Source of the DNA: Pseudanabaena sp. PCC 6802
Lineage (GTDB): Bacteria; Cyanobacteriota; Cyanobacteriia; Pseudanabaenales; Pseudanabaenaceae
Length of the DNA: 64,000 nucleotides
Assembly (NCBI RefSeq): GCF_000332175.1
Contig: NZ_KB235914.1
Coordinates: forward strand, 2,724,868 to 2,788,867
Reading direction: 5' to 3'
Of this stretch, positions 1 through 64,000 are shown one piece after another. The notes under the pieces are model-generated. The model did not search any database and was not told the DNA's origin. It saw nothing but the letters and a program-made list of their open reading frames with translations. The position numbers were made by a program, and so were the translations under genes. Numbering within the stretch: the first letter of the stretch is position 1; every line of letters begins with the position of its first letter.

Positions 1-969
1 GCAAACTTCGCTGTCGTACTGAAGGGATGGAATGGAAAACTTCCTGAAGGTGCAGAGCGTATTGAGTCACCTACCCCCTACGTTTGGATTATCGGACGTA
101 CCCAAACTAACGGGCCAAAAGACTACGAAGCAGTCCACAAGATACAAGACGGCTATATCGTCACACCGCTATCGCAGTGGGGACAGAAGTCCGAACCGGT
201 GAAGGCGGTCATTGACCCCAGCGTGGATATGAAAACACCGCCACTGGTGCAGGTTAACACCATGACTGCTGCCAATTACTTCAGCTACGGTGCAGAATTG
301 ATGAAGCTCCACCCACCACATATTACTGACTGGTCAATGGTTTCGCGATTGAGTCGCATCGGTATCATTCTGGGTGAAAGTTTTAACTTTGACAATGCTT
401 CTGCCACAGTTAAGGCGGCTCTAGATCGCGCTGTCGCAGACGGACTCCAATTAATGGAGGAGAAGTTCACAACATTGTCGCAGGTTGTGAATGGCTGGCA
501 GATGAATACCGATACGATGGGTGTTTATGGCAACTATTACCTGAAGCGTGCGATCGTGGCTATGATCGGCCTCGGTGCCAATCAGCCCCAAGATGCAATC
601 TATCCGTTGAATGTAGGCGATGCTGACGGGAAACCGATGGATGGAGCGAACAAGTACGTGCTGCACTTCCAGAAAGACGAACTGCCACCCGTAGAGGCAT
701 TCTGGTCGGTCACCATGTACGATGCCGAAGGTTTCCAGGTTGCCAACCAACTCGACCGCTTTGCGATCGGCGATCGCGACGACTTGAAATACAACGCCGA
801 CGGTTCGCTCGATATCTACATCCAGCACGAGTCTCCCGGCGCAGACAAGGAATCCAATTGGTTGCCGTCTCCCGCTCAGGATATGTTGGGCGTGACCATG
901 CGTCTATACGCACCTAAAGCACAGGTGCTGGATGGGCGCTGGGTTCCCCCCGTAATACGGCAGTCTTAA
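1..969 (+). CDS. DUF1254/DUF1214 family protein, 3' part (start lies outside the window)
   Basis: The reading frame is open from base 1 to the stop at 967-969, so this is a gene entering from the left; an internal GTG near 199 is not the true start. The fragment contains the end of a DUF1254 domain followed by a DUF1214 domain. Visible DUF1214 hallmarks are FWSVTMYD, then NQLDRFAIGDR, then DGSLDIYIQHESPG, NWLPSP and RLYAP, ending in a W-x-PP motif. Proteins of this family are secreted or periplasmic and of unknown biochemical function; the signal peptide would be in the missing 5' part. The next gene on the same strand is about 185 bases away, so co-transcription is not obvious. Confidence 0.85.
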   Translation, partial: ANFAVVLKGWNGKLPEGAERIESPTPYVWIIGRTQTNGPKDYEAVHKIQDGYIVTPLSQWGQKSEPVKAVIDPSVDMKTPPLVQVNTMTAANYFSYGAELMKLHPPHITDWSMVSRLSRIGIILGESFNFDNASATVKAALDRAVADGLQLMEEKFTTLSQVVNGWQMNTDTMGVYGNYYLKRAIVAMIGLGANQPQDAIYPLNVGDADGKPMDGANKYVLHFQKDELPPVEAFWSVTMYDAEGFQVANQLDRFAIGDRDDLKYNADGSLDIYIQHESPGADKESNWLPSPAQDMLGVTMRLYAPKAQVLDGRWVPPVIRQS

Positions 970-1154
970 CCGGGCGATCGCTCTAATGAAAAGGGGCGAT
1001 CGCATGGAACCAAGCGCCACAATACAGAGCAAATCCCATACCATTAGAAAAGAATATTCATTTTCTGAGAGGCCATGACCTACAACTTAACGTGGAAGTA
1101 TCAATTTCAGCAACGTTCTGGAAGCTGGAGGGGCTCAATTGCGGAGCATCGCAA

Positions 1155-1823
1155 ATGAACGAGAACGAACCGCCCCAAATACTTCATATTGAGCCGCGTT
1201 GGCCTGTTGCCCTTACAATCCTCGTGGTACTGGGTTTGCTGGTGGTGCTACCCGATCGCATCAGACTGTTCCCTGCCTGGTTTGTCAACTTCGCCGCGAT
1301 CGCGATACTGGTATCGATAACGGCTGTCCCGCTGACCGGCGCAACAGCACGGTGGCGAAGTATCGAGCGCACGATCATGCTGTTCTTCATCGTGGTTGTG
1401 GGGAGCGGAACGATCGTGGGTATGGCATCTCTGATCCGAGAAATGGTGATTCGATCGAAGGCAATCGACGGACTCCTACTTCTTTCTTCAAGCGTTGGTA
1501 TGTGGATCTCCAACGTCCTCACGTTCTCCCTGCTGTACTGGCAGATCGATCGCGGCGGGCCTGAAGCTCGGATGAATGACGCAGGCAAAAGACCGGATTG
1601 GCTGTTTCTCCAAACGGGCACTCCTGAGGGTGTACCGCCCGACTGGCGACCCACGTTCGTCGATTACCTATATCTGGCATTCTCAACGGCAATGGCGTTC
1701 AGCCCTACCGATGCTATGCCACTGACATCGCGCACCAAGATTATGGTTATGATTGAAAGCTCGATCTCTCTTGCGACGATCGTCGTGGTCGCGGCGCGCG
1801 CAATCAGCATTCTCGGCAATTAG
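1155..1823 (+). CDS. DUF1345-like integral membrane protein
   Basis: About 222 residues with five to six hydrophobic segments: near the N-terminus after IEPRWP, then FPAWFVNFAAIAILVSI, ERTIMLFFIVVVGSG, the GLLLLSSSVGMWISN region, YLYLAFSTAMAFSPTD and a last segment before the C-terminus. The motif around YLYLAFSTAMAFSPTDAMPL followed by a final helix resembles DUF1345 membrane proteins. I chose the ATG at 1155 because a GGAG lies about nine bases upstream and the protein then begins just ahead of the first helix; an in-frame ATG at 1092 would add 21 unconvincing residues. Function is unknown. Confidence 0.7.
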   Translation: MNENEPPQILHIEPRWPVALTILVVLGLLVVLPDRIRLFPAWFVNFAAIAILVSITAVPLTGATARWRSIERTIMLFFIVVVGSGTIVGMASLIREMVIRSKAIDGLLLLSSSVGMWISNVLTFSLLYWQIDRGGPEARMNDAGKRPDWLFLQTGTPEGVPPDWRPTFVDYLYLAFSTAMAFSPTDAMPLTSRTKIMVMIESSISLATIVVVAARAISILGN

Positions 1824-1915
1824 GCTGAAGCATAGTGTTTATCGTGCTGAAAAACAGCAGCGTAACTAATACCAATTTAAGTTGTTATTGATAATACTTC
1901 CCCCCGGAGAAAGAC

Positions 1916-2596
1916 ATGAAGCCAGAAAAACCCTCGACCCGCGTACGCCAAAAAGCACCAAAGGCTGCTGCGATCGCCGGTATCGTGTTTTCGGTTCTGC
2001 TGATCGTCAGTCTGTCGCTCATTTTGATTTCCCTTCCTGCCAATCCGCGTGAGGGTGGGGATTGGCTTTCCACCAGTAGAAACACCATCCTCCTGGCACT
2101 CAATCTGGTACCCTTCACAGGCATTGCTTTCCTGTGGTTCATCGGCGTAATGCGCGATTACCTGGGGGAGAATGAAGATCGGTTCTTTGCCACCGTCTTT
2201 CTTGGCAGCGGACTGTTATTTCTCGCCATGCTGTTCTCCTTTGGGGCGCTGGCGGGGAGCCTCATTTTACTTTACTTATCCCAAACAAATCCTCTGTCAG
2301 CGTCCGGCTTGTACGACCTTGGCTTTACTACTGCACGCGAGATTCTGAATAACTACGGGATCAAGATGGCAGGTGTATTTATGATTTCGACCAGCACTCT
2401 ATTTATCCGTACCCAGGCGATTCCCCGTTGGATGGCTTTGCTGGGCTACGCTTTGGCGGCGCTTATGCTGCTGAGAGTCGCCCATATCGATCGCTTGGCC
2501 TGGCCCGTCCTGGGCTTTCCGACATGGGTACTCATGATTAGCGTACATATCTTGATGGACAACTACCGCAAAAAAGCAGAGGCTGAGTCGCTATAG
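1916..2596 (+). CDS. Predicted six-helix membrane protein of unknown function
   Basis: 226 residues, start preceded by a GGAGA ribosome-binding site. The sequence has a basic N-terminal tail, then about six hydrophobic segments (around residues 20-45, 60-80, 95-120, 145-165, 175-195 and 200-220) and ends in a charged tail. Between helices 1 and 2 it carries a polar loop with GGDWLSTSRN. I do not recognise a named family with confidence; it resembles small multi-pass proteins annotated as hypothetical. It follows the DUF1345-like gene on the same strand after about 90 bases, so the two membrane proteins may be expressed together. Confidence 0.65.
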   Translation: MKPEKPSTRVRQKAPKAAAIAGIVFSVLLIVSLSLILISLPANPREGGDWLSTSRNTILLALNLVPFTGIAFLWFIGVMRDYLGENEDRFFATVFLGSGLLFLAMLFSFGALAGSLILLYLSQTNPLSASGLYDLGFTTAREILNNYGIKMAGVFMISTSTLFIRTQAIPRWMALLGYALAALMLLRVAHIDRLAWPVLGFPTWVLMISVHILMDNYRKKAEAESL

Positions 2597-2930
2597 TTCC
2601 GATCGATATGACGCTGCTGGAATTGCCTTGAGATGTTAAGTATTATTTCCCTCGCATGAATAAAAGCACAAAAACGCTCTAATTTAGTGTTATTAGCAAA
2701 AAAGGAGGAATTCTCAGTTAATAGTGGGTTTAGTATCTTTTACATAAGATCGTACCAAATCCCGTTTAGTTACCCCCTTTTACTTGAAGTCCGCACAGGT
2801 GGACTTTGCTCGTGTAGCTGCGACTTTCAGTCGCCATGCCATATTAGGGATAATTAATGCGGATGCAATATTAGGGATAGTTAATGCGGATTTTGTATCA
2901 AACCGGAAAATTCAAAAAATCTAAGGAATC
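2597..2930 (+). other. 334-bp gene-free stretch holding a dispersed repeat
   Basis: No convincing gene. The left part is AT-rich. From about 2755 it contains one copy of the double-hairpin dispersed repeat described separately, ending in two near-identical direct repeats of about 20 bases (ATTAGGGATARTTAATGCGGAT) just before the next gene. Confidence 0.6.
2755..2896 (+). repeat. Double-hairpin dispersed repeat, copy a
   Basis: The order of blocks is CAAATCCCG, TTACTTGAAG, hairpin 1 (GTCCGC-ACAG-GTGGAC), TTTGCTCGTGTAGC, hairpin 2 (GCGACT-TTC-AGTCGC), a CATGCCATATTAGGGATAATT block and AATGCGGAT. The same order of blocks recurs inverted at 52926-53041 and in decayed form at 24701-24817, with a fragment at 25271-25304. 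All copies lie between genes. The tail block is duplicated in this copy. Confidence 0.75.
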
Positions 2931-3362
2931 ATGAAGTTCTCAATTAAATGCTCGATCGGCGCGATCGCCGCTACCACAGCAATATTCACAGCAACAGCAC
3001 TGCCATCAACTGTATCAGCAGCTAATACAAAAGCCAAAGAATGTCAGCTTATAAGTGACACAGTCGTTCAGGCTAATTTCAAAGTCAACAACTTAGAAAA
3101 ACCATCGCAAGAGATAAAATTCTTCAACACGCTGGCTGAGAATCTCAAAAGCGTTCCGCTAACAGATGCCCAACTACAAATCTTGAGAGATGTTCTGGTA
3201 GCCGAACTAAACGATCGCGCCGAGCTTTGGCAAAAAGCGATTCCAATCCTGGCTAAGGGCGATCGCAAACAACTTGAGATAATCAAGACTCGCATCGATC
3301 TCAAGCGCAAGAATGGCAGAGCTATGGCGGAAATGTTCAACGAATACTGTTTTGGCAGTTAA
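2931..3362 (+). CDS. Small secreted protein of unknown function
   Basis: 143 residues. The N-terminus is a clear Sec signal peptide: basic MKFSIK, a hydrophobic stretch with GAIAATTAIFTATALP, and a probable cleavage after VSA-A near residue 30. The mature part is helical and charged, with two cysteines (one early in EC, one in the last six residues) that could form a disulphide across the domain. No family recognised. It is transcribed toward the DUF1400 hydrolase but is separated from it by about 80 bases. Confidence 0.65.
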   Translation: MKFSIKCSIGAIAATTAIFTATALPSTVSAANTKAKECQLISDTVVQANFKVNNLEKPSQEIKFFNTLAENLKSVPLTDAQLQILRDVLVAELNDRAELWQKAIPILAKGDRKQLEIIKTRIDLKRKNGRAMAEMFNEYCFGS

Positions 3363-3445
3363 GCGATTTCTGTCCATTATTAATGATTAATGCCACACTC
3401 TATGTTCCAAATATTGCTGAGAAAAAACATGCTATTCTATGAAAG

Positions 3446-5209
3446 ATGTTTTCCAAAAATCATAAGGGCAGGTTTGAGGCTATGGGGGTAGATTTGCAAA
3501 AAACTAACGAATTGAAGCAGCGATCGAGCGCCATAAAGCGAACTAACCCCTTTACAACCCACAATTTTTTTGGGGGTGTCGCGTTCGGGGTGCTTGCTTC
3601 CACTCTTATGACCGCTGCGCCAGTTCGAGCCGCTGAGAAATTATTTTTGACATTCGGCCCGTTTAAATTATCCCTAAGAGTTAGTTCTTTAGAAACCTTT
3701 GCGAAAGAAGGTAAAATCGATCGAGATTTAGCATTCTATTTAGGTAGAGCGACCCCGGAACAGCAAGCTCTATTTCGTAAAGCCCTCACGGAACCGATAA
3801 AAGCTAGCCCCGTACTATTATCTCGCCTCTTTTACTCGGGAATTGGAGAAGCTATCCTGACTCGCATTGGCAAAGGAGTTACGTTGGAGGGTGGGCTGAA
3901 TGGGAAATACGGCATGCGAGCCGCGATAGTGCTGGCTGCTTTCGAGCCTGAAGGTTTGACCATGCTGAATTTCTTTAAAAAGTTCCCAACCAATATCCAA
4001 TTCCAAGGAGAACACATATTGGCAGCTACGGAATTCGCTGAGAAATTAGTGAGAGCAACCGAACTGCTTACTGTGGAAATGAAGCAATTGTCCTCCCGCG
4101 AGGCAGCTTCTGAGCCTTCCACGGATTTCGCAAAAATGCCAGATCTCCGCCAACCTGGCTCGTTTGGAGTGCAGCCCAAACAAACTTGGGTTCTCAAGGA
4201 TAGCAGCCGCGATCGCCAGTTTTATGTCGATGTCTATAAACCTCAGAGCTGGCGCTCTGGGAAAACTCCTGTCGTGGTGTTCTCGCATGGATTTTCTTCT
4301 AGACCAGAGGATTTTGGTGACGCGGCAGAACATTTGGCTTCCTATGGCTATGTCGTGGTTCTTCCCCAGCATCCCGGCAGCGATATCAGTCGGATGAAGG
4401 CATTCCTGCAAGGGTTTCACAGAAACACCTTTGATGTGAATGAATTTATTAACCGTCCCAAGGATATCAGCTACACGATTGACGAACTCGAACGTCGCAA
4501 TCAATCGGAATTTCAAGGACAGCTCAATTTAGAATCTGTAGGTGTAGCGGGTCACTCCTTTGGCGGCTCTACGGCTTTCGCGATCGCTGGTGCCGTGATT
4601 GATTTCGAGAATTTGGAAAATGAATGCAATCGGCCATTCGGCGGTCTCAACACTTCTCTGCTACTTCAGTGTCGGGCTCTAGAGTTACCCCGCCAAATCT
4701 ACGATCTCCGCGATCGACGTGTTAGCGCTGTCTTTGTCGTAAACCCTGTGAATAGCAGTATCTTCGGACGTTCGGGACTGAGTAAGATTCAAATCCCCCT
4801 ATTTATAGCAGGAGGAAATTACGACCCCGCCACGCCCTTTGTCCTCGAACAGGGTCGCGTTTTCCCCTGGTTGAAGACATCCGATAAATATTTGGCAATG
4901 GTAGAAGGACAGGCTCATGTTGACTTCTCCCAGTTGGATGCTGGCATAAAGTATACAATTGAGTCCTTTGACAAGATCGCCCTACCAAGTCCGGATCTAA
5001 TTCATAACTATAGGGATAGCCTGGCGGCGGCATTTTTTGGGACTTACCTCGATAAGCAAGAAGATTACAAACCCTATCTCCAGTCTGCCTATGCCGCATA
5101 TCTCAGTCAAGGGCAGGAATTTAAACTCTTTCTAATTAGCGCTCCTTCGGCAGACAAGTTAGGTCAAACCATTGATGACTTTAGGCGTAAGTACAACTTT
5201 AACTCTTAA
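3446..5209 (+). CDS. Secreted alpha/beta hydrolase with N-terminal DUF1400 domain
   Basis: 587 residues. After a long positively charged leader and a hydrophobic signal segment (cleavage probably after APVRAA) comes a DUF1400 region (about residues 65-200), a domain typical of cyanobacterial hydrolases, then a platelet-activating-factor-acetylhydrolase/dienelactone-hydrolase-like fold. The nucleophile elbow GHSFGG places Ser371. A plausible acid is Asp460 (NYDPATP) and the base His491 (GQAHVDF). HGFSSRPEDF supplies the oxyanion loop. Together these predict a periplasmic or surface esterase or lipase; the substrate is unknown. A second in-frame ATG at 3482 is an alternative start and would shorten the leader by 12 residues. 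Confidence 0.85.
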   Translation: MFSKNHKGRFEAMGVDLQKTNELKQRSSAIKRTNPFTTHNFFGGVAFGVLASTLMTAAPVRAAEKLFLTFGPFKLSLRVSSLETFAKEGKIDRDLAFYLGRATPEQQALFRKALTEPIKASPVLLSRLFYSGIGEAILTRIGKGVTLEGGLNGKYGMRAAIVLAAFEPEGLTMLNFFKKFPTNIQFQGEHILAATEFAEKLVRATELLTVEMKQLSSREAASEPSTDFAKMPDLRQPGSFGVQPKQTWVLKDSSRDRQFYVDVYKPQSWRSGKTPVVVFSHGFSSRPEDFGDAAEHLASYGYVVVLPQHPGSDISRMKAFLQGFHRNTFDVNEFINRPKDISYTIDELERRNQSEFQGQLNLESVGVAGHSFGGSTAFAIAGAVIDFENLENECNRPFGGLNTSLLLQCRALELPRQIYDLRDRRVSAVFVVNPVNSSIFGRSGLSKIQIPLFIAGGNYDPATPFVLEQGRVFPWLKTSDKYLAMVEGQAHVDFSQLDAGIKYTIESFDKIALPSPDLIHNYRDSLAAAFFGTYLDKQEDYKPYLQSAYAAYLSQGQEFKLFLISAPSADKLGQTIDDFRRKYNFNS

Positions 5210-5265
5210 GCGCATCTCTTTTCTTCCCAACTGCTTAATTAAGCTTTATTCAGTTATATAAAGTC

Positions 5266-6576
5266 ATGCCTAAATCATTACAGCAGCTTGCCCTATTTAC
5301 TACTCTATCTCAAATTGCTTGGAGCCTTCCTTGCGTACTGGCGCAAAGTGCTTTGGCCAACCCACTCGAAGCGACATCTCCTACTAACTTTTTACAGAAG
5401 CCTCCCCAAGATAGCACAATCTTAAGCGATCGCCGTTCAGAAGTTCCTGATTCTATTGCTCCTGATGAGAGATTCGATCCTACGCTCGATTTCGAGGAGT
5501 TGCTAGCAGACTCCTTCGCGGAAATGCCTGTAGCAGATAATCCCTATCTCTCCTGTCCCACTTCGACTTCTACGAACGATTCGATCGCATCTCAACCATT
5601 GCCAACTAGAGAAAGAGAAATTACTGAAAATACGTCTCCTCCTATTTCCTGCGTCGCGAACCTCACAAGCGTGCTGACATCTGTAGATTCTCTCAAGACG
5701 GAACGAGGCTTGGCGACACCTACATTCGCATCTCCAATTACTCAAGAGAACGCTCAAGGGAATGCGTTAGATAGCCCCAAGCCCTCTCCAAGCCCGACTA
5801 CTAGCGATACAGCAGAGACATCCATTACGGATAAATCAGCCCCTGCCGATACGGAAAACCTGGCGAAAGCGGCGCAGAACCCAATTGCCAGCCTGATTAG
5901 CCTACCGTTTCAGTATAATTTTAACTTTGGTATTGGTCCCCATGACCGCACGCAGTACATTTTGAACGTCCAGCCAGTGATTCCAACCTCATTAAGTGAT
6001 GACTGGTTGTTGGTTTCGCGCATTATTACGCCAATCCTGCTCCAGCCGATAGGGACTGATGCTTCTACATTTGGGCTGGGGGATTTGAACCCCACCTTCT
6101 TTTTCGTCCCGAAGGTTCCTGGCAATCTCAACTGGGGAATAGGTCCGGTGCTTTTACTGCCTACCGCAACCGATCGCTCCTTAGGGACTGGTAAATGGGG
6201 TATTGGACCGTCTGCTGTTGTAGTTTGGAGTCCGGGGCAATGGGTGATTGGCGCATTGGCAAATCAAATCTGGTCGGTTGCGGGCGATTCCAGCCGCCCC
6301 GATGTCAGCCAGTTTTTGTTTCAGCCATTCATCAATTACAACCTGCCAGATGGTTGGTATCTCTCATTCGCCCCCATTATTACCGCAAATTGGAACGCTT
6401 CTGCAGGTAACCAATGGACAGTTCCCTTAGGGGGCGGCTTTGGGAGGGTATTTCGGATTGACAAGCAACCGGTGAACGTAAGTTTAGTAGCATTCTGGAA
6501 TGCCATCAAACCTGAATTTGGTGCAGATTGGCAGATTCGCTTCCAATTTACACTCCTCTTTCCTGGTGGGGGGTAG
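5266..6576 (+). CDS. Secreted protein: variable N-terminal half plus neuromedin-U/porin-like beta-barrel
   Basis: 436 residues. Signal peptide (cleavage near ALA-N, about residue 28), then a low-complexity Ser/Thr/Pro-rich region to about residue 210, then a beta-rich C-terminal domain beginning ASLISLPFQYNFNFG. The repeated amphipathic strands, the GIGPVLLLPTATD element and the terminal phenylalanine-containing strand (QIRFQFTLLF) match outer-membrane transporter-like proteins that automatic pipelines call 'neuromedin U'. The N-terminal half (motifs FEELLADS, NPYLSCPTSTS, TSPPISCVA) is closely shared with the next gene, whose barrel is different. Probably an outer-membrane protein; substrate unknown. 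Confidence 0.7.
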   Translation: MPKSLQQLALFTTLSQIAWSLPCVLAQSALANPLEATSPTNFLQKPPQDSTILSDRRSEVPDSIAPDERFDPTLDFEELLADSFAEMPVADNPYLSCPTSTSTNDSIASQPLPTREREITENTSPPISCVANLTSVLTSVDSLKTERGLATPTFASPITQENAQGNALDSPKPSPSPTTSDTAETSITDKSAPADTENLAKAAQNPIASLISLPFQYNFNFGIGPHDRTQYILNVQPVIPTSLSDDWLLVSRIITPILLQPIGTDASTFGLGDLNPTFFFVPKVPGNLNWGIGPVLLLPTATDRSLGTGKWGIGPSAVVVWSPGQWVIGALANQIWSVAGDSSRPDVSQFLFQPFINYNLPDGWYLSFAPIITANWNASAGNQWTVPLGGGFGRVFRIDKQPVNVSLVAFWNAIKPEFGADWQIRFQFTLLFPGGG

Positions 6577-6670
6577 TATATTCATAAGGTTATGGCGTAG
6601 AATATTAACGGAAGACAAAGGGGATAGGTTTACACTAGCACCAACAAAATTTATTGAGGAGACACAGGTC

Positions 6671-7999
6671 ATGTTTAAGCGCTTGCAGCATCTTTTCTTA
6701 TCAATCCCATTGTCTCAAATCGCCTTGGGCTGCCTGCTGACAACTAGTGCGATCGCCAACCCAATTCCAACCACATCTCCGCACGATCGAGTAAATACTT
6801 CTCAGGAAACTCCTAACGTCAGCGATCGCCTGGCTCTAGAAGTTCCTAATTCTATTGCTCCCGATCGAAGCGTTGATGCTCCTCTCAATTTCGAGGAGTT
6901 GCTAGCAGACTCGCTCGCAGATATGCCCATAGCGGAAAATCCCTATCTTACATGCCCAACTTCAACCTCCGCGCATGATTCAAACACATCACAGCCATTA
7001 CCGATTAGAGAAGGAGAAGCTACAGACAATACGTCTCCTCCTATTTCGTGCGTCGCTCACCTCACAAGCGCACCGACATCTTTAGAGTCTCTCAAGAAAG
7101 AGCAAGACACGACATTACCTGCATTCGCATCTCCGGTTGCCCAGGAGAATACCCAGAAAAGCCCCCAAGAAAACCCCCAAGAAAACCCCCAAGATAGCCT
7201 GCCAAAATCCTCTCCAACCCAGACCGCCAGCGATGTGGCAAAACCTGCTGACGACAGCAATCGATGGCACGTTAAATTTCAACCCTACTTTATCCTTCCC
7301 TTCAGTACCTACGGTACGACTACAATCGGGAATCGCTCCGTCGACTTCAATCTCAGTCTCGGTCAAGTACTTAGCAATCTAGACTTTGCTATCTACGGTC
7401 GCCTCGAAACATGGAACAATAACTTAGGCTTTATTGTTGACGCATCTTATCAAAAACTAGGTAGAGTTGCTAGCACTAGCATTCGCCAGACTACGCTTGC
7501 TGCAAGTGCCAGTTTTAGCCAGGGCATCTACGATTTTGCAGTCAGCTATCACTTTGGCGATCCCGCTCAATACAGCTTGCCCGACAAACCATCGAATAGG
7601 TCTTTCCCCCTATACTGGTTCGAACCAATTCTGGGCGTTCGCCTCAACAGTCTAGATGCCAGTATTGATGCTAGTTTAGACTTTGGACGATTTGATCGGA
7701 ATTTTCAGAGAACGGTTAGTAGCGGACGAACCTGGCTCGAACCCACGATTGGAGCAAAATTAGGAGTGCAGGTTTCCGATCCCGTCATCCTATGGTTGCG
7801 CGGCGATATTTCTGGTTTTGGTCTAGCAGGCAATCCGAATCTAAGCTGGAACGTTATAGCTGGAGCAGACTGGTGGATTTCTCCCACCACTTCGCTTCAG
7901 ATTGCTTACCGATTTTATGAAATCAATTATGGCAATAATGACCTCAGATTCAAATTAGGATATAATGGACCATTTATCGGCGTGACGTTCAATTTTTAA
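6671..7999 (+). CDS. Secreted protein sharing its N-terminal half with the upstream gene but ending in a different beta-barrel
   Basis: 442 residues from the ATG at 6671, chosen because GAGGAGA lies about ten bases upstream and a signal peptide (MFKRLQ, hydrophobic core, AIA-N) follows directly. Residues to about 190 parallel the previous protein motif for motif (SDR, IAPD, NFEELLADSLADMP, NPYLTCPTSTS, TSPPISCVA, FASPVAQEN), then comes a QENPQEN repeat. The C-terminal domain (WHVKFQPYFILPFSTYGTTT onward) is an outer-membrane barrel, about 230 residues with a terminal FIGVTFNF strand, not alignable by eye to the barrel of the previous gene. Likely outer-membrane located. Confidence 0.75.
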   Translation: MFKRLQHLFLSIPLSQIALGCLLTTSAIANPIPTTSPHDRVNTSQETPNVSDRLALEVPNSIAPDRSVDAPLNFEELLADSLADMPIAENPYLTCPTSTSAHDSNTSQPLPIREGEATDNTSPPISCVAHLTSAPTSLESLKKEQDTTLPAFASPVAQENTQKSPQENPQENPQDSLPKSSPTQTASDVAKPADDSNRWHVKFQPYFILPFSTYGTTTIGNRSVDFNLSLGQVLSNLDFAIYGRLETWNNNLGFIVDASYQKLGRVASTSIRQTTLAASASFSQGIYDFAVSYHFGDPAQYSLPDKPSNRSFPLYWFEPILGVRLNSLDASIDASLDFGRFDRNFQRTVSSGRTWLEPTIGAKLGVQVSDPVILWLRGDISGFGLAGNPNLSWNVIAGADWWISPTTSLQIAYRFYEINYGNNDLRFKLGYNGPFIGVTFNF

Positions 8000-8154
8000 A
8001 AGCATTCAAACTCTTCAAGCAAACTGCTGAAGTGGAATAAGCTACCCTTTGTTTCCTTGCTTCAATAAATTGGCCTGAGTATTCCCGATCGGAAGGGCTG
8101 ATAATAGACTAAGTTGATAATGTTGGATTTTAACTATTTATCCCTCCCTCTACT

Positions 8155-8946
8155 ATGAAAGAAACCCTCATGAAAATTCAAACCTCCCGCATTTTATTGC
8201 TTTTATTTACTGCTTGTATGGCAACGATCGCGATTCCCCTGAGAACTTTGGCCCAAAGCGCACCGGAATCCCCTATCTTCCCTAACGAGGAAGCAGAAGC
8301 GATCCTGAAAAAAGCTTGCGATACATTAAGAACAAAGCAGGCTTTTACCGTTGATGTCGATATTACTTACGATAACGTACTGGATTCCGGCGAGAAAGTT
8401 CAGTACAGTGCCTTTCAGCAACTATCGGTAAAACGCCCTAACCAGCTCAGGGCAGACTACACTGGTGACGAACGCCACAGCAGTTTCTACTACGATGGCA
8501 AAACTTTCTCGTTACTAGCAAAGAAAGCGAATTTGTATGCCACCAGACCCGCACCTGCCACCATCGACGCGGCGATCGCTGAAATCGAAGAAAAGTATGA
8601 CGTTACTATTCCTCTCTCTAAATTGGTGGTTAGCGATCCTTGCAGTGAGATCGCTCCCAATATCAAGAAGTCTACATACATTGGGTTCGATATGGTAAAT
8701 AGAGTTCCCAGCTATCACTTCCTATTTACTGGCGAGGAAAAGGACTTCCAGGTTTGGATTAGCGACGAAGCCGAACCCGTACCTCAAAAACTTGTGATTA
8801 CATACAAAGAGCTGCCTGGTGCGCCGCAGTATACGGCAATTTTTTCTAATTGGAATTTCAAACCGCAGATCTCTGCCAACACATTTAGCTTTACTCCACC
8901 CGCAGGCACTGGCAAAATCGAATTCCTTCCTTCCGAACTTAAGTAA
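8155..8946 (+). CDS. DUF2092 family periplasmic protein
   Basis: 263 residues; the ATG at 8170 (MKIQTS) is an alternative start that gives a cleaner signal peptide with cleavage after TLAQS. The mature domain has the DUF2092 pattern: an N-terminal helix ending in ACDTLRTKQAFTVDVDITYD, a strand-turn with KRPNQLRADYTGDERHSSFYYDGKTFSL, a central YATRPAPATIDAAI helix and C-terminal strands with VPQKLVITYKELPGAPQYTA and NTFSFTPPAG. The fold is the half-barrel seen in LolA and RseB, which bind hydrophobic ligands, so lipid or lipoprotein binding in the periplasm is a reasonable inference. The next gene starts 28 bases downstream, suggesting an operon. Confidence 0.85.
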   Translation: MKETLMKIQTSRILLLLFTACMATIAIPLRTLAQSAPESPIFPNEEAEAILKKACDTLRTKQAFTVDVDITYDNVLDSGEKVQYSAFQQLSVKRPNQLRADYTGDERHSSFYYDGKTFSLLAKKANLYATRPAPATIDAAIAEIEEKYDVTIPLSKLVVSDPCSEIAPNIKKSTYIGFDMVNRVPSYHFLFTGEEKDFQVWISDEAEPVPQKLVITYKELPGAPQYTAIFSNWNFKPQISANTFSFTPPAGTGKIEFLPSELK

Positions 8947-8974
8947 TACCACCCAGCAATAAACTAATAAGACG

Positions 8975-9721
8975 ATGAAATTTTCTACACGTTACACCTT
9001 TTTCACTTTGCTTTTAGTCCTTTTATCTGCCAGCCTGCTTCCTCTAGATGCATTTGCCCAACGCCGTGGCGGCAACGTTAACAGAGCAGGTGCTTCTCCG
9101 CGCGTCAACAGCAACGTCAACCTAAGGGATAGAGGGAATATCAATCGCCCCAATGCGAATCGTCCTAATATTAATCGCCCCAACAACAATATCAATCGCC
9201 CCAATGTGAATGTCAATCGCCCTAACAACAATATCAATCGCCCCAATGTGAATGTCAATCGCCCCAATACCAATATCAACCGCCCCAATGTGAATGTCAA
9301 TCGCCCTAACATCAACGTTAATCGCCCCAATGTGAATGTCAATCGTCCCAATGTCAATATCAACACTGGTTGGCGTGGGGGTGGTTGGTATGGCGGCGGC
9401 TACCGCACCCCACCAGGTTGGGGATTGGCTACATTTGCCACTGGCCTAGCGATCGGAACAGCGATTAATAATCGCCCACCCTATGCCGTCCCCGTAGTCG
9501 TGGGCGGGAATAACTTTATCTACTCAGATGGGGTCTTTTTGCAACCTAGAGGCAACTCTTACGTCGTTATTGCGCCTCCGATTGGTGCGGTTGTGCCTTC
9601 TATACCTGATGGTTGCACGGTAACTAACACTGATGGAGTAATATATTACAACTGTAGCGGCGTTATCTATCAGCCCTTCTACCAGGGTAACAACCTCGTC
9701 TATAGAGTTGTCAGGTTCTAA
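8975..9721 (+). CDS. Secreted Asn-Arg-Pro-repeat protein with C-terminal DUF6515-like domain
   Basis: 248 residues. Signal peptide to about residue 28 (DAFA-Q), then a basic repeat region (residues about 45-130) built from 6- and 8-residue units of the type INRPNVNV, then a Gly/Tyr-rich GGGWYGGGYR linker and a C-terminal domain with NNFIYSDGVFLQP, SYVVIAPPIGAVVPSIPDGC and YYNCSGVIYQP. The last part fits the DUF6515 pattern (YYxDGVYY and VVxPPxGxxVxxLP). Two cysteines in the domain may pair. It sits directly behind the DUF2092 gene and ahead of an MscS channel. Its positive repeat could contact nucleic acid, polysaccharide or peptidoglycan; that is speculation. Confidence 0.75.
   Translation: MKFSTRYTFFTLLLVLLSASLLPLDAFAQRRGGNVNRAGASPRVNSNVNLRDRGNINRPNANRPNINRPNNNINRPNVNVNRPNNNINRPNVNVNRPNTNINRPNVNVNRPNINVNRPNVNVNRPNVNINTGWRGGGWYGGGYRTPPGWGLATFATGLAIGTAINNRPPYAVPVVVGGNNFIYSDGVFLQPRGNSYVVIAPPIGAVVPSIPDGCTVTNTDGVIYYNCSGVIYQPFYQGNNLVYRVVRF
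9137..9363 (+). repeat. Coding tandem repeat (AATCGCCCCAATGTGAATGTC-type units)
   Basis: In-frame repeats inside the Asn-Arg-Pro-repeat gene. Units of 18 and 24 bases alternate with core AATCGCCCCAA; synonymous differences (CCC/CCT, AAC/AAT) show that the units are not all recent copies. Expected to vary in number between strains. Confidence 0.85.
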
Positions 9722-9854
9722 GCTGTCAGATACCCAAAAGCATCCTTGTGAATTTCGAGAGTAAAGGTCTTTGAGCGCTTTGCTTCCAGAGTATAACTTT
9801 TATTCTTAGAACTGAGGCTATAACGAATGTCAGTGCCATTCGAGGCTATAACCT

Positions 9855-11693
9855 ATGGGGCAAGTTTTTTCTCGGCAGGTAAGACGCTTTCTGAGCAAGG
9901 TATTCCTAGGTTTAATCATAGTTTTTTGGATCGATGCTGGGAGCGCGATCGCTTGGAGTCCAATTGCGATAAGCCAGCTTCCATCATTACCGCAGTCGAA
10001 CTCATCACAACTCCCAAACGGTGTCACGAGACAGGGGTTACTGGAAGCGACGGATGTGAAATTGGGTGGGAAGGCGATCTTCAAAATTGCCTCTCCCGCA
10101 GTTTTCAATCGTAGCGAATTAGGCGATCGGATTCCAGTTGAGGTGAGAGCGCGTCAAATCGAAGCTAACCTAGAGCAAATCCTGAGATCCGATCGCGCTT
10201 CAGATTCATCTGAGGAACGCTCTACCCCTCTCGATCCAGAGACAATTCGGGTATATATTGAAATTTTGAATCGTCAGCCGCTATTGTACGTTAAGGATGC
10301 GGGTCTAGTAGAGCCGAGAGTCTTATTAACGGTTACAGATACGGATGCTCAGTACCATGGTACAACTAAAGAAATCCTGGCAGGGCGTTGGCAAAAAATA
10401 CTAGAGAAAGAATTACGACAGGCTCTGGAATTCCGCAAGCCAGAGGCGTTAAAGCAGCAAATTAACGATGCAATCAAGATCGCGATCGCCACGGTCGCTG
10501 CCAGTATTTTGCTATTAGCGATCTGGAAGGTATTAGCATGGCGCGAAAAAGCGTTAAAGCAATATCAGGCAAGTCAAGCGATCGCACCATTTCCCAGTGA
10601 TGAGGTGCTTTCCGAGCCAGTCGTTCGCGAACATAAACCTCAATTGCTTGAGATTTTGCGACAACAATTCATTCATCAATTCAGCATTCAACGGCGCTTG
10701 CAGATTGTTAACCTACTTCAATGGTTGGTATTCTGGGCAATCGCGTTTGTTTGGGTGGCTGGGATTGCGGCCACCTTATATCAGTTCCCGCTCACCCGCC
10801 CTTTTGCTACTGGATTTGCGTCAACCCCCATCTTAATCTTGGCGGCCTGGTTTATCACTGGTCTCATAAACCGTTCGATCGGTTTGGCGATCGATCGATT
10901 CATCAAAACCTGGGAAAAAAATACCCTGACACTGGAAAACTCCCAACGGCGATCGCAGCGTCTGGCAACAACCGTTAGTGCTTTGAAGGGTTTGATAACG
11001 GTCTTCATCTATTGCTTTGTGATTGTTTGGGTTTTGCAATTTCTCAATATCGCGCCAGTATCCTTATTAGCATTCGGAACGCTGCTGGCTTTAGCAATCT
11101 CTTTTGGAGTACAGAATGTAATCAAAGATTTAGTCAATGGCATCTTGATTCTGATGGAAGATCAGTATGCCGTTGGCGACTATATTGTTGTTGGTTCGGC
11201 ATCTGGAGTTGTGGAAAATGTCAACCTCCGCATTACCCAAATTCGTTCGGCGGATGGGCGATTAATCACGCTACCCAATAGCTCGATCGCTCAGGTTGAC
11301 AACTTGACCCGCCTCTGGTCGCGGAGTGATTTTGTCGTGGAGGTTGCCTACAATACCGATGTCGATAAGGCGCTAGCGATCGTGATGCAAGAGGCAACGC
11401 AGTTAGCAAACGATCCAGAATGGAAGTCAACCATTCTAGATGTAGGCGAAGTTTTTGGCATAGAGAGAATTTCGCACTCCGGCATTGAAATCAAAATATG
11501 GATTAAGACGCTTCCCCTCAAGCAGTTTGTTGTGGCGCGAGAATTGCGCCGCCGCCTCAAAATCGCCTTCGATCGCCACGGCATTCACATCGGAATTCCC
11601 CAACAGATGCTGTCAGGTTCATTCCGCGATGCGATCGGCGATTTTATCCCGCATAACTCCGATCTCTCGCCAGATAACCCTCCAAAAACTTAA
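9855..11693 (+). CDS. MscS-family mechanosensitive channel with extended periplasmic N-terminus
   Basis: 612 residues. Signal-like N-terminus, a periplasmic region of about 170 residues (including RIPVEVRARQIEANLEQIL), a first helix near residues 205-228, further helices around 285-310, 325-345 and 380-405, then the pore helix and beta domain signature: LLALAISFGVQNVIKDLVNG followed by LMEDQYAVGDYIVV and ITLPNSSIAQVDNLTR. The remaining C-terminus is the cytoplasmic alpha/beta domain. The channel should open on membrane tension to release osmolytes after hypo-osmotic shock. A GAGG lies about ten bases before the ATG. The stop codon overlaps the convergent next gene by four bases. Confidence 0.9.
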   Translation: MGQVFSRQVRRFLSKVFLGLIIVFWIDAGSAIAWSPIAISQLPSLPQSNSSQLPNGVTRQGLLEATDVKLGGKAIFKIASPAVFNRSELGDRIPVEVRARQIEANLEQILRSDRASDSSEERSTPLDPETIRVYIEILNRQPLLYVKDAGLVEPRVLLTVTDTDAQYHGTTKEILAGRWQKILEKELRQALEFRKPEALKQQINDAIKIAIATVAASILLLAIWKVLAWREKALKQYQASQAIAPFPSDEVLSEPVVREHKPQLLEILRQQFIHQFSIQRRLQIVNLLQWLVFWAIAFVWVAGIAATLYQFPLTRPFATGFASTPILILAAWFITGLINRSIGLAIDRFIKTWEKNTLTLENSQRRSQRLATTVSALKGLITVFIYCFVIVWVLQFLNIAPVSLLAFGTLLALAISFGVQNVIKDLVNGILILMEDQYAVGDYIVVGSASGVVENVNLRITQIRSADGRLITLPNSSIAQVDNLTRLWSRSDFVVEVAYNTDVDKALAIVMQEATQLANDPEWKSTILDVGEVFGIERISHSGIEIKIWIKTLPLKQFVVARELRRRLKIAFDRHGIHIGIPQQMLSGSFRDAIGDFIPHNSDLSPDNPPKT

Positions 11694-12145
11694 TAGCAAC
11701 CCGTTACTGAGAGTGTATAGGTATTGCCGATCGCGCTGGTACCACCCACATTCACGTTCACTTGAAAAGGATCTTCAGCGAGGCGAGGTGTGGCTTTAAA
11801 ACTAACTGACTGCCCTACCCTGAGCGGTACATTTTGATTCACAAAATTATCTGTGGTGTTATTGCTGTACTTCAAGAAAACTTTTACTGCGTATGTTGCG
11901 TCATTCTGGGATGAGAGCGTGATATTAAAGCGGTTAAATCTAGCACCGCTAGGCACGGCAAAGTCTGTATTCCAGTTATTCTTAGTTAAAAGAGTCCCAG
12001 GTGGAGAAACCCTTTTCGTGACTTCCTTGCCCGTTCCTCCCACCACACTTAGGGATCTGCAATTCTGAGCGATCGCTGGGGTGGTCGTGCTTGTAACCAC
12101 ACCTGCAAAGCCTAACAATAGTAAATTCCGATTAGTCAATATCAT
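11690..12145 (-). CDS. Small secreted protein of unknown function
   Basis: 151 residues. Signal peptide MILTNRNLLLLGFAGVV...AIA-Q, then a beta-rich mature domain of about 125 residues with a cysteine near its start (QNCRSL) and another two residues from the end (TGCY), the arrangement expected of a disulphide closing a beta-sandwich. Alternating patterns such as FNRFNITLSSQNDATYAVKV and VGQSVSFKATP support an immunoglobulin-like fold. No family recognised. It converges on the first MscS gene with a four-base overlap of stop codons, which leaves no room for a terminator between them. Confidence 0.7.
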   Translation of the reverse strand: MILTNRNLLLLGFAGVVTSTTTPAIAQNCRSLSVVGGTGKEVTKRVSPPGTLLTKNNWNTDFAVPSGARFNRFNITLSSQNDATYAVKVFLKYSNNTTDNFVNQNVPLRVGQSVSFKATPRLAEDPFQVNVNVGGTSAIGNTYTLSVTGCY

Positions 12146-12376
12146 GAAAGATGTTGAGAAATATTGATAGTAAATTCTTCGTCTATTCTAGAGCTTAATC
12201 GGACCAATATATTAGTTATGCCACAAATATTATTGAGAAATGAAGTGACACCACCACTCTGCGACAAGACATTAAAATTTAGGAAGCTAAACCGTCATGC
12301 CCTTCTGAAAACAGGTTAGGATATCCAAATATTTCTAATTATTGAGAAAATAACTTCCACCTTATCGACCTGAATT

Positions 12377-14038
12377 ATGAAGGTGACAAAAACGATTGAA
12401 GTATTCGTGGCGTTGGCTCTGGCAGTATTTCTATGCCTGATTGCTGCCCCACTGGCATTCCCCCAAACCAGTCCATCGTCGCAACCGCCTACAGGAGCCG
12501 TTGTGACTCTGGACGACAAACCACTGTTCGCGATCGAGAAAAAAGCTCTGTCGTCATCTCCAGAAAAGCGAGCGCAGACAATGAAGGAGCGCATTACCAC
12601 ATTTGCCGACGATCGCTCGATCTCGATCGATTCCCTGTGGACGAAGAATATCGAAGACTCCATCCTGGTTGGTGCAGGTGACAAGATTCTGATTTACGTG
12701 TCCGATGAAGATGCCAAGGTAGTAGGTAAATCGCGACAGGAGTTAGCTAATGAGTACTCGCAGATTATCAGAGAAGCCGTACGTCAATACCGAGAAGACC
12801 GAAGTACGCGCTCTTTATGGCTGGCGGCAATCTATGCTGTAGGAACAACAATTGCCCTGATCGGCGCGATCGTTATTTGGAGGTGGAAAAGAGTTACGTT
12901 TCGCATCAATGCCTGGCTTAATTCCGAGCGCCATAATCGCATTCCCAGCATTCAATTTCAAAATTTCGAGCTGCTGTCCGCCGATCGCATCACTGATTTA
13001 TGCATCTGGCTAGTGGGGCTAATCCGCTCGATTGCCCTGTTGACACTGCTGTATGTTTATTTCTCCTTTGTCTTTAGCTTGTTCCCTGCGACGAAGCACG
13101 TGGGCGCAACACTATTTAGCTATGTCGACAGTAGATTGCAAGCTGCCTGGAATGCTTTCTTGGCATATCTTCCCAGCCTATTAACCATCGTCCTTGTCGC
13201 CTTCATAACTTACCACGTTCTCCGTTTCTTAAAGTTTATTTTCACGGCGATCGGCAAGCAGCAACTGACTGTGCCGGGATTTTATCCCGAGTGGGCAGCA
13301 CCAACCTACAAGCTGCTGACCTATTTAATTATTGCCATGGCTTTTGCCGTTATTTTTCCCTACATCCCAGGCTCCAACTCTGCCTCCTTTCAGGGGATAT
13401 CAATATTTTTAGGCGTTTTGATCTCAATCGGTTCGTCTACTGCTGTTGCTAACATCGTCGCTGGTATTATTACAATCTACACGAGAGCATTTCAGATCGG
13501 CGATCGCGTCAAAATTGGCGATATCGTAGGGGATGTTGAAGCAAAACTCCTGCTGGTAACGCGCATCCGCACGGTGAATAATGTCTTAGTGACGTTGCCA
13601 AACTCCACATTATTAACCAGCAATATTGTCAACTACAGCGCCTTAATTCGAGATGACCATGCACCGCTCATTCTCCATACCACAGTCACGCTTGGCTACG
13701 ATGCCCCGTGGCGCAAAATCCATGAGACTCTGATTGCAGCGGCTCGGGCGACAACGCATATTCTAGACGAACCGTCTCCGTTTGTGCTGCAAACTGCTCT
13801 TAATGATTTCTACGTCAGCTACGAACTAAAAGCCTATACCAATCATCCTTCCAAGATGGCCAGCATCTACTCCGAACTCCATCAAAATATTCAAGACAAG
13901 TGCAACGAAGTGGGAATTGAAATCTGCTCGCCGCATTACTCGGCACTTCGAGATGGCAATCATAACACCATACCTGAGACTTATCTCCCGGAGGGATATC
14001 AAGCTCCTGGCTTTAAAATTGATAACCGATCTGATTGA
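12377..14038 (+). CDS. MscS-family mechanosensitive channel (second, divergent from the first)
   Basis: 553 residues. N-terminal signal segment with QTSPSSQPPTG following, a periplasmic region of about 120 residues, then helices around residues 147-170, 205-235, 255-285 and 310-330, and the pore-helix/beta-domain signature FLGVLISIGSSTAVANIVAG followed by YTRAFQIGDRVKIGDIVGDV and VLVTLPNSTLLTSNIVNYS. The C-terminal cytoplasmic domain contains HTTVTLGYDAPWRKIHE and ends in a polar tail. It has the same role as the gene at 9855 but low similarity to it outside the core, so the two are not a recent duplication. A short divergent region separates it from the preceding minus-strand gene. Confidence 0.9.
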   Translation: MKVTKTIEVFVALALAVFLCLIAAPLAFPQTSPSSQPPTGAVVTLDDKPLFAIEKKALSSSPEKRAQTMKERITTFADDRSISIDSLWTKNIEDSILVGAGDKILIYVSDEDAKVVGKSRQELANEYSQIIREAVRQYREDRSTRSLWLAAIYAVGTTIALIGAIVIWRWKRVTFRINAWLNSERHNRIPSIQFQNFELLSADRITDLCIWLVGLIRSIALLTLLYVYFSFVFSLFPATKHVGATLFSYVDSRLQAAWNAFLAYLPSLLTIVLVAFITYHVLRFLKFIFTAIGKQQLTVPGFYPEWAAPTYKLLTYLIIAMAFAVIFPYIPGSNSASFQGISIFLGVLISIGSSTAVANIVAGIITIYTRAFQIGDRVKIGDIVGDVEAKLLLVTRIRTVNNVLVTLPNSTLLTSNIVNYSALIRDDHAPLILHTTVTLGYDAPWRKIHETLIAAARATTHILDEPSPFVLQTALNDFYVSYELKAYTNHPSKMASIYSELHQNIQDKCNEVGIEICSPHYSALRDGNHNTIPETYLPEGYQAPGFKIDNRSD

Positions 14039-14060
14039 GAAATAGGCTGAAATTCACGAT

Positions 14061-15974
14061 CTAGAAATTCATGAGTAATGAGAGTTGCAGAAAATACCAG
14101 GGGCCGGGATTATTGCCCACCACTTTCTGAATGGCCGCACCGGGAAACGCTACGGAACCACTGGCATACAACAGAAAATTGCGAGATAGATTATATCGAC
14201 CTGTTAGTGTAAGCTCTTGTCCAATCTCGGACGATTCGAGAAAAGAGAGTGCTTGCGCACCACCCAAATTGTTTAGCTCTGCCGCAGACAGATGAATGTA
14301 TTGCAGAGATAGATCGAATTGTTGAGATGGACGCAATCGCAACACAACTTGATGGGTAATTAAATTGGAGTTTTGGTAAAGTTTGACTAGATTTGCACCC
14401 TGAATCCAGGTATCCGGACTTCCTCCAGAAAGCAATGGATCGAACCGCTCAAAGGTCGAAGTATTGGGATTGTCACCGCTGAAATAGGCATAGCGATAAC
14501 TCAGGGTAGGAGTCCAAGGAAGATCCTGGATGGTGTAGCCAATTTGTCCCCAAGCGGCATTTGCAGCCATATCAAAGCTGTCGTTCCACTGATGAGCGTA
14601 TTCAGCTTGAAGCCAGAGTCCATCCAGGCCAAATAGATTGCTAAATCGAACGCGGGGATAAATGACATTTAGCCCTTTCTTGGGAAAGACGCTCGTCGAG
14701 GTGAAATAGGAAGAATCAGATTCAGGGACGTGAATATAGCTCAATCCTAGTTGCACAGATCGATTATTGTCATATTCTAAATTGGCTCCCACAAACTTAG
14801 TTCGGCTATCAATTAAGGGCAACTCGTTGGGGTCGAGATAGAAACCTTCAAGGCGAAGATCGTTCCAGCGAATGCGACCAATTACAGTATTCTCAAAGGC
14901 AGTGCGTGGGTTTGATAGAATCGTGGCGCGATCGCCCCCATTCCCCGCTCCGTTCGCAAATAACATGCCGTTACTAATCCGGTAATCCTGCCGTCCCGCC
15001 GACAGGTTAATCCCAAAGCGGGAATTGTCGGTTCGATAGCCGTAAAGTACGCCACCATAAAGATCTTCAATGCCGCTGAAGATGCGATTGTTCGATTCAA
15101 ACAAATCGGGCTGAAGCGTTGTAGAAACTATATTGGTGGCACTACCGTAGACATAAAGGGGGAGGGTATCGATCTGAGTAATGCCCGCAACGCCGAATTC
15201 TAAGTAGCTGTCCAACCAGCTATAGGTGCCTGCGCGAGCTGGATCGCGAGCAAGGGGATTGCCCTGGGTGAAGAGAGCGGCGTTGCCGAACCAGGTGTTG
15301 CTGCTGCTAAAGTTGGACAATCCACCTCGCAGAATGGCAACGGCTGTGGCGCGATCGTTTGTATAAAGATTCGGAAATTCTCGCAAATCACCTGTGACGA
15401 GAATACCTGTTTCACGGGGCTTAGTGACTGCCTCAGCCTTCAATCTCACTGAGAGAACGACCACTACCTCACCGGGAATTTGCACCTCATAGAAAGCATT
15501 CTGCGCGGCTTTCACAAATGCAAGCTGCTCGACCCGCTGCAGGCCTGCATTCAGAAAAAGCCGATTGTAGTTATCTCCTGACCGTACTGCAAATGCTTGT
15601 GCAATCTGCTCTTGAAGTTTCTGATTGCGATCGGGATCGGGGGTGGGGTTTTCGAGATAAATCCGAACTTCTGAAATACGCTCCCCATTGAGCAGGCCAG
15701 GATTCAGCAAAAAGCCCCCCGTTGGTACGGCGGTAGCCGGAATTTCGGTTAAGGTTTGGGTTGTGGCGGGAAGTTCATCGATCGCCTCAGCAGGGACAGA
15801 TTCTGAGGAACGTTCTTGAGTCAGCGGTTCAGTAGTCAGCGGTTCAGTTAGAATGTCTGAGACGATAGTGATTTCGTCAGATACCATTTCGTCGGCATAT
15901 GCGCGATGACATAGCATCGCAGGAGTAAATGTCAGGCAAAGCAACGATAAAAAGGTAGAACAAAAAGGCTTCAT
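14061..15974 (-). CDS. Large outer-membrane beta-barrel protein, alginate-export/porin-like
   Basis: 637 residues. Signal peptide (cleavage near AYA-D), an acidic Thr/Glu/Pro-rich linker with TEPLTTEPLTQ repeats, a small alpha/beta region (about residues 95-185, RISEVRIYLENPTPDPDRN) that looks like a POTRA or secretin-type periplasmic domain, then a barrel of about 440 residues with alternating aromatic strands (DLYGGVLYGYRTDNSRFG, WLQAEYAHQWNDSF, YFLQLSLLMNF at the C-terminus). The terminal Phe and the strand pattern place it in the outer membrane; the barrel resembles alginate-export family proteins. A GAGG lies six bases ahead of the ATG. Cargo unknown. Confidence 0.75.
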   Translation of the reverse strand: MKPFCSTFLSLLCLTFTPAMLCHRAYADEMVSDEITIVSDILTEPLTTEPLTQERSSESVPAEAIDELPATTQTLTEIPATAVPTGGFLLNPGLLNGERISEVRIYLENPTPDPDRNQKLQEQIAQAFAVRSGDNYNRLFLNAGLQRVEQLAFVKAAQNAFYEVQIPGEVVVVLSVRLKAEAVTKPRETGILVTGDLREFPNLYTNDRATAVAILRGGLSNFSSSNTWFGNAALFTQGNPLARDPARAGTYSWLDSYLEFGVAGITQIDTLPLYVYGSATNIVSTTLQPDLFESNNRIFSGIEDLYGGVLYGYRTDNSRFGINLSAGRQDYRISNGMLFANGAGNGGDRATILSNPRTAFENTVIGRIRWNDLRLEGFYLDPNELPLIDSRTKFVGANLEYDNNRSVQLGLSYIHVPESDSSYFTSTSVFPKKGLNVIYPRVRFSNLFGLDGLWLQAEYAHQWNDSFDMAANAAWGQIGYTIQDLPWTPTLSYRYAYFSGDNPNTSTFERFDPLLSGGSPDTWIQGANLVKLYQNSNLITHQVVLRLRPSQQFDLSLQYIHLSAAELNNLGGAQALSFLESSEIGQELTLTGRYNLSRNFLLYASGSVAFPGAAIQKVVGNNPGPWYFLQLSLLMNF

Positions 15975-16070
15975 GAATCCTCAAGGAAATGTCGCAGGGA
16001 ATTGTTTAAGAATGCTGAGTGCTAAAAACTGAGCCAAGTAAGGGAATTGCAGGTTAATAGGATACCAAGT

Positions 16071-16098
16071 GTAAGGGCGAACGGCCGTTCGCCCTTAC
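16071..16098. repeat. 28-bp perfect palindrome
   Basis: Two 14-base arms, GTAAGGGCGAACGG and its exact reverse complement, meet at GGCC with no loop. It lies between the start of the beta-barrel gene and the end of the SDR gene, both minus strand. Near-identical palindromes are frequent dispersed repeats in cyanobacterial genomes, and it could also act as a transcription terminator for the SDR gene although no T-run follows. Confidence 0.8.
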
Positions 16099-16213
16099 AG
16101 AGCCGCATTCCCGATCGTGGTAGGTCATTTAATTGCAGATCCCTAAACACACGATCCGCATCCACTAGGACTCAACACGGATCGAGTCTTAATGGATGCT
16201 CTTGAAGCGAACT

Positions 16214-17320
16214 TTAATAAGCGGTCCAACCGCCATCTGTGGCGTAAACGCAGCCCGTCAAGTTAGATGCATCCGCAGACAACAGAAACAGGATAATCGC
16301 TCCCTGTTCCCAAACGGTCGACATTCGCTTCTGCGAATCGGATGCCGACAACAGGCTCAATGTTTTCAACATGGCGGTAGGACTGGGACTACCCACTGCT
16401 TCTTTTTGTGCCTCTCTGACAAACTCGGATGCTCGATCCGTCATGGGTGTTGCTGTTGCTGCCATGTTTACCGAATTCACGCGAATGCCCCTGGGCGCAT
16501 AATCGACCGCCGCCTGTCGGGTTAACCCAGTCACCCCATGTTTGCTGGCAACATAGGCAGGATTGCCACCCAACCCCGTTAACCCGGCAATAGAGCCAAT
16601 GTTGACGATCGCCCCACCTTTGCCCTGTTTCACCATCTGGCGCAGTTCGGCCCGCATCGATTTGAATACACCCGTGGTGTTGGTTGCCAGGACATTTTCC
16701 CAGTATTCATCTGTCGCCTCGTGGATAGATTTAGGCAACAAGTGCCGCTGTCCCTTAAAATTGAGCGGTTGCCCCGGATCGGCACCGTCTAGAACCCCAG
16801 CGGCATTGAGTGCGAGGTCTAAACTGCCATAGATCCGCACGGCCTCCTCCACTGAGCGATCGCAGACCTCTGTGTTCACCACATTGCCCAAGATCGCGAT
16901 CGCCTGATGTCCTTCACCCTTAATCTGGCTAATCGTTTGGTTGAGTTCCTTTTCCTTCCGATCTAAACCAACAATATTGGCTCCTTCCCTTGCGGCCCGA
17001 ATCGCGGTTGCGGCTCCAATGCCAGTAGCCGCTCCTGTGATTAGCAATGTTTTGCCCCGAAAGCGATTTGGGATGAAGTAGTTGGGATCGGTAGGGGTAA
17101 TATCAACCATTGGGTTTTCTCCAAGTTGTGATGGAACAGCATTAGCAATAAGGGACGAGGAAGATTCGTTCTGAGCCTGGGCGTGTGGCGGAGAGAGCGC
17201 GATCGCTGCCAAAAACGACCCCGTCCCTAATGCCAGAAATTGACGACGATTTAGAAAGTAATGAAGAACTTCTTTAACACCCGGACTTTCCAGATTGAGG
17301 CCAGAGAAATCAGGTTCCAT
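16214..17320 (-). CDS. Short-chain dehydrogenase/reductase with Tat-like leader
   Basis: 368 residues. About 25 residues in there is an RRQFL twin-arginine motif followed by a hydrophobic stretch (ALGTGSFLAAIALSPP) and HAQAQ, a typical Tat signal with an unusually long n-region. The SDR core follows: cofactor motif TGAATGIG, NAAG, the catalytic Ser in NIGSIAG, and YVASK with Tyr and Lys spaced normally. A long insertion with GADPGQPLNFKGQRHLLPK sits after NAAG. An NAD(P)-dependent enzyme that is folded and carrying cofactor before export would fit the Tat route. Substrate unknown. Upstream is the PliG-like gene on the same strand, 210 bases away. Confidence 0.85.
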   Translation of the reverse strand: MEPDFSGLNLESPGVKEVLHYFLNRRQFLALGTGSFLAAIALSPPHAQAQNESSSSLIANAVPSQLGENPMVDITPTDPNYFIPNRFRGKTLLITGAATGIGAATAIRAAREGANIVGLDRKEKELNQTISQIKGEGHQAIAILGNVVNTEVCDRSVEEAVRIYGSLDLALNAAGVLDGADPGQPLNFKGQRHLLPKSIHEATDEYWENVLATNTTGVFKSMRAELRQMVKQGKGGAIVNIGSIAGLTGLGGNPAYVASKHGVTGLTRQAAVDYAPRGIRVNSVNMAATATPMTDRASEFVREAQKEAVGSPSPTAMLKTLSLLSASDSQKRMSTVWEQGAIILFLLSADASNLTGCVYATDGGWTAY

Positions 17321-17532
17321 AAATATCAGCCATAAACATCAGGAAGCTAGCATGTACATATTTTAAGATTATCACTACTCCATCTGACTGTCAAAAAAGA
17401 GCTTCTACTCGCAGGGCAAATGCATACTCAAGCTAGCAGAATTTGCAGCAATATCAAGAGATCTCACCAATCCGCGTCAGCCATTTTTTTATACATCGCT
17501 AATCAGTTTAGCGATTGTAATTGAGGAGGGAA

Positions 17533-18321
17533 TCAACCACCAAATATAACTGCATCTGGAATCTCATAGCGCTCCTGACCGATGCGGATGATATTGAGAT
17601 CGCTCTGCTTGCTGGCGCTGAAGCTACCGCGATCGGCTTGGCTTCGATCGTACCCAGTGGCTTTTCCATTCTCGAAAAAGATGCTGCGAGTGCGACCATC
17701 TGGCTTTGTTACCGTGACAGTGCCATTTCCATTGCCTTTACGGACGACACCAAAACGGCAAGATGCGGTCGGCTGTCCCCCACCCATTGAGCAGGAAACA
17801 TTGCCAGTAGCGTTGTAATTTGTTCCCGGGACCAATGCATCTCCACCATCATTCCCTGACACGATCGTCTCCAAGCGATAGTTCGCCACTTCGTTGCGAC
17901 GGGCGGCACTCCGCATCATATAAATCCGAATTCGATAATCACCGCTTTTTTTGACCACTCCCTCAAATTGGTTACCGTTGACCGAGCCGTTAAAGATTGC
18001 CACATCTCTTTGACCGGGTTCTAGAATGTTAAAGTAAGTGGCACCGTGCTTTGTGGCCATGCTGACATTCATGGTTTGTCCTTGTCTGACGTTGAGGATG
18101 TAATCAACAGTCTGGTAGCCCTTAATTGAGGCTTGGATGGTGGCACTAGTGGTTCCAGGGTTAAACTGAACCCTTTGAGTGGGGATGGTCTGTTGAGCCA
18201 ATCGCAAGCTTGGATGACTGGGAGTCAGGGTGGAAATACCACGAGCCAAGATAGGGGCTTGTGTAGATAGAAGGGCGATCGCTGCTATACCAACAGAAAA
18301 ACCCTGTTTTAACATAAACAT
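17533..18321 (-). CDS. Secreted PliG-like (lysozyme-inhibitor-like) protein
   Basis: 262 residues from the ATG at 18321, which has GAGGAG eight bases upstream. Signal peptide with cleavage near ILARG. Residues about 45-135 show the pattern of the inhibitor of g-type lysozyme/PPC-like domain: KGYQTVDYILNVRQGQTMNV, YFNILEPGQ, IFNGSVNGNQFEG and the strongly conserved YRIRIYMMRSAARRNEVANY. The C-terminal third (residues about 165-262) is a separate small domain with two cysteines (VSCSMGG, ASCRFG). The first domain of related proteins protects peptidoglycan from foreign lysozyme; whether this one does is untested. Confidence 0.75.
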   Translation of the reverse strand: MFMLKQGFSVGIAAIALLSTQAPILARGISTLTPSHPSLRLAQQTIPTQRVQFNPGTTSATIQASIKGYQTVDYILNVRQGQTMNVSMATKHGATYFNILEPGQRDVAIFNGSVNGNQFEGVVKKSGDYRIRIYMMRSAARRNEVANYRLETIVSGNDGGDALVPGTNYNATGNVSCSMGGGQPTASCRFGVVRKGNGNGTVTVTKPDGRTRSIFFENGKATGYDRSQADRGSFSASKQSDLNIIRIGQERYEIPDAVIFGG

Positions 18322-18493
18322 CACGTTATCTCCTCAAATCGTGTCAAATCATTTTTGTTGTTAGCTTACAGTCACTACCTTGGCTTGGATTGATGCAAGT
18401 TCGACTAAACGCCTGCTTAACATTAGGTCGATACAAGTAGTACAGAACGAACGTCCCTGCCGCAAGCGAATGGGGTATCGAAATGGACTTTCT

Positions 18494-19979
18494 ACTGGAG
18501 TTTAGACTAAAAGGCAACAAGAAGCATCTCGCTAGATAGAAACTAGCGAGAGAGAGGATAAAAGGGAAGAAGTTGAGCTAAGCAGTTGCAGCGGAAGCTT
18601 TTTTGAGGGGCTTGGCATAGCGTTTTTTGACAGTAGGATAACGAATCCGTTGGGTTCGTTTTTTCCCAAGAGGCCAACCTGGAGACTTACCGCGAGGTTT
18701 AGGGTCAGGGGAAGGAGAGCCAATCCTGACCAAAACTAAAGCAAAAGCATTTGCAACTCGACCAGGAGACAATTTAGTCATCGGTTTCTGCCAAGGCAGA
18801 GGAGAGTCTTGGACAAGTTCACGAGCGAGCCACAATTGCCAAGTAAGTAAAGGCATCAAGTCCGACCAAGTCTCCATCTGAGCAGGGGTAGAAAGCTGAG
18901 GGATTGTCCAATGGAGACGTTGACGCACCAAGCGATACCAATGCTCAATGGCAAATCTGCGCAGATATTTTTGCCATACCTCACTCAAGATTGGCTCGTC
19001 TTTAGCGACCCAAATCAACCACAGGGGTTTCGATTCAGGCATATCAAGACGTTCGACCAGAATGAGTGTAAAGGGATGGTCTGCGGCTTGCTTTAAGTGC
19101 AGGTTTGGCCATCGACGAATTTGCAATCGTCCCAGTTTAGGCTCTGCAATTGTGATGTCTGCTTGGGGAATAGACCAAGTGTCAGAGTCTTTGAGGCTAA
19201 ATTTCTCTCCATGCTTATGGGGTCGCCCATGCCCCTCGTAATCCTTTGGGGCATGATACAGAACCCGGTTGGGGCGTAGCCTGAGCAGCTTGATACACGG
19301 GATGTCTGCTGTTTGCTGCAAAAATGGTGCGCACCCATACTCGCCATCCCCCAGGAAAAGCACAGTCCCAGGAATTTCCGCACAAACCAAGCGTAACTGA
19401 CTAGCGGCTTTCTGAATCGGGTTCTCGAAACTGGTGATCCGCTCATGCCGCAACGGTAAGGCAAAACTCCCTTCTGACTCTGGAATCCAGGCAATTGTGC
19501 TGTATCCTTGCCCCACCGTAACAGGTTTGCTTCCTACTCCCGGTTGAGGTTGATGTTCGTAGGTGCGTTCTTGTAATGTCACCGCATAGGGACGCGACCA
19601 GGCTGTATGGTCGCCCGCCAATATCGTCACCTCTGCTGCCGGCATTTGCTGTATGTATTGCTTCATCAAGTCTTCACGTGGAGGATGACTATCTTGCAGT
19701 GCTTCATAGATACTCGACCACTCCCTCCGAAATAATGGGCTTAACGAAAGTTCCACAAACGATGAAACACTCCGACTCGTCAGTACCGCATCCATCAAGT
19801 CGAACAGCGCATCTCTCCCGTTCCCTATAATTTCGTACGTGTACTTGCGAAATTGCTCAAGTTTATCCAAACTAATCATGATGAAGCTGTTGATTTTATA
19901 GTCTTTTCAGCTTCCATCATCAAGCGGTCAGTCTGCAATGGCTGGCTGCTTTTTACCACTTTTTAGTCTAAACTCCAGT
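18494..19979 (-). mobile_element. IS701-like insertion sequence, apparently intact
   Basis: The element is bounded by 19-base perfect terminal inverted repeats, ACTGGAGTTTAGACTAAAA at the left and its complement at the right end. TTCT occurs immediately outside both ends (18490-18493 and 19980-19983), consistent with the four-base target duplications of the IS701 family; a six-base TTTCTA duplication with 18-base repeats reads equally well. One full-length transposase is encoded. It sits between a secreted-protein gene and queC without interrupting a recognisable gene. Confidence 0.85.
18578..19879 (-). CDS. IS701-like transposase (DDE, DDE_5-type)
   Basis: 433 residues filling the element. 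The start LDKLEQFRKYTYE and a length of about 430 fit the family. Candidate catalytic acids are the Asp in VTILAGDHTAW, the Asp in VLFLGDGEYG and a Glu in FAIEHWYRLVRQRL, giving a DDE arrangement. The C-terminus is highly basic and proline-rich (GKSPGWPLGKKRTQRIRYP), typical of these transposases. No frameshift or internal stop seen, so it is probably active or recently active. Confidence 0.9.
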   Translation of the reverse strand: MISLDKLEQFRKYTYEIIGNGRDALFDLMDAVLTSRSVSSFVELSLSPLFRREWSSIYEALQDSHPPREDLMKQYIQQMPAAEVTILAGDHTAWSRPYAVTLQERTYEHQPQPGVGSKPVTVGQGYSTIAWIPESEGSFALPLRHERITSFENPIQKAASQLRLVCAEIPGTVLFLGDGEYGCAPFLQQTADIPCIKLLRLRPNRVLYHAPKDYEGHGRPHKHGEKFSLKDSDTWSIPQADITIAEPKLGRLQIRRWPNLHLKQAADHPFTLILVERLDMPESKPLWLIWVAKDEPILSEVWQKYLRRFAIEHWYRLVRQRLHWTIPQLSTPAQMETWSDLMPLLTWQLWLARELVQDSPLPWQKPMTKLSPGRVANAFALVLVRIGSPSPDPKPRGKSPGWPLGKKRTQRIRYPTVKKRYAKPLKKASAATA

Positions 19980-20113
19980 TTCTAGTGGGGAAGCAGCCCA
20001 CAACACAAGATTTTGAGATTCTGCCACGGAACAGTAGGGAATGTACCCCTTATCAAACTACCACAGCGACTTCAAACTGCGATCGCCTATTCTGGCAACT
20101 GGACAATTGCTAG

Positions 20114-20233
20114 GGTTATACTAGGCTACGGACTAACAACGGGAAACGACTTTATGCTTTCCTAGAGCAGTCGAGGGAGGATAAAGTTGAAGCGGTGCAG
20201 TCGCTGAGAGCCTGGTGGCGAGAGCAAAATTAG
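20114..20233 (+). pseudogene. Possible short coding remnant upstream of queC
   Basis: Between the IS701-like element and queC the frame ending TAG at 20231-20233 reads a protein-like tail of about 39 residues with FLEQSREDKVEAVQ and LRAWWREQ, rich in charged and tryptophan residues, and without a start codon upstream of the stop at 20111. It may be the end of a lost gene, or a small gene using an unusual start. The rest of 19980-20248 shows no gene. Confidence 0.25.
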
Positions 20234-20248
20234 CCTGGGAAATCAATC

Positions 20249-20950
20249 GTGTCAGAATCACAAGCTTTATGCATTCTCAGTGGAGGGCAGGATTCCACTG
20301 CCTGCGCGGCAATTGCCTGCCAGCAGTACGATCGCGTCCATGCCATTACCTTCGACTACGGCCAACGCCACGCGATCGAACTGGAGAGCGCTAAAGCGAT
20401 CGCTCTAGCACTTCAGCTTGCCAGCCATGAAATTATCCAGTTGGGGCCAATCCTCAAAGGTACTTCTCCACTGGTATCTAACACTCCTCTCGGACAGTAC
20501 AACTCCACGGAGGAATTACCCGGTGGTGTGGAGCCAACATTTATTCCAGGGCGTAATATCTTGTTTTTGACCATAGCAGCCAACCGCGCCGCCGTGTTAG
20601 GGATTCAAGACATTTTTATGGGCGTGTGCGAAGCTGACTTTGCAGGCTACTACGACTGCCGCCAGGTATTTGTCGATGCGATGGCAGTAGCGATCGGCGA
20701 AGGGGTATGGGGCGACCCCCGTGCTTTCACAATTCATACACCTTTGATGCAATTGACTAAAGCCGAAAGCGTAAATTTGGCTATGAAAGTCCTGGGCGAT
20801 CGCTTTGAGGCAATCTTCGAGTTAACCCATACCTGCTATGCCGGAGTCAAAGGCGGTTGCGGTAAATGTCATGCCTGCTTGATTCGCGATCGCGGCTTCA
20901 CGGTCGCCGGAGTAACAGACCCCATCTGGAAATTCCGTACAAAAAGCTGA
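20249..20950 (+). CDS. queC: 7-cyano-7-deazaguanine synthase QueC
   Basis: 233 residues from a GTG start. QueC converts 7-carboxy-7-deazaguanine with ammonia and ATP to preQ0 in queuosine biosynthesis. The N-type ATP-pyrophosphatase loop SGGQDSTAC is at residues 10-18. The C-terminal zinc site is seen as CYAGVKGGCGKCHAC, four cysteines in the usual spacing. FIPGRNILFLTIAANRA and GVCEADFAGYYDCR are also family hallmarks. Length is normal (about 230). It stands alone; no other queuosine gene is in the window. Confidence 0.97.
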   Translation: MSESQALCILSGGQDSTACAAIACQQYDRVHAITFDYGQRHAIELESAKAIALALQLASHEIIQLGPILKGTSPLVSNTPLGQYNSTEELPGGVEPTFIPGRNILFLTIAANRAAVLGIQDIFMGVCEADFAGYYDCRQVFVDAMAVAIGEGVWGDPRAFTIHTPLMQLTKAESVNLAMKVLGDRFEAIFELTHTCYAGVKGGCGKCHACLIRDRGFTVAGVTDPIWKFRTKS

Positions 20951-21020
20951 CCGCTGACTGCTGAGCGCTAATTGCTATAACATATTGCATACAGTTTAGG
21001 GGTATTAAGAGCGATCGCAT

Positions 21021-21932
21021 ATGCAGGAAATTTTGCACGCACTTTTGCAGTCGGGCGTTGATGGCATTGCTACGGGCAGCATTATTGCCCTTGCTGCCGT
21101 GGGGCTGAGCCTGACCTACGGAATTTTAAAGTTAGCCAACTTCGCCCACGGGGACATTCTCACGCTAGGAGCCTATCTTGCCCTCTTAGCCAATACGATC
21201 GCTAAGCTGAACATCGGTCTATCTATCCTATTTGGCTGCGCGATCGCTACAGTCGTCGTTTTGCTCTGCGAGAAATTGCTCTGGCAGCCGTTACGCTTTC
21301 GCCGCGCTACGCCCACGACGATGATGATCGTGTCGATCGGGCTAGCACTGGTCATTCGCAATGGCATTATTCTATTTGCAGGGACAAAACCCCAGAGTTA
21401 CTCTATCCCATCGTTCCCCGCCCTCAATCTCCAGGGATTGCTCGTGAGAACCAACAGCGCTATTACGATTTGCATTGCAATAATCGTGGTAGCGGGCTTG
21501 TATTATCTCTTGCAAAACACTAAAATCGGACGTGCTATGCGGGCTGTGGCTGATAATCCGGAATTAGCTAAAATTACGGGCATCAATGTTAATGCCGCGA
21601 TCGCCTGGACGTGGGTAATTACTGGTTGTTTAACAGCGTTGGGGGGTGGTATGTACGGTCTAACTACTGGAATAAACCCAAACATGGGGTGGTCTCTGGT
21701 TTTGCCCATGTTTACGGCGGTTATTTTGGGGGGGATTGGCAACCCCTACGGAGCGATCGCTGGCGCTATGATTGTAGGTATTGCTCAAGAAGTTGCTACT
21801 ACTTGTCCGGCCAACTTAGGGGAACTGGCAAAGTATTGTATTGGTACAGATTACAAACTGGGAGTAGGTCTGCTTATTATGGTCTTAGTTTTACTGGTCA
21901 AACCGCAGGGGCTATTTAAAGGCACGATGTAA
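21021..21932 (+). CDS. Branched-chain/neutral amino-acid ABC transporter permease, LivH/NatC-like
   Basis: 303 residues with about eight hydrophobic segments. Recognisable LivH-type features: GIATGSIIALAAVGLSLTYG near the N-terminus, LANFAHGDILTLGAYLAL, RAMRAVADNPELAKITGINV (the cytoplasmic EAA-like loop) and AVILGGIGNPYGAIAGAMIVG. Cyanobacteria have such a permease, NatC, as part of the N-I neutral amino acid uptake system. The partner genes (substrate-binding protein, second permease, ATPases) are not in this window, so it is an isolated permease gene as is common for the dispersed nat genes. Confidence 0.88.
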   Translation: MQEILHALLQSGVDGIATGSIIALAAVGLSLTYGILKLANFAHGDILTLGAYLALLANTIAKLNIGLSILFGCAIATVVVLLCEKLLWQPLRFRRATPTTMMIVSIGLALVIRNGIILFAGTKPQSYSIPSFPALNLQGLLVRTNSAITICIAIIVVAGLYYLLQNTKIGRAMRAVADNPELAKITGINVNAAIAWTWVITGCLTALGGGMYGLTTGINPNMGWSLVLPMFTAVILGGIGNPYGAIAGAMIVGIAQEVATTCPANLGELAKYCIGTDYKLGVGLLIMVLVLLVKPQGLFKGTM

Positions 21933-21955
21933 TCGCACAGCTAGTCAAGCAGACT

Positions 21956-21980
21956 TATAGCAATCTGAAATGATGCGTGC
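21956..21980 (+). repeat. TATAGCAATC-type dispersed repeat, copy 1
   Basis: TATAGCAATCTGAAATGATG, with close copies at 43322-43346 (TATAGCAATCCGAAATGATT) and at the left end of the hairpin element at 48461. All are intergenic and shortly downstream of a stop codon or upstream of a start. Confidence 0.55.
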
Positions 21981-22042
21981 AAGTTAGCAATCGGCGATCG
22001 GCGGTCAGCAAGAAAATTTTACAATGCGGATAGGAATGCTAT

Positions 22043-22561
22043 ATGAGGAACGAACAAGAACTGGATTGGCAAATCGATCGGCTAGTAGAAGATGCGCCCC
22101 AAGATGGGGTTACGCCGGGCATCACCAAAGTGCTGTCGTCAGTATTAAAAGCGATCGCCCTACAGCTCAATCACAGTAGCTACTATATCCTGCAATCCCA
22201 AGATGGCAGTTGGTTGCTGACAACGCTGAGCAATCGCAACTCGCCAGATATCGAAAAAAATGTTGTCTATGCTTATTGCAGCAGTACTGCGTCTAATTTA
22301 GAGAGACTCAAACAAGGCGATCGCGATCTCGTATCTGTGGAAATCGGCATTATTGAAATTCTCTTTCGGTTAGTCGGCCTCAAGGAAGTAGATAGTCTGA
22401 TTCTATTCGATAAATTGACAGATACGCAGCGAGGCACAGAAATCAGTCGCGCTGAATTGCAAACTCTGTGCGAAAAGCAAATGCAGAAGCTCAAAAACGC
22501 GCAACGCAAGCTACAAAGGAATCGCTCTCCCAAGAAGGGATTCGCACCCCATATTGCCTAG
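22043..22561 (+). CDS. Conserved cyanobacterial-type protein of unknown function
   Basis: 172 residues, soluble. Motifs such as SSYYILQSQDGSWLLTTLSN look like a beta-sheet core, followed by helical segments and a very basic C-terminal tail (QKLKNAQRKLQRNRSPKKG). No enzyme motif seen. It stops eight bases before the PIN-PhoH start, so the two are probably one transcript; a role alongside that RNA-related ATPase is possible but not shown. Confidence 0.7.
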   Translation: MRNEQELDWQIDRLVEDAPQDGVTPGITKVLSSVLKAIALQLNHSSYYILQSQDGSWLLTTLSNRNSPDIEKNVVYAYCSSTASNLERLKQGDRDLVSVEIGIIEILFRLVGLKEVDSLILFDKLTDTQRGTEISRAELQTLCEKQMQKLKNAQRKLQRNRSPKKGFAPHIA

Positions 22562-22569
22562 TATTTTCC

Positions 22570-23895
22570 ATGAAAAAAGTCTACGTTCTCGATACCAACG
22601 TGCTCCTGCACGATCCGTCCGCATTGTTCTGCTTTGAAGACAATGACGTTATTCTTCCCATCGCGTCGATCGAAGAACTGGATCGCTTTAAGAAGAACTC
22701 AGATGCGACCGGACGCAATGCTCGTCAAGTCTCCCGTACTTTAGATGCACTCCGCCAGAAAGGGCATTTAACCGATGGCATTCCCCTGGAGCGCGGCGGA
22801 TCGTTACGGGTTTTGCTTTGCGAGCGGAAAACCTTGCGATCGCTCCCTGCCGAACTCGAACGCAGTAATGGCGATAATGCCATTCTGGCTGTCGCTTTAG
22901 ATCTACAGCGCCAGTGCCAGTGCCCGGTCGTACTGGTCAGTAAAGACACTAACTTACGCATTAAAGCAGATGCCCTTGGATTAATTGCCCAGGATTACGA
23001 AACCAATAAAGTCGATATCGATGAATTGTATACGGGCACGGCAGAAGTTATGGTGCCGCCGGAATCAATCGAGCAGCTCTTCAAAGACGGCAGCGTAATT
23101 CTCGACGACCCTCTATTCCCCAACCAGGCCGTAACGCTGATCGATCGCACGAATCTCGCACATACGGCTTTGGGAGTTGTGGATGGCAGTTCTGGACGGG
23201 TGGTTCCCCTCATCAAAATACCTCGCGATGGAGTGTCCAATATCCAGGCTCGCAACCGAGAACAGAAGTTTGCATTGGATTTGTTATTGCGAGATTCGAT
23301 CGCGTTGGTAACTCTAGTGGGTAAAGCCGGAACCGGAAAGACGTTGCTGGCGATCGCCGTAGGCTTGCAAAAAGTTGCTGACGAACGAGTCTATCGTCGC
23401 CTATTAATTTCTCGCCCGGTGGTGCCAATGGGCAAAGATATCGGTTATTTGCCAGGTGAGATTAAAGAAAAGCTGACCCCCTGGATGCAGCCGCTCTACG
23501 ACAACTTTGATTTAATTTTTGGCTCGCCCGAAGCGATCGGCAAGCCCAAACACTGGCGACCGGGGTATGAAGAACTGCTGGAGAGGGGCATCCTCCAAAT
23601 TGAACCCCTCACCTACATTCGAGGGCGCAGCATCCCTCAGCAGTTCCTGATCGTAGATGAAGCACAAAACCTCACGCCGCACGAAGTGAAAACAATTTTG
23701 ACGCGGGCGGGAGAGGGCACAAAAATCGTTCTAACCGGCGATCCAGATCAAATTGACAATCCTTATATCGATGCCGCAAGTAATGGATTGACCTATGCCG
23801 TCGAACGCTTCAAGCACGATCCCCTGGCGGCTCATATCACCCTCCAGAAAGGCGAGCGATCGCCTCTGGCAGAACGGGCGGCGATCCTACTCTAA
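22570..23895 (+). CDS. PhoH-family ATPase with N-terminal PIN domain
   Basis: 441 residues from the ATG at 22570; the longer frame upstream overlaps the preceding gene and lacks the family start. PIN domain, residues about 3-140: VLDTNVLLHDPSAL, IEELDRFKK, and NDNAILAVAL supply the acidic residues of a possible RNase centre. PhoH domain from about residue 235: Walker A VGKAGTGKTLLA, Walker B QQFLIVDEAQNL, then TKIVLTGDPDQIDNPY. PIN-PhoH proteins of this type are thought to be RNA helicase/nucleases. The stop overlaps the convergent LOG gene by four bases. Confidence 0.93.
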   Translation: MKKVYVLDTNVLLHDPSALFCFEDNDVILPIASIEELDRFKKNSDATGRNARQVSRTLDALRQKGHLTDGIPLERGGSLRVLLCERKTLRSLPAELERSNGDNAILAVALDLQRQCQCPVVLVSKDTNLRIKADALGLIAQDYETNKVDIDELYTGTAEVMVPPESIEQLFKDGSVILDDPLFPNQAVTLIDRTNLAHTALGVVDGSSGRVVPLIKIPRDGVSNIQARNREQKFALDLLLRDSIALVTLVGKAGTGKTLLAIAVGLQKVADERVYRRLLISRPVVPMGKDIGYLPGEIKEKLTPWMQPLYDNFDLIFGSPEAIGKPKHWRPGYEELLERGILQIEPLTYIRGRSIPQQFLIVDEAQNLTPHEVKTILTRAGEGTKIVLTGDPDQIDNPYIDAASNGLTYAVERFKHDPLAAHITLQKGERSPLAERAAILL

Positions 23896-24656
23896 AGGGT
23901 CTCTGGGGCGAATTGTTGGGAGGTGACCACCCTGGAGTTCTGCCACTGAGATTGAGATTTTTGCAAGAGCGCGATCGCCTCCTCGTACGTTTCCACACAG
24001 GTGGGAATGCCAATATCAACGGGACTCACAAAGCTTGGCGTTACCTCCATCATATGAACCTTGGCCCACTGCACTAAGTCCGCCCACATCGAACCCACCA
24101 AAATCAACGGTACGTGATGCAGTTGGCGCACCTGTAGCAATTGCCAGATCATCATGGTTTCTAACGTCGTGCCGATACCCCCAGGCACTACCACAAATGC
24201 ATCCGATAGCAACACAAAATGGTGCAACCGCGAAAAGAAGGTGCGATGCTGATAAACCTCTTCAACAAAAGGATTGGTTTGCTGCTCGTGTTCGAGCGTA
24301 ATCCGCACGCCAATCGACTGCGTTAGATTCTGGGGATCTGCACTCACGCTGCCTTCGTTGGCTGCTTGCATCAGCCCAGGCCCGCCCCCAGTGACGATAT
24401 CGCAGCCCATTTTTGTTAGTTCGCCAGCCAGTTCGCGCACCTGGATGTAGAGCAAATCTTCCGGGCGCAACCGCGCAGAGCCAAAGATCGTCACTCGGTA
24501 GCGATCGTGTTTAGGCGGATGAATGCGGGTCAAATTATCCACGACATCCCAAAGCTGTAAGACAGCAGCCTGTACGGTTTCAAACGTGGCGCGATCGTCC
24601 TTGGTGCTAATTCCGTCAGTCGCATGCAGCAAAATTGGATCCAAGGCATCAGGCAT
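23892..24656 (-). CDS. LOG-family (TIGR00730-type) phosphoribohydrolase-like protein
   Basis: 254 residues. The LOG signature is present: GGGPGLMQAANEG and, further on, VVPGGIGTTLETMMIWQLLQ, corresponding to the GGGxxGLMG and PGGxGTxxE motifs that bind the ribose phosphate and activate water. Family members release cytokinin bases from nucleoside monophosphates or act on other nucleotides; older annotation as lysine decarboxylase is misleading. It has an N-terminal extension of about 50 residues before FGSARLRPED. Convergent with the PIN-PhoH gene, four-base overlap. Confidence 0.9.
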   Translation of the reverse strand: MPDALDPILLHATDGISTKDDRATFETVQAAVLQLWDVVDNLTRIHPPKHDRYRVTIFGSARLRPEDLLYIQVRELAGELTKMGCDIVTGGGPGLMQAANEGSVSADPQNLTQSIGVRITLEHEQQTNPFVEEVYQHRTFFSRLHHFVLLSDAFVVVPGGIGTTLETMMIWQLLQVRQLHHVPLILVGSMWADLVQWAKVHMMEVTPSFVSPVDIGIPTCVETYEEAIALLQKSQSQWQNSRVVTSQQFAPETL

Positions 24657-24700
24657 ATTGGGTTACAACCAGTTTGTGATAGAGAGATTACATTAAAATA

Positions 24701-24817
24701 ACATCCTTTTAGCTACCTCCTTTTACTTGAAGTGCGTGAAGACAGACTTTGCTTGTATAGCCCCGACTTTCAACCGAGATGAACGTTTCCCACCATTAAT
24801 AGGATAATTAATGGGAT
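24701..24817 (+). repeat. Double-hairpin dispersed repeat, copy c (decayed)
   Basis: The block order TTACTTGAAG, hairpin 1 region, GACTTTGCTTGTATAGCC, CGACTTTCAAC, ATAGGATAATTAATGGG is the same as in the copy at 2755-2896, but both stems have lost pairing. It overlaps the last codons of the arsR-like gene. Confidence 0.6.
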
Positions 24818-25161
24818 GACGGCTGGCGTAAAATTTCGAGTTGCTGGAGTTGCTGAGACTGCTCTTGCAGCCGAGCTTCCAGTCCCTGACAAACGAGTTC
24901 GCACAGGTCAAAGATCGTCGGATCGGCAATTTCATAGTACACGCTGACTCCGTAGGGTTGGCGTTTGACCATGCCTGCTTGGGCAAGAACTTTTAAGTGT
25001 TTCGAGACATTGGCTTGTCCCAATCCAGTGGCATCCATAATTTCGGATACGTTCTTCGTGCCGGCCCTCAGCTCGCACAACACTTGTAAGCGACTGAGTT
25101 CTGACAGCACTTTGAAATAGTCAGCAACTTGGGCAAGCGCAGAAGCAGAAAGCTGAGACAT
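24808..25161 (-). CDS. ArsR/SmtB-type winged-helix regulator
   Basis: 117 residues from the ATG at 25161 (MSQLSASAL); the frame extends further upstream but only through repeat sequence. The winged helix is clear: VLSELSRLQVLCELRAG, NVSEIMDATGLGQANVSKHLKVLAQAGMV (recognition helix) and a wing at QPYGVSVYYEI. Cysteines are at LCEL, DLCEL and VCQG, but the ELCVCDL metal site of classical ArsR/SmtB repressors is absent, so the ligand is not obvious. The C-terminus is a Gln/Leu coiled-coil. No target gene is adjacent in operon arrangement. Confidence 0.85.
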   Translation of the reverse strand: MSQLSASALAQVADYFKVLSELSRLQVLCELRAGTKNVSEIMDATGLGQANVSKHLKVLAQAGMVKRQPYGVSVYYEIADPTIFDLCELVCQGLEARLQEQSQQLQQLEILRQPSSH

Positions 25162-25270
25162 AAAGTAAACTCGCACAAAACTTTGGCGATCGATAGCGAT
25201 CTGACTTATTATATTGCTATATGGTTGTATTATCAACAAATTAAGGACAAGAAGTTGTGCGGCCAACATC

Positions 25271-25304
25271 TGGCGACTAGAAGTCGCATCTGCACAAACA
25301 AAAT
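25271..25304 (-). repeat. Double-hairpin dispersed repeat, copy d (fragment)
   Basis: Contains the second hairpin (GCGACTAGAAGTCGC) and the adjoining CAAACAAA block, inverted relative to the copy at 24701. The two copies bracket the arsR-like gene. Confidence 0.6.
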
Positions 25305-25326
25305 TAAGGAAGACATCGATCTATGG

Positions 25327-26262
25327 CTATTTGGCAGCGCGTAGCTTTTGAATCTGCTGCTCGCTGTTCTTGACCCATTGGGGATTATTCTGCTTGTTAA
25401 ATAGGGCTTGTGCCTGCACGAAGGACTCGATCGCTTCCTGCTTTTTCCCCAGTCTGGCCTGGGCTGAACCCAAAGCAAAAAAGGCATTGGCATAATCTTT
25501 CTTGATCTTGATGGCTTCGCGTAATTGCGCGATCGCTTCTTCGGGCTTGCCCTGGATTAGCAAACCCGCTCCCAAGTTGTAACGGGCTTCAGCGTAGTTG
25601 GGGTTGAGCTTGAGTGCTTTTTGGTACTGAACGATTGCGCCTGCCGTGTCATTTTTTTGTTGTAAGAGCAGTCCCAAGTTGTAGCTGGTTTCTGGGGAGT
25701 TGGGATAGAGCCTTTCTGCTTTGCGGAGCTGGGCAATCGCGCCGTTCACATCGCCTTTTTGCCGGAGCGCTAGTCCCAGGTTGTAGTAACCCACTGCCAA
25801 ATTGCGATCGAGGGCAACGGCACGTTTGAGGTAGGTAATTGCCTCATCCGGTTTACCGCTTTGCAACAGAGCAGCTCCTAAATTGCTGTAAGCCATCGCA
25901 AATTTAGGATCGAGGCGTGTAGCTCGCTGGAATGAGTAGATCGCTTCTTTAGTTTGTCCTGTTTGCGCCAGAGCTAAGCCAAGGTTGTAGTGGGCGGCAG
26001 TAAAGTTGGGATTTTTTTTGATCGCAGCCCGAAATACTGGGATGGCACCCTCTAAGTTGCCAAGCCTCACGTAGGCATTGCCGCGCTCTAGTAACTGCTT
26101 TGCTGTTTCACCTTGTTGAGGCGATTTAGGTGGATGATTAGGTGCAGTTTTAGGTGGGGCGCTCGAAGGTTTAGTTTGCGCCCAACTAGATCCTGGCAGG
26201 TTACCAAAACCAGTTAGTAATAAAGCTGTTGCGGATATACAAGCTAAGTACGTTTTGACCAT
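25327..26262 (-). CDS. Secreted tetratricopeptide-repeat protein
   Basis: 311 residues from ATG 26262, giving a signal peptide (MVKTYLACISATALLLTGFG, cleavage near SWAQ); an in-frame ATG at 26304 is possible. A proline-rich linker is followed by about seven TPR units of 34 residues (for example AAHYNLGLALAQTGQTKEAI, AYSNLGAALLQSGKPDEAI, ARYNLGAGLLIQGKPEEAI), filling residues about 50-290. Likely a periplasmic protein-protein interaction scaffold. Partners are not evident from context. Confidence 0.85.
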   Translation of the reverse strand: MVKTYLACISATALLLTGFGNLPGSSWAQTKPSSAPPKTAPNHPPKSPQQGETAKQLLERGNAYVRLGNLEGAIPVFRAAIKKNPNFTAAHYNLGLALAQTGQTKEAIYSFQRATRLDPKFAMAYSNLGAALLQSGKPDEAITYLKRAVALDRNLAVGYYNLGLALRQKGDVNGAIAQLRKAERLYPNSPETSYNLGLLLQQKNDTAGAIVQYQKALKLNPNYAEARYNLGAGLLIQGKPEEAIAQLREAIKIKKDYANAFFALGSAQARLGKKQEAIESFVQAQALFNKQNNPQWVKNSEQQIQKLRAAK

Positions 26263-26490
26263 AGGATTTGCGCGAGTTCGTAGACTGGGATCTTGCGATC
26301 GCATTTAATACATTAGACGGTAGTATTTCAAACCAGTTGCTACTATTTAGGCAACCCTTGTATAACAGGGTATCTAGATAGAGCACCCGCACTTTGGGAA
26401 CACTACCGCCATCTTTATGCACTTTTATTCCTTATCCTAAGATACCAAGGCTTAACGGGCATTTTTTATTGTTGAAATCTGCAAATAACT

Positions 26491-26979
26491 ATGAATAAGC
26501 AAAGTTGGATCGACAAGCTGTCGCTGGTAGAACATATTGAAGGCGGTTATTTTTCTGAGACTTATCGCGCCACGGAAGCAGTGGCAACATCGCGAGAAGG
26601 TTCAGGGCGATCGCTGATGACATCCATTTATTATCTACTGACCGACGATCGCCCCGTAGATCGCCTGCATAAAAACCTATCTGACATTATGCATTACTTC
26701 CATGCCGGATCTCCCATCACCTATATTCTGGTTGACTTAGAAGGTAGACTGCATAAAGTGAAATTAGGTCTCGATCTAACTCAGGGTGAAGTTCCTCAAC
26801 TCCTCGTTCCTGGTGGCTATTGGAAAGCCGCTGTACTGGAAGCAGGGGAATACGGCTTGATAGGTGAGGCAGTGGCTCCAGGGTTTGACTATCGAGATAT
26901 GACCATTGCTACAGCAGACAAAATACGCGCTCAGTTTCCGACTTTGTGGAATGAATTAGCGCCCTATGTAGGAGTTTGA
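26491..26979 (+). CDS. Cupin DUF985 family protein
   Basis: 162 residues, full length for the family. The single cupin domain shows the DUF985 landmarks: L-x-x-HxEGGYFSETYR at the start, LMTSIYYLLTDDRPVDRLHKNLSDIMHYFHAGSP, VLVPGGYWKAAVLE and AVAPGFDYRDMTIA near the end. Histidines in the RLHK and HYFHAG segments could bind a metal. Function of the family is unknown; sugar-isomerase-like folds have been reported. It is monocistronic with opposite-strand neighbour upstream. Confidence 0.92.
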   Translation: MNKQSWIDKLSLVEHIEGGYFSETYRATEAVATSREGSGRSLMTSIYYLLTDDRPVDRLHKNLSDIMHYFHAGSPITYILVDLEGRLHKVKLGLDLTQGEVPQLLVPGGYWKAAVLEAGEYGLIGEAVAPGFDYRDMTIATADKIRAQFPTLWNELAPYVGV

Positions 26980-27029
26980 TTGGGAAGACATGCACACCTT
27001 GGGCGTGTCAAGTTGTTCGTTTTGCGTTC

Positions 27030-27101
27030 TCATAGAAAGTAGTAGGCGATCGCAAAGATAATTATCACCATACACAACACAGCAATGAGAAGAATAAACA
27101 T
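27030..27101 (-). CDS. Possible 23-residue hydrophobic microprotein
   Basis: An ATG-started frame of 23 codons encodes an almost entirely hydrophobic peptide, MFILLIAVLC...AYYFL, long enough to span a membrane once. It lies in the otherwise empty 284-bp region between the cupin and exporter genes. There is no good ribosome-binding site and no match to a photosystem small subunit that I recognise, so it may be chance. Confidence 0.2.
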   Translation of the reverse strand: MFILLIAVLCMVIIIFAIAYYFL

Positions 27102-27263
27102 GTCGATGGAGTGCGGGAATTCCCTGTTGACATTTTACCATCAAAGTGAAGCCATATCCCATCTCAAACTAATATCAAGGTTTCTCGATCCAAGATTGTA
27201 AGATCCTCATGAAATCCTCATATTCTTTGTCTAGGATTGAGATATAGGCTTTTTGCACTAGTT

Positions 27264-28436
27264 ATGACTACAGTAAAGAAGATACAATCGCGGAATCGTT
27301 GGATTGTGGCTGCTGCTGTAGGTGCGATCGCTCTTGGGTCGATTGGATTTGGAATTGCTAAGTTAACGCTGCTGAATAAGGCTCAGTCCGATCGAGTTAT
27401 AGCCGACATTGCGACCTCGCAGCCACGACGAATTGAGGTTGTTGCCTTAGGGCGACTGGAACCTCAAGGAGAGGTAATACGAGTGGGCGGCCCTAACGGC
27501 GAACGGATTCGCCAGTTAACTGTTAAAGAAGGCAATTTCGTTGAGAAAGGGACAATCTTGGCGTATTTGGAAAGTTACATAGAGCGTTTAGCAGAGCGCG
27601 ATCTGGCTGCAAGTCAGGTGGCAGAGGCCGAACAGCGCCTCAAGGCATCGACCGACTACAGCCAATCCCAGATTCAGGAAGCCAGTACTCGCATTCAGCA
27701 GATCGAGCGCCCTCGGGCTTTTGAAATCGACGCTCAAAAAGCTGCTATTCGCAAGCTAGAAGCCGAACTAGCTCTAGCAAATATCGATCTGCAACGAAAC
27801 CAGAGCCTCCTCAACGATGGCGCGATTGCCAAGCAAGCGCTCGATCGCCAGGTCAGTCAGGTAGAGCAATTACAGGCACAGGTCACCAGCGCTAAGGCAA
27901 CCTTGATTAAATTGGAAACAGGATGGCAAACCGACATGCAGAATGCCAAGGCGCAAATGCGATCGCAGGAAGCCAACCTACCTCTAACGCAGATTCAAGT
28001 AGCGCTGCGATCGGCACGGCAAAATCTCAAACTGGCAGAAGCACGGTTAGAACGCACTCTGATTCGCGCCACTAAGTCCGGGCGGGTGCTGCGCATCATT
28101 ACGCACGAGGGCGAAGCGATCGGCAGCAACGGTATCCTCGACCTGGGCAATACGCGCCAGATGTACGTAGTGGCAGAAGTCTACGAAACCGATGTGGGAT
28201 TGGTGGCAGTCGGCCAACCCGTCACGATCGCGAGCCGCAACGGTGCGTTCGAGACACCACTCAAAGGCAAAGTGGCAGAAATTGGCTGGCAGGTTTTCAA
28301 GAATAACGTATTGGATGACGACCCGGCAGCGAATGCCGATGCTCGCGTCGTGGAAGTAAAAATTCGCCTGGATGACAGCAAGCCAGTCGAAGGATTGACG
28401 AATTTACAGGTCGATGTGAGGATTGCCGCAAAATGA
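27264..28436 (+). CDS. devB: DevB-type membrane-fusion protein of an ABC exporter
   Basis: 390 residues from ATG 27264 (MTTVKKIQSRN); the frame also opens at a TTG upstream. One N-terminal membrane anchor (residues about 12-32), then the HlyD-like plan: a first half-lipoyl strand pair (VVALGRLEPQGEVIRVGGPNG, LTVKEGNFVEKGTILAYLE), a coiled-coil hairpin (residues about 110-260) and the returning lipoyl and beta-barrel part (IRATKSGRVLRIITHEGEAIG, YVVAEVYETDVGLVAVGQPV). DevB links the inner-membrane exporter to TolC. Its stop overlaps the next start by four bases, so this begins a tightly coupled operon. Confidence 0.9.
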   Translation: MTTVKKIQSRNRWIVAAAVGAIALGSIGFGIAKLTLLNKAQSDRVIADIATSQPRRIEVVALGRLEPQGEVIRVGGPNGERIRQLTVKEGNFVEKGTILAYLESYIERLAERDLAASQVAEAEQRLKASTDYSQSQIQEASTRIQQIERPRAFEIDAQKAAIRKLEAELALANIDLQRNQSLLNDGAIAKQALDRQVSQVEQLQAQVTSAKATLIKLETGWQTDMQNAKAQMRSQEANLPLTQIQVALRSARQNLKLAEARLERTLIRATKSGRVLRIITHEGEAIGSNGILDLGNTRQMYVVAEVYETDVGLVAVGQPVTIASRNGAFETPLKGKVAEIGWQVFKNNVLDDDPAANADARVVEVKIRLDDSKPVEGLTNLQVDVRIAAK

Positions 28437-29569
28437 AAACTCCACTGGCGTGGTTGAATTTGATGCACGAAAGAACGCGATTGCTAGTCGCGATCGCTGG
28501 CGTTGCCTTTGCCGATATTCTCGTCTTCACAAACCTCGGCTTTTTAGGATCGCTGCCCGCTACGGCAGGTCTAGTTTACAACCAGATCGATGCCGATATC
28601 TATCTGGTGTCTCCTCAAGCGTTAGAAATCACCAGTGGCCGCGCCTTCCCCATCCAGCGCATATATCAAGCGGCTGGCGTGGAAGGAGTAGAGCGCGTCA
28701 TGCCCCTGTACACGGGACGTTTGCAGTGGCGTAATTCGCAAACTCACTTGAGTCGCTCCATTTTTGTCTATGGCATCAATCCCAACGATCCGGTGTTTAA
28801 GTTGCCGGAATTGCGATCGCCCGCCAACCAGGCAGCCCTACGCAGTTGGGATACGGTGTTGATCGATCGAAAATCCCGCCCTGAGTTTGGGCCTAAAGAT
28901 ATCGGGCACACCACAGAAGCAAAGCGCCGACAGGTCAAAATCGGCGGGCAATTTACCCTTGGAGGTGGCATGTCTGCGGATGGATCGTTAATTATGAGCG
29001 ACCAGAACTTTCGCCGCTACTTCAATCCCTCGCCTCTAAATCGCATCAACATGGGATTGATTAAGCTAAAGCCAGGAGCAGACGCAACTCAAATCGCATC
29101 TGTCCTTCGCAAACTATTGCCGCCAGATGTGGCAGTACTCACACAGCAACAGATTATCCAGCGCGATAGCGACTTCTGGGTCGAACTCTCATCAACTGGC
29201 TTTATTTTTGGTATGGGTGTGGCGGTCTCCTGCATGGTGGGAGCGGTTATCGTCTATCAAATTCTCTACACCGACATCGCCAACCACATGAAACAATACG
29301 CTACGCTCAAGGCGATGGGCTATCACAATCGCTATCTATTGGCGATCGTACTTGAGGAAGCGATTATTCTAGCCGTTCTCGGCTACATTCCTGGACTTGC
29401 ACTTTCCTTAGGACTTTACGAACTCACGGTGAGAACGATCTCCCTTCCCATGTTCATGGATTTAGGGCGAGTCATCTACGTGTTGCTCTTGACCATAGCC
29501 ATGTGTGCGGCTTCCGGCTTAGCGTCCATGCAGAAAGTCATTAGTGCCGATCCGGCGGAGGTTTTCTAG
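28433..29569 (+). CDS. devC: DevC-type ABC exporter permease, first copy
   Basis: 378 residues. FtsX/MacB-type topology: helix near residue 15-40 after MKTPLAWLNLMHERTR, a large periplasmic domain (residues about 45-255, including GRAFPIQRIYQ and LMSDQNFRRYF), then three C-terminal helices around 260-285, 310-335 and 345-370, ending SADPAEVF. ATG start overlaps the devB stop. It pairs with the next gene, a paralogous permease with the same architecture, and with the ATPase behind it. DevBCA systems export glycolipids or other amphiphiles across the envelope. Confidence 0.9.
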   Translation: MKTPLAWLNLMHERTRLLVAIAGVAFADILVFTNLGFLGSLPATAGLVYNQIDADIYLVSPQALEITSGRAFPIQRIYQAAGVEGVERVMPLYTGRLQWRNSQTHLSRSIFVYGINPNDPVFKLPELRSPANQAALRSWDTVLIDRKSRPEFGPKDIGHTTEAKRRQVKIGGQFTLGGGMSADGSLIMSDQNFRRYFNPSPLNRINMGLIKLKPGADATQIASVLRKLLPPDVAVLTQQQIIQRDSDFWVELSSTGFIFGMGVAVSCMVGAVIVYQILYTDIANHMKQYATLKAMGYHNRYLLAIVLEEAIILAVLGYIPGLALSLGLYELTVRTISLPMFMDLGRVIYVLLLTIAMCAASGLASMQKVISADPAEVF

Positions 29570-29571
29570 AT

Positions 29572-30738
29572 ATGCTACTCCACCGCACCCCCCTTGCCTG
29601 GTTTAATCTCACCTACCGCACTCGTCGCCTGGTTACTGCGATATCTGGGGTTTCTTTTGCGGTGCTGTTGATGTGTATGTTTAAGGGCTTTGAAAATGCC
29701 TATTACGACAGCCAGATTCAGTTGCTGCAAAAGTTGAACGGTGAGATTTTTATCGTCAATCGACTCAAGTACACCATGTTCATCCCCGAGCAATTTGCCC
29801 GCCGCCGCCTGTATCAGGCGCAGGCATTTGATGGAGTGGTGGCTGCCTATCCAGTCTACATGAACACCGGCAACTGGAAAAATCCCATCACTAAAGCGGT
29901 GCGTCCGTTGCGGGCGATCGCCTTTAACCCCCACGATCCGGTCTTGCCATTGCCGAGCATTTTGCAACACCGACAAGACATGCAGATGCCCTGGACTGTT
30001 CTGGTGGATGACAAAAGCAAGGACGACATCGGCTCCAAGCAGACAGGTGTCGTGACCGAACTCGCCGAGCAGCGCGTCCGTATTGTGGGCACTTACAGTA
30101 TCGGTACGGATTTTGCTTCTGATAATGGCAATATTGTGATGAGCGACCAGAATTTTCTCCGCTATTTCGCTCAAGCTGAAGTGGGAAAGAAAAGTCGCAA
30201 CCTGAATACAGTTGATATTGGCTTGCTGAAGGTTGCCCCTGGGAAGGATGTCGATTTACTCGCCAAAACACTGCGCCAGCAATTACCGCAGGATGTAGCC
30301 GTCTGGACAAAAGCCGAATTTATCCAGAAGGAGTTGGATTACTGGCGCAATAATACTGATATTGGCTTTGTATTTGCACTCCTGGCTGGCATGAGCTTTG
30401 CGGTGGGGGTAATCCTGGTTTACCAGATTCTCTACACCGATGTAGCAGAGCACAGTGCGGAATATGCCACGTTGAAAGCGATGGGATACTCAAATCTCTT
30501 CCTATTGGGAATTGTGTTCCAGGAATCGCTCATTCTCGCATGTGTAGGATTCGTGCCGGGGTTGGCGATGAGTTTTGGCCTGTATCACCTCACATCCAGT
30601 GCCACAGGTTTATTCATGCAACTGACAGTTGGACGCGCCCTTGCAATTTTGGTCGCCACTTTTATGATGTGTTTGGTCTCTGGCGCGATCGCCGTGCGTA
30701 AAGTCCTATCTTCCGATCCGGCGGAGGTGTTTGCCTGA
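29572..30738 (+). CDS. devC: DevC-type ABC exporter permease, second copy
   Basis: 388 residues, starting two bases after the first permease. Same plan: N-terminal helix after MLLHRTPLAWFNLTYRTRR, periplasmic domain with IVMSDQNFLRYF, three C-terminal helices and the ending SSDPAEVFA. By eye it is clearly homologous to, but strongly diverged from, the gene at 28433, so this is an old duplication. A heterodimeric transmembrane part is the simplest reading. Its TGA stop shares a base with the ATG of the ATPase gene. Confidence 0.9.
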   Translation: MLLHRTPLAWFNLTYRTRRLVTAISGVSFAVLLMCMFKGFENAYYDSQIQLLQKLNGEIFIVNRLKYTMFIPEQFARRRLYQAQAFDGVVAAYPVYMNTGNWKNPITKAVRPLRAIAFNPHDPVLPLPSILQHRQDMQMPWTVLVDDKSKDDIGSKQTGVVTELAEQRVRIVGTYSIGTDFASDNGNIVMSDQNFLRYFAQAEVGKKSRNLNTVDIGLLKVAPGKDVDLLAKTLRQQLPQDVAVWTKAEFIQKELDYWRNNTDIGFVFALLAGMSFAVGVILVYQILYTDVAEHSAEYATLKAMGYSNLFLLGIVFQESLILACVGFVPGLAMSFGLYHLTSSATGLFMQLTVGRALAILVATFMMCLVSGAIAVRKVLSSDPAEVFA

Positions 30739-31535
30739 TGGATAATTTACCTGCAATGCTAAATGCAAGTGCCCCTGCAAAAGCGATCGCGGCGGTGGAA
30801 CCTCTAGTAGTACAGGTACGCAATCTGAATTACTATTTTGGTGAAGGCAATCTGCGCAAGCAGGTGTTATTCGATATCAATTTGGATTTACCCAAAGGAC
30901 AGATTGTGATCATGACGGGGCCGTCAGGTTCCGGTAAGACCACGCTGTTGAGTTTGATCGGAGCCTTGCGATCGATACAGGAGGGTAGCCTGAAGGTACT
31001 GGAACAGGAGATTGTGGGGTTGCGCAAGTCCGAACTGGTGGAAGTGCGGCGCAATATCGGCTTCATCTTTCAAGCTCATAATCTGTTTGAATCGCTCACC
31101 GCCTCTCAAAATGTGGAGATGGCGGTGGAACTCCTGAATGAGTGGCAGACCAAGCGAGAACAAGCGATCGCCATTCTGAGTCAAGTGGGACTGGGCGAGC
31201 GGGTGGACTACAAGCCCAATGCCCTCTCCGGTGGGCAAAAACAACGGGTGGCGATCGCCCGTGCCCTGGTCAATCAACCAATGTTGATCCTGGCAGACGA
31301 ACCGACAGCAGCTCTGGATAAAAAATCGGGGCGCGAAGTGGTGCTGCTCATGCAAAAATTAGCGAAGGAAGAGGGGCGCACGATCTTGATGGTGACCCAT
31401 GACAACCGCATTCTCGATGTTGCCGATCGCATCATCAGTATGGTTGACGGTCATTTAGACTCAGACGAGAGTCTGGCTCATTTTGTCAGTACCCGCGATC
31501 CCAAAGTCCTCGATCGCCGCATGTTTATGATGTAA
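30738..31535 (+). CDS. devA: DevA-type ABC exporter ATP-binding protein
   Basis: 265 residues. Walker A GPSGSGKTTL, Q-loop FIFQAHNLFESL, signature LSGGQKQRVAIARAL, Walker B LILADEPTAALD and H-loop VTHDNRI are all intact, so it should hydrolyse ATP and drive export through the two permeases. The C-terminus reads VADRIISMVDGHLDSDESL and ends DRRMFMM. The start codon overlaps the preceding stop (TGATG). A diverged fragment of its 3' end recurs at 42135. Confidence 0.95.
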   Translation: MDNLPAMLNASAPAKAIAAVEPLVVQVRNLNYYFGEGNLRKQVLFDINLDLPKGQIVIMTGPSGSGKTTLLSLIGALRSIQEGSLKVLEQEIVGLRKSELVEVRRNIGFIFQAHNLFESLTASQNVEMAVELLNEWQTKREQAIAILSQVGLGERVDYKPNALSGGQKQRVAIARALVNQPMLILADEPTAALDKKSGREVVLLMQKLAKEEGRTILMVTHDNRILDVADRIISMVDGHLDSDESLAHFVSTRDPKVLDRRMFMM

Positions 31536-31540
31536 CCCAT

Positions 31541-32035
31541 ATGCCTATCCAATTCGCGAATCCCGTTCAGGAACTCACCTACCGCAAGGTGAGGGAATAT
31601 CTCAGCACTTCCGATTTGTTCAAAGATACCCTCCAACCGCTCGCAGATCGCCCAAAATTCGAGTTGAACTACGGCTCCACTAGAGTTAGCGTCAGCGTGT
31701 TGACCTGGGAAGTTAATCCTTGGGATGAAAAAGAAGTGGCGATCGTGCGCGCCAATAGCTGCGTGACGGTCGGCACTCCCATCAATGCCGAACTGACAGA
31801 ATATTTGCTCAGAGAGAATCTGCGCATGCGATTTGGCGCATTTCAACTGGGGGAGGAGAACCAGATCTTCTTTGCCCATAACGTTCTAGGCGGGGCGAAC
31901 ATGGATTTAATGGAGCTACAAACCTGTATTTTATCCGTGGTGACGATCGCCGACATCTACGATGACACCATTACAGAGAAATTTGGCGGTCAAAGGGCAA
32001 GGGATTTGTCTGGAAATAGCGATCACCTTAGCTGA
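31541..32035 (+). CDS. YbjN / type-III-chaperone-like protein
   Basis: 164 residues, five bases after devA, therefore in the exporter operon. The protein has the small alpha/beta fold of YbjN-domain proteins: an N-terminal helix REYLSTSDLFKD, strands with RVSVSVLTWEVNPW and VTVGTPINAELTEYLLREN, then RFGAFQLGEENQIFFAHNVLGG and a C-terminal helix LMELQTCILSVVTIADIYDDTI ending with FGGQRARDL. Possibly a chaperone or regulator for the exporter. A diverged piece of its 3' end recurs at about 42185-42282. Confidence 0.8.
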   Translation: MPIQFANPVQELTYRKVREYLSTSDLFKDTLQPLADRPKFELNYGSTRVSVSVLTWEVNPWDEKEVAIVRANSCVTVGTPINAELTEYLLRENLRMRFGAFQLGEENQIFFAHNVLGGANMDLMELQTCILSVVTIADIYDDTITEKFGGQRARDLSGNSDHLS

Positions 32036-32539
32036 AACACTTGGGGTTTGAACTTGACGATCGCCCTTTACACTTTTAAAATCCTATAGCTTGCTTTGCT
32101 AGAATCGCATCGCCAATGATGTTATATTTATTTCACAAATTCCTCACAAATTCCTCACAAAATTATGCACATGTCATAAAGATTGGGCGATTGCTTTGCC
32201 AAGCAATCGCTACTACTCCATCCACAAAAGCAAGCCAGGAAGCTATCCAGGTGTTTTACTACTTAAATCCGCCTGTCAGAGAAAAGTCAGTGTTGAGATA
32301 GGTATCAAAGTTTATCAAATCGGAAATATTCACGGTTAAAATCAAAAGCACAGTATATAATTGAAGTTGGGATTGAAATACTTATAATCCTCAAAAGCGA
32401 TATCTTGTTAGAAACGCTTTGAAACGATGCCTTTATTGTATTTCTGCTAAAGGGAGGTGACAGTCACACCGATAGAGTAAATTTCAGCGCACGTACAACG
32501 TAGGCAGATTTAAATACAAACCTTAGCCCAAATCGACTT
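32036..32539. other. 504-bp gene-free stretch at left edge of accessory island
   Basis: No gene recognised. A small hydrophilic frame at 32116-32301 has no coding signature. The stretch contains a triple direct repeat (CACAAATTCCT units, 32132-32160) and AT-rich sequence, and ends at the TA-flanked element starting at 32540. Confidence 0.5.
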
Positions 32540-32652
32540 TATAGCGGTTTTCAGATCGGAAAGAGTAGGGGGTTTGGGGGCAACGCCCCCAAGAAGGGGT
32601 GGAACCCCTTCACCCCATCAATAAAAACCGTTCTCAATTGAAAAACGCTATA
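32540..32652 (+). mobile_element. MITE A, copy 1 (TATAGCGGTTTTC ends)
   Basis: 113-bp non-coding element with terminal inverted repeats TATAGCGGTTTTC and GAAAAACGCTATA. Two internal hairpins are visible: TTGGGGGC-AAC-GCCCCCAA and AAGGGGT-GGA-ACCCCTT. TA at both outer ends suggests TA target duplication as for IS630/Tc1-type transposition. An inverted, longer copy is at 38958-39114. Confidence 0.75.
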
Positions 32653-32708
32653 AGTCCTGTAGAAATTATGCAAGCCCCCTGAAACATGCGAGCAGGGGTG
32701 GGAAGTGT

Positions 32709-33192
32709 GAAGACAATCCGGTTTACTAGGAGCTCACCAAAGTCCTGGAAATTCGCCAGCAAAATATTGCTCCGGCAATAATACAGCCTGCATTTTTTAG
32801 GTAGTGACCCCTGAAACAACCGCATCTCCTGTAATATCTCAGGTTGGCGGAGCAATATTGTCCTGTGTCGCGGTCGTCAATACCTGCCTCAGATTTCGGC
32901 ATCCAGTGATGGGATTCGCGCTTGCCGGAGATGGGGGCGAATTCGTTCGATAGTTCCTTGGTCACGGCTTTTCAACGGCAAAGAGATGCTATTGGCAATT
33001 AACACCGACTACGATCGGCTCAGAACAGCCTGGGTGACGATCGGCAATGAACTACTGCACTAGGGAGGTGATGTTTTACAGTGCATTTACTCGACGGATG
33101 CGGCGCAGATCGGTGAGTCAGTGATGTTTGAAGCGCGGGATGGGAAAGCAGTAGTTGATTACTGTTCTAGGGGCGGGTTTCGTGATTTTTGA
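32709..33192 (+). pseudogene. Remnant of GH13 alpha-amylase C-terminal region, split by MITE B
   Basis: Decayed coding sequence. Reading with frame changes gives EDNPVY-stop-ELTKVLEIRQQN before the MITE at 32765-32857 and IVLCRGRQYLPQIS, then RSIVPWSRLFNGKEMLLAIN, TDYDRLRTAWVTIGNELLH, a TAG stop at 33061, GGDVLQCIYSTDAAQIGESV and FEARDGKAVV after it. This sequence order is what I know from the end of cyanobacterial alpha-amylase family enzymes. The two in-frame stops (32727 and 33061) and the MITE-caused shift show it is dead. Nothing of the catalytic domain upstream is left here. Confidence 0.7.
32765..32857 (+). mobile_element. MITE B, copy 1, inserted in the amylase remnant
   Basis: Element with ends TTGCTCCGGCAA and TTGGCGGAGCAA flanked on both sides by TA; a near-identical copy is at 37843-37935. 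Removing 91 bases (one TA plus element) restores the continuous codons CAG CAA AAT ATT GTC CTG, which fit the amylase reading. This demonstrates both boundaries and the TA target duplication. Confidence 0.9.
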
Positions 33193-33334
33193 GTGAGAAA
33201 CTATCCAATCTCTCATCAACTGTCTGAATTGAGTGAGATATATGACCTTCATATAGTTTGAACCAGCTTTGTAACGTCATATAAGCTGTTTCAAACCATT
33301 GGTCGAACATCAAGAATATTCAGAGGAGGACGAT

Positions 33335-36300
33335 ATGAACATAATTGCATTTAACGAACATGTTAAGCAACTGCGTGTCAGAGATCCGATGGTTGCTGTT
33401 ACGTTGAACCCTGAAAAAACTGCGATCGCCATGCTTCGGGGAAATCTTGCAGATCCAGTCAATGTGGGGGAATTGACAAGAGCACCTTACAACTACGCCC
33501 GACAATTCATTCGAGAAAACCAGGTGCTTTTAGGTGACATTGATGGAGGGACGACACTCGAAAATCAAAGGGTAATGACCGATCGACAGGGCATGACCCA
33601 TGTAATCTTCGCCCAGAAGTATGGAAATGCCGAAGTTCTGGGGGGAAACGTGGCAGTTCACTACGGAGTAGATGGCGCTGTCTACCTGATCAACTCTACC
33701 CTTGCTGCTGCCATCGACGTGCCTGAAAGACCTCAGATTGAGTCTGCTCATGCCATAGAAATTGCTAAAGAACACGCTGGTGCTGGTGCTACCTTTTACG
33801 AGAACATGGAGCCTGCTCTGGTTGTGGCTGATGCCAAGACACTCCATAAAGAGCAAGAACCCCAGAAATACTACCTTTGCTGGCGGATGAGGATCGTCCC
33901 ACCCCGAGACAGTAGAATTCCAGATTCTATTTATCTGATAGACGCTATTGAAGGGGAAGTCCTTCTTAGATATTCTGCATTGCAAAACATAGGAACCGGA
34001 TACTATTCAGGCGGTGCGGCTTTGAATTCTGAGGCTTCTAGTGGAACGTTTCGACTACGAGATGCCGCAACATCGGCAGCATGGACTGCTGCTACAAAGC
34101 CTGTGATTCATACGTATGATGATGCAAATTCTGGCAGTTATAGCTTGAGGAACTACTCGGAAGATGCCAACGACAACTGGGATAACGGAGGGGCGATTCC
34201 TGCAAATCGTTTGGACGATCAGCGGGCTGAAGTGGATGTCCACCGCTATTTGGGTCACGTCATTAGTTACTACTGGCTCACGCATGGACACAACAGCTGG
34301 GACGACACCGGTGGGGACGTGAGGGGCCACGTACATAATAGCATTATGGTGAACAACGCCTTTTGGGATCCCAATACCAAAGAAATTTACTTTGGCGATG
34401 GAGATGGCACGACGCGCGACTTTTACACTCCGTTGGACGTGGTCGGCCATGAATTCACTCACGGGGTCAATGACCATTTCAATATAATTCAGACCTATGA
34501 CGGGGAGACCGGAGCCTTGAATGAGGCGGTTGGCGACCTCTTCGCCGCCTTCATTGTTCAGCATCATCTGGCAGAAGACCTCTCCCCTTGGGAACAAGGT
34601 CAACAGTATCGACTGGACGGAACGCCGGGTCGCAATATGATCGATCCAAGCCGCGACACAGCGGGATTTGTCCGGTACGATGCCACCAGCGACGCGACCA
34701 AACACACTAGCAGCCAAGGCGGCTTTTACCCCGACCATTATAGCATCCGATATACCGCTACCGACGACCCAGACCCAGACAGAAACGACAACCATGGCGT
34801 GCACATCAACTGTCCGATCGTCACCCATGCAGTCTATTTAATGATTAATGGCGGCACTCATCGCCTGTCTGGGATTACCGTGACAGGTATAGGCGTCGGG
34901 CCTATCGAACAGATGCTATATCGTGTCATCTCGACTGGACTGCTCACCAACGCATCGGATTTTGCTGCTTTCCGCTTAGCATTCATTACTGCCTGTAAGG
35001 ATCTCTATCCAGGTAACCTGAATTACTTGCTCGCGGTCAAGACAGCCTTCCATGCGGTTGGCATTGGCCCCGATTTGGGCATGCACTTCATTGTTGAACG
35101 CAGCACCATCGGTGAGGACGAAGTCAATGCTCGTCGCGCTGCCGGGAGTGCCGCTATCTCCGATGCATTCAGGGTTGTGGTTGATGGGTTTACAGCGGCT
35201 GAAATCGGGATTACCGGATCTGGCGATAAATTGGATGTGCTCTCGCCGATAGGTGATGACATGGAGATCGACTGTACGGGCAACACATCAGACAGCGGTG
35301 CCTACGGAACGGAAGAGCAGCGGTTTACCTTCCACTATGAACTCGATTTTGGCTCGAATAACGATGCATTTAACTTCCCCGATCCGACCAAGTTGCTTAC
35401 CCTGGACGTGGCAATCCCGAGCCTCAACCTCTCTAACTCCGCTCAGATCGAATTGATCAAACAGCCCAACCCATTCATTCTGCACGGAGATCCTCCGTGG
35501 CTAAGTGTCGACCTTCGCGTCTTTGTTGTAAGAGCAGACGAAACAAAATTTGGTGTGACAATGAGCAATGATGCTTCGGATGCTCCGGGTTTCATCCAGG
35601 ATGTTATGAAAGCCTTGACCGATGGAAAGGGTGTGGCCGATGGGCAGTCATTTAATAGCCTTTCGACCGATCAGGAAGCATCATCACTCTATCTCCAGCC
35701 GACGGACGGAAGTGGTGATAAAGTCTTTAATTTTGCGATTGCCAAAGTGCACTACATAGGCACTATCGGCGCAGCAAACGTACGAGTTTTCTTCCGCTTA
35801 TTATCCACTCAGTCAACTAGCTTTGCTTACGATATTCCCCCTGGAACCGTTTACCCGATGACTGGCAGCTATCGGTTCTGGTCTGATGGTACGTTTGGGG
35901 GAAAGAAGATCCCGCTGGCTGGTATTCAAGGGAACGATTACGTAACGATACCCTGTTTTGCCTTGCCGCGCGTTGACACTGCAAGCACGAGTATGACAAT
36001 GCAGGATGACTCTCGGACAGATAGCAGTGGAAATGTCTTTGGCAATGTCCAAAGTATAACCCCGAATACAGATGGATCCGAGGTAGACATATTCTTTGGC
36101 TGTTGGCTGGACACCAATCAGCCGTTTAAGCCAAATGGGGATCCCAACACCGTTCTCCCCATTAATGTGGCAGCAAATGTTGATGGTCCTTTTACCGCTG
36201 CCGACGCACCACTATCCATCCAGGAGTCGATTATCCGCAACGGGCATCAGTGCCTGATTGCTGAGATTGCGTTCGACCCAGTTGAAATTCCAGTCGGTAA

Positions 36301-37360
36301 GGATCCATCGAACTGGGATAAGCTAGCGCAGCGCAATATAGCATGGAGTCCCATCGGTTCCGCGCAGGCGGTAAGCACCTTTGAAATCCGACCAACCCCA
36401 ACGAGAGCAATTGAAGCAGACCAGATGCCGGACGAGATCATGATCGACTGGGGTAATACACCACGGGAAAGCGTAGCGACCCTTTATCTCCCTGAAGTCA
36501 ATGTCGCCGATATCCTGGCGATGGCTAACAGGATGTACACAACCCATCGACTGGAACAGGTCGATGACCATACCTTGCAATGCCCTACTGGTGGCATCAC
36601 CTATGTTCCTATCCCAGCGGGGACAGACACTAACTACGCTGGTCTGTTGTCTGTCAATCTACCTGAAAGGCTAGACCCCGGTCAGGTCTTTAACATCGCT
36701 GTGCGGCAAGTAACCAATGCCTTTGGTCATCGTCCGCCAGAGCCGCCCCGTGTTGCTATGATGGCAGCGACATCAATTGTGCTGCCAGATATGACGTGGC
36801 GAACCGTTTTAGGGGCATTCCAACTCACCATTCCGGTGAAAACCAAGGCAGAATTGCTGGAGTCAGAGGCACGGCAGCTCTCCGTGCTGCGCTGGATTCA
36901 AGCAGCAATCCCTCCGGATAATCGATGGTATGCGGTGTTCAATCAGTACGTGGGCGAAACTGCGAATCGCGTCGATGCTTTTGGTGGCGATTCTGGCCAG
37001 GTTGAAGCATCACCGACTGGAGACTGGCAGAAAGTACGGCTCTGCCGGACATTAGCTATCATCTGTGCCGTCTCACTGGCGGTCTTCCTCGTTGCTCTTG
37101 GCATAATGACCAATTGGGTAGCTGTCGCAGTGATTGCAGTCTTCCTAGCTGCGATCGCCTTCACTTGGGTAATCCAGTGTCAACCCAAAGTTTGCAGCAA
37201 GCTGTGGGTTATTGCTACGGGCGCAGGCATTGGTGCCTTGATACTGGCAATCTTGGTACTACTTGGAGTATCGTCACCGCAACTTGTATCGGTTCTCTGC
37301 GGCGCGGTTGCTCTAACGGCGATCGCTGGTGTGGTTGGAACCCTTCACAGGTGCTTCTGA
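33335..37360 (+). CDS. Very large M4 (thermolysin-like) metallopeptidase with C-terminal membrane segments
   Basis: 1341 residues from ATG 33335, which has a strong AGAGGAGGA eight to fourteen bases upstream. Residues about 1-250 resemble an FTP/PepSY-type propeptide. The catalytic domain shows HEFTH (His372, Glu373, His376), the third zinc ligand Glu397 in GALNEAVGD, and the transition-state His490 in NHGVHIN; all are intact. Residues about 600-1220 are beta-rich and unassigned. The last 110 residues contain four hydrophobic segments after GDWQKVRLC. No signal peptide is visible, which is odd for an M4 enzyme. Flanked by remnants and MITEs, so probably acquired. Confidence 0.88.
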   Translation: MNIIAFNEHVKQLRVRDPMVAVTLNPEKTAIAMLRGNLADPVNVGELTRAPYNYARQFIRENQVLLGDIDGGTTLENQRVMTDRQGMTHVIFAQKYGNAEVLGGNVAVHYGVDGAVYLINSTLAAAIDVPERPQIESAHAIEIAKEHAGAGATFYENMEPALVVADAKTLHKEQEPQKYYLCWRMRIVPPRDSRIPDSIYLIDAIEGEVLLRYSALQNIGTGYYSGGAALNSEASSGTFRLRDAATSAAWTAATKPVIHTYDDANSGSYSLRNYSEDANDNWDNGGAIPANRLDDQRAEVDVHRYLGHVISYYWLTHGHNSWDDTGGDVRGHVHNSIMVNNAFWDPNTKEIYFGDGDGTTRDFYTPLDVVGHEFTHGVNDHFNIIQTYDGETGALNEAVGDLFAAFIVQHHLAEDLSPWEQGQQYRLDGTPGRNMIDPSRDTAGFVRYDATSDATKHTSSQGGFYPDHYSIRYTATDDPDPDRNDNHGVHINCPIVTHAVYLMINGGTHRLSGITVTGIGVGPIEQMLYRVISTGLLTNASDFAAFRLAFITACKDLYPGNLNYLLAVKTAFHAVGIGPDLGMHFIVERSTIGEDEVNARRAAGSAAISDAFRVVVDGFTAAEIGITGSGDKLDVLSPIGDDMEIDCTGNTSDSGAYGTEEQRFTFHYELDFGSNNDAFNFPDPTKLLTLDVAIPSLNLSNSAQIELIKQPNPFILHGDPPWLSVDLRVFVVRADETKFGVTMSNDASDAPGFIQDVMKALTDGKGVADGQSFNSLSTDQEASSLYLQPTDGSGDKVFNFAIAKVHYIGTIGAANVRVFFRLLSTQSTSFAYDIPPGTVYPMTGSYRFWSDGTFGGKKIPLAGIQGNDYVTIPCFALPRVDTASTSMTMQDDSRTDSSGNVFGNVQSITPNTDGSEVDIFFGCWLDTNQPFKPNGDPNTVLPINVAANVDGPFTAADAPLSIQESIIRNGHQCLIAEIAFDPVEIPVGKDPSNWDKLAQRNIAWSPIGSAQAVSTFEIRPTPTRAIEADQMPDEIMIDWGNTPRESVATLYLPEVNVADILAMANRMYTTHRLEQVDDHTLQCPTGGITYVPIPAGTDTNYAGLLSVNLPERLDPGQVFNIAVRQVTNAFGHRPPEPPRVAMMAATSIVLPDMTWRTVLGAFQLTIPVKTKAELLESEARQLSVLRWIQAAIPPDNRWYAVFNQYVGETANRVDAFGGDSGQVEASPTGDWQKVRLCRTLAIICAVSLAVFLVALGIMTNWVAVAVIAVFLAAIAFTWVIQCQPKVCSKLWVIATGAGIGALILAILVLLGVSSPQLVSVLCGAVALTAIAGVVGTLHRCF

Positions 37361-37489
37361 ACCTGGAAACACGCATAGGTGGGACGAGTTGGGGTCGGAG
37401 GGAAGTTACCATTCCGCAGCTATCTTTCGGAGGAGTGGTTGAGCTGCGAAACTCATAATTCAAAGCTGATGAGCGCAACAAGAAATGCT

Positions 37490-37511
37490 GGGTTGAACCT
37501 TTGTTCAACCC
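37490..37511 (+). terminator. Hairpin downstream of the M4 gene
   Basis: GGGTTGAAC, four-base loop, GTTCAACCC: a perfect nine-base-pair stem 130 bases after the M4 stop. No T-run follows, so if it terminates transcription it does so atypically. The 277-bp gap otherwise holds no gene. Confidence 0.45.
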
Positions 37512-37637
37512 AACCAACAAAATCAGGCAATCGCCAACCTTCCGTAGGATGCACAAGCGCGAAGGAACGTATCAGTGCCAAGTCTAATTTTTAGTAGAGT
37601 TTGACAAACATTTCACAACCTTAGAGGAGAGATAACT

Positions 37638-37859
37638 ATGAATACGATTGTTCAAGGAACCAAGTATTTAAGCTGGGTGTGGATCGTCTTTATAGGAGCT
37701 TTGATGATTACTCCAGGAGGGATTTGGTGTATCAGGTGTGGCGTAATCATTGATGCGCCTGGATACATCGGAGATCCTGCTGTCACTTTCTTAGGAATTG
37801 GGGCGATTGTTCTTGGTGTTGTTGGATTAATAACCAGTATCTTATTGCTCCGGCAATAA
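37638..37859 (+). CDS. Small two-helix membrane protein whose last codons come from MITE B
   Basis: 73 residues, with GAGGAGA eight bases before the ATG. Two hydrophobic segments (residues about 11-27 and 46-68) are separated by a Cys-containing loop WCIRCGVIIDAPGY. The final codons (LLLRQ-stop) lie inside MITE B copy 2, which starts at 37843, so the original C-terminus has been replaced. Function unknown. It follows the M4 gene on the same strand. Confidence 0.6.
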   Translation: MNTIVQGTKYLSWVWIVFIGALMITPGGIWCIRCGVIIDAPGYIGDPAVTFLGIGAIVLGVVGLITSILLLRQ

Positions 37860-37935
37860 TACAGCCTGCATTTTTTAGGTAGTGACCCCTGAAACAACCG
37901 TATCTCCTGTAATATCTCAGGTTGCCGGAGCAATA
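37843..37935 (+). mobile_element. MITE B, copy 2
   Basis: 93 bases including the flanking TAs, differing from copy 1 at only a couple of positions; terminal repeats TTGCTCCGGCAA and TTGCCGGAGCAA are perfectly complementary here. No coding capacity. It supplies the stop codon of the small membrane protein. Confidence 0.88.
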
Positions 37936-38004
37936 GGAGTGACGATAAAAAGTCAATAGATAAGGAGGCAGAGCCTACAGAAGTTTTGGTCTAGCTAACG
38001 AGAT

Positions 38005-38054
38005 CGAGCGATCAATGGAATCAAATAGGATGTGAAATTCCATTGATTAGCTCG
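38005..38054 (+). promoter_or_regulatory. Long hairpin upstream of the orphan gene
   Basis: CGAGC, then ATCAATGGAAT, a 15-base loop, ATTCCATTGAT, then GCTCG: two stacked complementary blocks of 5 and 11 bases, 78 bases before the next start codon. Half of it (AATCAAATAGGATGTGAAAT and the following TCCATTGA) recurs at 38871-38898 after the gene. It could be a leader hairpin or a recombination end. Confidence 0.4.
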
Positions 38055-38131
38055 ACCTTGCAGGAGTTTGATAGATCGATTTTACAAGGTTTTTCTTGTA
38101 TGAGCTTTAAGTCTCAAAGGAAGAAAGCGTG

Positions 38132-38746
38132 ATGAAAAGTGATGATGAATATTCTATCAATGACCCGAGAGAAATGACTTTACGTCAGCTTATCAGTAGT
38201 TTTTCTAGGGTAAAGATCAGTGCTCTATTATCAATTGCAGGTATTTTCCTGGCATATTCTTTTGCTGTATTTCAATTAGGTTGCTGGCTTCAGAATCAAA
38301 GAACTGCTATAGCGTTAAACAGACCGTTTGATATGTATCTCAATCTTGGTCAAGACAATGTACGTGAACTAACAAAAAGCTCAAAGTTAGAGTTGAGGAA
38401 CTTGATCCTTTTGCAAGGGGAATATATTCCTGTTCAGGAAGATCGATTTCTTTTAAAACTTCGAAAAATAGTTGACTATGACACGATAGCCGTAGGAAAT
38501 ATTATTGCGCAGAAAGGGAAGATTATAGATACTCCACATATCTCTAACTGGTTTGCTATGCAAGGTGCTTATGCACAACAAAAATTTGAATGGTATGGTC
38601 ATGAAAAAAACTATCGATTTCGCGAAGAATTTATCGACAATCACACCATTAGAAGATATTATGATGATGGCTGGATTTTGGAATATAAAATTGATAGCCA
38701 AGGTCGTTCTATTTTGTCAACTTTTAGATGGATACAAAGGCGTTAA
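38132..38746 (+). CDS. Single-pass membrane protein of unknown function (orphan, AT-rich)
   Basis: 204 residues. ATG 38132 has AAGGAAG about ten bases upstream. One hydrophobic helix near residues 31-50 (ALLSIAGIFLAYSFAVFQLG) follows a charged N-terminal tail; the remaining 150 residues are charged and soluble, with FEWYGHEKNYRFREEF and RRYYDDGWILEYKID near the end. No family recognised. By eye it is more AT-rich than the core genes around it and contains no HIP1 octamer, which fits recent acquisition. It is bracketed by a 28-base direct repeat. Confidence 0.6.
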   Translation: MKSDDEYSINDPREMTLRQLISSFSRVKISALLSIAGIFLAYSFAVFQLGCWLQNQRTAIALNRPFDMYLNLGQDNVRELTKSSKLELRNLILLQGEYIPVQEDRFLLKLRKIVDYDTIAVGNIIAQKGKIIDTPHISNWFAMQGAYAQQKFEWYGHEKNYRFREEFIDNHTIRRYYDDGWILEYKIDSQGRSILSTFRWIQRR

Positions 38747-38957
38747 TTTCATCTAGATATCAGCTCACATTTATCTATTGCAAAAGAGAGAGAACGTAAT
38801 AAGCTTAGAAAAGTGCTGTTTGTTCTTAAGGAGTTCGATCGCAATTAAGAAGGCAGCAAGCGATCGCCAGAATCAAACAGGAGGTGAAATTCCATTGAGC
38901 CGATTGACTTAGCAAAGACGCGATCGCAGTCCTTGAAAATAGGTGAGGAGCGATCGC
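38747..38957. other. Intergenic stretch with a direct repeat
   Basis: No gene seen. Bases 38871-38898 repeat, with two changes, the sequence at 38019-38046 on the other side of the orphan gene. Together with the MITE A copy and the IS5-like left flank, 38747-39242 is a 496-bp region without an independent gene. Confidence 0.5.
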
Positions 38958-39114
38958 TATAGCGGTTTTCACTTGAGAACGGGTTTTATTGACGGGGTGA
39001 AGGGGTGGAACACGGCAGTGGCTCTAGCGGGGAACCCCCAAGACCGCCCTGCCTCCCCTTCTTGGGGGCAACGCCCCCAAACCCCCTGCTCTTTCCGATC
39101 TGAAAACCGCTATA
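38958..39114 (-). mobile_element. MITE A, copy 2 (inverted, longer)
   Basis: 157 bases with perfect ends TATAGCGGTTTTCA and TGAAAACCGCTATA. Read on the minus strand it aligns to copy 1 throughout, with about 44 extra bases between the two internal hairpins. No coding capacity. Confidence 0.8.
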
Positions 39115-39133
39115 TCACTAAAAAAACAACACA

Positions 39134-39151
39134 GAGAGGTATTGAAAAAAT
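39134..39151 (+). promoter_or_regulatory. Displaced ribosome-binding site and first two bases of the DUF2278 start codon
   Basis: GAGAGG, ten bases, then AT immediately left of the IS5-like element; the ATG of the DUF2278 gene resumes immediately right of it. Before insertion the sequence would read ...TTGAAAAAATGTCTCTAGC. Confidence 0.6.
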
Positions 39152-39242
39152 AGACCTCTTGCAGATTAGGTTGAGGTTGAGTTGCCAAAGAACCCCAAGA
39201 TAGGAAAATATCAGGACATAGCAATAACAAAAAAGCGTCCTG

Positions 39243-39893
39243 ATGATGAACTATATAATAGCGCAAACCCTACCTGCTGCACACTTTAAGCGTCGATTTG
39301 GTATCGAGACTAATACGTTCAAAGCAATTGTGAAAGTGCTTAAACCAGAGTGGTGAGCAACGCCAACACCTGGAGCCAAGCCTAAACTCGGACTAGAAGA
39401 CCGCATATTGGTTGCCTTCGAGTATTGGCGGGAATATCGCACCTACTTTCACATCGCCACTAGTTGGGGCATCAGCGAGTCTACAGTTTGTCGAATAGTG
39501 CATTGGGTAGAGGAGACTTTAATCCGCTCACGTCGCTTTCGACTACCTGGGAAGCGCCAGTTGGTGCGGGGCTTTGGGATACCTACAGTCGCGATCGTTG
39601 ATGTGACTGAAACTCGCATTGAGCGTCCTAAGCGGCACCAACGTGCCTTTTATAGCGGCAAACAGAAAGGGCACACGCTCAAATGTCAACTCATAATTGA
39701 CGCTCTTACTGGGCAGATTATCTGTACGTTTTTCGGCAAGGGGCGACGGCATGATTTCAAGCTGTTCAAAGCTTCTGGCATCCATTTCCATCCTCAAACC
39801 GAGAGTTTGCAGGACAAGGGTTATCAAGGCATCCAGAAACTGCAGGGAGCATCTCAGTTTTGCAAGGCAAGGTTAAGAGAGCCATTAAGGTAA
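39243..39893 (+). pseudogene. IS5-family transposase, 5' part, with nonsense codon
   Basis: In one frame from ATG 39243: MMNYIIAQTLPAAHFKRRFG...LKPEW, TGA at 39354-39356, then on in the same frame with ATPTPGAKPKLGLEDRILVA, FEYWREYRTYFHIATSWGIS, VAIVDVTETRIERPKRHQ (first catalytic Asp), LIIDALTGQIICTFFGKGRRHDFKLFK and LQDKGYQGIQKL. The inner element begins at 39845, after which the frame runs into unrelated codons. The missing C-terminus is found at 41050-41290. Confidence 0.85.
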
Positions 39894-41041
39894 GCAGAAC
39901 GGTGTTTGAGGACTTGTGGCACATTATCACGGTTCCATTGAGCGCCAGAGATTTTGATGCGTCTAGCGATTTGCTTAACAGCAGATTCCACTGCGCCAGA
40001 ACCAATAGAGCAAATCTGCTCGGTTTGGAAATACCAATAATCAGGAATACGATGGCGATGCTTGTGCAGATAAGCAATAAAATTGATGCTCTGAGGACTA
40101 GCTAAGTGATTGAGCTCAGCAATAGCTGCAGTCACATTACCCCGCCACAAAAAAGCTTCGACCCCAGTCAAAAGTTGAGCTGTAGCCTCAATTTTATGCA
40201 GGTTTTCCACCAAATGGAACCAGTCCAAGATTTCATAGCGACTATCAGGTATAGAGATCTGGGCAATAATATTCCAAATCCCATCATGTCCATCCCCAAT
40301 ACAGGTAACCATATCTGCTAAAGGCTGTCGATTTACCCAGTCTGTTAAGGCAATGTTATCTTGAAATGTGGCAAATATGGCTTGTCCATGCAAGTTCACA
40401 GCTTTATAGTCCTTCCACTCACTTGGCTGTCCAAGTGGCGTGCGCAGTCTGATTCTGCCTCCATCGACACTTAATTCCTCGACCGACTCTTCTACCTCTA
40501 GGGGGCTAAATTCATGGCGATGCACCAGGCGCTGTTGTGTACTGCGCGATATTTGCACTCCCATCAACATGGCTAAGTCTTTGGCGGCTTGTTCGTAGGA
40601 TACATTCGCACTCAAGATCAGGCTACATCTTTCCACATACGGGCTCACCTGGCTATAGGGGGCTACTTTGAGCTTCTGCGCTTGCTTTTGCGTGAGGTGG
40701 AGCTGTCCGATGCTGCTTTGCACTCGCCTGCGGCGTCCTGCTTCTGTGCCCGTAACTGTGCGGATAAAAAACTCCCTATTTCTGGGCTGACATGTTCGAG
40801 GATTTGCTGCCGCACAGCGATTTCGATCCCTTCCAAGCTGGTTAGTTGTTCCGATGGTGTATTCTGATAAAGGATGGCGGCAATAGCTTGAACGTGCGCT
40901 TGCATTTCTTTTTCCTGCTCTGGAGTCATGGTTGCTCTCCTTGGGGTTGGTTTCTCGTATTCCTATCTTCTGATTTCTTCCCCCTTTTGGCTACCCATCT
41001 ATATTAAGCATTATTACTCAGTGCAAAGTTGAGATGCTCCC
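39845..41041 (-). mobile_element. ISKra4-like insertion sequence nested in the IS5-like element
   Basis: 1197 bases with ends GGGAGCATCTCAGTTTTGCA and TGCAAAGTTGAGATGCTCCC (20-base inverted repeats, two mismatches), and a perfect 8-base duplication AAACTGCA at 39837-39844 and 41042-41049. It carries a two-frame transposase. The transposase stop codon lies inside the left terminal repeat. Confidence 0.9.
39854..40929 (-). CDS. ISKra4-family transposase in two frames with a probable slippage site
   Basis: The first frame starts at ATG 40929 (MTPEQEKEMQAHVQAIAAIL) and alone would end at 40663 after unlike-family residues. The second frame (from about 40770 to 39854) reads on as TVTGTEAGRRRRVQSSIGQL, HLTQKQAQKLK and onward. 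The two join naturally at a run of six T on the coding strand (40766-40771). The second part holds candidate catalytic acids in ELSVDGGRI, CIGDGHDGIW and GSGAVESAVKQ, and the normal C-terminus VPQKL-like VPQVLKHRSAYLNG. Either a programmed frameshift or a one-base indel; ISs with A/T-run slippage are common. Confidence 0.85.
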
Positions 41042-41049
41042 AAACTGCA

Positions 41050-41289
41050 TCTCTACTGCCGCTTACCCCACAAGAAACCGAAAGGTGGTCAGCTTACGCC
41101 CGAGCAGAAAGCGTTCAACCGCCAACTTGCGCGCCAACGGGTTGGCATTGAGCATGTTAATCGCCGCTTGAAGATCTTCCGCATCTTATCTGGACGCTAT
41201 CGCAATCGTCGTCACCGCTTTGGTTTGCGTTGCAATCTAATTGCTGGTCTCTACAATTTTGAACGCTCTCAAGGCTCCTCAGTTGGCTA
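41050..41289 (+). pseudogene. IS5-family transposase, 3' part
   Basis: The continuation after the nested element: HKKPKGGQLTPEQKAFNRQL, then ARQRVGIEHVNRRLKIFRIL (with the catalytic Glu) and SGRYRNRRHRFGLRCNLIAG, ending with a TAA close to the right inverted repeat. Joining it to the left part through the shared AAACTGCA restores one transposase of about 270 residues apart from the internal TGA. Confidence 0.85.
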
Positions 41290-41305
41290 ATTTGCAAGAG
41301 GTCTA

Positions 41306-42100
41306 ATGTCTCTAGCAACATATGGAGTACTGAAATGTCAGGCTTTGGAGCGGAAAATCGATCCAGAAACCGATCCTTCGCCCCACTATCAAGTCTTGGT
41401 GAGCGATGGGCAGCATAAACACCGCATCGCCATCAACGTCAAATCTCGAGAAAGCCCTTCAGATTTGCTGTACCTGGTCAATGATTTCTTCCAGCACTCG
41501 ATCTTACAACAGTTGCTGGACTTCAGTTTAGGATTCCACAAACTGGAAAGCCAACCCGGAGGTGTCGCTCTAGATTTTATTCGCGGGAATTTGTTCCGTC
41601 CAGAAGACATGAAGCCACTGTCTCCAGATGTTCCCGGCCCCGGCAATGACTTGAAAGAACTGATTGACCTGTACGTTCAGCGAGCCATTCAATCTGAGGA
41701 TGCGGTTTTATATGCCTTTGGAGTTCCCTGGGGGTCTGAACCAGGAACGCCCGACAAATACTTTGATTTTCGCCTAGGTAGCAGTATTCATGACATCCAC
41801 ATGAATCAAGGCAGCATCGGACGTTTCCAAGACAGTAACGGTGTCTGGCAAGATGGTGCGCTTCCGATCCATTTCCCGTCCCGCAACCAATGGGTTGGCA
41901 TCTTGTTAGCGTTCCAGTCTCAATGTTTCCATACCGACGATCGCACTGACGATGCCATTAAAGAGGTCTGCGAACAGGAGCCAGTTGAGGCAGCCGTGAG
42001 GATTCTGGCGGCACTGGTGAATCGCCTGGGAGCAGATCCTGGTAAGGAGTCCGTGACGCTGATGAATGTTTCGCCGGATGCGATCGAGCTAAGCGGCTGA
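41306..42100 (+). CDS. DUF2278 (YukJ-like) family protein, separated from its native leader by an IS
   Basis: 264 residues. The DUF2278 pattern runs from the start: TYGVLKCQALERK, SPHYQVLVSD, HRIAINVKSRESPSDLLYLV, FQHSILQQL, SQPGGVALDFIRGNLF, VPGPGNDLKELIDLYVQRAI and DAVLYAFGVPWG. The ATG begins one base after the IS5-like right end, so the gene is complete in coding sequence but has lost its ribosome-binding site, now 2.1 kb upstream. GIHDIHMNQG-type and HFPSRNQWVGILLAFQ segments close the domain. Function of the family is unknown. Expression, if any, must use signals in the IS end. Confidence 0.85.
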   Translation: MSLATYGVLKCQALERKIDPETDPSPHYQVLVSDGQHKHRIAINVKSRESPSDLLYLVNDFFQHSILQQLLDFSLGFHKLESQPGGVALDFIRGNLFRPEDMKPLSPDVPGPGNDLKELIDLYVQRAIQSEDAVLYAFGVPWGSEPGTPDKYFDFRLGSSIHDIHMNQGSIGRFQDSNGVWQDGALPIHFPSRNQWVGILLAFQSQCFHTDDRTDDAIKEVCEQEPVEAAVRILAALVNRLGADPGKESVTLMNVSPDAIELSG

Positions 42101-42134
42101 GCCTTGGCAGACAAGCAGAAGCGCAAGTCTCGTT

Positions 42135-42329
42135 GTGGTGACTGCCGATCGCGTCATCAGTATGGTTGACGGTCATTTGGAAGTGGAGTTGCAGACCTAC
42201 TTTTTATCTGTGGTGGCGATCGCCGACATCTACGACGACATCATTACAGAAAAGTTTGGCGGTCAAAGGGTGAGGGATTTACCGATGCGATCGACAGAAT
42301 CTGGCTCTGAGAATCAAATGAGATCGTAG
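42135..42329 (+). pseudogene. In-frame fusion of devA-tail and ybjN-tail remnants
   Basis: The 64-residue frame reads TADRVISMVDGHLEVELQTY then FLSVVAIADIYDDIITEKFG and GQRVRDL. The first part corresponds to the DevA C-terminus (VADRIISMVDGHL, 31425-31463) and the second to the YbjN-like C-terminus (LMELQTCILSVVTIADIYDD, about 31910-32010), with everything between deleted. Over the 32 codons of the second part I count 15 base differences and 27 identical residues. A decayed duplicate, not a gene; similarity ends near 42282. Confidence 0.85.
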
Positions 42330-42404
42330 TAGAACAATTGACAATGCTATATTTAAAAGCCTGTCATCTATTGTCCAAACGCGCTCAAAAGCTCTCAGTA
42401 ATTT

Positions 42405-43280
42405 ATGCAACCAAAGTTAATCGTTCATGGTGGTGCCGGTAGCACGGCAGACAGTAAAGGTGGAGTTGAACCCGCCCGCCGATCGCTCTATACCGTCATC
42501 GAAACTGTGTATCCCATGTTACTAAATGGAGAAAGTGCGATCGCGGCTGTCGTCAAAGCTTGTCAAATGCTGGAGGACGATCCGCGCTTTAATGCCGGGA
42601 CTGGTTCCGTACTGCAATCCGACGGACAAATTCGCATGAGCGCTTCGCTGATGGATGGCGATCGCCAGAGTTTTAGCGGCGCGATCAATATATCGCGCAT
42701 CCAACATCCCATCGACCTGGCTCAATATCTACAAACTTCGGACGATCGCGTCCTATCGGACTACGGGGCGGCAGAGCTAGTGCGAGAGCTATCCGTACCG
42801 ATCTTTAATCCGCTCACCGACCAGCGCCTGCTGGAATGGATGGAGGAACGCAAAAACAATTTTCAAAGCAAAATGGCGGAAGTGGCAATGGGGACGATCG
42901 GAGCGGTGGCGCTCGATCGACAGGGAAGGCTGTGTGCGGGTACGTCTACGGGTGGGAGGGGATTCGAGCGCATCGGTCGCGTCAGCGACTCGGCCATGCC
43001 TGCCGGAAATTATGCCACTAAGGAAGCGGCGGTAAGCTGTACGGGGATTGGCGAACATATCATAGACGAGGGCTTGGCAACGCGGATCGTGGTGCGGGTC
43101 ACCGATGGCATGAGCTTGCACGAGGCTGTGCGCAAGTCATTTGCCGAGGCGGAGTCGCGCCAGCGCGATTTTGGCGCAATTTGCATCGATGCCACTGGCG
43201 CGATCGCCTGGGGTAAAACCAGCACGGTTCTATTTGCGGCGTATCACGATGGCAGCACAATTGGCGATACACTGGACTGA
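42405..43280 (+). CDS. Plant-type L-asparaginase / isoaspartyl peptidase
   Basis: 291 residues. N-terminal nucleophile hydrolase of the Ntn family, made as a precursor and cleaved into two chains. VHGGAG at the start, FNAGTGSVLQSDG, and the self-cleavage site before the nucleophile Thr164 in MGTIGAVALD are visible, followed by GTSTGG and GIGEHII, all conserved. The enzyme hydrolyses beta-aspartyl peptides and, less well, asparagine. In cyanobacteria it can act on beta-Asp-Arg released from cyanophycin, and cphA is 13 kb downstream. First core gene after the accessory island. Confidence 0.92.
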   Translation: MQPKLIVHGGAGSTADSKGGVEPARRSLYTVIETVYPMLLNGESAIAAVVKACQMLEDDPRFNAGTGSVLQSDGQIRMSASLMDGDRQSFSGAINISRIQHPIDLAQYLQTSDDRVLSDYGAAELVRELSVPIFNPLTDQRLLEWMEERKNNFQSKMAEVAMGTIGAVALDRQGRLCAGTSTGGRGFERIGRVSDSAMPAGNYATKEAAVSCTGIGEHIIDEGLATRIVVRVTDGMSLHEAVRKSFAEAESRQRDFGAICIDATGAIAWGKTSTVLFAAYHDGSTIGDTLD

Positions 43281-43321
43281 TGTGCTTAAGTTAGTAGTAT
43301 TGCCGTAGCCCCACTATTTGC

Positions 43322-43346
43322 TATAGCAATCCGAAATGATTCATGA
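43322..43346 (+). repeat. TATAGCAATC-type dispersed repeat, copy 2
   Basis: Same motif as at 21956 and 48461, here between the isoaspartyl peptidase stop and the flavoprotein start. It is followed by alternating AGCTAATAGCTAATGG-type repeats up to 43390. Confidence 0.55.
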
Positions 43347-43409
43347 GATATTTTCAGCTAATAGCTAATGGTTAATAGCTATTAGCTACAATTCAAATCA
43401 GATCGCGAT

Positions 43410-44420
43410 ATGAGAGACGTAATTATTATCGGTGCAGGATTATCGGGCTTAGTCTGCGCCCAACGCCTGCGTCAAGCAGGGGTAAATGTCAGAATTGTGG
43501 AGAAAGCCGCAGGCCCGGGCGGACGCATGGCAACCCAACGCATCCAGGGCACCTGGGTCGATCGCGGCACCCAATACATTACCGTGCGCAGCGATGCCTT
43601 TTCCCGATTTATCTATAAGCTAGAAGACAAGGGCATCGTTCAGGAGTGGACGCGCGCCATCTACAAGCTGACTCCCGATGGTCTATTAGCGCCCGATGCC
43701 GATGACATGTATCCGCGCTACTGCTCTCCCCACGGCATGACGGCGATCGCCAAATATCTCGCTGAAGACCAGAACATTACATTTAACCAGCGCATTGTTG
43801 GTGTCGAAGTCAAGGGCGATCTGTGGCATCTCAAGAGCGAAGATGGCGACACATTTACGGCAGGAGCGGTGGTAGCAACTATGCCAGCGCCTCAATTTAT
43901 ACCCCTATTTGAGCCTGTAATGAGTGGAGTGCCAATATTTATCAGAACGCTCAAAATGGTCAAATTTGCGCCCAGCATCATCGTTATGGCAGGCTATCCC
44001 AGCCAGCAAGTCATTCCATCTGAGTGGCAAGCGATCGTTTGCGTAGACGATCCCATGTTGAGTTGGATTGGGTTGGATAGCAGCAAGCATCCCCAAGCAC
44101 AATCGCAACCAGTATTCGTATTTCAAAGTACTGGAGAGTTTGCTCGACTGTCTTTAGATGAAGATAACCTGGAAATTGCGGGTAAACCATTATTAGAAAA
44201 GGTGGGCGACTACCTCGCACCCTGGTTGAGCGAACCCGAGTGGTGGCAGGTACACAGATGGCGCTACGCTTTTGTCCAGGAACCTCTGGGCGTAGCATGT
44301 TTGAGCACGGAAACCCCATTACCTCTAATTTGTGCTGGCGATTGGTGCGCGGGCGATAATCTGGAAGGAGCCTATCAGTCTGGCGGCGATGCCGCTAAAT
44401 CTTTACTGGAAATGCTATAG
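43410..44420 (+). CDS. Renalase-like FAD-dependent oxidoreductase
   Basis: 336 residues. Rossmann dinucleotide-binding motif DVIIIGAGLSGLVCAQRLRQ at the N-terminus, then EKAAGPGGRMATQR and WVDRGTQYITVRS (the renalase-type GRMA-x-R and D-x-G-x-QYFT pattern), and the C-terminal FAD motif CAGDWCAGDNLEGAYQSG. Renalase-like enzymes oxidise aberrant dihydronicotinamide isomers; whether this one does is not known. The C-terminus converges with the site-2 protease gene, overlapping by six bases. Confidence 0.87.
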   Translation: MRDVIIIGAGLSGLVCAQRLRQAGVNVRIVEKAAGPGGRMATQRIQGTWVDRGTQYITVRSDAFSRFIYKLEDKGIVQEWTRAIYKLTPDGLLAPDADDMYPRYCSPHGMTAIAKYLAEDQNITFNQRIVGVEVKGDLWHLKSEDGDTFTAGAVVATMPAPQFIPLFEPVMSGVPIFIRTLKMVKFAPSIIVMAGYPSQQVIPSEWQAIVCVDDPMLSWIGLDSSKHPQAQSQPVFVFQSTGEFARLSLDEDNLEIAGKPLLEKVGDYLAPWLSEPEWWQVHRWRYAFVQEPLGVACLSTETPLPLICAGDWCAGDNLEGAYQSGGDAAKSLLEML

Positions 44421-46226
44421 CAACTCGTTGAACTCCGGACGAGCTAGAAGTTTGGCAAAACTCGGATCTTTTTTGGCACCTGCCTTCAGACTGCCGCGAT
44501 CGCGCTGGAAAGCCTGGCGCAGATTTGCGATCGCAGGCTCTACCTTCCCTTGTTCGGCATAGCAACGTGCTTTATTGTAATAGGCCAAAGCATTTTCTGG
44601 TTGGATAACGATCGCGCGATCGTAACACTGTAAGGCTCGTTCGTAATGCTGCAATTGCGCTAAACAGGTGCCTTGTAATTGCCAAGCATCGTAGTTTTGA
44701 GGATCGTTTGCAACTACATGCTCGCAGTAGGAAATCGCTTTTTCATACCGCTGTAGCTCGTAGAAAAGATGTGCCGATCGCAGCCACGGATCGAGTTCGC
44801 GCGGATCGAGTTGGATAGCGCGATCGCAAACCTGAAGAGCCTCTTCATAACGCTGCAACTGCACGAGTATCTCAACCTGACCCAGCCACGTTGAATGCAG
44901 ACCCCCTTTGTACTTTGACACTGCTTGATAGGTGCCGAGCGCCTCTTCAATGCGATGCAAAGATTGCAGGATCGCTCCCTTTAGGGTCAATAATTTGACT
45001 AGTTCTGACTCCAATTGCGGGTCGGATTTAAGTCCTGAAGCAAGCAGGCGATCGCATTCAGCGAGGGCTTCGTCGTAACGCTGCAAATCGGTTAAGATTT
45101 CAGCTTTACATAAACCAGCCCTCGTGTAATTTGGATCGATTGATAAGATACGTTCAAATTCGGCGATCGCCTCATCGCGACGTTGAAGATTCCATAAAGC
45201 TAAACCGCAATTGAGGCGAATAAACAGCTCGCTGGGCTGAAGCTCTTGGGCTACCATCCAGGCATTCAGGGCATCTTCAAAGTGTTTTTGCTGATATGAA
45301 ACCTCCGCTTTTGCCAGCAGTGCTTCATAGAAATCTGGCTTTAACTCGATTGCGCGCTCGAACGCCGCGATCGCAGCGTCCCATTTACCCGTTCGTTTGA
45401 GCGATTCTCCCTTCTCATACTCAGCTTGGTATGGCTTTAATGTCACCCGTCGTAAGACAACAAATGCCACTAGTATGCCGATCGTCAAGACGGTTGCTGA
45501 ATTTCTGAACAAGCCATATCCCGTTTGGACTAAAAACGGCTCGACACCCAGAACTCTAGTGATATTAGAAATCCACTGCGTAAAGTAAGAGCTAAAGGTG
45601 GGAGAAAGCCAAAATAGGGCGAAAAGAACTGCTACACCATAGCGTTTAACCGACTGCAATCGATTCTGCCATGATTGAGGCAGCCAGGGTTCGACGATTC
45701 CGTAACCATCCAACGAGGGTATCGGTAGAAGGTTAAATACAATGGCGAAAACCTCCAAAAAGATGAGGAAAGCCAATGCTGGGATGTACCATTGCCCCGC
45801 TAGCGGATGCTCTCGCAGTGCTTCCAATCCAGGAACGTTTCTCTCGATCGTTCCCAGTAGAAAAATATCGTCTTTAGTGAAGTTTCCTGCGAGCAGTTTG
45901 TAAATTCCCGCTAAACACAAAGCTACGATCGCGCTTGCCAGAGGCCCTGCGGCGGAAACCAGGCTTTTCCATCGGCGATCGCGCAACAACCCAGTGTTAA
46001 TATAAACCGCCGCCCCAGGCAATCCAATGCCGCCCAAAGCTAGGAACATCATTGGCAGCACTAATGTATAACCAGGATCGATGTACTTGAGCGGATTGAG
46101 AGTTAAATACCCTTTGTCTTTGACAGAGGTGTCGCCGCCCCAATAGGCAACGATCGCATGACCGAATTCATGCAAGCACACGGAAATCAACCACCCCAAG
46201 CAAACAAAAATCGCAACCTGTACCAT
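44415..46226 (-). CDS. Site-2-type (M50) intramembrane metalloprotease with C-terminal TPRs
   Basis: 603 residues. The zinc motif HEFGH (residues 19-23) is in the first helix. A second acid sits in LPIPSLDGYG (the NPDG-type site), after about four further helices. Up to about residue 240 it is membrane-embedded; then come eight or so TPR units (for example KWDAAIAAFERAIELKPDFYE and RYDEALAECDRLL). Such S2P-TPR proteins may process membrane-bound factors with TPR-bound partners. No PDZ domain is visible. Ends overlap the convergent flavoprotein gene. Confidence 0.88.
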   Translation of the reverse strand: MVQVAIFVCLGWLISVCLHEFGHAIVAYWGGDTSVKDKGYLTLNPLKYIDPGYTLVLPMMFLALGGIGLPGAAVYINTGLLRDRRWKSLVSAAGPLASAIVALCLAGIYKLLAGNFTKDDIFLLGTIERNVPGLEALREHPLAGQWYIPALAFLIFLEVFAIVFNLLPIPSLDGYGIVEPWLPQSWQNRLQSVKRYGVAVLFALFWLSPTFSSYFTQWISNITRVLGVEPFLVQTGYGLFRNSATVLTIGILVAFVVLRRVTLKPYQAEYEKGESLKRTGKWDAAIAAFERAIELKPDFYEALLAKAEVSYQQKHFEDALNAWMVAQELQPSELFIRLNCGLALWNLQRRDEAIAEFERILSIDPNYTRAGLCKAEILTDLQRYDEALAECDRLLASGLKSDPQLESELVKLLTLKGAILQSLHRIEEALGTYQAVSKYKGGLHSTWLGQVEILVQLQRYEEALQVCDRAIQLDPRELDPWLRSAHLFYELQRYEKAISYCEHVVANDPQNYDAWQLQGTCLAQLQHYERALQCYDRAIVIQPENALAYYNKARCYAEQGKVEPAIANLRQAFQRDRGSLKAGAKKDPSFAKLLARPEFNELL

Positions 46227-46378
46227 AGCTAATGGTTCTGTGGAGAATATTTACACTATAGGCTAACGAGGAGAGTAGCGATCGCGATCGCTCTGCACCT
46301 GCGATCGCGATCGCAGGTCAATTCCTGAGTTTCTACTAAAATACATTGCCGAGTACCTAACAACAGAAAGACCAGTTT

Positions 46379-47374
46379 ATGAATATCAATCTCGATCGGG
46401 AAAAAACTAAGTTTGCGGCGTGGCGATCTGCTCTTATGGTAACTGGCTCGGTTTTGTTAGTAGGCTTAGCAGGTTGCAACTCGACTCCAACAACTCCGAC
46501 AACATCACCTCAAACGACAAATACTAGTACTACAACTGCAAACAACCAAACTTCAACTACCTCGCCTCAAGTCACGAATACCGACACTACCAGTGCAAAC
46601 AATAGCGATCCAAGCAAACGGTTAATCGGTCAATGGCAAGGTAAATACGAAGGGAAAAACGTCGTTATGATTTTCACCCCTGAATCGAAGTTGTTTGCAT
46701 CCGTGGGAGGAGAAAAGAAGGTGTACGAGCTTTTCTACAGACTAGATACCACAACCAATCCCATCCACTTTGATGTATTTGAGAACTTTGAAACGCTAAA
46801 AAAAGGCGAGGTCACAAAAACAATTTTGGAGTTTACTCCAGAGGGGCAACTGCGCGTTCAAATGGAAGGTACTAATCCCAAGACTCCCCGCCCAACGAGT
46901 TTTAACGCTAAAGCCACTGTCCTCAAAAAAATATCCGATTCCACCACACCACCGCAAAATCTTCAAACCGCTAACCCACTTAACAATCAACTTCAGAGAG
47001 CTATTCAAGCCGAAGGCAAAACCTATATTGGCAGTCTTAATCGAGCATCTCAAGCTTACTTCCTCGAAAAGAATAGCTTTACTGATGACATCGACCAATT
47101 AGGTATTGGCATTTCCAAAGAAACCAGAAATTATTCCTACAGTCTCGTAGTAATTGATGCGAAAAAAGCAGTGCAAACACTTGGGATCGCCAAGCGAGAC
47201 GATGTCAAAAGCTATACAGGTCTGACTTACGTCACCTCAGACAAAAATAACGAAGCGATACCCAAGGCGATTCTTTGCGAGAGCGATCGCCCGACTACCC
47301 AAAAACCAACTCCACCTGAAGTCATAAATAACGAGGCACAATGCCCGACTGGGTATACTCAGTATCGTCCCTAG
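46379..47374 (+). CDS. Lipoprotein with C-terminal pilin-G/H-type domain
   Basis: 331 residues. Lipobox LAGC at residues about 30-33, so Cys33 would be lipidated. A Thr/Ser/Asn-rich linker with repeated TTSPQxTNT motifs follows, then a beta-rich domain (LIGQWQGKYEGKNVVMIF, residues about 85-180). The C-terminal part, from LQRAIQAEGKTYIGSLNRAS and AYFLEKNSFTDDIDQLGIGI, matches the cyanobacterial type IV pilin-like G/H domain, here without a pilin signal. Two cysteines near the end could pair. Thus a pilin-type globular domain presented on a lipid anchor. Confidence 0.78.
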   Translation: MNINLDREKTKFAAWRSALMVTGSVLLVGLAGCNSTPTTPTTSPQTTNTSTTTANNQTSTTSPQVTNTDTTSANNSDPSKRLIGQWQGKYEGKNVVMIFTPESKLFASVGGEKKVYELFYRLDTTTNPIHFDVFENFETLKKGEVTKTILEFTPEGQLRVQMEGTNPKTPRPTSFNAKATVLKKISDSTTPPQNLQTANPLNNQLQRAIQAEGKTYIGSLNRASQAYFLEKNSFTDDIDQLGIGISKETRNYSYSLVVIDAKKAVQTLGIAKRDDVKSYTGLTYVTSDKNNEAIPKAILCESDRPTTQKPTPPEVINNEAQCPTGYTQYRP

Positions 47375-47467
47375 CATTACATCACTGCTCGTAGAAATTG
47401 TGATGGAGGGCGCATAATTACTCCCCCATCACAGCAGTAAAAATTTCTGAGATTGCAGATGGCTGAT

Positions 47468-47974
47468 TTAAAACTGGAAGCCAACCCCACCCTGGACTGA
47501 GGTGGCAGTTCTACCGTCGTTGTAGCCGTTAATTGCTACGACCGCGTTGCTGTATAGCAGTACGTTTTTATTCAGGCTCACTTCAATCCCTGGCTGTAGG
47601 GCAAATGCATTGCGATCGCCCGTCAGAGAATTACTATTATTACTGGGAACGACCGACGCACCCGCACCCAGGTAAACATTAGTACGATTACCTAAAGGAA
47701 CATCATAGGAAAATGTTGGTACGATCGAAGTGCCGCCATTTCCTAGTAATACTGAAGTACGGAAAGAAACTGGCACTTCCTCAAACTTATATCTACCCGT
47801 AATATTGCCACCTAATCTAGAAGAAGTGTCGCTGTTAATCCCACCTAGAGAGACTCCTGCACCTAAATAACTACTAGGAATTCGCGCTTCATCTGCTTTT
47901 GCAGGAAGAGAAACGAGCGCAGCAATTGTCAGCACAAATGCAGAAGTTAATCCATATTTAGCTAGATTTTTCAT
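47468..47974 (-). CDS. Small outer-membrane beta-barrel protein
   Basis: 168 residues. Signal peptide (MKNLAKYG, hydrophobic core, AKA-D), then about eight amphipathic strands in 145 residues (SYLGAGVSLGGINSDTSS, GNITGRYKFEEVPVSFRTSV, NVYLGAGASVVPSNNS, SVQGGVGFQF). The last residue is Phe as in typical outer-membrane barrels. Size fits an OmpA/OmpX-type barrel. No specific role can be read from the sequence; the neighbouring minus-strand gene is about 100 bases upstream. Confidence 0.75.
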   Translation of the reverse strand: MKNLAKYGLTSAFVLTIAALVSLPAKADEARIPSSYLGAGVSLGGINSDTSSRLGGNITGRYKFEEVPVSFRTSVLLGNGGTSIVPTFSYDVPLGNRTNVYLGAGASVVPSNNSNSLTGDRNAFALQPGIEVSLNKNVLLYSNAVVAINGYNDGRTATSVQGGVGFQF

Positions 47975-48070
47975 ATTAGTTGTCTGTCGATTTCTTGTGA
48001 GGACATTTAAAGAGACTCGACCGACTTAACCTTGTTCCTCGACACTGCTCCCTGCACTTAAAATCTACCT

Positions 48071-48346
48071 TTATGGATAGAAGAACGCGATCGCAAACGT
48101 CAGCCAATCTAGCAACGATCGAGGTTTGGCCGTATTGCCCCATCGCGTGAACCAGTTACCAAGATCGCTGATAAACTGCAAAACTTGTTGGAAAACCTGC
48201 TGCGGGCCAATACCCGTAAACACCTGCAACCCAAATACAACCAGTGCAATAAGGAATGCTGTCTTAAACGTCGTTTTAATAATGCTGAATAGACCAAACA
48301 GCAGCAAGACCGAAACCACAAATGCGCCAATTACTAATGGACTCAT
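48071..48346 (-). CDS. Small membrane protein, conserved-hypothetical type
   Basis: 91 residues with two hydrophobic helices (residues about 5-22 and 27-45) followed by an amphipathic part containing VFQQVLQFISDLGNWFTRWG and a hydrophobic C-terminus (LDWLTFAIAFFYP). No family named. On the same strand as, and upstream of, the small barrel gene. Confidence 0.6.
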   Translation of the reverse strand: MSPLVIGAFVVSVLLLFGLFSIIKTTFKTAFLIALVVFGLQVFTGIGPQQVFQQVLQFISDLGNWFTRWGNTAKPRSLLDWLTFAIAFFYP

Positions 48347-48460
48347 ATGGTCTAAAATTCCATTTCTACTTCAACAGCCTATATTCTAATCAAAGACATG
48401 GCTTCAGAACTTTTCGATCCCCAATAACGTCTTCTTAATCAATAATTAACAATTAGTAAC

Positions 48461-48557
48461 TATAGCAATCACAAATGATTCGTGAAAAATGGGGTGTGGG
48501 GCTGCGCCCCACGCAAGGGTAGAACCACTGCACCCCGTTCGTAAATGATTTAGCATC
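48461..48557 (+). repeat. Hairpin-containing intergenic element with TATAGCAATC end
   Basis: Starts TATAGCAATCACAAATGATT and ends with AAATGATTTAGCATCC. Inside is GTGGGGC-TGC-GCCCCAC, a perfect seven-base-pair hairpin, then GGGTAGAACCACTGCACCCC. The internal layout resembles MITE A although the ends differ. Confidence 0.5.
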
Positions 48558-48643
48558 CTAAATATATTTCGTTGCTTCATGCGTGCGATCGCCGAATTAG
48601 GGCAACTTTAATTAAACAGTCAAACTGTCAGAGGTCTAGAACT

Positions 48644-49357
48644 ATGCGCAGATTTAGTAGATTTTTACCCCTTTTGCTAGTGTTCGCATGTTTGCCAGCA
48701 GCGGCAGAACCAGTATTTGAAGAATCAGTAGACCAATTCTTTACCGAAGCGCCTGCAACTGTGGCGGCTGAGTCGCCAGTCATAGATGAAGCGATCGCTC
48801 AAGTGGTAGACGCAAACTTGATGACAAAGGACTCTGAGGGCAAATTCCATCCCGAGGCAATTATGAGTCGCGCTGAGATTGCCACTATTCTAGTTAAGGC
48901 ATTCAGGCTGGAAACTCTGAAACCCACTGTCACTACACCCATCAAATTTAATGACGTACCGAGTTCCCATTGGGCGGCAAAAGATATCGAAATTGCCGTA
49001 AGAACGGGTACAATGGAAGGCTATGAGAAAGGAAGATTCTTTCCTAACCAAAGAATTAATCGAGCCGAAGCATTTGCGATTTTTGCCAATGCCTACGGAG
49101 TCTTTCAGTTTCCTGAAGCCACTGTTAACGAGATATTAGACCCATACCCGGATGCGAAAGACTTACCCAAATGGTCGAGGAGAGCAATGGCAACTGCTCT
49201 TAATGAAGGATTCGTGAATCTAGGTACCGATCGCCAAATTAATCCCCTCAATCCCATGAGGCGCAGCGATATGGCCTATGCTTTGAGCAAATTTCTAGAA
49301 AAGGAACGAGGTCGCTATCCCATAAATTCCCCATTGCGTAAGGGGCCTTTGCGGTGA
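48644..49357 (+). CDS. Secreted SLH-domain protein
   Basis: 237 residues from ATG 48644, which has GAGG about ten bases upstream and leads straight into a signal peptide (MRRFSRFLPLLLVFACLPAA). After an acidic linker there are three S-layer-homology modules: DANLMTKDSEGKFHPEAIMS with RAEIATILVKAF, DVPSSHWAAKDIEIAVRTG with GRFFPNQRINRAEAFAIFA, and YPDAKDLPKWSRRAMATALN with NPMRRSDMAYALS. SLH domains bind peptidoglycan-linked polymers. Unlike cyanobacterial SomA-type porins there is no barrel after them. Confidence 0.85.
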   Translation: MRRFSRFLPLLLVFACLPAAAEPVFEESVDQFFTEAPATVAAESPVIDEAIAQVVDANLMTKDSEGKFHPEAIMSRAEIATILVKAFRLETLKPTVTTPIKFNDVPSSHWAAKDIEIAVRTGTMEGYEKGRFFPNQRINRAEAFAIFANAYGVFQFPEATVNEILDPYPDAKDLPKWSRRAMATALNEGFVNLGTDRQINPLNPMRRSDMAYALSKFLEKERGRYPINSPLRKGPLR

Positions 49358-49454
49358 TGGGTAAAGGGTCTGCTCCAAAGTTTAGCTGAACCGGGTGGCA
49401 TAATTCCTGAGAGGAACTTAACTAAATTGTCGGCATGAAGCGATAGTATAGGTC

Positions 49455-49545
49455 ATTGAGTATAGCTATACCGAATAAGGATTTAAAACGGGGTGGGGTT
49501 CTACCCCTACCCTCCCACCTAAACTCAAAGGATTACTGCTATACC
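49455..49545 (+). repeat. Possible MITE-like element upstream of trpA
   Basis: GTATAGCTATACCGAATAAG at the left and GGATTACTGCTATACC at the right are roughly inverted; the interior GGGGTGGGGTTCTACCCCTA forms a hairpin. The weak ends make this uncertain. The rest of 49358-49582 shows no gene. Confidence 0.35.
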
Positions 49546-49582
49546 TCGCTGTTAATCGACTTACTTGTTAGAACGTTAACCT

Positions 49583-50377
49583 ATGATTTCTGTCTCTGCC
49601 CAGTTTGAGCAGTTGCGTGCTAAAGGGCAGGTAGCCCTCATCCCCTTTATTACGGCTGGCGACCCCGATCTTGACACTACAGCCGCTGCCTTGCGGCAGC
49701 TCGATCGCAATGGTGCCGATCTAATTGAATTGGGCATTCCCTACTCCGATCCACTCGCAGATGGTCCTGTGATCCAGGCTGCTGCCACCCGATCGCTTGC
49801 CAAGGGGACAACGCTGGATAAGGTTTTGGACGTAGTGAAAACCGTTGCACCCGAGTTGCGATCGCCCATAATTCTATTTACCTATTACAACCCCATTCTG
49901 AATCTGGGGATTGAGAAATTTTTGCAACGCATTTATGAAGCGGGTGCCAGAGGGCTGGTAGTGCCAGATTTACCGCTCGAAGAAGCACAAAGCTTGCTAG
50001 AACCAGCTACCAGGATTGGGATCGAGGTGATTTTGTTAGTTGCACCCACCAGTCCGTTAGCCAGACTAGAAGCGATCGCGGCTCAGTCTCAGGGGTTTAT
50101 TTATCTGGTTAGCACCACAGGCGTAACCGGAATGCGCGATCGAGTTGGTAAGGGCGTACAGCAGATGCTAGAGACGTTGCGGACGCTAACCGATAAACCG
50201 CTTGGTGTGGGGTTTGGGATCTCCCAACCCGAACATGCCAGCCAGGTGGCGCAATGGCATGCTGACGCTGTAATCGTTGGTAGTGCTATGGTAAAGCGAC
50301 TGGCAGAACCGGATGGTTTGCAAAGTATCGCCGAATTATGTAGTAGTCTAAAGCGAGCAATCTCCCTTAGTGCTTAG
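49583..50377 (+). CDS. trpA: Tryptophan synthase alpha subunit
   Basis: 264 residues. Converts indole-3-glycerol phosphate to indole and glyceraldehyde-3-phosphate, passing indole to TrpB. TIM-barrel landmarks: [11 protein letters not shown], the catalytic Glu in [19 protein letters not shown] with the catalytic Asp in [32 protein letters not shown] and GFGISQPE. Full length. trpB is not nearby, as usual in cyanobacteria. The next gene starts 13 bases after the stop. Confidence 0.97.
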
Positions 50378-50390
50378 TTTTTTGCTTAAG

Positions 50391-51611
50391 ATGACTTCTA
50401 TATTTTTCTACTTTCCGCTAGCGCTGGTCATGTCGCTTACTCCCGTTGGTTGGGTGGCGGTGGGTGCGCTGGCCTTTATTCTGCTGTTATTGCTGCTGTG
50501 GTGGTTATTTGAGTTGCAGTACCGAGGTCGGGCTGGTAACCGCTTGGAACTGAGTCGAGGTGATTGGCAACTCGAAGTCCACACACCTGAACACTACACG
50601 CTCAACGGCGAATTTACTGCTGTTAATCAAACCAGGAAGCTAGATATTTTCCTAACGGAGGTAACTGCCGAGCTAACTTTACTAGCCGATCGCAGTTTGG
50701 CAGGCGTAACGCATCGGATCGCGATCGCCTCGCAGCATCCAGATGCACCCAGCCGTGCCGACAAATACTGGGAAGCCTATATTGTCAAAGGCGGTCGCAC
50801 GACGGGTCTAGAAGTGCAAATTGACATCGAAGGCTCCCATCTCGACACCTTACGAGCGGCGTGGGTAAGAGTAAACTATGTCACCTATGGCCCCGGCGGT
50901 AGGGTTCCCAAGGTCAGGCATTGCGTAATTCCCTTACAGTTTCCAGAGCCGGAGACTATAGAACGGTGGCGGCCAACGGCAAATGCTGACGTTTTACCAA
51001 TTCGCACTCACCTGCTATCGACTTTAGATACACCAGTTGACGTGATGCGCCGCTACGTTACTCCCCACGCCCAGCCTGGCGATATTGTCACGATTGGCGA
51101 GTCGCCTTTAGCAATTATGCAGGGACGCATGCGGCACCCTACTGAAATTAAACCGGGCTGGCTAGCCAAACGTTTGTGTTATTACTTTTTGCCTACATCC
51201 AGTTTGGCAACTGCCTGCGGCTTGCAATCGCTGGTTGATGAAGTGGGAGCCTGGCGGGTTGCCTTGGCATTTATTTTCGGTTCGATCGCTAAAGTCATTT
51301 TCCGCATTCCTGGTATGTTTTATGTTTTAGCTGGCGGGCAGGCGCGCCTGGTTGACGATGTCACGGGTACGTTACCGCCCTACGACCAGTTTGTGGTGCT
51401 GGGACCCGCACGAGCGCAGGCAGTTGTGAATGAAATTTTGGCAGAAACTGGTTTAGAGGCGGCGATCGTTGATGTAAACGATCTCAAAGCGGTTAGTATA
51501 TTAGCAGCAACTCCTGGAGTTTCTAATGAGTTGCTAAACCAGGCATTGTTACTTAACCCAGCGGGCAACGCCGCCGAACAAACTCCTATAGTCTTGATTA
51601 GACCTAACTAA
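50391..51611 (+). CDS. CofE-like (F420-0:gamma-glutamyl-ligase-like) protein
   Basis: 406 residues from ATG 50391; a GTG at 50370 overlapping trpA is an alternative. An N-terminal hydrophobic helix (residues about 5-37) anchors it. The ligase-like part shows PIRTHLLSTLDTPVDVMRRY, PGDIVTIGESPLAIMQGRM, GAWRVALAFIFGSIAKVIFR, GMFYVLAGGQARLVDDVTGT and DQFVVLGPARAQAVVNEILA. Cyanobacteria in general are not known to use F420 widely, so the substrate may be different. Four bases separate it from the acetyltransferase gene, suggesting an operon with trpA. Confidence 0.8.
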   Translation: MTSIFFYFPLALVMSLTPVGWVAVGALAFILLLLLLWWLFELQYRGRAGNRLELSRGDWQLEVHTPEHYTLNGEFTAVNQTRKLDIFLTEVTAELTLLADRSLAGVTHRIAIASQHPDAPSRADKYWEAYIVKGGRTTGLEVQIDIEGSHLDTLRAAWVRVNYVTYGPGGRVPKVRHCVIPLQFPEPETIERWRPTANADVLPIRTHLLSTLDTPVDVMRRYVTPHAQPGDIVTIGESPLAIMQGRMRHPTEIKPGWLAKRLCYYFLPTSSLATACGLQSLVDEVGAWRVALAFIFGSIAKVIFRIPGMFYVLAGGQARLVDDVTGTLPPYDQFVVLGPARAQAVVNEILAETGLEAAIVDVNDLKAVSILAATPGVSNELLNQALLLNPAGNAAEQTPIVLIRPN

Positions 51612-51615
51612 ACCT

Positions 51616-52770
51616 ATGCAAGCCTTTTCAACCACAGGCAGTACGATTCGTCCAATGCAGCACCGCGATCTAGAAGCGATCGAACAATTGCAACTGGCTG
51701 GAGATCTTTGTGGTGCATCTTTGGAATCGACGCAATACAAGCGTAGAGCTAGAAACTGGTTTCCTTTAGTGCAATTTGTCAGTTGGTTCCCCAATCCGAT
51801 TCAGCATCTGTGCCGTATATATGTTGCGGAAGTTAACGGGCAAGTTGTCGGATTTATTCGCGTTTCGCCCTTCAACAGCAGCCGCAGTACTTGGCAAATT
51901 GACGAAATCGAGGTTGCCCAAGGCAGTTCGCGCGCGGCAATAGGGACGCATTTGATCCGCTATTGCTTGGAAGCTTGCTGGGAAGCACGTACCTGGCTGC
52001 TAGAGGTGGATGTCAATGCTAAGGACGCGATCGCTCTGTACCGTCAAAATGGTTTCCAGCCCCTTGCTCAGCTTACAGACTGGGAAATATCGGCGGAGGG
52101 CTTGACGGACTTGGCGCAGCATCAGCCCGATCTGCCCAATTTATTGCCGGTTAGCAATGCCGATGCTATTTTGCTCTATCAACTCGATACCGCCTCCCTG
52201 CCACCCCAGATTCGGCAGGTCTACGATATCAGCGTCAATGATTTTCGTTGCAGCCTTGTGGATCGCCTGATCGGTCACAGTCAGTACATGCTGAACAATG
52301 TTCGGGAAGTATCTGGCTACGTCTACGAGCCGCAGCGCAAAGCAGCGATCGCTTACTTTTCCGTGCTCGTTCGCCATCCGGCCAGCAAGCCTCAAACTAA
52401 GCGATCTGCCCAACCAGCGCACCGCGCTCAGATTACCGTCCATCCCGCCTATACCTGGTTATATGCCGAGCTAATGGCACAAATTGCCAGAATCATTCGG
52501 CAGCAAGCAGGTAGCGATCGGTATTCCCTCTGGGTTTCATCCGCAGATTATCAACCGGAACGCGAAGCTTACTTCGAGCAAATCCAAGCTGCGACTAGAA
52601 GCCACGGCTTATTGATGGCTAGATCGGTATGGCACAAGATCCGCGAAGCTAAGCCTGCGCTGGATGCACTGCAACTTTCTAAAATGCTCTCAGGATTTCA
52701 GCCCGCTCACAAACCCGTACCTGGAAGGATTGATGCTATCCCTCCCGCTCATCCCGATGAATTATCTTGA
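51616..52770 (+). CDS. GNAT-family acetyltransferase with C-terminal extension
   Basis: 384 residues. The N-terminal GNAT fold (residues about 5-160) has STWQIDEIEVAQGSSRAAIG (the acetyl-CoA-binding beta4-alpha3 region, with the usual Q/R-x-x-G loop reduced to SSRAAIG) and CWEARTWLLEVDVNAKDAIALYRQNGFQPL, where DAIALYRQNGF is the typical GNAT ending. The remaining 220 residues contain a second, unassigned domain possibly of GNAT type. Substrate unknown. Third gene of the trpA cluster. Confidence 0.8.
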   Translation: MQAFSTTGSTIRPMQHRDLEAIEQLQLAGDLCGASLESTQYKRRARNWFPLVQFVSWFPNPIQHLCRIYVAEVNGQVVGFIRVSPFNSSRSTWQIDEIEVAQGSSRAAIGTHLIRYCLEACWEARTWLLEVDVNAKDAIALYRQNGFQPLAQLTDWEISAEGLTDLAQHQPDLPNLLPVSNADAILLYQLDTASLPPQIRQVYDISVNDFRCSLVDRLIGHSQYMLNNVREVSGYVYEPQRKAAIAYFSVLVRHPASKPQTKRSAQPAHRAQITVHPAYTWLYAELMAQIARIIRQQAGSDRYSLWVSSADYQPEREAYFEQIQAATRSHGLLMARSVWHKIREAKPALDALQLSKMLSGFQPAHKPVPGRIDAIPPAHPDELS

Positions 52771-53086
52771 ATCTCATGTATTCGCTTATTCGATCTAGTT
52801 CTTCGAGATACCCTACTTAATTCAATCGGGTTCCTAGGGTGCAGCCTTGCCTTGGTTCTGTGCCCATCTCTCTGAGGGAGATGGGTTGGAGGCGATGGTT
52901 TCAATACTTCTGAGTAAGGTGAGTCATATCAAATCCGCATCAATTATCCCTATATTGCCTGACGACTAGAAGTCGCGGCTATACAAACAAAGTCTGCCTG
53001 CGCAGACTCCGAGAAAAAGGGTTAACAGATCGGGATTTGATGATAGCTAACTGTACACCCCTTACAAGCTAGATTAGAACGCAACC
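52771..53086. other. 316-bp gene-free stretch
   Basis: No gene seen. It holds the inverted copy of the double-hairpin dispersed repeat (52926-53041). Before that lie CTCTGAGGGAGATGGGTTGG-type low-information sequences. The kinase-like gene starts without an obvious Shine-Dalgarno. Confidence 0.5.
52926..53041 (-). repeat. Double-hairpin dispersed repeat, copy b (best preserved)
   Basis: On the minus strand: CAAATCCCG, CTCGGA, hairpin 1 (GTCTGC-GCAG-GCAGAC), TTTGTTTGTATAGCC, hairpin 2 (GCGACT-TCT-AGTCGT), CAGGCAATATAGGGATAATT and GATGCGGATTTG. Both stems pair perfectly or nearly so. Base pairs in hairpin 1 differ from copy a in a compensatory way. Confidence 0.75.
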
Positions 53087-55687
53087 ATGTTGAATGAGAC
53101 TCTAGTCGGACGCTATCAGATACTCCAGCATCTTAGCAGTGGAGCTTTTACAGAAACGTATCTAGCTGAAGATATTCACTTACCCGATCGCCCTCAATGT
53201 AAGGTCAAATGGCTGAAAACAGAATCTCTTACACCTGAGGCGATCGCAATTGCCAGAAATTTATTCCAATCGGAAGCAAGAACCCTGGATATTTTAGGCA
53301 CGCATTCCCAGATTCCTAATCTGCTCGCTCACTTTGAGCAGAACCAGCAGTTCTACATCGTCCAGGAATTTATGGCCGGGGAAGGTTTAGATCGAGAGTT
53401 AATGTCTGGAGCGAGATGGAACGAGCTGCAGGTAATCGCTTTTTTGCGCGAAGTGCTGAATATTCTCCAGTTTGTCCACCAGCACAATGTCATCCATCGC
53501 AACCTCAAGCCTAAAAATCTGATTAGACGTAGTTTCGATGGTAAGTTTGCTCTAATTGGGTTTAATGGCATCGAAGAGATTTATGCTCCAGCGACAAAGC
53601 TCCAATCCGCCCAAACACAGATGCATTCAACATATTCAAGTAAGATTCAGATATCCGATGGTTACGTGCCGCTAGAACAAATGGCAGGCAACCCAGGCTT
53701 TAGCAGCGATATCTACGCGCTGGGTAAGATCGCTATCTACGCTCTCATAGGTAACCCACCCAACTACTTACCAACAGACTCCCAAACTGGTGAGGTAATC
53801 TGGCGACCGGGTACATTAGTGAGCGATCGCACGGCGGCAATTATCGACAAAATAGTGAGAGCGCACCCCCGCGATCGCTACCAAAGCGCTAGTGAAGTAA
53901 TCGCAGACCTGAATAATCCACAGCGCCCTGTATTCGCAGTACAACCAAATATTGATACTGGTAGCACCTTCAATACTATTACCAGTAAAGTCAGTAATGC
54001 ACTCAGCCGGATTAACTGGCAGCAGTACTGGCAGCGATATCAGATACCGCTTTCGATCCTGGCAGGAGTGGCAGTCTTAGCGACGACCGCCAGCATTTCC
54101 TATTTCGCGTTCAAACCCAAGGACAATCCCACCGTTAGCAATTCAACAAACTCGCAGGAAACAAATCCAACTAACGCCCAGGGCTTTGTCGAACGGGGGA
54201 ATAGCCGGATCGAAGCAGGTAGATATACAGATGCGCGGGCGGATTTTGATGAGGCCATCAGATTAGATCCCAATTCCGTTGATGCCCAGTTTGGTAAAAC
54301 CCTAACTCAGGCATTTCAACTAAATCTCGATCGCAAATATCCAGAAGCGATCGCCGAATTTGATAAATTAATTGCCCTCCAGCCTAACTCCGGCTTGGCA
54401 TTGGTCGGCAAGGGAAATGCACTATTCGGTCAAAGACAGTACGACGAGGCACTCAAAGCCTACGATCGCGCCACCCAGGTCAAGCCCGATCTCATTCTCG
54501 GCTGGACTGGTCGCGGACTTGTTTTGTCCAATTTGAAGAGATACGATGAGGCACTGGCTGCCTACGAGCAAGCCCTCAAAATCAAACCAGATAGCACGTT
54601 CGCTCTAGTTAGCCAGGGCGATACCCTCCGCTTCAAAGAGCAATATCAACAGGCTATCCCTATCTATGACAAAGCGATCGCCATTAATCCGAACTACGGT
54701 AATGCCTGGATTGGCAAGGGATTTGCGCTTAACGGCTTGGGTCAGCGCCAGGAAGCTATTGCCGCGATCGAGCAAGCTACTAAGAAAGCTCCCAACTATG
54801 CTTATACCTGGTGGGCATGGGGGACGTTACTCCAGGAAGATGGCCGACATGAAGGTGCGCTGGCAGCAGCGGAGAAGGCGATTAGTCTCGATAATCAATA
54901 TGCCGATGCCTGGAGGCTGAAAGCCAACGCGCTACTCAAACTCAGGAAACTCCCGGAATCTATCGCCGCAGCGGATGAGGCAGTACGGTTATTCCCAAAC
55001 GTTGACACTCTCACCAGTCAAGCCAATGCCATATACGAATCTGGGCAGTTTGCGAAAGCTCTCCCGATATATCAAAGAGTTGTCCAAATCGATCCCAATT
55101 TGGAGTATGGCTGGTCTAATTTGAGCGAGTTGCTCAACCAGATGAAGCGATATAACGAAGCACTTACTGCTGCGGATCGGGCGCTCAAAATTGCGCCTAA
55201 TACCTCAGGGTGGAATCAACGTGCCAATGCTTTGGTAGGGCTGCAACGCTATCAAGAGGCGATCGCTGCCTACGATCGGGTCATAAAACTGCAGCCGGAT
55301 TATCATTACGCTTTTATTGGCAAAGGTAACGCGCTCTACAGGTTGCAACGCTATCAGGAAGCGATCGATTCCTACGATCGCGCTTTAGCGATCGCACCAG
55401 TCGATCGCAAGCTGAAAGTCGAGTCCGATCGATACGCCACCCTCAATCTCAAAGGCAATGCCCTCGCGCAATTGCAACGGTATGAAGAGGCTCTCAAAAC
55501 CTACCAGCAAGCAACCGAGATCAAAGCAGATTTCCCAGAAGGCTGGCACAACCAGGGCAGAATGCAGTTTGCCCTGCAGCGATACGATGCTGCCCTCGCC
55601 GCCTATAACAAAGCTCTGGAGATCGAACCCGACTTTGCCGATGCTAAAGCAGGGCGAGAGGAAGTTCTGCGACAATTAGGGCAGTAG
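53087..55687 (+). CDS. Kinase-like protein with degenerate active site fused to many TPRs
   Basis: 866 residues. Residues about 8-270 have the fold signature of a cyanobacterial Ser/Thr kinase: YQILQHLSSGAFTETYLAED, the beta3 lysine Lys41 and VIHRNLKPKNL. The HRD aspartate is Asn139 and the DFG aspartate is Gly158 (LIGFNG), and the glycine loop has lost two glycines. Phosphoryl transfer is therefore unlikely. A hydrophobic helix follows at about residues 318-342, and then some fifteen TPR units fill residues 360-866, probably on the other side of the membrane. Likely a membrane scaffold or sensor. Confidence 0.87.
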   Translation: MLNETLVGRYQILQHLSSGAFTETYLAEDIHLPDRPQCKVKWLKTESLTPEAIAIARNLFQSEARTLDILGTHSQIPNLLAHFEQNQQFYIVQEFMAGEGLDRELMSGARWNELQVIAFLREVLNILQFVHQHNVIHRNLKPKNLIRRSFDGKFALIGFNGIEEIYAPATKLQSAQTQMHSTYSSKIQISDGYVPLEQMAGNPGFSSDIYALGKIAIYALIGNPPNYLPTDSQTGEVIWRPGTLVSDRTAAIIDKIVRAHPRDRYQSASEVIADLNNPQRPVFAVQPNIDTGSTFNTITSKVSNALSRINWQQYWQRYQIPLSILAGVAVLATTASISYFAFKPKDNPTVSNSTNSQETNPTNAQGFVERGNSRIEAGRYTDARADFDEAIRLDPNSVDAQFGKTLTQAFQLNLDRKYPEAIAEFDKLIALQPNSGLALVGKGNALFGQRQYDEALKAYDRATQVKPDLILGWTGRGLVLSNLKRYDEALAAYEQALKIKPDSTFALVSQGDTLRFKEQYQQAIPIYDKAIAINPNYGNAWIGKGFALNGLGQRQEAIAAIEQATKKAPNYAYTWWAWGTLLQEDGRHEGALAAAEKAISLDNQYADAWRLKANALLKLRKLPESIAAADEAVRLFPNVDTLTSQANAIYESGQFAKALPIYQRVVQIDPNLEYGWSNLSELLNQMKRYNEALTAADRALKIAPNTSGWNQRANALVGLQRYQEAIAAYDRVIKLQPDYHYAFIGKGNALYRLQRYQEAIDSYDRALAIAPVDRKLKVESDRYATLNLKGNALAQLQRYEEALKTYQQATEIKADFPEGWHNQGRMQFALQRYDAALAAYNKALEIEPDFADAKAGREEVLRQLGQ

Positions 55688-55713
55688 AGCGGTCAGCGCC
55701 TAGCCGTCAGTTT

Positions 55714-55902
55714 TTGCTTGGAGATACTTTGTATGGTGCATTTCAGCCTAATTATCCCGACGCTTGGTTTGCTAAGGGTATAATACTGCCAAAGCTAGGG
55801 CGACATCGAGAAGCAGTCGCTGCCTATGATAAATCGCTGGCACTAAAACCCGGCGATCGGGTAGTGCAAGATGCCAGACAAAGAGCAGCAGCTAATCTCT
55901 AA
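55714..55902 (+). pseudogene. TPR fragment after the kinase-like gene
   Basis: A 62-codon frame with no ATG (TTG only) encodes one TPR and a little more: NYPDAWFAKGIILPKLGRHR and EAVAAYDKSLALKPGDR. It is in a different frame from the gene before it and follows its stop by 26 bases. Best read as the decayed end of a longer TPR array, or of a deleted neighbour. Confidence 0.55.
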
Positions 55903-56011
55903 GTTATTTATGGTTTTGTTTATTTATTACAAAATGAAATTAGTAGATTGGCTAGAATTATGGGCTGGTAAATAACTCATCTGGGATACATCCAATCAGT
56001 ACCTACATAAT

Positions 56012-58678
56012 ATGAAAATCCTCAAGATTCAGACTTTACGCGGACCGAATCAATGGCACATTCAGCGTCATCAACTAGTCGCGATCAGGTTGGACTTAGA
56101 GGATTTAGCTACTTCACCCCAGAAAGCTGTCAATTTTGCTTTTGACTTAAATCGAGTCTTAACAGGCTTGGGCATCGACACCGCCAGTAGCAGTACTAGC
56201 AACGGAGTTGAAAGAACGCATGTTGTCGATCTCGTACAGCATGTTGCTCTGGAACTGCAAAAATTGGCTGACATGTCCGTTGATTTTGGCACTAGTCGCC
56301 CCACATCCGAGCCTGGGGTCTACCAGGTAGTTTTTGAATATCAATCGGAGCAAGCTGGCAGATACGCCGCTCGTGCCGCCGTGCGCCTGTGTCAAAGCGT
56401 TATCGATACCAAAGAATATCCCGCCTCAGAACTGCAACAGGATTTACAGGATCTTTTAGAGCTAAAACTAGACTCTCAACTCGGACCCAGTACCGACTCA
56501 ATTGTGGCTGAGGCTAAAGCGCGTCGCATTCCCTGGATAGAGTTGGGTTGTCGCGCCATGATCCAGCTTGGTTATGGCATCTACCAAAAACGCATCCAGG
56601 CAACTCTCTCAAATTTTAGTAGTATTTTGGGTGTAGAACTAGCCTGCGATAAGGAAGGCACCAAGCGCATTCTCAGAGATTCCGGCGTACCCGTACCCAA
56701 GGGAACGACAATTAGATCGTTGAAATATCTAGAAGACGCGATCGCCGAAGTAGGTGGATTTCCCATCGTTGTGAAGCCTCTTAACGGCAATCACGGTCGC
56801 GGTATCAGCATTGATGTTCGCACCTTGCCTGCCGCCGAAGATGCCTTCGATCTCGCACGCGAAGTCTCCGAAGAAGTGATTGTCGAGCGCTTCCATCGGG
56901 GACGCGATCACCGCGTTCTCGTGGTAAACGGGCGGGTAATTGCTGTGGCAGAGCGCGTTCCAGCCCATGTCGTCGGCGATGGTGCATCTACGATCGCGCA
57001 ACTGATCGAAATTACCAATCAAGATCCCCGCCGGGGCGATGGACACGATAACGTCCTTACCAAAATCGAACTGGATCGCACCAGCTACGACTTGCTAGAA
57101 CGGCAAGGCTTTACCCTAGAGACAGTGCTGGAGCCAGAGCAGGTTTGCTATTTAAAGGCTACCGCTAACCTCAGTACCGGCGGCATTGCGGTAGATCGCA
57201 CCGATGATATTCACTGCGAGAATGTATGGTTAGCACAGCGGGTTGCCAAGATTATCGGCCTGGATATTGCTGGCATTGATGTGGTGACATCAGATATTTC
57301 GCAGCCGCTCCACGCTACCGATGGCGTAATTGTGGAAGTGAATGCCGCTCCAGGTTTTAGAATGCATACTGCTCCTAGCGTGGGCATCCCCCGTAATGTG
57401 GCCGAGCCGGTGATCGAAATGCTATTTCCGCCGGGCACGCCTTCACGCATTCCCATTGTGGCGATTACGGGTACTAACGGGAAAACTACGACTACACGCC
57501 TGATTGCCCATATCTTCAAACAAACTCAGCGCGTAGTTGGCTACACCACTACCGATGGCATTTATATTGGCGATTGGTTAGTTGAGAAAGGCGATACCAC
57601 CGGGCCTTATAGCGCGCAAGTCATTCTACGCGATCCCACGGTCGAAGTTGCGGTTTTAGAAACGGCAAGGGGTGGCATATTGCGATCGGGCCTAGGATTT
57701 GATGGCTGCGATGTCGGCGTGATTCTGAACGTCCAGGCCGATCATCTGGGATTGGGCGACATCGATACGGTTGAAGATTTAGCTAATTTAAAAAGCGTAG
57801 TCGTGCGAGCTGCTTTCCCCAGCGGCTACGCCGTACTCAATGCTGACGATCCCCTCGTTGCCGCGATGGCAAGTCAAGTGCAGGCACAGGTGGTTTACTT
57901 CAGTATGAACCCGGAAAATCCAATTGTGGTAGCCCATGCCCAGCAGGGCGGGTTGGCAGCAGTATATGAGAATGGTTATTTATCAATTCTCAAAGGTGAT
58001 TGGACTTTACGCATCGAGCAAGCTGTTAACGTGCCCGTTACTTTAGGTGGGAAGACCCCATTTATGATCCAGAATGCTCTGGCCGCGAGTCTTGCCGCCT
58101 TCGTACAAGGTGTGAGAATTGAGGATATTCGCTCGGCACTAAATAGCTTTGTGGCATCCAGCCATCAAACCCCAGGGCGAATGAACCTGTTCGATCTTGG
58201 TAGATTTCACGTCCTGCTTGACTATGCCCACAATCCGGCTGGCTACAGAGCGATCGCTGGCTTTATCAGCACCTGGAACGGCGAACGCATTGGCGTGATC
58301 GGCGCGCCTGGCGATCGCCGCGATGCTGACATCGAGGAGTTAGGGCAAATTTCCGCCGAGATGTTCGATCGCATCATTATCAAGGAAGACTGCGATCGAC
58401 GCGGTCGCGCCCCCTATGAAGTCGCCAATCTAATGCAAAAAGGCATTACCGAATTCAGCCCCAATTTGCCCTACAAAGTTATTCTGGACGAAGCTGAAGC
58501 GCTAATCGAGGCTCTGGATACAGCACCCGATAACGCCCTGGTCGTGATCTTCCCTGAAAAAGTAGAGCGAGCGATCGAAATTGTCGAAGCCAGGCAACCC
58601 CAAGAGTACAAAGACAATGTCAATGGCTTGTCAGGATCTGCATCAACGAACCCCTCAGTTAGCGCCCTAGCCCTTTAA
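56012..58678 (+). CDS. cphA: Cyanophycin synthetase
   Basis: 888 residues, full length. Makes the storage polymer multi-L-arginyl-poly-L-aspartate from Asp, Arg and ATP. Order of domains: N-terminal domain to about 160; ATP-grasp from about 220 to 470 (DSGVPVPKGTTIRSLKYLED, GFPIVVKPLNGNHGRGISID, VNAAPGFRMH) adding Asp to the backbone; Mur-ligase-like domain from about 480 with P-loop GTNGKTTTTR (Lys491), ETARGGILRSGLGFDGCDVG and LDYAHNPAGYRAI, adding Arg. Cyanophycinase (cphB), often directly upstream of cphA, is missing; the kinase-like gene and TPR fragment are there instead. Confidence 0.97.
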   Translation: MKILKIQTLRGPNQWHIQRHQLVAIRLDLEDLATSPQKAVNFAFDLNRVLTGLGIDTASSSTSNGVERTHVVDLVQHVALELQKLADMSVDFGTSRPTSEPGVYQVVFEYQSEQAGRYAARAAVRLCQSVIDTKEYPASELQQDLQDLLELKLDSQLGPSTDSIVAEAKARRIPWIELGCRAMIQLGYGIYQKRIQATLSNFSSILGVELACDKEGTKRILRDSGVPVPKGTTIRSLKYLEDAIAEVGGFPIVVKPLNGNHGRGISIDVRTLPAAEDAFDLAREVSEEVIVERFHRGRDHRVLVVNGRVIAVAERVPAHVVGDGASTIAQLIEITNQDPRRGDGHDNVLTKIELDRTSYDLLERQGFTLETVLEPEQVCYLKATANLSTGGIAVDRTDDIHCENVWLAQRVAKIIGLDIAGIDVVTSDISQPLHATDGVIVEVNAAPGFRMHTAPSVGIPRNVAEPVIEMLFPPGTPSRIPIVAITGTNGKTTTTRLIAHIFKQTQRVVGYTTTDGIYIGDWLVEKGDTTGPYSAQVILRDPTVEVAVLETARGGILRSGLGFDGCDVGVILNVQADHLGLGDIDTVEDLANLKSVVVRAAFPSGYAVLNADDPLVAAMASQVQAQVVYFSMNPENPIVVAHAQQGGLAAVYENGYLSILKGDWTLRIEQAVNVPVTLGGKTPFMIQNALAASLAAFVQGVRIEDIRSALNSFVASSHQTPGRMNLFDLGRFHVLLDYAHNPAGYRAIAGFISTWNGERIGVIGAPGDRRDADIEELGQISAEMFDRIIIKEDCDRRGRAPYEVANLMQKGITEFSPNLPYKVILDEAEALIEALDTAPDNALVVIFPEKVERAIEIVEARQPQEYKDNVNGLSGSASTNPSVSALAL

Positions 58679-59097
58679 GGAAATTCCAAATGTAGGGGCA
58701 ATGTCTCCATGCTCGCCCCGAAGGTTTAGGAAAGAATTGTTAAGAAGTGTTATGCAATAAAGATACTATGTGACGGAATGTATAAGAATTAAGTAGGCGA
58801 TAGTTACTTAACTCTAAAAGCCTTGGTACTGCGATTAAACGCTTAGCTACCACGCACGAGTTGAGTTGTGAAGTATTGCTGCCTGTAATTTCTTTCCTCG
58901 GTATTTATACTTAGTGCTCAAAAGAATTACAGATTCAGTATTCACAATGCGATCGACAATGTGATAATCATTTAGTAACTAAACGCAGCATAGCCGCATG
59001 GATGTTTACAGCCAAGCTATAGGTGTTTCATGTGGTTAAGCAACGTGGTTTTGATTTAATTTTTATTTACTTTTTTCTATTCGGAGGAAATAGTTAG
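58679..59097. other. Leader and promoter region of the apc operon (419 bp)
   Basis: No gene found. Being upstream of a highly expressed phycobiliprotein operon it should hold the promoter. TTGTTA (58737) with GATACT/TACTAT 19-21 bases on is a possible pair but not convincing. The 5' part is the cphA downstream region. A strong GGAGGAAAT ribosome-binding site ends the stretch at 59081-59089. Confidence 0.5.
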
Positions 59098-59583
59098 ATG
59101 AGTGTAATCACGAAATCTATCGTGAATGCGGACGCTGAAGCCCGCTACCTGAGCCCTGGCGAGCTGGATCGCATCAAGAGCTTTGTTAGCTCTGGCGCAC
59201 GTCGCGTACGCATTGCTCAAGCTTTGACCGAATCTCGCGAACGTATCGTCAAGCAAGCTGGTGATGCATTGTTCCAAAAGCGCCCCGACCTTGTATCTCC
59301 TGGTGGTGCTGCATATGGCGAAGAAATGACTGCCGCTTGCCTCAGAGACCTAGATTACTACCTGCGCTTGATCACTTACGGTGTAGTTGCTGGTGACGTT
59401 ACTCCAATTGAAGAAATTGGTGTTGTCGGCGCTAAGGAAATGTACAAGTCCTTGGATATTCCACTCTCTGGCATGGCTGAAGGCGTGCGCGCTGCTAAGA
59501 ACGCTGCTTCTGGTCTTCTCTCTGCCGAAGATGCTGCCGAAGCTGGCTACTATTTTGACTATCTCGCCGGTGCCCTGCAATAG
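59098..59583 (+). CDS. apcA: Allophycocyanin alpha subunit
   Basis: 161 residues, exact family length. Core of the phycobilisome; binds one phycocyanobilin at Cys81 ([14 protein letters not shown]). The start [20 protein letters not shown] and the conserved helix [20 protein letters not shown] are typical. Excellent ribosome-binding site. Codon use is biased to preferred codons (CGC, CTG, GAA), fitting a very highly expressed gene. First gene of apcABC. Confidence 0.98.
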
Positions 59584-59689
59584 TCAGAAATTAGCATCCA
59601 GGGATTGATGAGATACCTCAATTCCTAGTTCTGAATTCTGTTTTAAACAGTAACCATAATTGCAAACTAACTAGAAGATATATCAAAAA

Positions 59690-60172
59690 ATGCAAGACGC
59701 AATTACCTCTGTTATCAACTCCTCTGACGTACAAGGCAGATACCTTGATGTTGCCTCCCTCGAAAAACTAAAAGGCTATTTCGCTAGCGGCGAACTGCGC
59801 GTGCGTGCTGCTGCTACCATCAGCGCCAATGCTTCTACCATCATTAAAGAAGCTGTATCTAAGTCCTTGCTGTACACCGACACCACTCGTCCCGGTGGAA
59901 ACATGTACACCACCCGTCGCTATGCTGCTTGCATCCGCGACCTGGATTACTTCCTCCGCTATGCCACCTATGCCATGCTAGCTGGCGATGCTTCCATCCT
60001 CGACGAGCGCGTACTCAACGGCTTGAGAGAAACCTACAACTCTTTGGGAGTTCCCGTCTCTACCACAGTACAAGCTATCCAAGCTATCAAAGAAGTTACT
60101 GCTTCTTTAGTAGGTGCTGACGCAGGCAAGGAAATGGGCGTGTATCTCGATTACATCAGCTCTGGCCTATAG
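59690..60172 (+). CDS. apcB: Allophycocyanin beta subunit
   Basis: 160 residues. Forms the alpha-beta unit with ApcA. Chromophore Cys81 in [17 protein letters not shown], and Asn71 ([15 protein letters not shown]), the residue that is methylated in beta-phycobiliproteins, is present. Lies 106 bases after apcA. Confidence 0.98.
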
Positions 60173-60191
60173 GCTAGGTATTAGCTAGCCG

Positions 60192-60205
60192 GGCAATTAA
60201 TTGCC
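60192..60205. repeat. 14-bp palindrome between apcB and apcC
   Basis: GGCAATTAATTGCC, 20 bases after the apcB stop. It could form a small hairpin that protects the 3' end of apcAB mRNA and lowers read-through into apcC. The following 190 bases are AT-rich with ATTTAAAT repeats. Confidence 0.4.
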
Positions 60206-60394
60206 AATGGCGGTGGAACTAGACAGCCACTGTTAAAGCATTGCAGACTAAATAGCTTGGTTTCAGTGTTTTGGCTAGTGATTTCTAGTTCGCCGCCAAA
60301 TTTAAATGGTCTAATTTAAATCTAATTTAAATTTAGAGTAGAGCTTTTTTATATAGCCCCGTTAATTATCATCTTTCAAGGAGAATGCCTCGCT

Positions 60395-60598
60395 ATGCGC
60401 ATGTTTAAGGTCACTGCTTGTGTACCGAGCCAAACTCGCATTCGTACACAGCGTGAGTTGCAAAATACTTTCTTTACTAAGCTAGTGCCATTCGACAATT
60501 GGTTTGCTGAGCAGCAGCGCATTATGAAAATGGGTGGCAAGATTGTCAGAGTTGAACTTGCAACCGGTAGAGCTGGCACCAATACTGGTATACTGTAA
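60395..60598 (+). CDS. apcC: Phycobilisome core linker, small (Lc7.8)
   Basis: 67 residues, the usual length. Binds the end of an allophycocyanin trimer in the phycobilisome core. The family sequence MRMFKVTACVPSQTRIRTQR, then ELQNTFFTKLVPFDNWFAEQ and GGKIVRVELATGRAGTNTG is complete. AAGGAG lies 14 bases upstream of the first of two ATGs; the second ATG (60401) is possible. Confidence 0.97.
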   Translation: MRMFKVTACVPSQTRIRTQRELQNTFFTKLVPFDNWFAEQQRIMKMGGKIVRVELATGRAGTNTGIL

Positions 60599-60676
60599 GA
60601 TTTCTAGATTTAACTACTAGATAGCTTTAAGTTGTGCTGGATTGTATTGTTGGGATTGACCAAGTATAAAGTAGCT

Positions 60677-60738
60677 AACCCTACTCTGTTATCCTACCCA
60701 GTCTGAAGATTGGATTGGTAGGCCAATAGAATAGGGTT
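60677..60738 (+). terminator. Imperfect long hairpin after apcC
   Basis: AACCCTACTCTGTTATCCTACC and GGTAGGCCAATAGAATAGGG with TT pair over about 22 positions with five mismatches. It is 79 bases after the apcC stop and a few T follow. Probable 3' end of apcABC mRNA; it lies before the convergent DUF4079 gene. Confidence 0.55.
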
Positions 60739-60830
60739 TGTTGCATTTATGGCGATCTTGACGAAAATTATACCGATAATCGTAGGTGTCGTAGGTAGGG
60801 ACAGTGCCCCCGAGCCTGCCCTAGCTCAAT

Positions 60831-61313
60831 TTAACTGCCCTTTGCCATCTGATCCAGGATTCTTTGCACGATATCAAATCCTGTTACTGTTTGCCACGTA
60901 AAGATACCAACCAATGCCACATTAATTGTGATGTGGGTGATGCGCGCCCATTCTTTGCCCTGCTGCATTAACGGTGCTAAAGCAGCGGATATGGCAGCGA
61001 GACTGGCCAATCCCAAACCTGCAATTAGATGAGGGCCGACAAATAGTTTGTGGTTGTTGATATAGGTGACAGCCATACCGCCCACGCTACCTAAAACCAT
61101 TAAAGCCAGAAAGATCGAGCCAACCTGAAAATGTCTGGTTCCGTACTTGGCTTCCATCATCGCTTTTTTGGTGGCTCCCTGGGCGCTGCGCGATCGCCGC
61201 GATTGAATGCCCAAATATAAGGCATACAAGGCAAGCAAAAGCGTGGCCGCCATCATGACCGGATGGAAAAAGGTAACGATGGGCTTTAAGGGATCTGGGA
61301 TTTGGATATCCAT
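60831..61313 (-). CDS. DUF4079 membrane protein
   Basis: 160 residues with four predicted helices: VTFFHPVMMAATLLLALYAL, RHFQVGSIFLALMVLGSVGG, HLIAGLGLASLAAISAALAP and HITINVALVGIFTWQTVTG. Histidines in helices 1, 2, 3 and 4 resemble the haem-binding pattern of DUF4079/cytochrome-b561-like proteins. Common in cyanobacteria and chloroplast-related genomes; function unknown. Confidence 0.82.
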   Translation of the reverse strand: MDIQIPDPLKPIVTFFHPVMMAATLLLALYALYLGIQSRRSRSAQGATKKAMMEAKYGTRHFQVGSIFLALMVLGSVGGMAVTYINNHKLFVGPHLIAGLGLASLAAISAALAPLMQQGKEWARITHITINVALVGIFTWQTVTGFDIVQRILDQMAKGS

Positions 61314-61409
61314 AGATTCTGTTTTGAGTACTTCTTAATTCTTCATTAAGTTTAATACTTTTTAACAGAATTCAGCAGTCAGCTTTTTGCCAAACCGATC
61401 TGTACGTTT

Positions 61410-62228
61410 CTAGTGCAGGAATATCTTGAGCAATAACGAGCCAGCCATGTTAATAACGCTGCCCAAAAAATCCGATCCGCCACTATCAGGTGGTGTTTGC
61501 AGTGCTTTAGTCAAATCTTTTGCTACTTTAACGCCTTCTTCATTTTTTTGCTCTTGGAAAAATGTTTCAGCTAATTTGGAATCGTCGATCGCCCCTTGCA
61601 GGTCGCCTAGTTGCTTGCGCGAAATGGCACGTCCTATATAGGAATAGGCAAATTTCCCATCTACACCTAATGATTGATTGAACTGCTCGATCGCGCCGCG
61701 ATGATTTCCTCGACGAGCCTCTTCTACACCCCAAGCATAAAATTCTTCGGATCTCACTGCCGCTGCAGGAATATCGATCGCGCCACGGAAATAAGCATTC
61801 GTAAAGTCGGCATTCTGAAAGTTGGCATTGGTCAAAGTGGCCTTGCGAAGATCGGCACCGTTCAAATTTGTACCGGTCAGATTTGCACCTGTGAGGTCGG
61901 CTCCATTCAGGTCAGCCGCGCTAAGATTAGCCCCACTGAGGTCGGCTCCTCTGAGGTCGGCTCCTAGCAAAGACGCTCTGCTGAGATTAGTTTTGGCGAG
62001 CTTGGCTCCAAAGAGATTGGCACGACTGAGGTTAGCGTCAGTCAGATCTGAGCCAGTCAGATCGACCCCCTTGAGGTTCGCCAGCACCAAACCAGATCCA
62101 GAGAGATCGCATTTTTGGCACTCTCCTGATGACATGGCGCGGCTGAGATGCTGAAGATTCTCAGCATGCGCCGTACTAGCGATTGTCAAGGATAACAGCG
62201 CGATCGGAGCAAGGATTCGCAATTGCAT
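61410..62228 (-). CDS. Secreted pentapeptide-repeat protein with C-terminal TPR-like region
   Basis: 272 residues from ATG 62228 (MQLRILAPIALLSLTIASTA), a good signal peptide; upstream in-frame TTG is unlikely. A CxxC near the mature start (ECQKCDLSGSG) is followed by about 20 pentapeptides of A(D/N)LXX type (LKGVDLTGSDLTDANLSRAN, LSGANLSAADLNGADLTGAN), forming a right-handed quadrilateral helix. The C-terminal part, YAWGVEEARRGNHRGAIEQF and AFSYIGRAI-like IGRAISRKQLGDLQGAI, looks like two TPRs. Periplasmic or lumenal scaffold; function unknown. Confidence 0.87.
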   Translation of the reverse strand: MQLRILAPIALLSLTIASTAHAENLQHLSRAMSSGECQKCDLSGSGLVLANLKGVDLTGSDLTDANLSRANLFGAKLAKTNLSRASLLGADLRGADLSGANLSAADLNGADLTGANLTGTNLNGADLRKATLTNANFQNADFTNAYFRGAIDIPAAAVRSEEFYAWGVEEARRGNHRGAIEQFNQSLGVDGKFAYSYIGRAISRKQLGDLQGAIDDSKLAETFFQEQKNEEGVKVAKDLTKALQTPPDSGGSDFLGSVINMAGSLLLKIFLH

Positions 62229-62323
62229 GGCTTTTGAGAAAGGCAATAATGCCAGCCAATTTAGCAGATTTTTTACAAAATGCAATACTTTTAAACGGCT
62301 AATAGCTGTTAGCTGTTAGCTAT

Positions 62324-63685
62324 TTAAATGCCTGGGCTAGGACTGGGCGAGTTGGTAACTGAGGGTTGAGGGCTAGGGGAGTTGACGGTGCGATCGCTAG
62401 ACTGAGATTCCGGTGTTTTCGCTGCCGCACGTTCCTGCTGCAATACTCTTTGGGCTGACAGTCCGTCGGTGAGAGTACCAAAATACCATAATGCTGCCGC
62501 TGCTTCCGCACGGGTTACTGGTTTCTGGGGTTGAAACACGATCGTATAGCCAAAACTACGTCGAATATTGGAGAGATCGCCCGAGGCAAAGTCAGCCAGA
62601 ACTGCTCTTAATGCATCAGGAGAAATGCGATCGCTGTCTTGAAACCCCCAAGCTTGCTTGACTGCTTCGACGGTTGCCGTAGGCAAAGGGCGGCGTAAAT
62701 CGAGCGGTACTTTCCATAAAACTAAGGTCTCGCGGGTCAGAGGGTCGTCAGGTTTAAACAGGTTCTTGGCCGGATCGGGACTGGCGCTAATTAAGCCAGC
62801 GTTGACCAGCGCTTGAATCGCACTAAAGTCCGGATCTTTAACCGGAACGTCAGCAAAGATCGGTCGATCGGGTGCTGCCTGAGGTAGGCGGATCTGGCGA
62901 CTGGGATTATTGCTGTAGATGCGGTTATTGGTCGCAACTAACCAGGCGACGTACTGGCGACGGGTGACCGATATATTAGGTTCAAACTGGCTCCCTTGTT
63001 TTGGTTGGAGAATACCCAGTTCAGTTAAATCCTGAATAAAAGCATGCAAAGGGGCAGGAACGCTATCAAAATCGCTGAATTTACCTGAAAACGGCTGTGA
63101 TGGAAGTTCGGAGCGCGATCTTATTTGCAACCCAGGATTGCTAAAGATACCAGGATTTGTCGTGCTGGATGACGGAGAATTTGAATTAGGATCGGTGGGA
63201 TTGCCAGAGGCATTACTGCTAAGTAGTTGAGGCGACTTTACATACTGCATCAAAATATCAGTTCGATCGGCTTCGGGTTGGATCGAAACCGTCACTAGCA
63301 GATCGCGATTTTGCCCTAAGAAAGTGCCGCGATCGCTCTCGGTGGGGTTGAGCAACATGCGCCAGTTATTTTGCGCTAGGCGATCGCGGTAAAACCGCAC
63401 CACCAGATTGGCACTATCTTTGCTAGACCAGCGCGCCGCGACATTCGTAGGATTGTTCAGCGGCGATCGCTGCAAATCCTTGAGGATAGTGGGGCGATAA
63501 ATCGGGATAATATCGGGAAAATCCTGCGGCAGAGAAACATTACTAGACTCAACCGATCTAGGGGCAACGGCACTCTCTACAGACAAACCCAAGCCGGTAT
63601 TTTGGCAACCTGCAAGAACCACTAGGAGCAAACAAGCGAAGGCATGCCCCGCATATTGCAATAACTTTCTAATCGATATATGCAT
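62324..63685 (-). CDS. SLH-domain lipoprotein
   Basis: 453 residues. Lipobox VLAGC near residue 27 predicts a lipid anchor. Residues about 55-150 (YRPTILKDLQRSPLNNPTNV, ARWSSKDSANLVVRFYRDRL) form a beta-alpha region of unknown type. A Ser/Asn/Pro linker and three SLH modules follow (AFIQDLTELGILQPKQGSQF with VTRRQYVAWLVA; DFSAIQALVNAGLISASPDP with LTRETLVLWK; and VTRAEAAAALWYFG). The C-terminus is Ser/Pro-rich. Probably links a membrane lipid to the peptidoglycan-polysaccharide layer. Confidence 0.87.
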   Translation of the reverse strand: MHISIRKLLQYAGHAFACLLLVVLAGCQNTGLGLSVESAVAPRSVESSNVSLPQDFPDIIPIYRPTILKDLQRSPLNNPTNVAARWSSKDSANLVVRFYRDRLAQNNWRMLLNPTESDRGTFLGQNRDLLVTVSIQPEADRTDILMQYVKSPQLLSSNASGNPTDPNSNSPSSSTTNPGIFSNPGLQIRSRSELPSQPFSGKFSDFDSVPAPLHAFIQDLTELGILQPKQGSQFEPNISVTRRQYVAWLVATNNRIYSNNPSRQIRLPQAAPDRPIFADVPVKDPDFSAIQALVNAGLISASPDPAKNLFKPDDPLTRETLVLWKVPLDLRRPLPTATVEAVKQAWGFQDSDRISPDALRAVLADFASGDLSNIRRSFGYTIVFQPQKPVTRAEAAAALWYFGTLTDGLSAQRVLQQERAAAKTPESQSSDRTVNSPSPQPSVTNSPSPSPGI

Positions 63686-63743
63686 GGTTTTTCAACTGCG
63701 TAAAATTTCGCCCTTAGTTATGTTATGATAATTCTCCTGTTGA

Positions 63744-63825
63744 GGGTCGATGCCCGAGTGGTTAATGGGGGCGGACTGTAAATCCGCTGGCTACGCCTAC
63801 GCTGGTTCAAATCCAGCTCGGCCCA
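63744..63825 (+). tRNA. tRNA-Tyr (GTA)
   Basis: Acceptor stem GGGTCGA pairs with TCGGCCC (one G-T pair). Anticodon loop CTGTAAA with GTA at 63778-63780, flanked by a GCGGA/TCCGC stem; a long variable arm (TGGCTACGCCTACGC) as in class II bacterial tRNA-Tyr; T-loop GGTTCAAATCC. CCA is not encoded. Confidence 0.95.
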
Positions 63826-63925
63826 TCAAAAATTTGGTAGTAATCTTGAAGTAAGACCCGAAGTGGTTTTGTGGGCGCATAGACCCTAGAGTTTATTTGG
63901 TATAGTGCGGGTTGCTTGGAACTGC

Positions 63926-64000
63926 TTAAATTGCTTCAATTCCGCTCACAGATGTATCTGTTACCCATACATCGACATCCTCATAGGTTGAGGCAACTAA
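63926..64000 (-). CDS. Possible C-terminal fragment of a gene entering from the right
   Basis: The minus-strand frame ending in TAA at 63926-63928 is open to the window edge and reads ASTYEDVDVWVTDTSVSGIE near its end, which looks protein-like. It is only 24 codons, so chance is possible. No family can be named. Confidence 0.3.
   Translation of the reverse strand, partial: LVASTYEDVDVWVTDTSVSGIEAI

Follow-up and report, generated by a model that had tools for sequence, protein, structure and literature searches.

Two adjacent genes of Pseudanabaena sp. PCC 6802 encode proteins that share their N-terminal half and end in unrelated beta-barrels. The mosaic formed by this shared half is real and largely explained, most likely as the disordered tail of two partner barrels homogenised by gene conversion. 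The genes lie in a window of 64,000 nucleotides (the whole stretch of DNA that was analysed), from whose first letter all positions below are counted. Gene A (5266..6576; 436 aa) encodes a signal peptide and a predicted disordered linker, short helix, and 12-stranded barrel of the COG4313/FapF type, and gene B (6671..7999; 442 aa) a signal peptide and a predicted disordered linker and barrel of ∼10 strands. Both genes, with all of their parts described below, are on the forward strand. We corrected the start of B from the upstream ATG at 6500 in the ORF list to the ATG at 6671, from which the protein begins MFKRLQHLF... and aligns with the MPKSLQQLA... of A; the coordinates given in an earlier reading of the sequence alone (here, the sequence-only reading) were otherwise right. 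The signal peptide of A (5266..5358) ends in ...QSALA and is closer to that of its ortholog in a relative (A′) than to that of B (6671..6757, ending in ...TSAIA).

The signal peptide and linker are what A and B have in common. In a blastp comparison, 97 of 165 residues were identical (59%; E value, 9e-53), confined to the N-terminal half, and the DNA was 77.8% identical over 329 bp, a likeness also visible as a 300-nt direct repeat with a spacing of 1399 bp. The two linkers aligned with a score of 406, compared with 55 ± 9 for shuffled sequences. Both consist of 37 to 38% Ser, Thr, and Pro and contain no Trp. The common N-terminal half described in the sequence-only reading was thus confirmed, and the sequence blocks and two cysteines that it named are present in both proteins (C97 and C129 in A, C95 and C127 in B). 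Across the core of the shared tract, dN/dS was ∼0.3, a sign that the tail is under some constraint. There was no third copy of the shared half in the same genome, a search for upstream DNA common to A and B found none, and promoter and terminator matches were at chance level.

The barrels, in contrast, showed no likeness to each other by sequence (score of 39, compared with 36 ± 6 for shuffles) or by profile-profile comparison (probability, 0.4%), and their predicted structures matched different solved structures, in agreement with the earlier proposal that they are nonhomologous. Barrel homology was rejected at the sequence and profile levels; a probability of 99.9% in the whole-protein profile comparison came only through the shared tail. 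Chains of COG4313 or FapF were absent among the 50 structural matches listed for B, an absence that is no proof in itself.

The barrel of A (5890..6564; residues ∼209 to 433) was modeled by AlphaFold2 with pLDDT values of >90. Its highest structural match was FapF (5o65), which has the same barrel fold (Z, 21.8 over 229 residues), followed by the COG4313 channel Pput2725 (4rl8), a 12-stranded barrel with a segment before strand 1 (Z, 20.9 over 227 residues), and then by a group of matches at Z values of ∼18. Gene A is therefore predicted to have the 12-stranded barrel of the COG4313 Pput2725 fold, a group that includes Pput2725, SphA, and TcpY and corresponds to PF13557 (Phenol_MetA_deg). The protein itself matched no Pfam family at an E value of ≤1, and 5 of 37 relatives matched PF13557 (best E value, 3.4e-6). 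The substrates of A are probably small or hydrophobic. A short helix was predicted at residues 192 to 204 (5839..5877; ENLAKAAQ...), directly before strand 1; it lies outside the shared half, and relatives in the barrel family conserve it. The lumen of Pput2725 is blocked by an N-terminal segment (PMC4493636); the tail before the barrel of A is far longer than the one there. The helical plug of FapF comes after a coiled coil and an unstructured linker (PMC5557850). The model of A resembles this arrangement in its disordered linker and short helix ahead of the barrel. Unlike FapF, A has no predicted N-terminal trimeric coiled coil and no helix in residues 31 to 191 (a part covered by only one homolog), and the identified neighbors (DUF1400, DUF2092, DUF6515, and MscS proteins) gave no sign of an amyloid operon. 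By analogy with the COG4313 channels and FapF, the helix of A may plug or gate the pore.

The barrel of B (7262..7996) was modeled by AlphaFold2 with pLDDT values of mostly 75 to 95. In shape it best matched the Legionella Dot/Icm porin I (9nh1; Z, 19.2), followed by OpcA (Z, 18.5) and the omptins (Z, 15 to 17). Sequence identity to these ten-stranded barrels was ∼10%, and we claim no protease or adhesin function for B. The match to PF13505 (OMP_b-brl) was weak (14.6 bits, below the curated cutoff of 28.7), and neither A nor B matched the SLH domain of SLH-type cyanobacterial porins at an E value of ≤1.

To resolve the history of the shared half, we compared the pair with its orthologs A′ and B′ in Pseudanabaena sp. 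ULC068bin1, which occur in the same order and, like the pair in the window, lie downstream of DUF1400 hydrolase genes. At the DNA level, A matched A′ only in the signal peptide (nucleotides [nt] 1 to 99; 71%) and from nt 586 to the end (79%), B could be aligned with B′ along most of the gene, and the match between A and B was restricted to nt 160 to 485 of A (78%). This tract of A (5425..5750), the putative recipient, had no DNA match in A′ and was 78% identical to positions 6821 to 7149; the latter, the putative donor tract in B, is orthologous to B′ at ∼67% DNA identity. In the core (A residues 53 to 162), A and B agreed against B′ at 66 sites, B and B′ against A at 26, and A and B′ against B at 19 (66 versus 26 and 19: P values of 3.7e-5 and 3e-7, respectively). 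In the end of the linker (A residues 163 to 203), the corresponding counts were 3, 18, and 10 (core versus linker end: P = 1.6e-6). It is important to note that these counts rest on four sequences, since a single relative carries the orthologous pair, and that the alignment of low-complexity linkers is uncertain. Within the core, A is closer to B than B is to B′, and the signal peptide, linker end, and barrel of A follow A′. This is the signature of conversion, in which copies from the same genome are closer than orthologs inside the tract and the flanks follow orthology. A fast-evolving relative as the cause of the closeness of A and B was rejected because the barrels of the relative did not evolve faster in relative-rate comparisons. 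Given this and the site counts, the core linker of A was most likely replaced by sequence from B once the two lineages had split, and because A′ has no comparable core tract, B was taken as the donor. Also in favor of this reading, a C/S-A-x-D-L box (compare SCVAHL of B), chosen after looking at the sequences, occurred in 9 of 22 B-type extensions of other cyanobacterial families (0.8 in shuffles) but in hardly any A-type extensions (2 of 34; 1.0 in shuffles). Synonymous divergence in the core was 0.62 between A and B and 0.67 to 1.1 between species; as the former is below, but not far below, the latter, the copying would be old.

The shared N-terminus appears to have an earlier layer as well. 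A′ and B′ are related over the signal peptide and ∼30 residues (score of 74, compared with 24.8 ± 4.9 for shuffles), and therefore an older copying or duplication, which would have given both genes these related parts, came first. We consider it likely that gene conversion from B to A then took place on top of this older N-terminus, after the split from the sampled Pseudanabaena relative. Non-reciprocal recombination between the neighbors would have copied ∼330 bp of the B tail into A. A's own shorter linker would have been replaced, except for its final stretch, and the signal peptide and barrel of A would have been retained. In each protein, the signal peptide would now lead into ∼165 residues of flexible, Ser/Thr/Pro-rich tail, followed by its own, different barrel, and the tail would act as a spacer or tether, lying extended in the periplasm. 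The mosaic identity, the tract bounded within the gene, and a same-strand donor at a distance of ∼1.4 kb resemble intragenomic conversion between neighboring paralogous segments. Unlike in such conversion, the C-terminal domains here are nonhomologous, and A and B have nothing beyond the secretion signal and tail in common. The linker of B also holds a 12-nt tandem repeat (7140..7199; PQEN units) at its low-complexity tail end, a likely site of slippage.

The shared half was found in 2 of 38 genomes of the family, namely, the genome studied here and Pseudanabaena sp. ULC068bin1 (G020). Besides the pair itself, it was found in none of 386 sampled cyanobacterial genomes (a draw that evidently did not include G020) and, apart from the same Pseudanabaena, in none of 80 named barrel-A loci; by these searches, it is a lineage-private sequence. 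The linkers of A and B had no Pfam or NCBIfam match, and the shared half was rejected as a known domain on this ground. In the AlphaFold2 models, the linker of A had pLDDT values of <50 and contained neither helix nor strand, and that of B had values of mostly <50 with essentially no secondary structure, although low values could reflect the thin alignment in this part (one homolog). The shared half is therefore not a new or widespread adaptor domain but a Ser/Thr/Pro-rich sequence predicted to be unstructured. The sequence-only reading had interpreted it as a common periplasmic adaptor placed in front of different pores by partial duplication or domain swap. Its view of an N-terminal part ahead of two different outer membrane barrels was supported, as was an origin by copying between genes (the core of A being closer to B than B is to B′). 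The adaptor was not: the search across cyanobacteria that it had proposed recovered the sequence almost nowhere but here, in this pair and the orthologs in one relative, and at other cyanobacterial two-gene loci the tails of A and B lacked a convincing likeness.

Barrel A has relatives in many phyla. Of 373 cyanobacterial genomes sampled, 19 were A positive, and each of these also had B, a co-occurrence whose P value is inflated by the relatedness of the genomes, and the two genes were within 10 kb of each other in 11 of the 17 genomes measured. Genes for DUF1254/DUF1214, DUF2092, MscS-type, and DUF1400 proteins recurred in the 80 barrel-A loci. In the window, A and B are likewise surrounded by DUF1214 (199..969), DUF1400 alpha/beta hydrolase (3446..5209; upstream of the pair and in the same relative place in G020), DUF2092 (8155..8946; downstream), and MscS-type channel (9855..11693) genes, with a second MscS-type channel gene at 12377..14038 (all on the forward strand). 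A similar neighborhood was found on Rhizobium binae plasmid p2 (L075), where an A-type barrel lies beside a B-type barrel with DUF2092, arylsulfatase, and MscS genes. The two barrels are thus old genomic partners.

Among named loci, the part before the A barrel had a median length of 37.5 aa outside the cyanobacteria (approximately a signal peptide) and 89 aa within them, with the longest cyanobacterial examples reaching 123 to 201 aa; these lengths depend on start codons picked by a crude score. Cyanobacterial copies of A carry long, fast-changing N-terminal extensions that are mostly missing in other phyla. In other cyanobacterial loci with both genes, the tails of A and B were not convincingly alike, with a weak likeness in two (L132 and L133). 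A motif chosen after looking at the sequences, [ILV][AST]Q, was present in 24 of 34 A and 16 of 22 B extensions (∼5 in shuffles) and, in a cruder count, in 6 of 20 A/B and 13 of 116 other secreted ORFs. It was rejected as a common feature of the extensions because it is nonspecific; many unrelated TonB-receptor candidates also showed it in their N-termini on visual inspection.

We weighed several other explanations for the likeness of the tails. The whole tail could stem from one duplication, with A′ having lost most of it and B′ having diverged, and the related signal peptides and adjoining residues of A′ and B′ are in keeping with such an origin. However, the likeness of A and B in the core exceeds that of B and B′ (66 versus 26 sites) and would require a threefold faster relative, yet the barrel rates are equal; we regard this explanation as improbable. 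That the tail is instead an undescribed folded periplasmic domain with a disulfide, mounted on two pores, seems very improbable. The two cysteines and several blocks are conserved between A and B, and some B-type extensions elsewhere hold C...C-A-x-D-L. Against a folded domain, the 386 genomes gave no match, the linker matched no Pfam or NCBIfam entry, no confident structure was predicted, and, by composition, the linkers of A′ and B′ contain no cysteine.

The tail could also be a docking tag through which the two barrels attach to one and the same partner in the periplasm, with selection, with or without conversion, keeping the tails alike. The frequent genomic partnership of the barrels, the constraint suggested by dN/dS, and the several blocks strongly conserved between A and B fit this proposal. 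Nevertheless, we consider it unlikely, as the tails at other two-gene loci are not convincingly alike, A′ lacks most of the tail, and no partner is known. A broader version, to which we give a little less credence, is that the genes belong to one two-barrel outer membrane system, extending from cyanobacteria to Rhizobium beside the DUF1254/DUF1214, DUF2092, and MscS-type genes, with long disordered periplasmic tails in the cyanobacteria and, here, one docking sequence for one periplasmic partner kept by gene conversion.

Under gene conversion from B to A, the pair would be a clear instance from nature of a secretion signal and a disordered tail moving, on their own, between neighbors with unrelated folded domains, the tail being exchangeable between genes and the pore left untouched. 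It would thus serve as an example of floppy protein parts spreading between adjacent genes. Further, the pair suggests that two outer membrane barrels, neither of which passes a curated family cutoff here, form a conserved pairing, and it draws attention to cyanobacterial N-terminal extensions of testable purpose.

Several minor observations were made alongside these results. Short motifs, either [ILV]-A-Q or A-x-D-L, recur immediately ahead of the first folded domain in A, in B, and in unrelated cyanobacterial TonB-receptor candidates (L160 to L189). Close cyanobacterial relatives of barrel B (L046, L047, L049, L051, and L054) have an apparently helical (coiled-coil-like) insertion of 200 to 370 residues in one inter-strand loop, which had no Pfam match above cutoff in the 3 relatives scanned. 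Elsewhere in the window, positions 8975 to 9721 encode the DUF6515 protein, which has a run of RPN-type repeats at its N-terminus, and positions 14061 to 15974 on the reverse strand encode a 637-aa protein with a match to Alginate_exp (PF13372) in its C-terminal half.

Follow-up and report, generated by a model that had tools for sequence, protein, structure and literature searches.

A 64,000 nt stretch of Pseudanabaena sp. PCC 6802 DNA (here termed the window) contains a kinase-like open reading frame in which both catalytic aspartates are replaced. The question raised by this locus is whether the kinase domain is a decaying copy or has been kept for a role other than catalysis. The frame was previously read, from sequence alone, as a membrane TPR protein with a pseudokinase domain, and this layout is confirmed (Table 1). 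Pfam gives a Pkinase match (PF00069) at residues 10–265 (67.7 bits with a threshold of 31.7) and places TPR families C-terminal to it, the hydropathy profile displays one transmembrane (TM) stretch at about residues 320–344, and a 34-residue scan counts 14 TPR units. The array length of about 500 residues is likewise as described, however it is not exceptional, as "very long" would imply: cyanobacterial kinases with TPR(10), TPR(11) and up to TPR(18) are listed in the accessible part of a 2007 survey (PMC2176072). Promoter and terminator scans gave scores no better than those of shuffled sequences.

Table 1. Features of the PCC 6802 locus; positions are those of the window.
Feature	Residues	Position	Strand	Basis or remark
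CDS, pseudokinase, single TM helix and TPR array	866 aa	53087..55687	+	ATG start, no internal stop
Kinase-fold (pseudokinase) domain	1–280	53087..53926	+	Pfam, AlphaFold2, Foldseek
Eroded Gly-rich loop LSSGAFT	16–22	53132..53152	+	Comparison with canonical relatives
Beta3 KVK, Lys41 kept, Lys39 at adenine-contact position	39–41	53201..53209	+	Comparison with canonical rows
HRN replacing HRD	137–139	53495..53503	+	93-domain alignment
GFN replacing DFG	158–160	53558..53566	+	93-domain alignment
Divergent activation segment, extra residues relative to relatives	161–198	53567..53680	+	Alignment A1; pLDDT <50 at 164–188
Predicted transmembrane helix	about 320–342	54044..54112	+	Hydropathy
TPR array, 14 units	364–850	54176..55636	+	Pfam, 34-residue scan, co-linear with G201 orthologue

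The active site was compared across 93 aligned kinase domains. Ninety of these are canonical and were chosen for K41, D139 and D158; the remaining three rows are the PCC 6802 protein, L053 (from genome G201, see below) and L014. The set took 40 of the 80 loci found with an alignment termed A1, a search biased to intact kinases since one of its selecting patterns contains HRD, and left out L017, L023 and L025–L030, which are partial or remote (L024 is the same gene as L017). Asn139 of HRN, Gly158 of GFN and the retained Lys41, all three pointed out in the sequence-only reading, are seen in this alignment. With D139N and D158G, and K41 kept, the protein falls under the bioinformatic definition of a pseudokinase, i.e. 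loss of the beta3 Lys, the HRD Asp or the DFG Asp.

Among the 40 columns that are at least 95% conserved the PCC 6802 protein has six differences (L91I, D139N, D158G, G160N, K163E and G189I), five of which are in the catalytic loop, the DFG region or the activation segment. Residues G160, N144, E63, E197, D208 and R264 are present in 90 of 90 canonical rows and the protein departs from these at G160 alone; it also retains H137, R138 and K141. The motif loss is therefore not an accident of alignment, because N144, E63, E197, D208 and R264 align and are kept. In the glycine loop, T22 is found in none of the 90 canonical relatives and S17 in eight. Position 39 is V in 82 canonical rows, A in six, F in one and I in one, and is never K. 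It is equivalent to Ala70 of PKA. The alanine position of this beta3 strand is considered a specific marker of activity in the VRK3 paper, as far as its consulted sections go (PMC2639636). The losses at S17/T22, Lys39, N160, E163 and I189 go beyond those reported earlier and, as changes in sequence, point the same way as D139N and D158G, toward a non-catalytic role.

The AlphaFold2 model of the domain, built on an alignment of 33 of the 80 loci, has a mean pLDDT of 86.3 and a pTM of 0.84 and is confident except in the activation segment at 164–188. The top Foldseek matches to the model are PknA/PknB-type kinases (E-value = 5.5e-17), which together with the Pfam match place the domain in the Hanks-type protein kinase superfamily. 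The domain order (kinase, TM, TPR) and the related kinase domain place the whole protein among the cyanobacterial kinase-TM-TPR proteins. Since the predicted PknB-like fold is good while residues of the ATP pocket and of catalysis are altered, the kinase fold appears to be retained and its chemistry lost.

The PCC 6802 genome (G000, 5.62 Mb), the one genome that covers the genus, displays 34 kinase-domain matches, 30 of which were read. The closest are L002 and L003, two canonical kinases encoded adjacently on C1 and 53–54% identical to the pseudokinase domain. In kinase-domain searches of 39 genomes and of 388 genomes (six candidates scored in each of the 388) the identity of the matches never exceeded 54%, and a related-locus search with the first 351 residues returned no locus. 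A full-length search of the 388 genomes with two candidates per genome returned only the PCC 6802 protein; it missed the G201 protein (707 bits) and is thus not evidence of absence. Two other kinase-like proteins of this genome have altered motifs. L014 (G000:C5:2891816-2892631), which has a very long tree branch, is pseudokinase-like, with beta3 Lys replaced by Ser, HGD and DFA, followed by a TM stretch and WD40 repeats, and L028 (G000:C5:4150828-4151352) displays HRE and DWM ahead of a WD40-like region. L023 and L030 are short kinase-domain fragments (frames of 95 and 171 residues) and are possible remnants.

An orthologue was hidden from the kinase-domain searches and was revealed by the repeat array. 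It is found in G201, a genome of another family in the same class, where kinase row L053 belongs to an 857 aa protein, P0002. L053 stands at 48% in the 388-genome kinase-domain list and its orthology was recognized only from motifs and array. The two proteins align end to end at 43.6% over 908 columns with 707 bits, the next of 14 proteins having 408 bits. Compared on the array only, the pair reaches 471 bits in register, whereas the next-best register yields 112 and the next protein 194; in length the two arrays are about one whole unit apart (14 versus 15), and they have their odd spacings in common. When 348 genomes were searched with a profile built on the array's most distinctive segment, 11 candidates being scored per genome, G000 and G201 reached 287–291 bits and none of the remaining 346 exceeded 111 bits. 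Because of this full-length co-linear match and the restriction of high profile scores to G000 and G201, the two proteins are, by sequence comparison, a rare and patchy orthologous pair (2 of 348 genomes). The DNA pattern for GWSNLSELLN, with at most one mismatch, is present in four of 388 genomes; it is exact only in G000 and G201, and the single-mismatch loci are L164 and L165. A kinase-domain search of the genus (one genome) and family (36 genomes) of G201 gave no further orthologue. Among 93 plasmid records from a tblastn search with an array segment none reached at least 60% identity, the best being from Kovacikia minuta (46%, 102 bits). No conserved gene neighbourhood was seen between the PCC 6802 and G201 loci.

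The G201 kinase domain is also damaged, however in a different manner. It has RSSEFT in the glycine loop, keeps HRD, has K141H and N144H, and reads GFG (D158G), with the same structural residues as the PCC 6802 protein. D158G and T22 are the degenerate states common to the two proteins; D139N and G160N are not. The idea of a lone decaying copy was set aside, because the active site in G201 is degenerate as well. The sequence-only reading took orthologues with HRD and DFG intact as the sign of a single decaying copy; in G201 HRD is kept, DFG has become GFG, and there is other damage. Conservation of HRN/GFN in an orthologous group, the check suggested in that reading, does not hold in the only orthologue found. 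Intact close paralogues with the kinase-TM-TPR layout are present in both genomes; in G201 the pseudokinase gene (L167:7953-10526) has one of these (L167:10826-12562) as the gene immediately after it.

In a wider comparison, an HRN-x-KP-x-N pattern matched 19 of 388 genomes, and 16 of the 19 loci are kinase-like as judged by eye. Among these, GFN is found in the PCC 6802 protein alone. Both aspartates are lost in six of the 16 (the PCC 6802 protein, L066 and L078–L081), all but the first having NFG, and TPRs follow the kinase domain in four (the PCC 6802 protein, L066, L068 and L074). As motif states differ across the 16 loci, the losses are scattered and the loci have no HRN/GFN signature in common; a conserved signature of this kind was rejected, given also the HRD/GFG of the orthologue. 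L066, L068 and L074 are kinase-TM-TPR proteins with HRN or HSN, and L066 in addition has NFG and an altered glycine loop. L078, L079, L080 and L081, from four genomes that belong to a single genus (f26, g109), represent an HRN and NFG kinase-like protein, which by sequence seems to form a separate conserved pseudokinase group.

Proteins of this general kind are already in print, since the accessible part of the 2007 survey covers both cyanobacterial kinases lacking the aspartate and long TPR-kinases (PMC2176072). Five of its 286 cyanobacterial kinases are without the catalytic Asp, as is the PCC 6802 protein; SpkE is among those listed and, from its description there, is without TPRs, unlike the PCC 6802 protein. 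Tery_4781, a TPR(11) protein, is named among nine kinases with deviating motifs. The cbSTKII kinases with TPRs of that survey, here L002, L003, L033, L045 and L084, have the same domain order and kinase domains 48–54% identical, but HRD, DFG and the beta3 Lys are present in them. A 2025 review, according to which bacterial pseudokinases have seen little experimental study, describes seven families of them, and "tpr" or "tetratricopeptide" is absent from its main text (PMC12599244). Its CP1 family is cyanobacterial and displays variable loss of catalytic motifs, as here; CP1 is, however, described there as without TM and linked to a COG3899 ATPase, whereas the PCC 6802 protein has a TM helix and TPRs, and no ATPase is among the 25 of 30 Pfam matches listed. 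A literature search, run with terms other than the organism's name, brought up no account of this protein itself.

Two eukaryotic pseudokinases can be compared at the active site. Human VRK3 is inactive and does not bind ATP; it displays a degraded glycine loop, HGN and GFG with the beta3 Lys and a structural ion pair kept (PMC2639636, in the sections consulted). The PCC 6802 protein is thus like VRK3 in the glycine loop, the beta3 Lys, the Asp to Asn and Asp to Gly changes and the fold; the two are kin only at the level of the kinase superfamily, and TM or TPR segments of VRK3 are not mentioned in those sections. HER3 also has HRN and is a membrane-bound partner of active kinases, but it keeps DFG and the glycine loop and binds ATP, according to the parts consulted of PMC4718504 and PMC2639636, while the PCC 6802 protein has lost DFG and part of the loop.

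The PCC 6802 protein is probably a membrane-anchored, catalytically dead pseudokinase that is kept as a protein-binding module and would pair with an active kinase. An evolved non-catalytic role is favored over a decaying copy because of the residues lost, the intact 866-codon frame, the retained fold and the degenerate orthologue. The binding or scaffold role proposed in the sequence-only reading is thereby strengthened in part; the absence of HRN/GFN conservation and the occurrence of the pair in only 2 of 348 genomes weigh the other way. With the phosphate loop, catalytic base, Mg-binding Asp and Gly, and activation segment altered in a fold predicted to be intact, the domain would be unable to bind Mg-ATP productively or to transfer phosphate, and Lys39 probably also fills the adenine pocket; the domain would accordingly have been retained for the surface it offers to other proteins. 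The TPR array, probably periplasmic, would hold a partner, and the presumably cytoplasmic N-terminal domain would pair with and modulate an active kinase. The most plausible partners would be the closest kinase-TM-TPR paralogues, i.e. L002/L003 in PCC 6802 and the next-door L170 in G201. By analogy with VRK3 the protein would likely act as a scaffold in the membrane or as a partner of active kinase-TPR paralogues, and overall it looks like a pseudokinase by sequence and a retained binding module of a kind already recognized.

The free trees of kinase domains, which lean toward separate closest kin for the two proteins, count against this and fit parallel decay, whereby the TPR array is the working part and a dispensable kinase domain has decayed separately in two lineages, or in G201 was first replaced by a copy of a paralogue's domain and decayed afterwards. 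In the tree of 93 domains the PCC 6802 protein joins L002/L003 (support 84, end branch 0.90). A second tree has 73 rows, after 29 remote or long-branch rows were dropped and nine added, and a third has 30 of those 73; across the free trees support for PCC 6802 with L002/L003 is 83–86 and the PCC 6802 end branch is long, 0.8–0.98. When active-site columns are left out the free tree places PCC 6802 with L002/L003 (86) and L053 with its neighbor L170 (95). Rare shared residues tie L053 to L170 (four) more than to PCC 6802 (two, T22 and G158, both in the active site), PCC 6802 and L002 also sharing two, and past about column 40 L053 is closer to L170 than to PCC 6802 in every block, a pattern that could reflect copying from the neighboring gene in G201. 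Nevertheless, a grouping of PCC 6802 with L053 is not rejected. When all columns are used, the free quick tree overlooks this grouping although the grouping scores 18.7 log units higher (p-AU 0.81); without active-site columns the grouping scores 1.9 log units lower (p-AU 0.44). T22 and G158 are common to both proteins, no stop interrupts the frame within the domain and, whether the loss is ancestral or parallel, sequence comparison indicates that both members keep the damaged domain with its structural residues intact. Ancestral and parallel loss are both plausible on the trees, and separate relaxation of a dispensable domain is a less likely reading than a retained module.

The retention of N144, K141, K41 and E63 in the PCC 6802 protein also counts against a dead scaffold; with these kept the domain may still bind nucleotide weakly. 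An atypical active enzyme, with CASK-like Mg-independent transfer or some other use of ATP, would fit the retained K41, E63 and N144, and the HRD and GFG of G201 resemble those of the active kinase CASK (PMC2639636 Table 1 and PMC4718504, as consulted). Loss of the Asp is no proof of inactivity, since SpkE, listed without it (PMC2176072) and first reported inactive, was later reported active in the part seen of PMC11863333. The PCC 6802 protein, however, has neither catalytic base nor Mg ligand and has an eroded glycine loop and K39, while CASK retains its glycine loop and HRD (PMC2639636, same sections), and enzyme activity seems improbable. A gene recently dead and on its way to a pseudogene would account for the 54% ceiling on kinase-domain identity among the sampled genomes and for a single TPR unit with a tail, out of frame, at window positions 55744-55902 directly downstream of the stop. 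The 866 open codons and the co-linearity of the whole array with G201 make this very improbable indeed. Because the G201 protein ends where the PCC 6802 protein ends, the fragment is not a lost C-terminus and is probably a remnant of another TPR gene.

A bolder form of the favored partner role, a bacterial counterpart of a receptor pseudokinase in which an ATP-independent TM partner pairs by way of its dead kinase fold with active kinase-TPR paralogues and tunes them according to periplasmic TPR cargo, is rather doubtful. If true, the layout would have yielded dead partners several times (PCC 6802, G201, L066, L068 and L074). The concrete result is an orthologous pair with the same layout and different active-site damage, and each genome also encodes intact sister kinases (the neighboring gene in the case of G201), a set-up in which pairing is directly testable.

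Two other open reading frames of the window were noted by eye. The frame at 33299-37360 has 1353 residues; its N-terminal half resembles a metalloprotease (HEFTH) and its C-terminal part contains hydrophobic segments. The frame at 8975-9721 displays many NVNRPN-type repeats ahead of a C-terminal domain.
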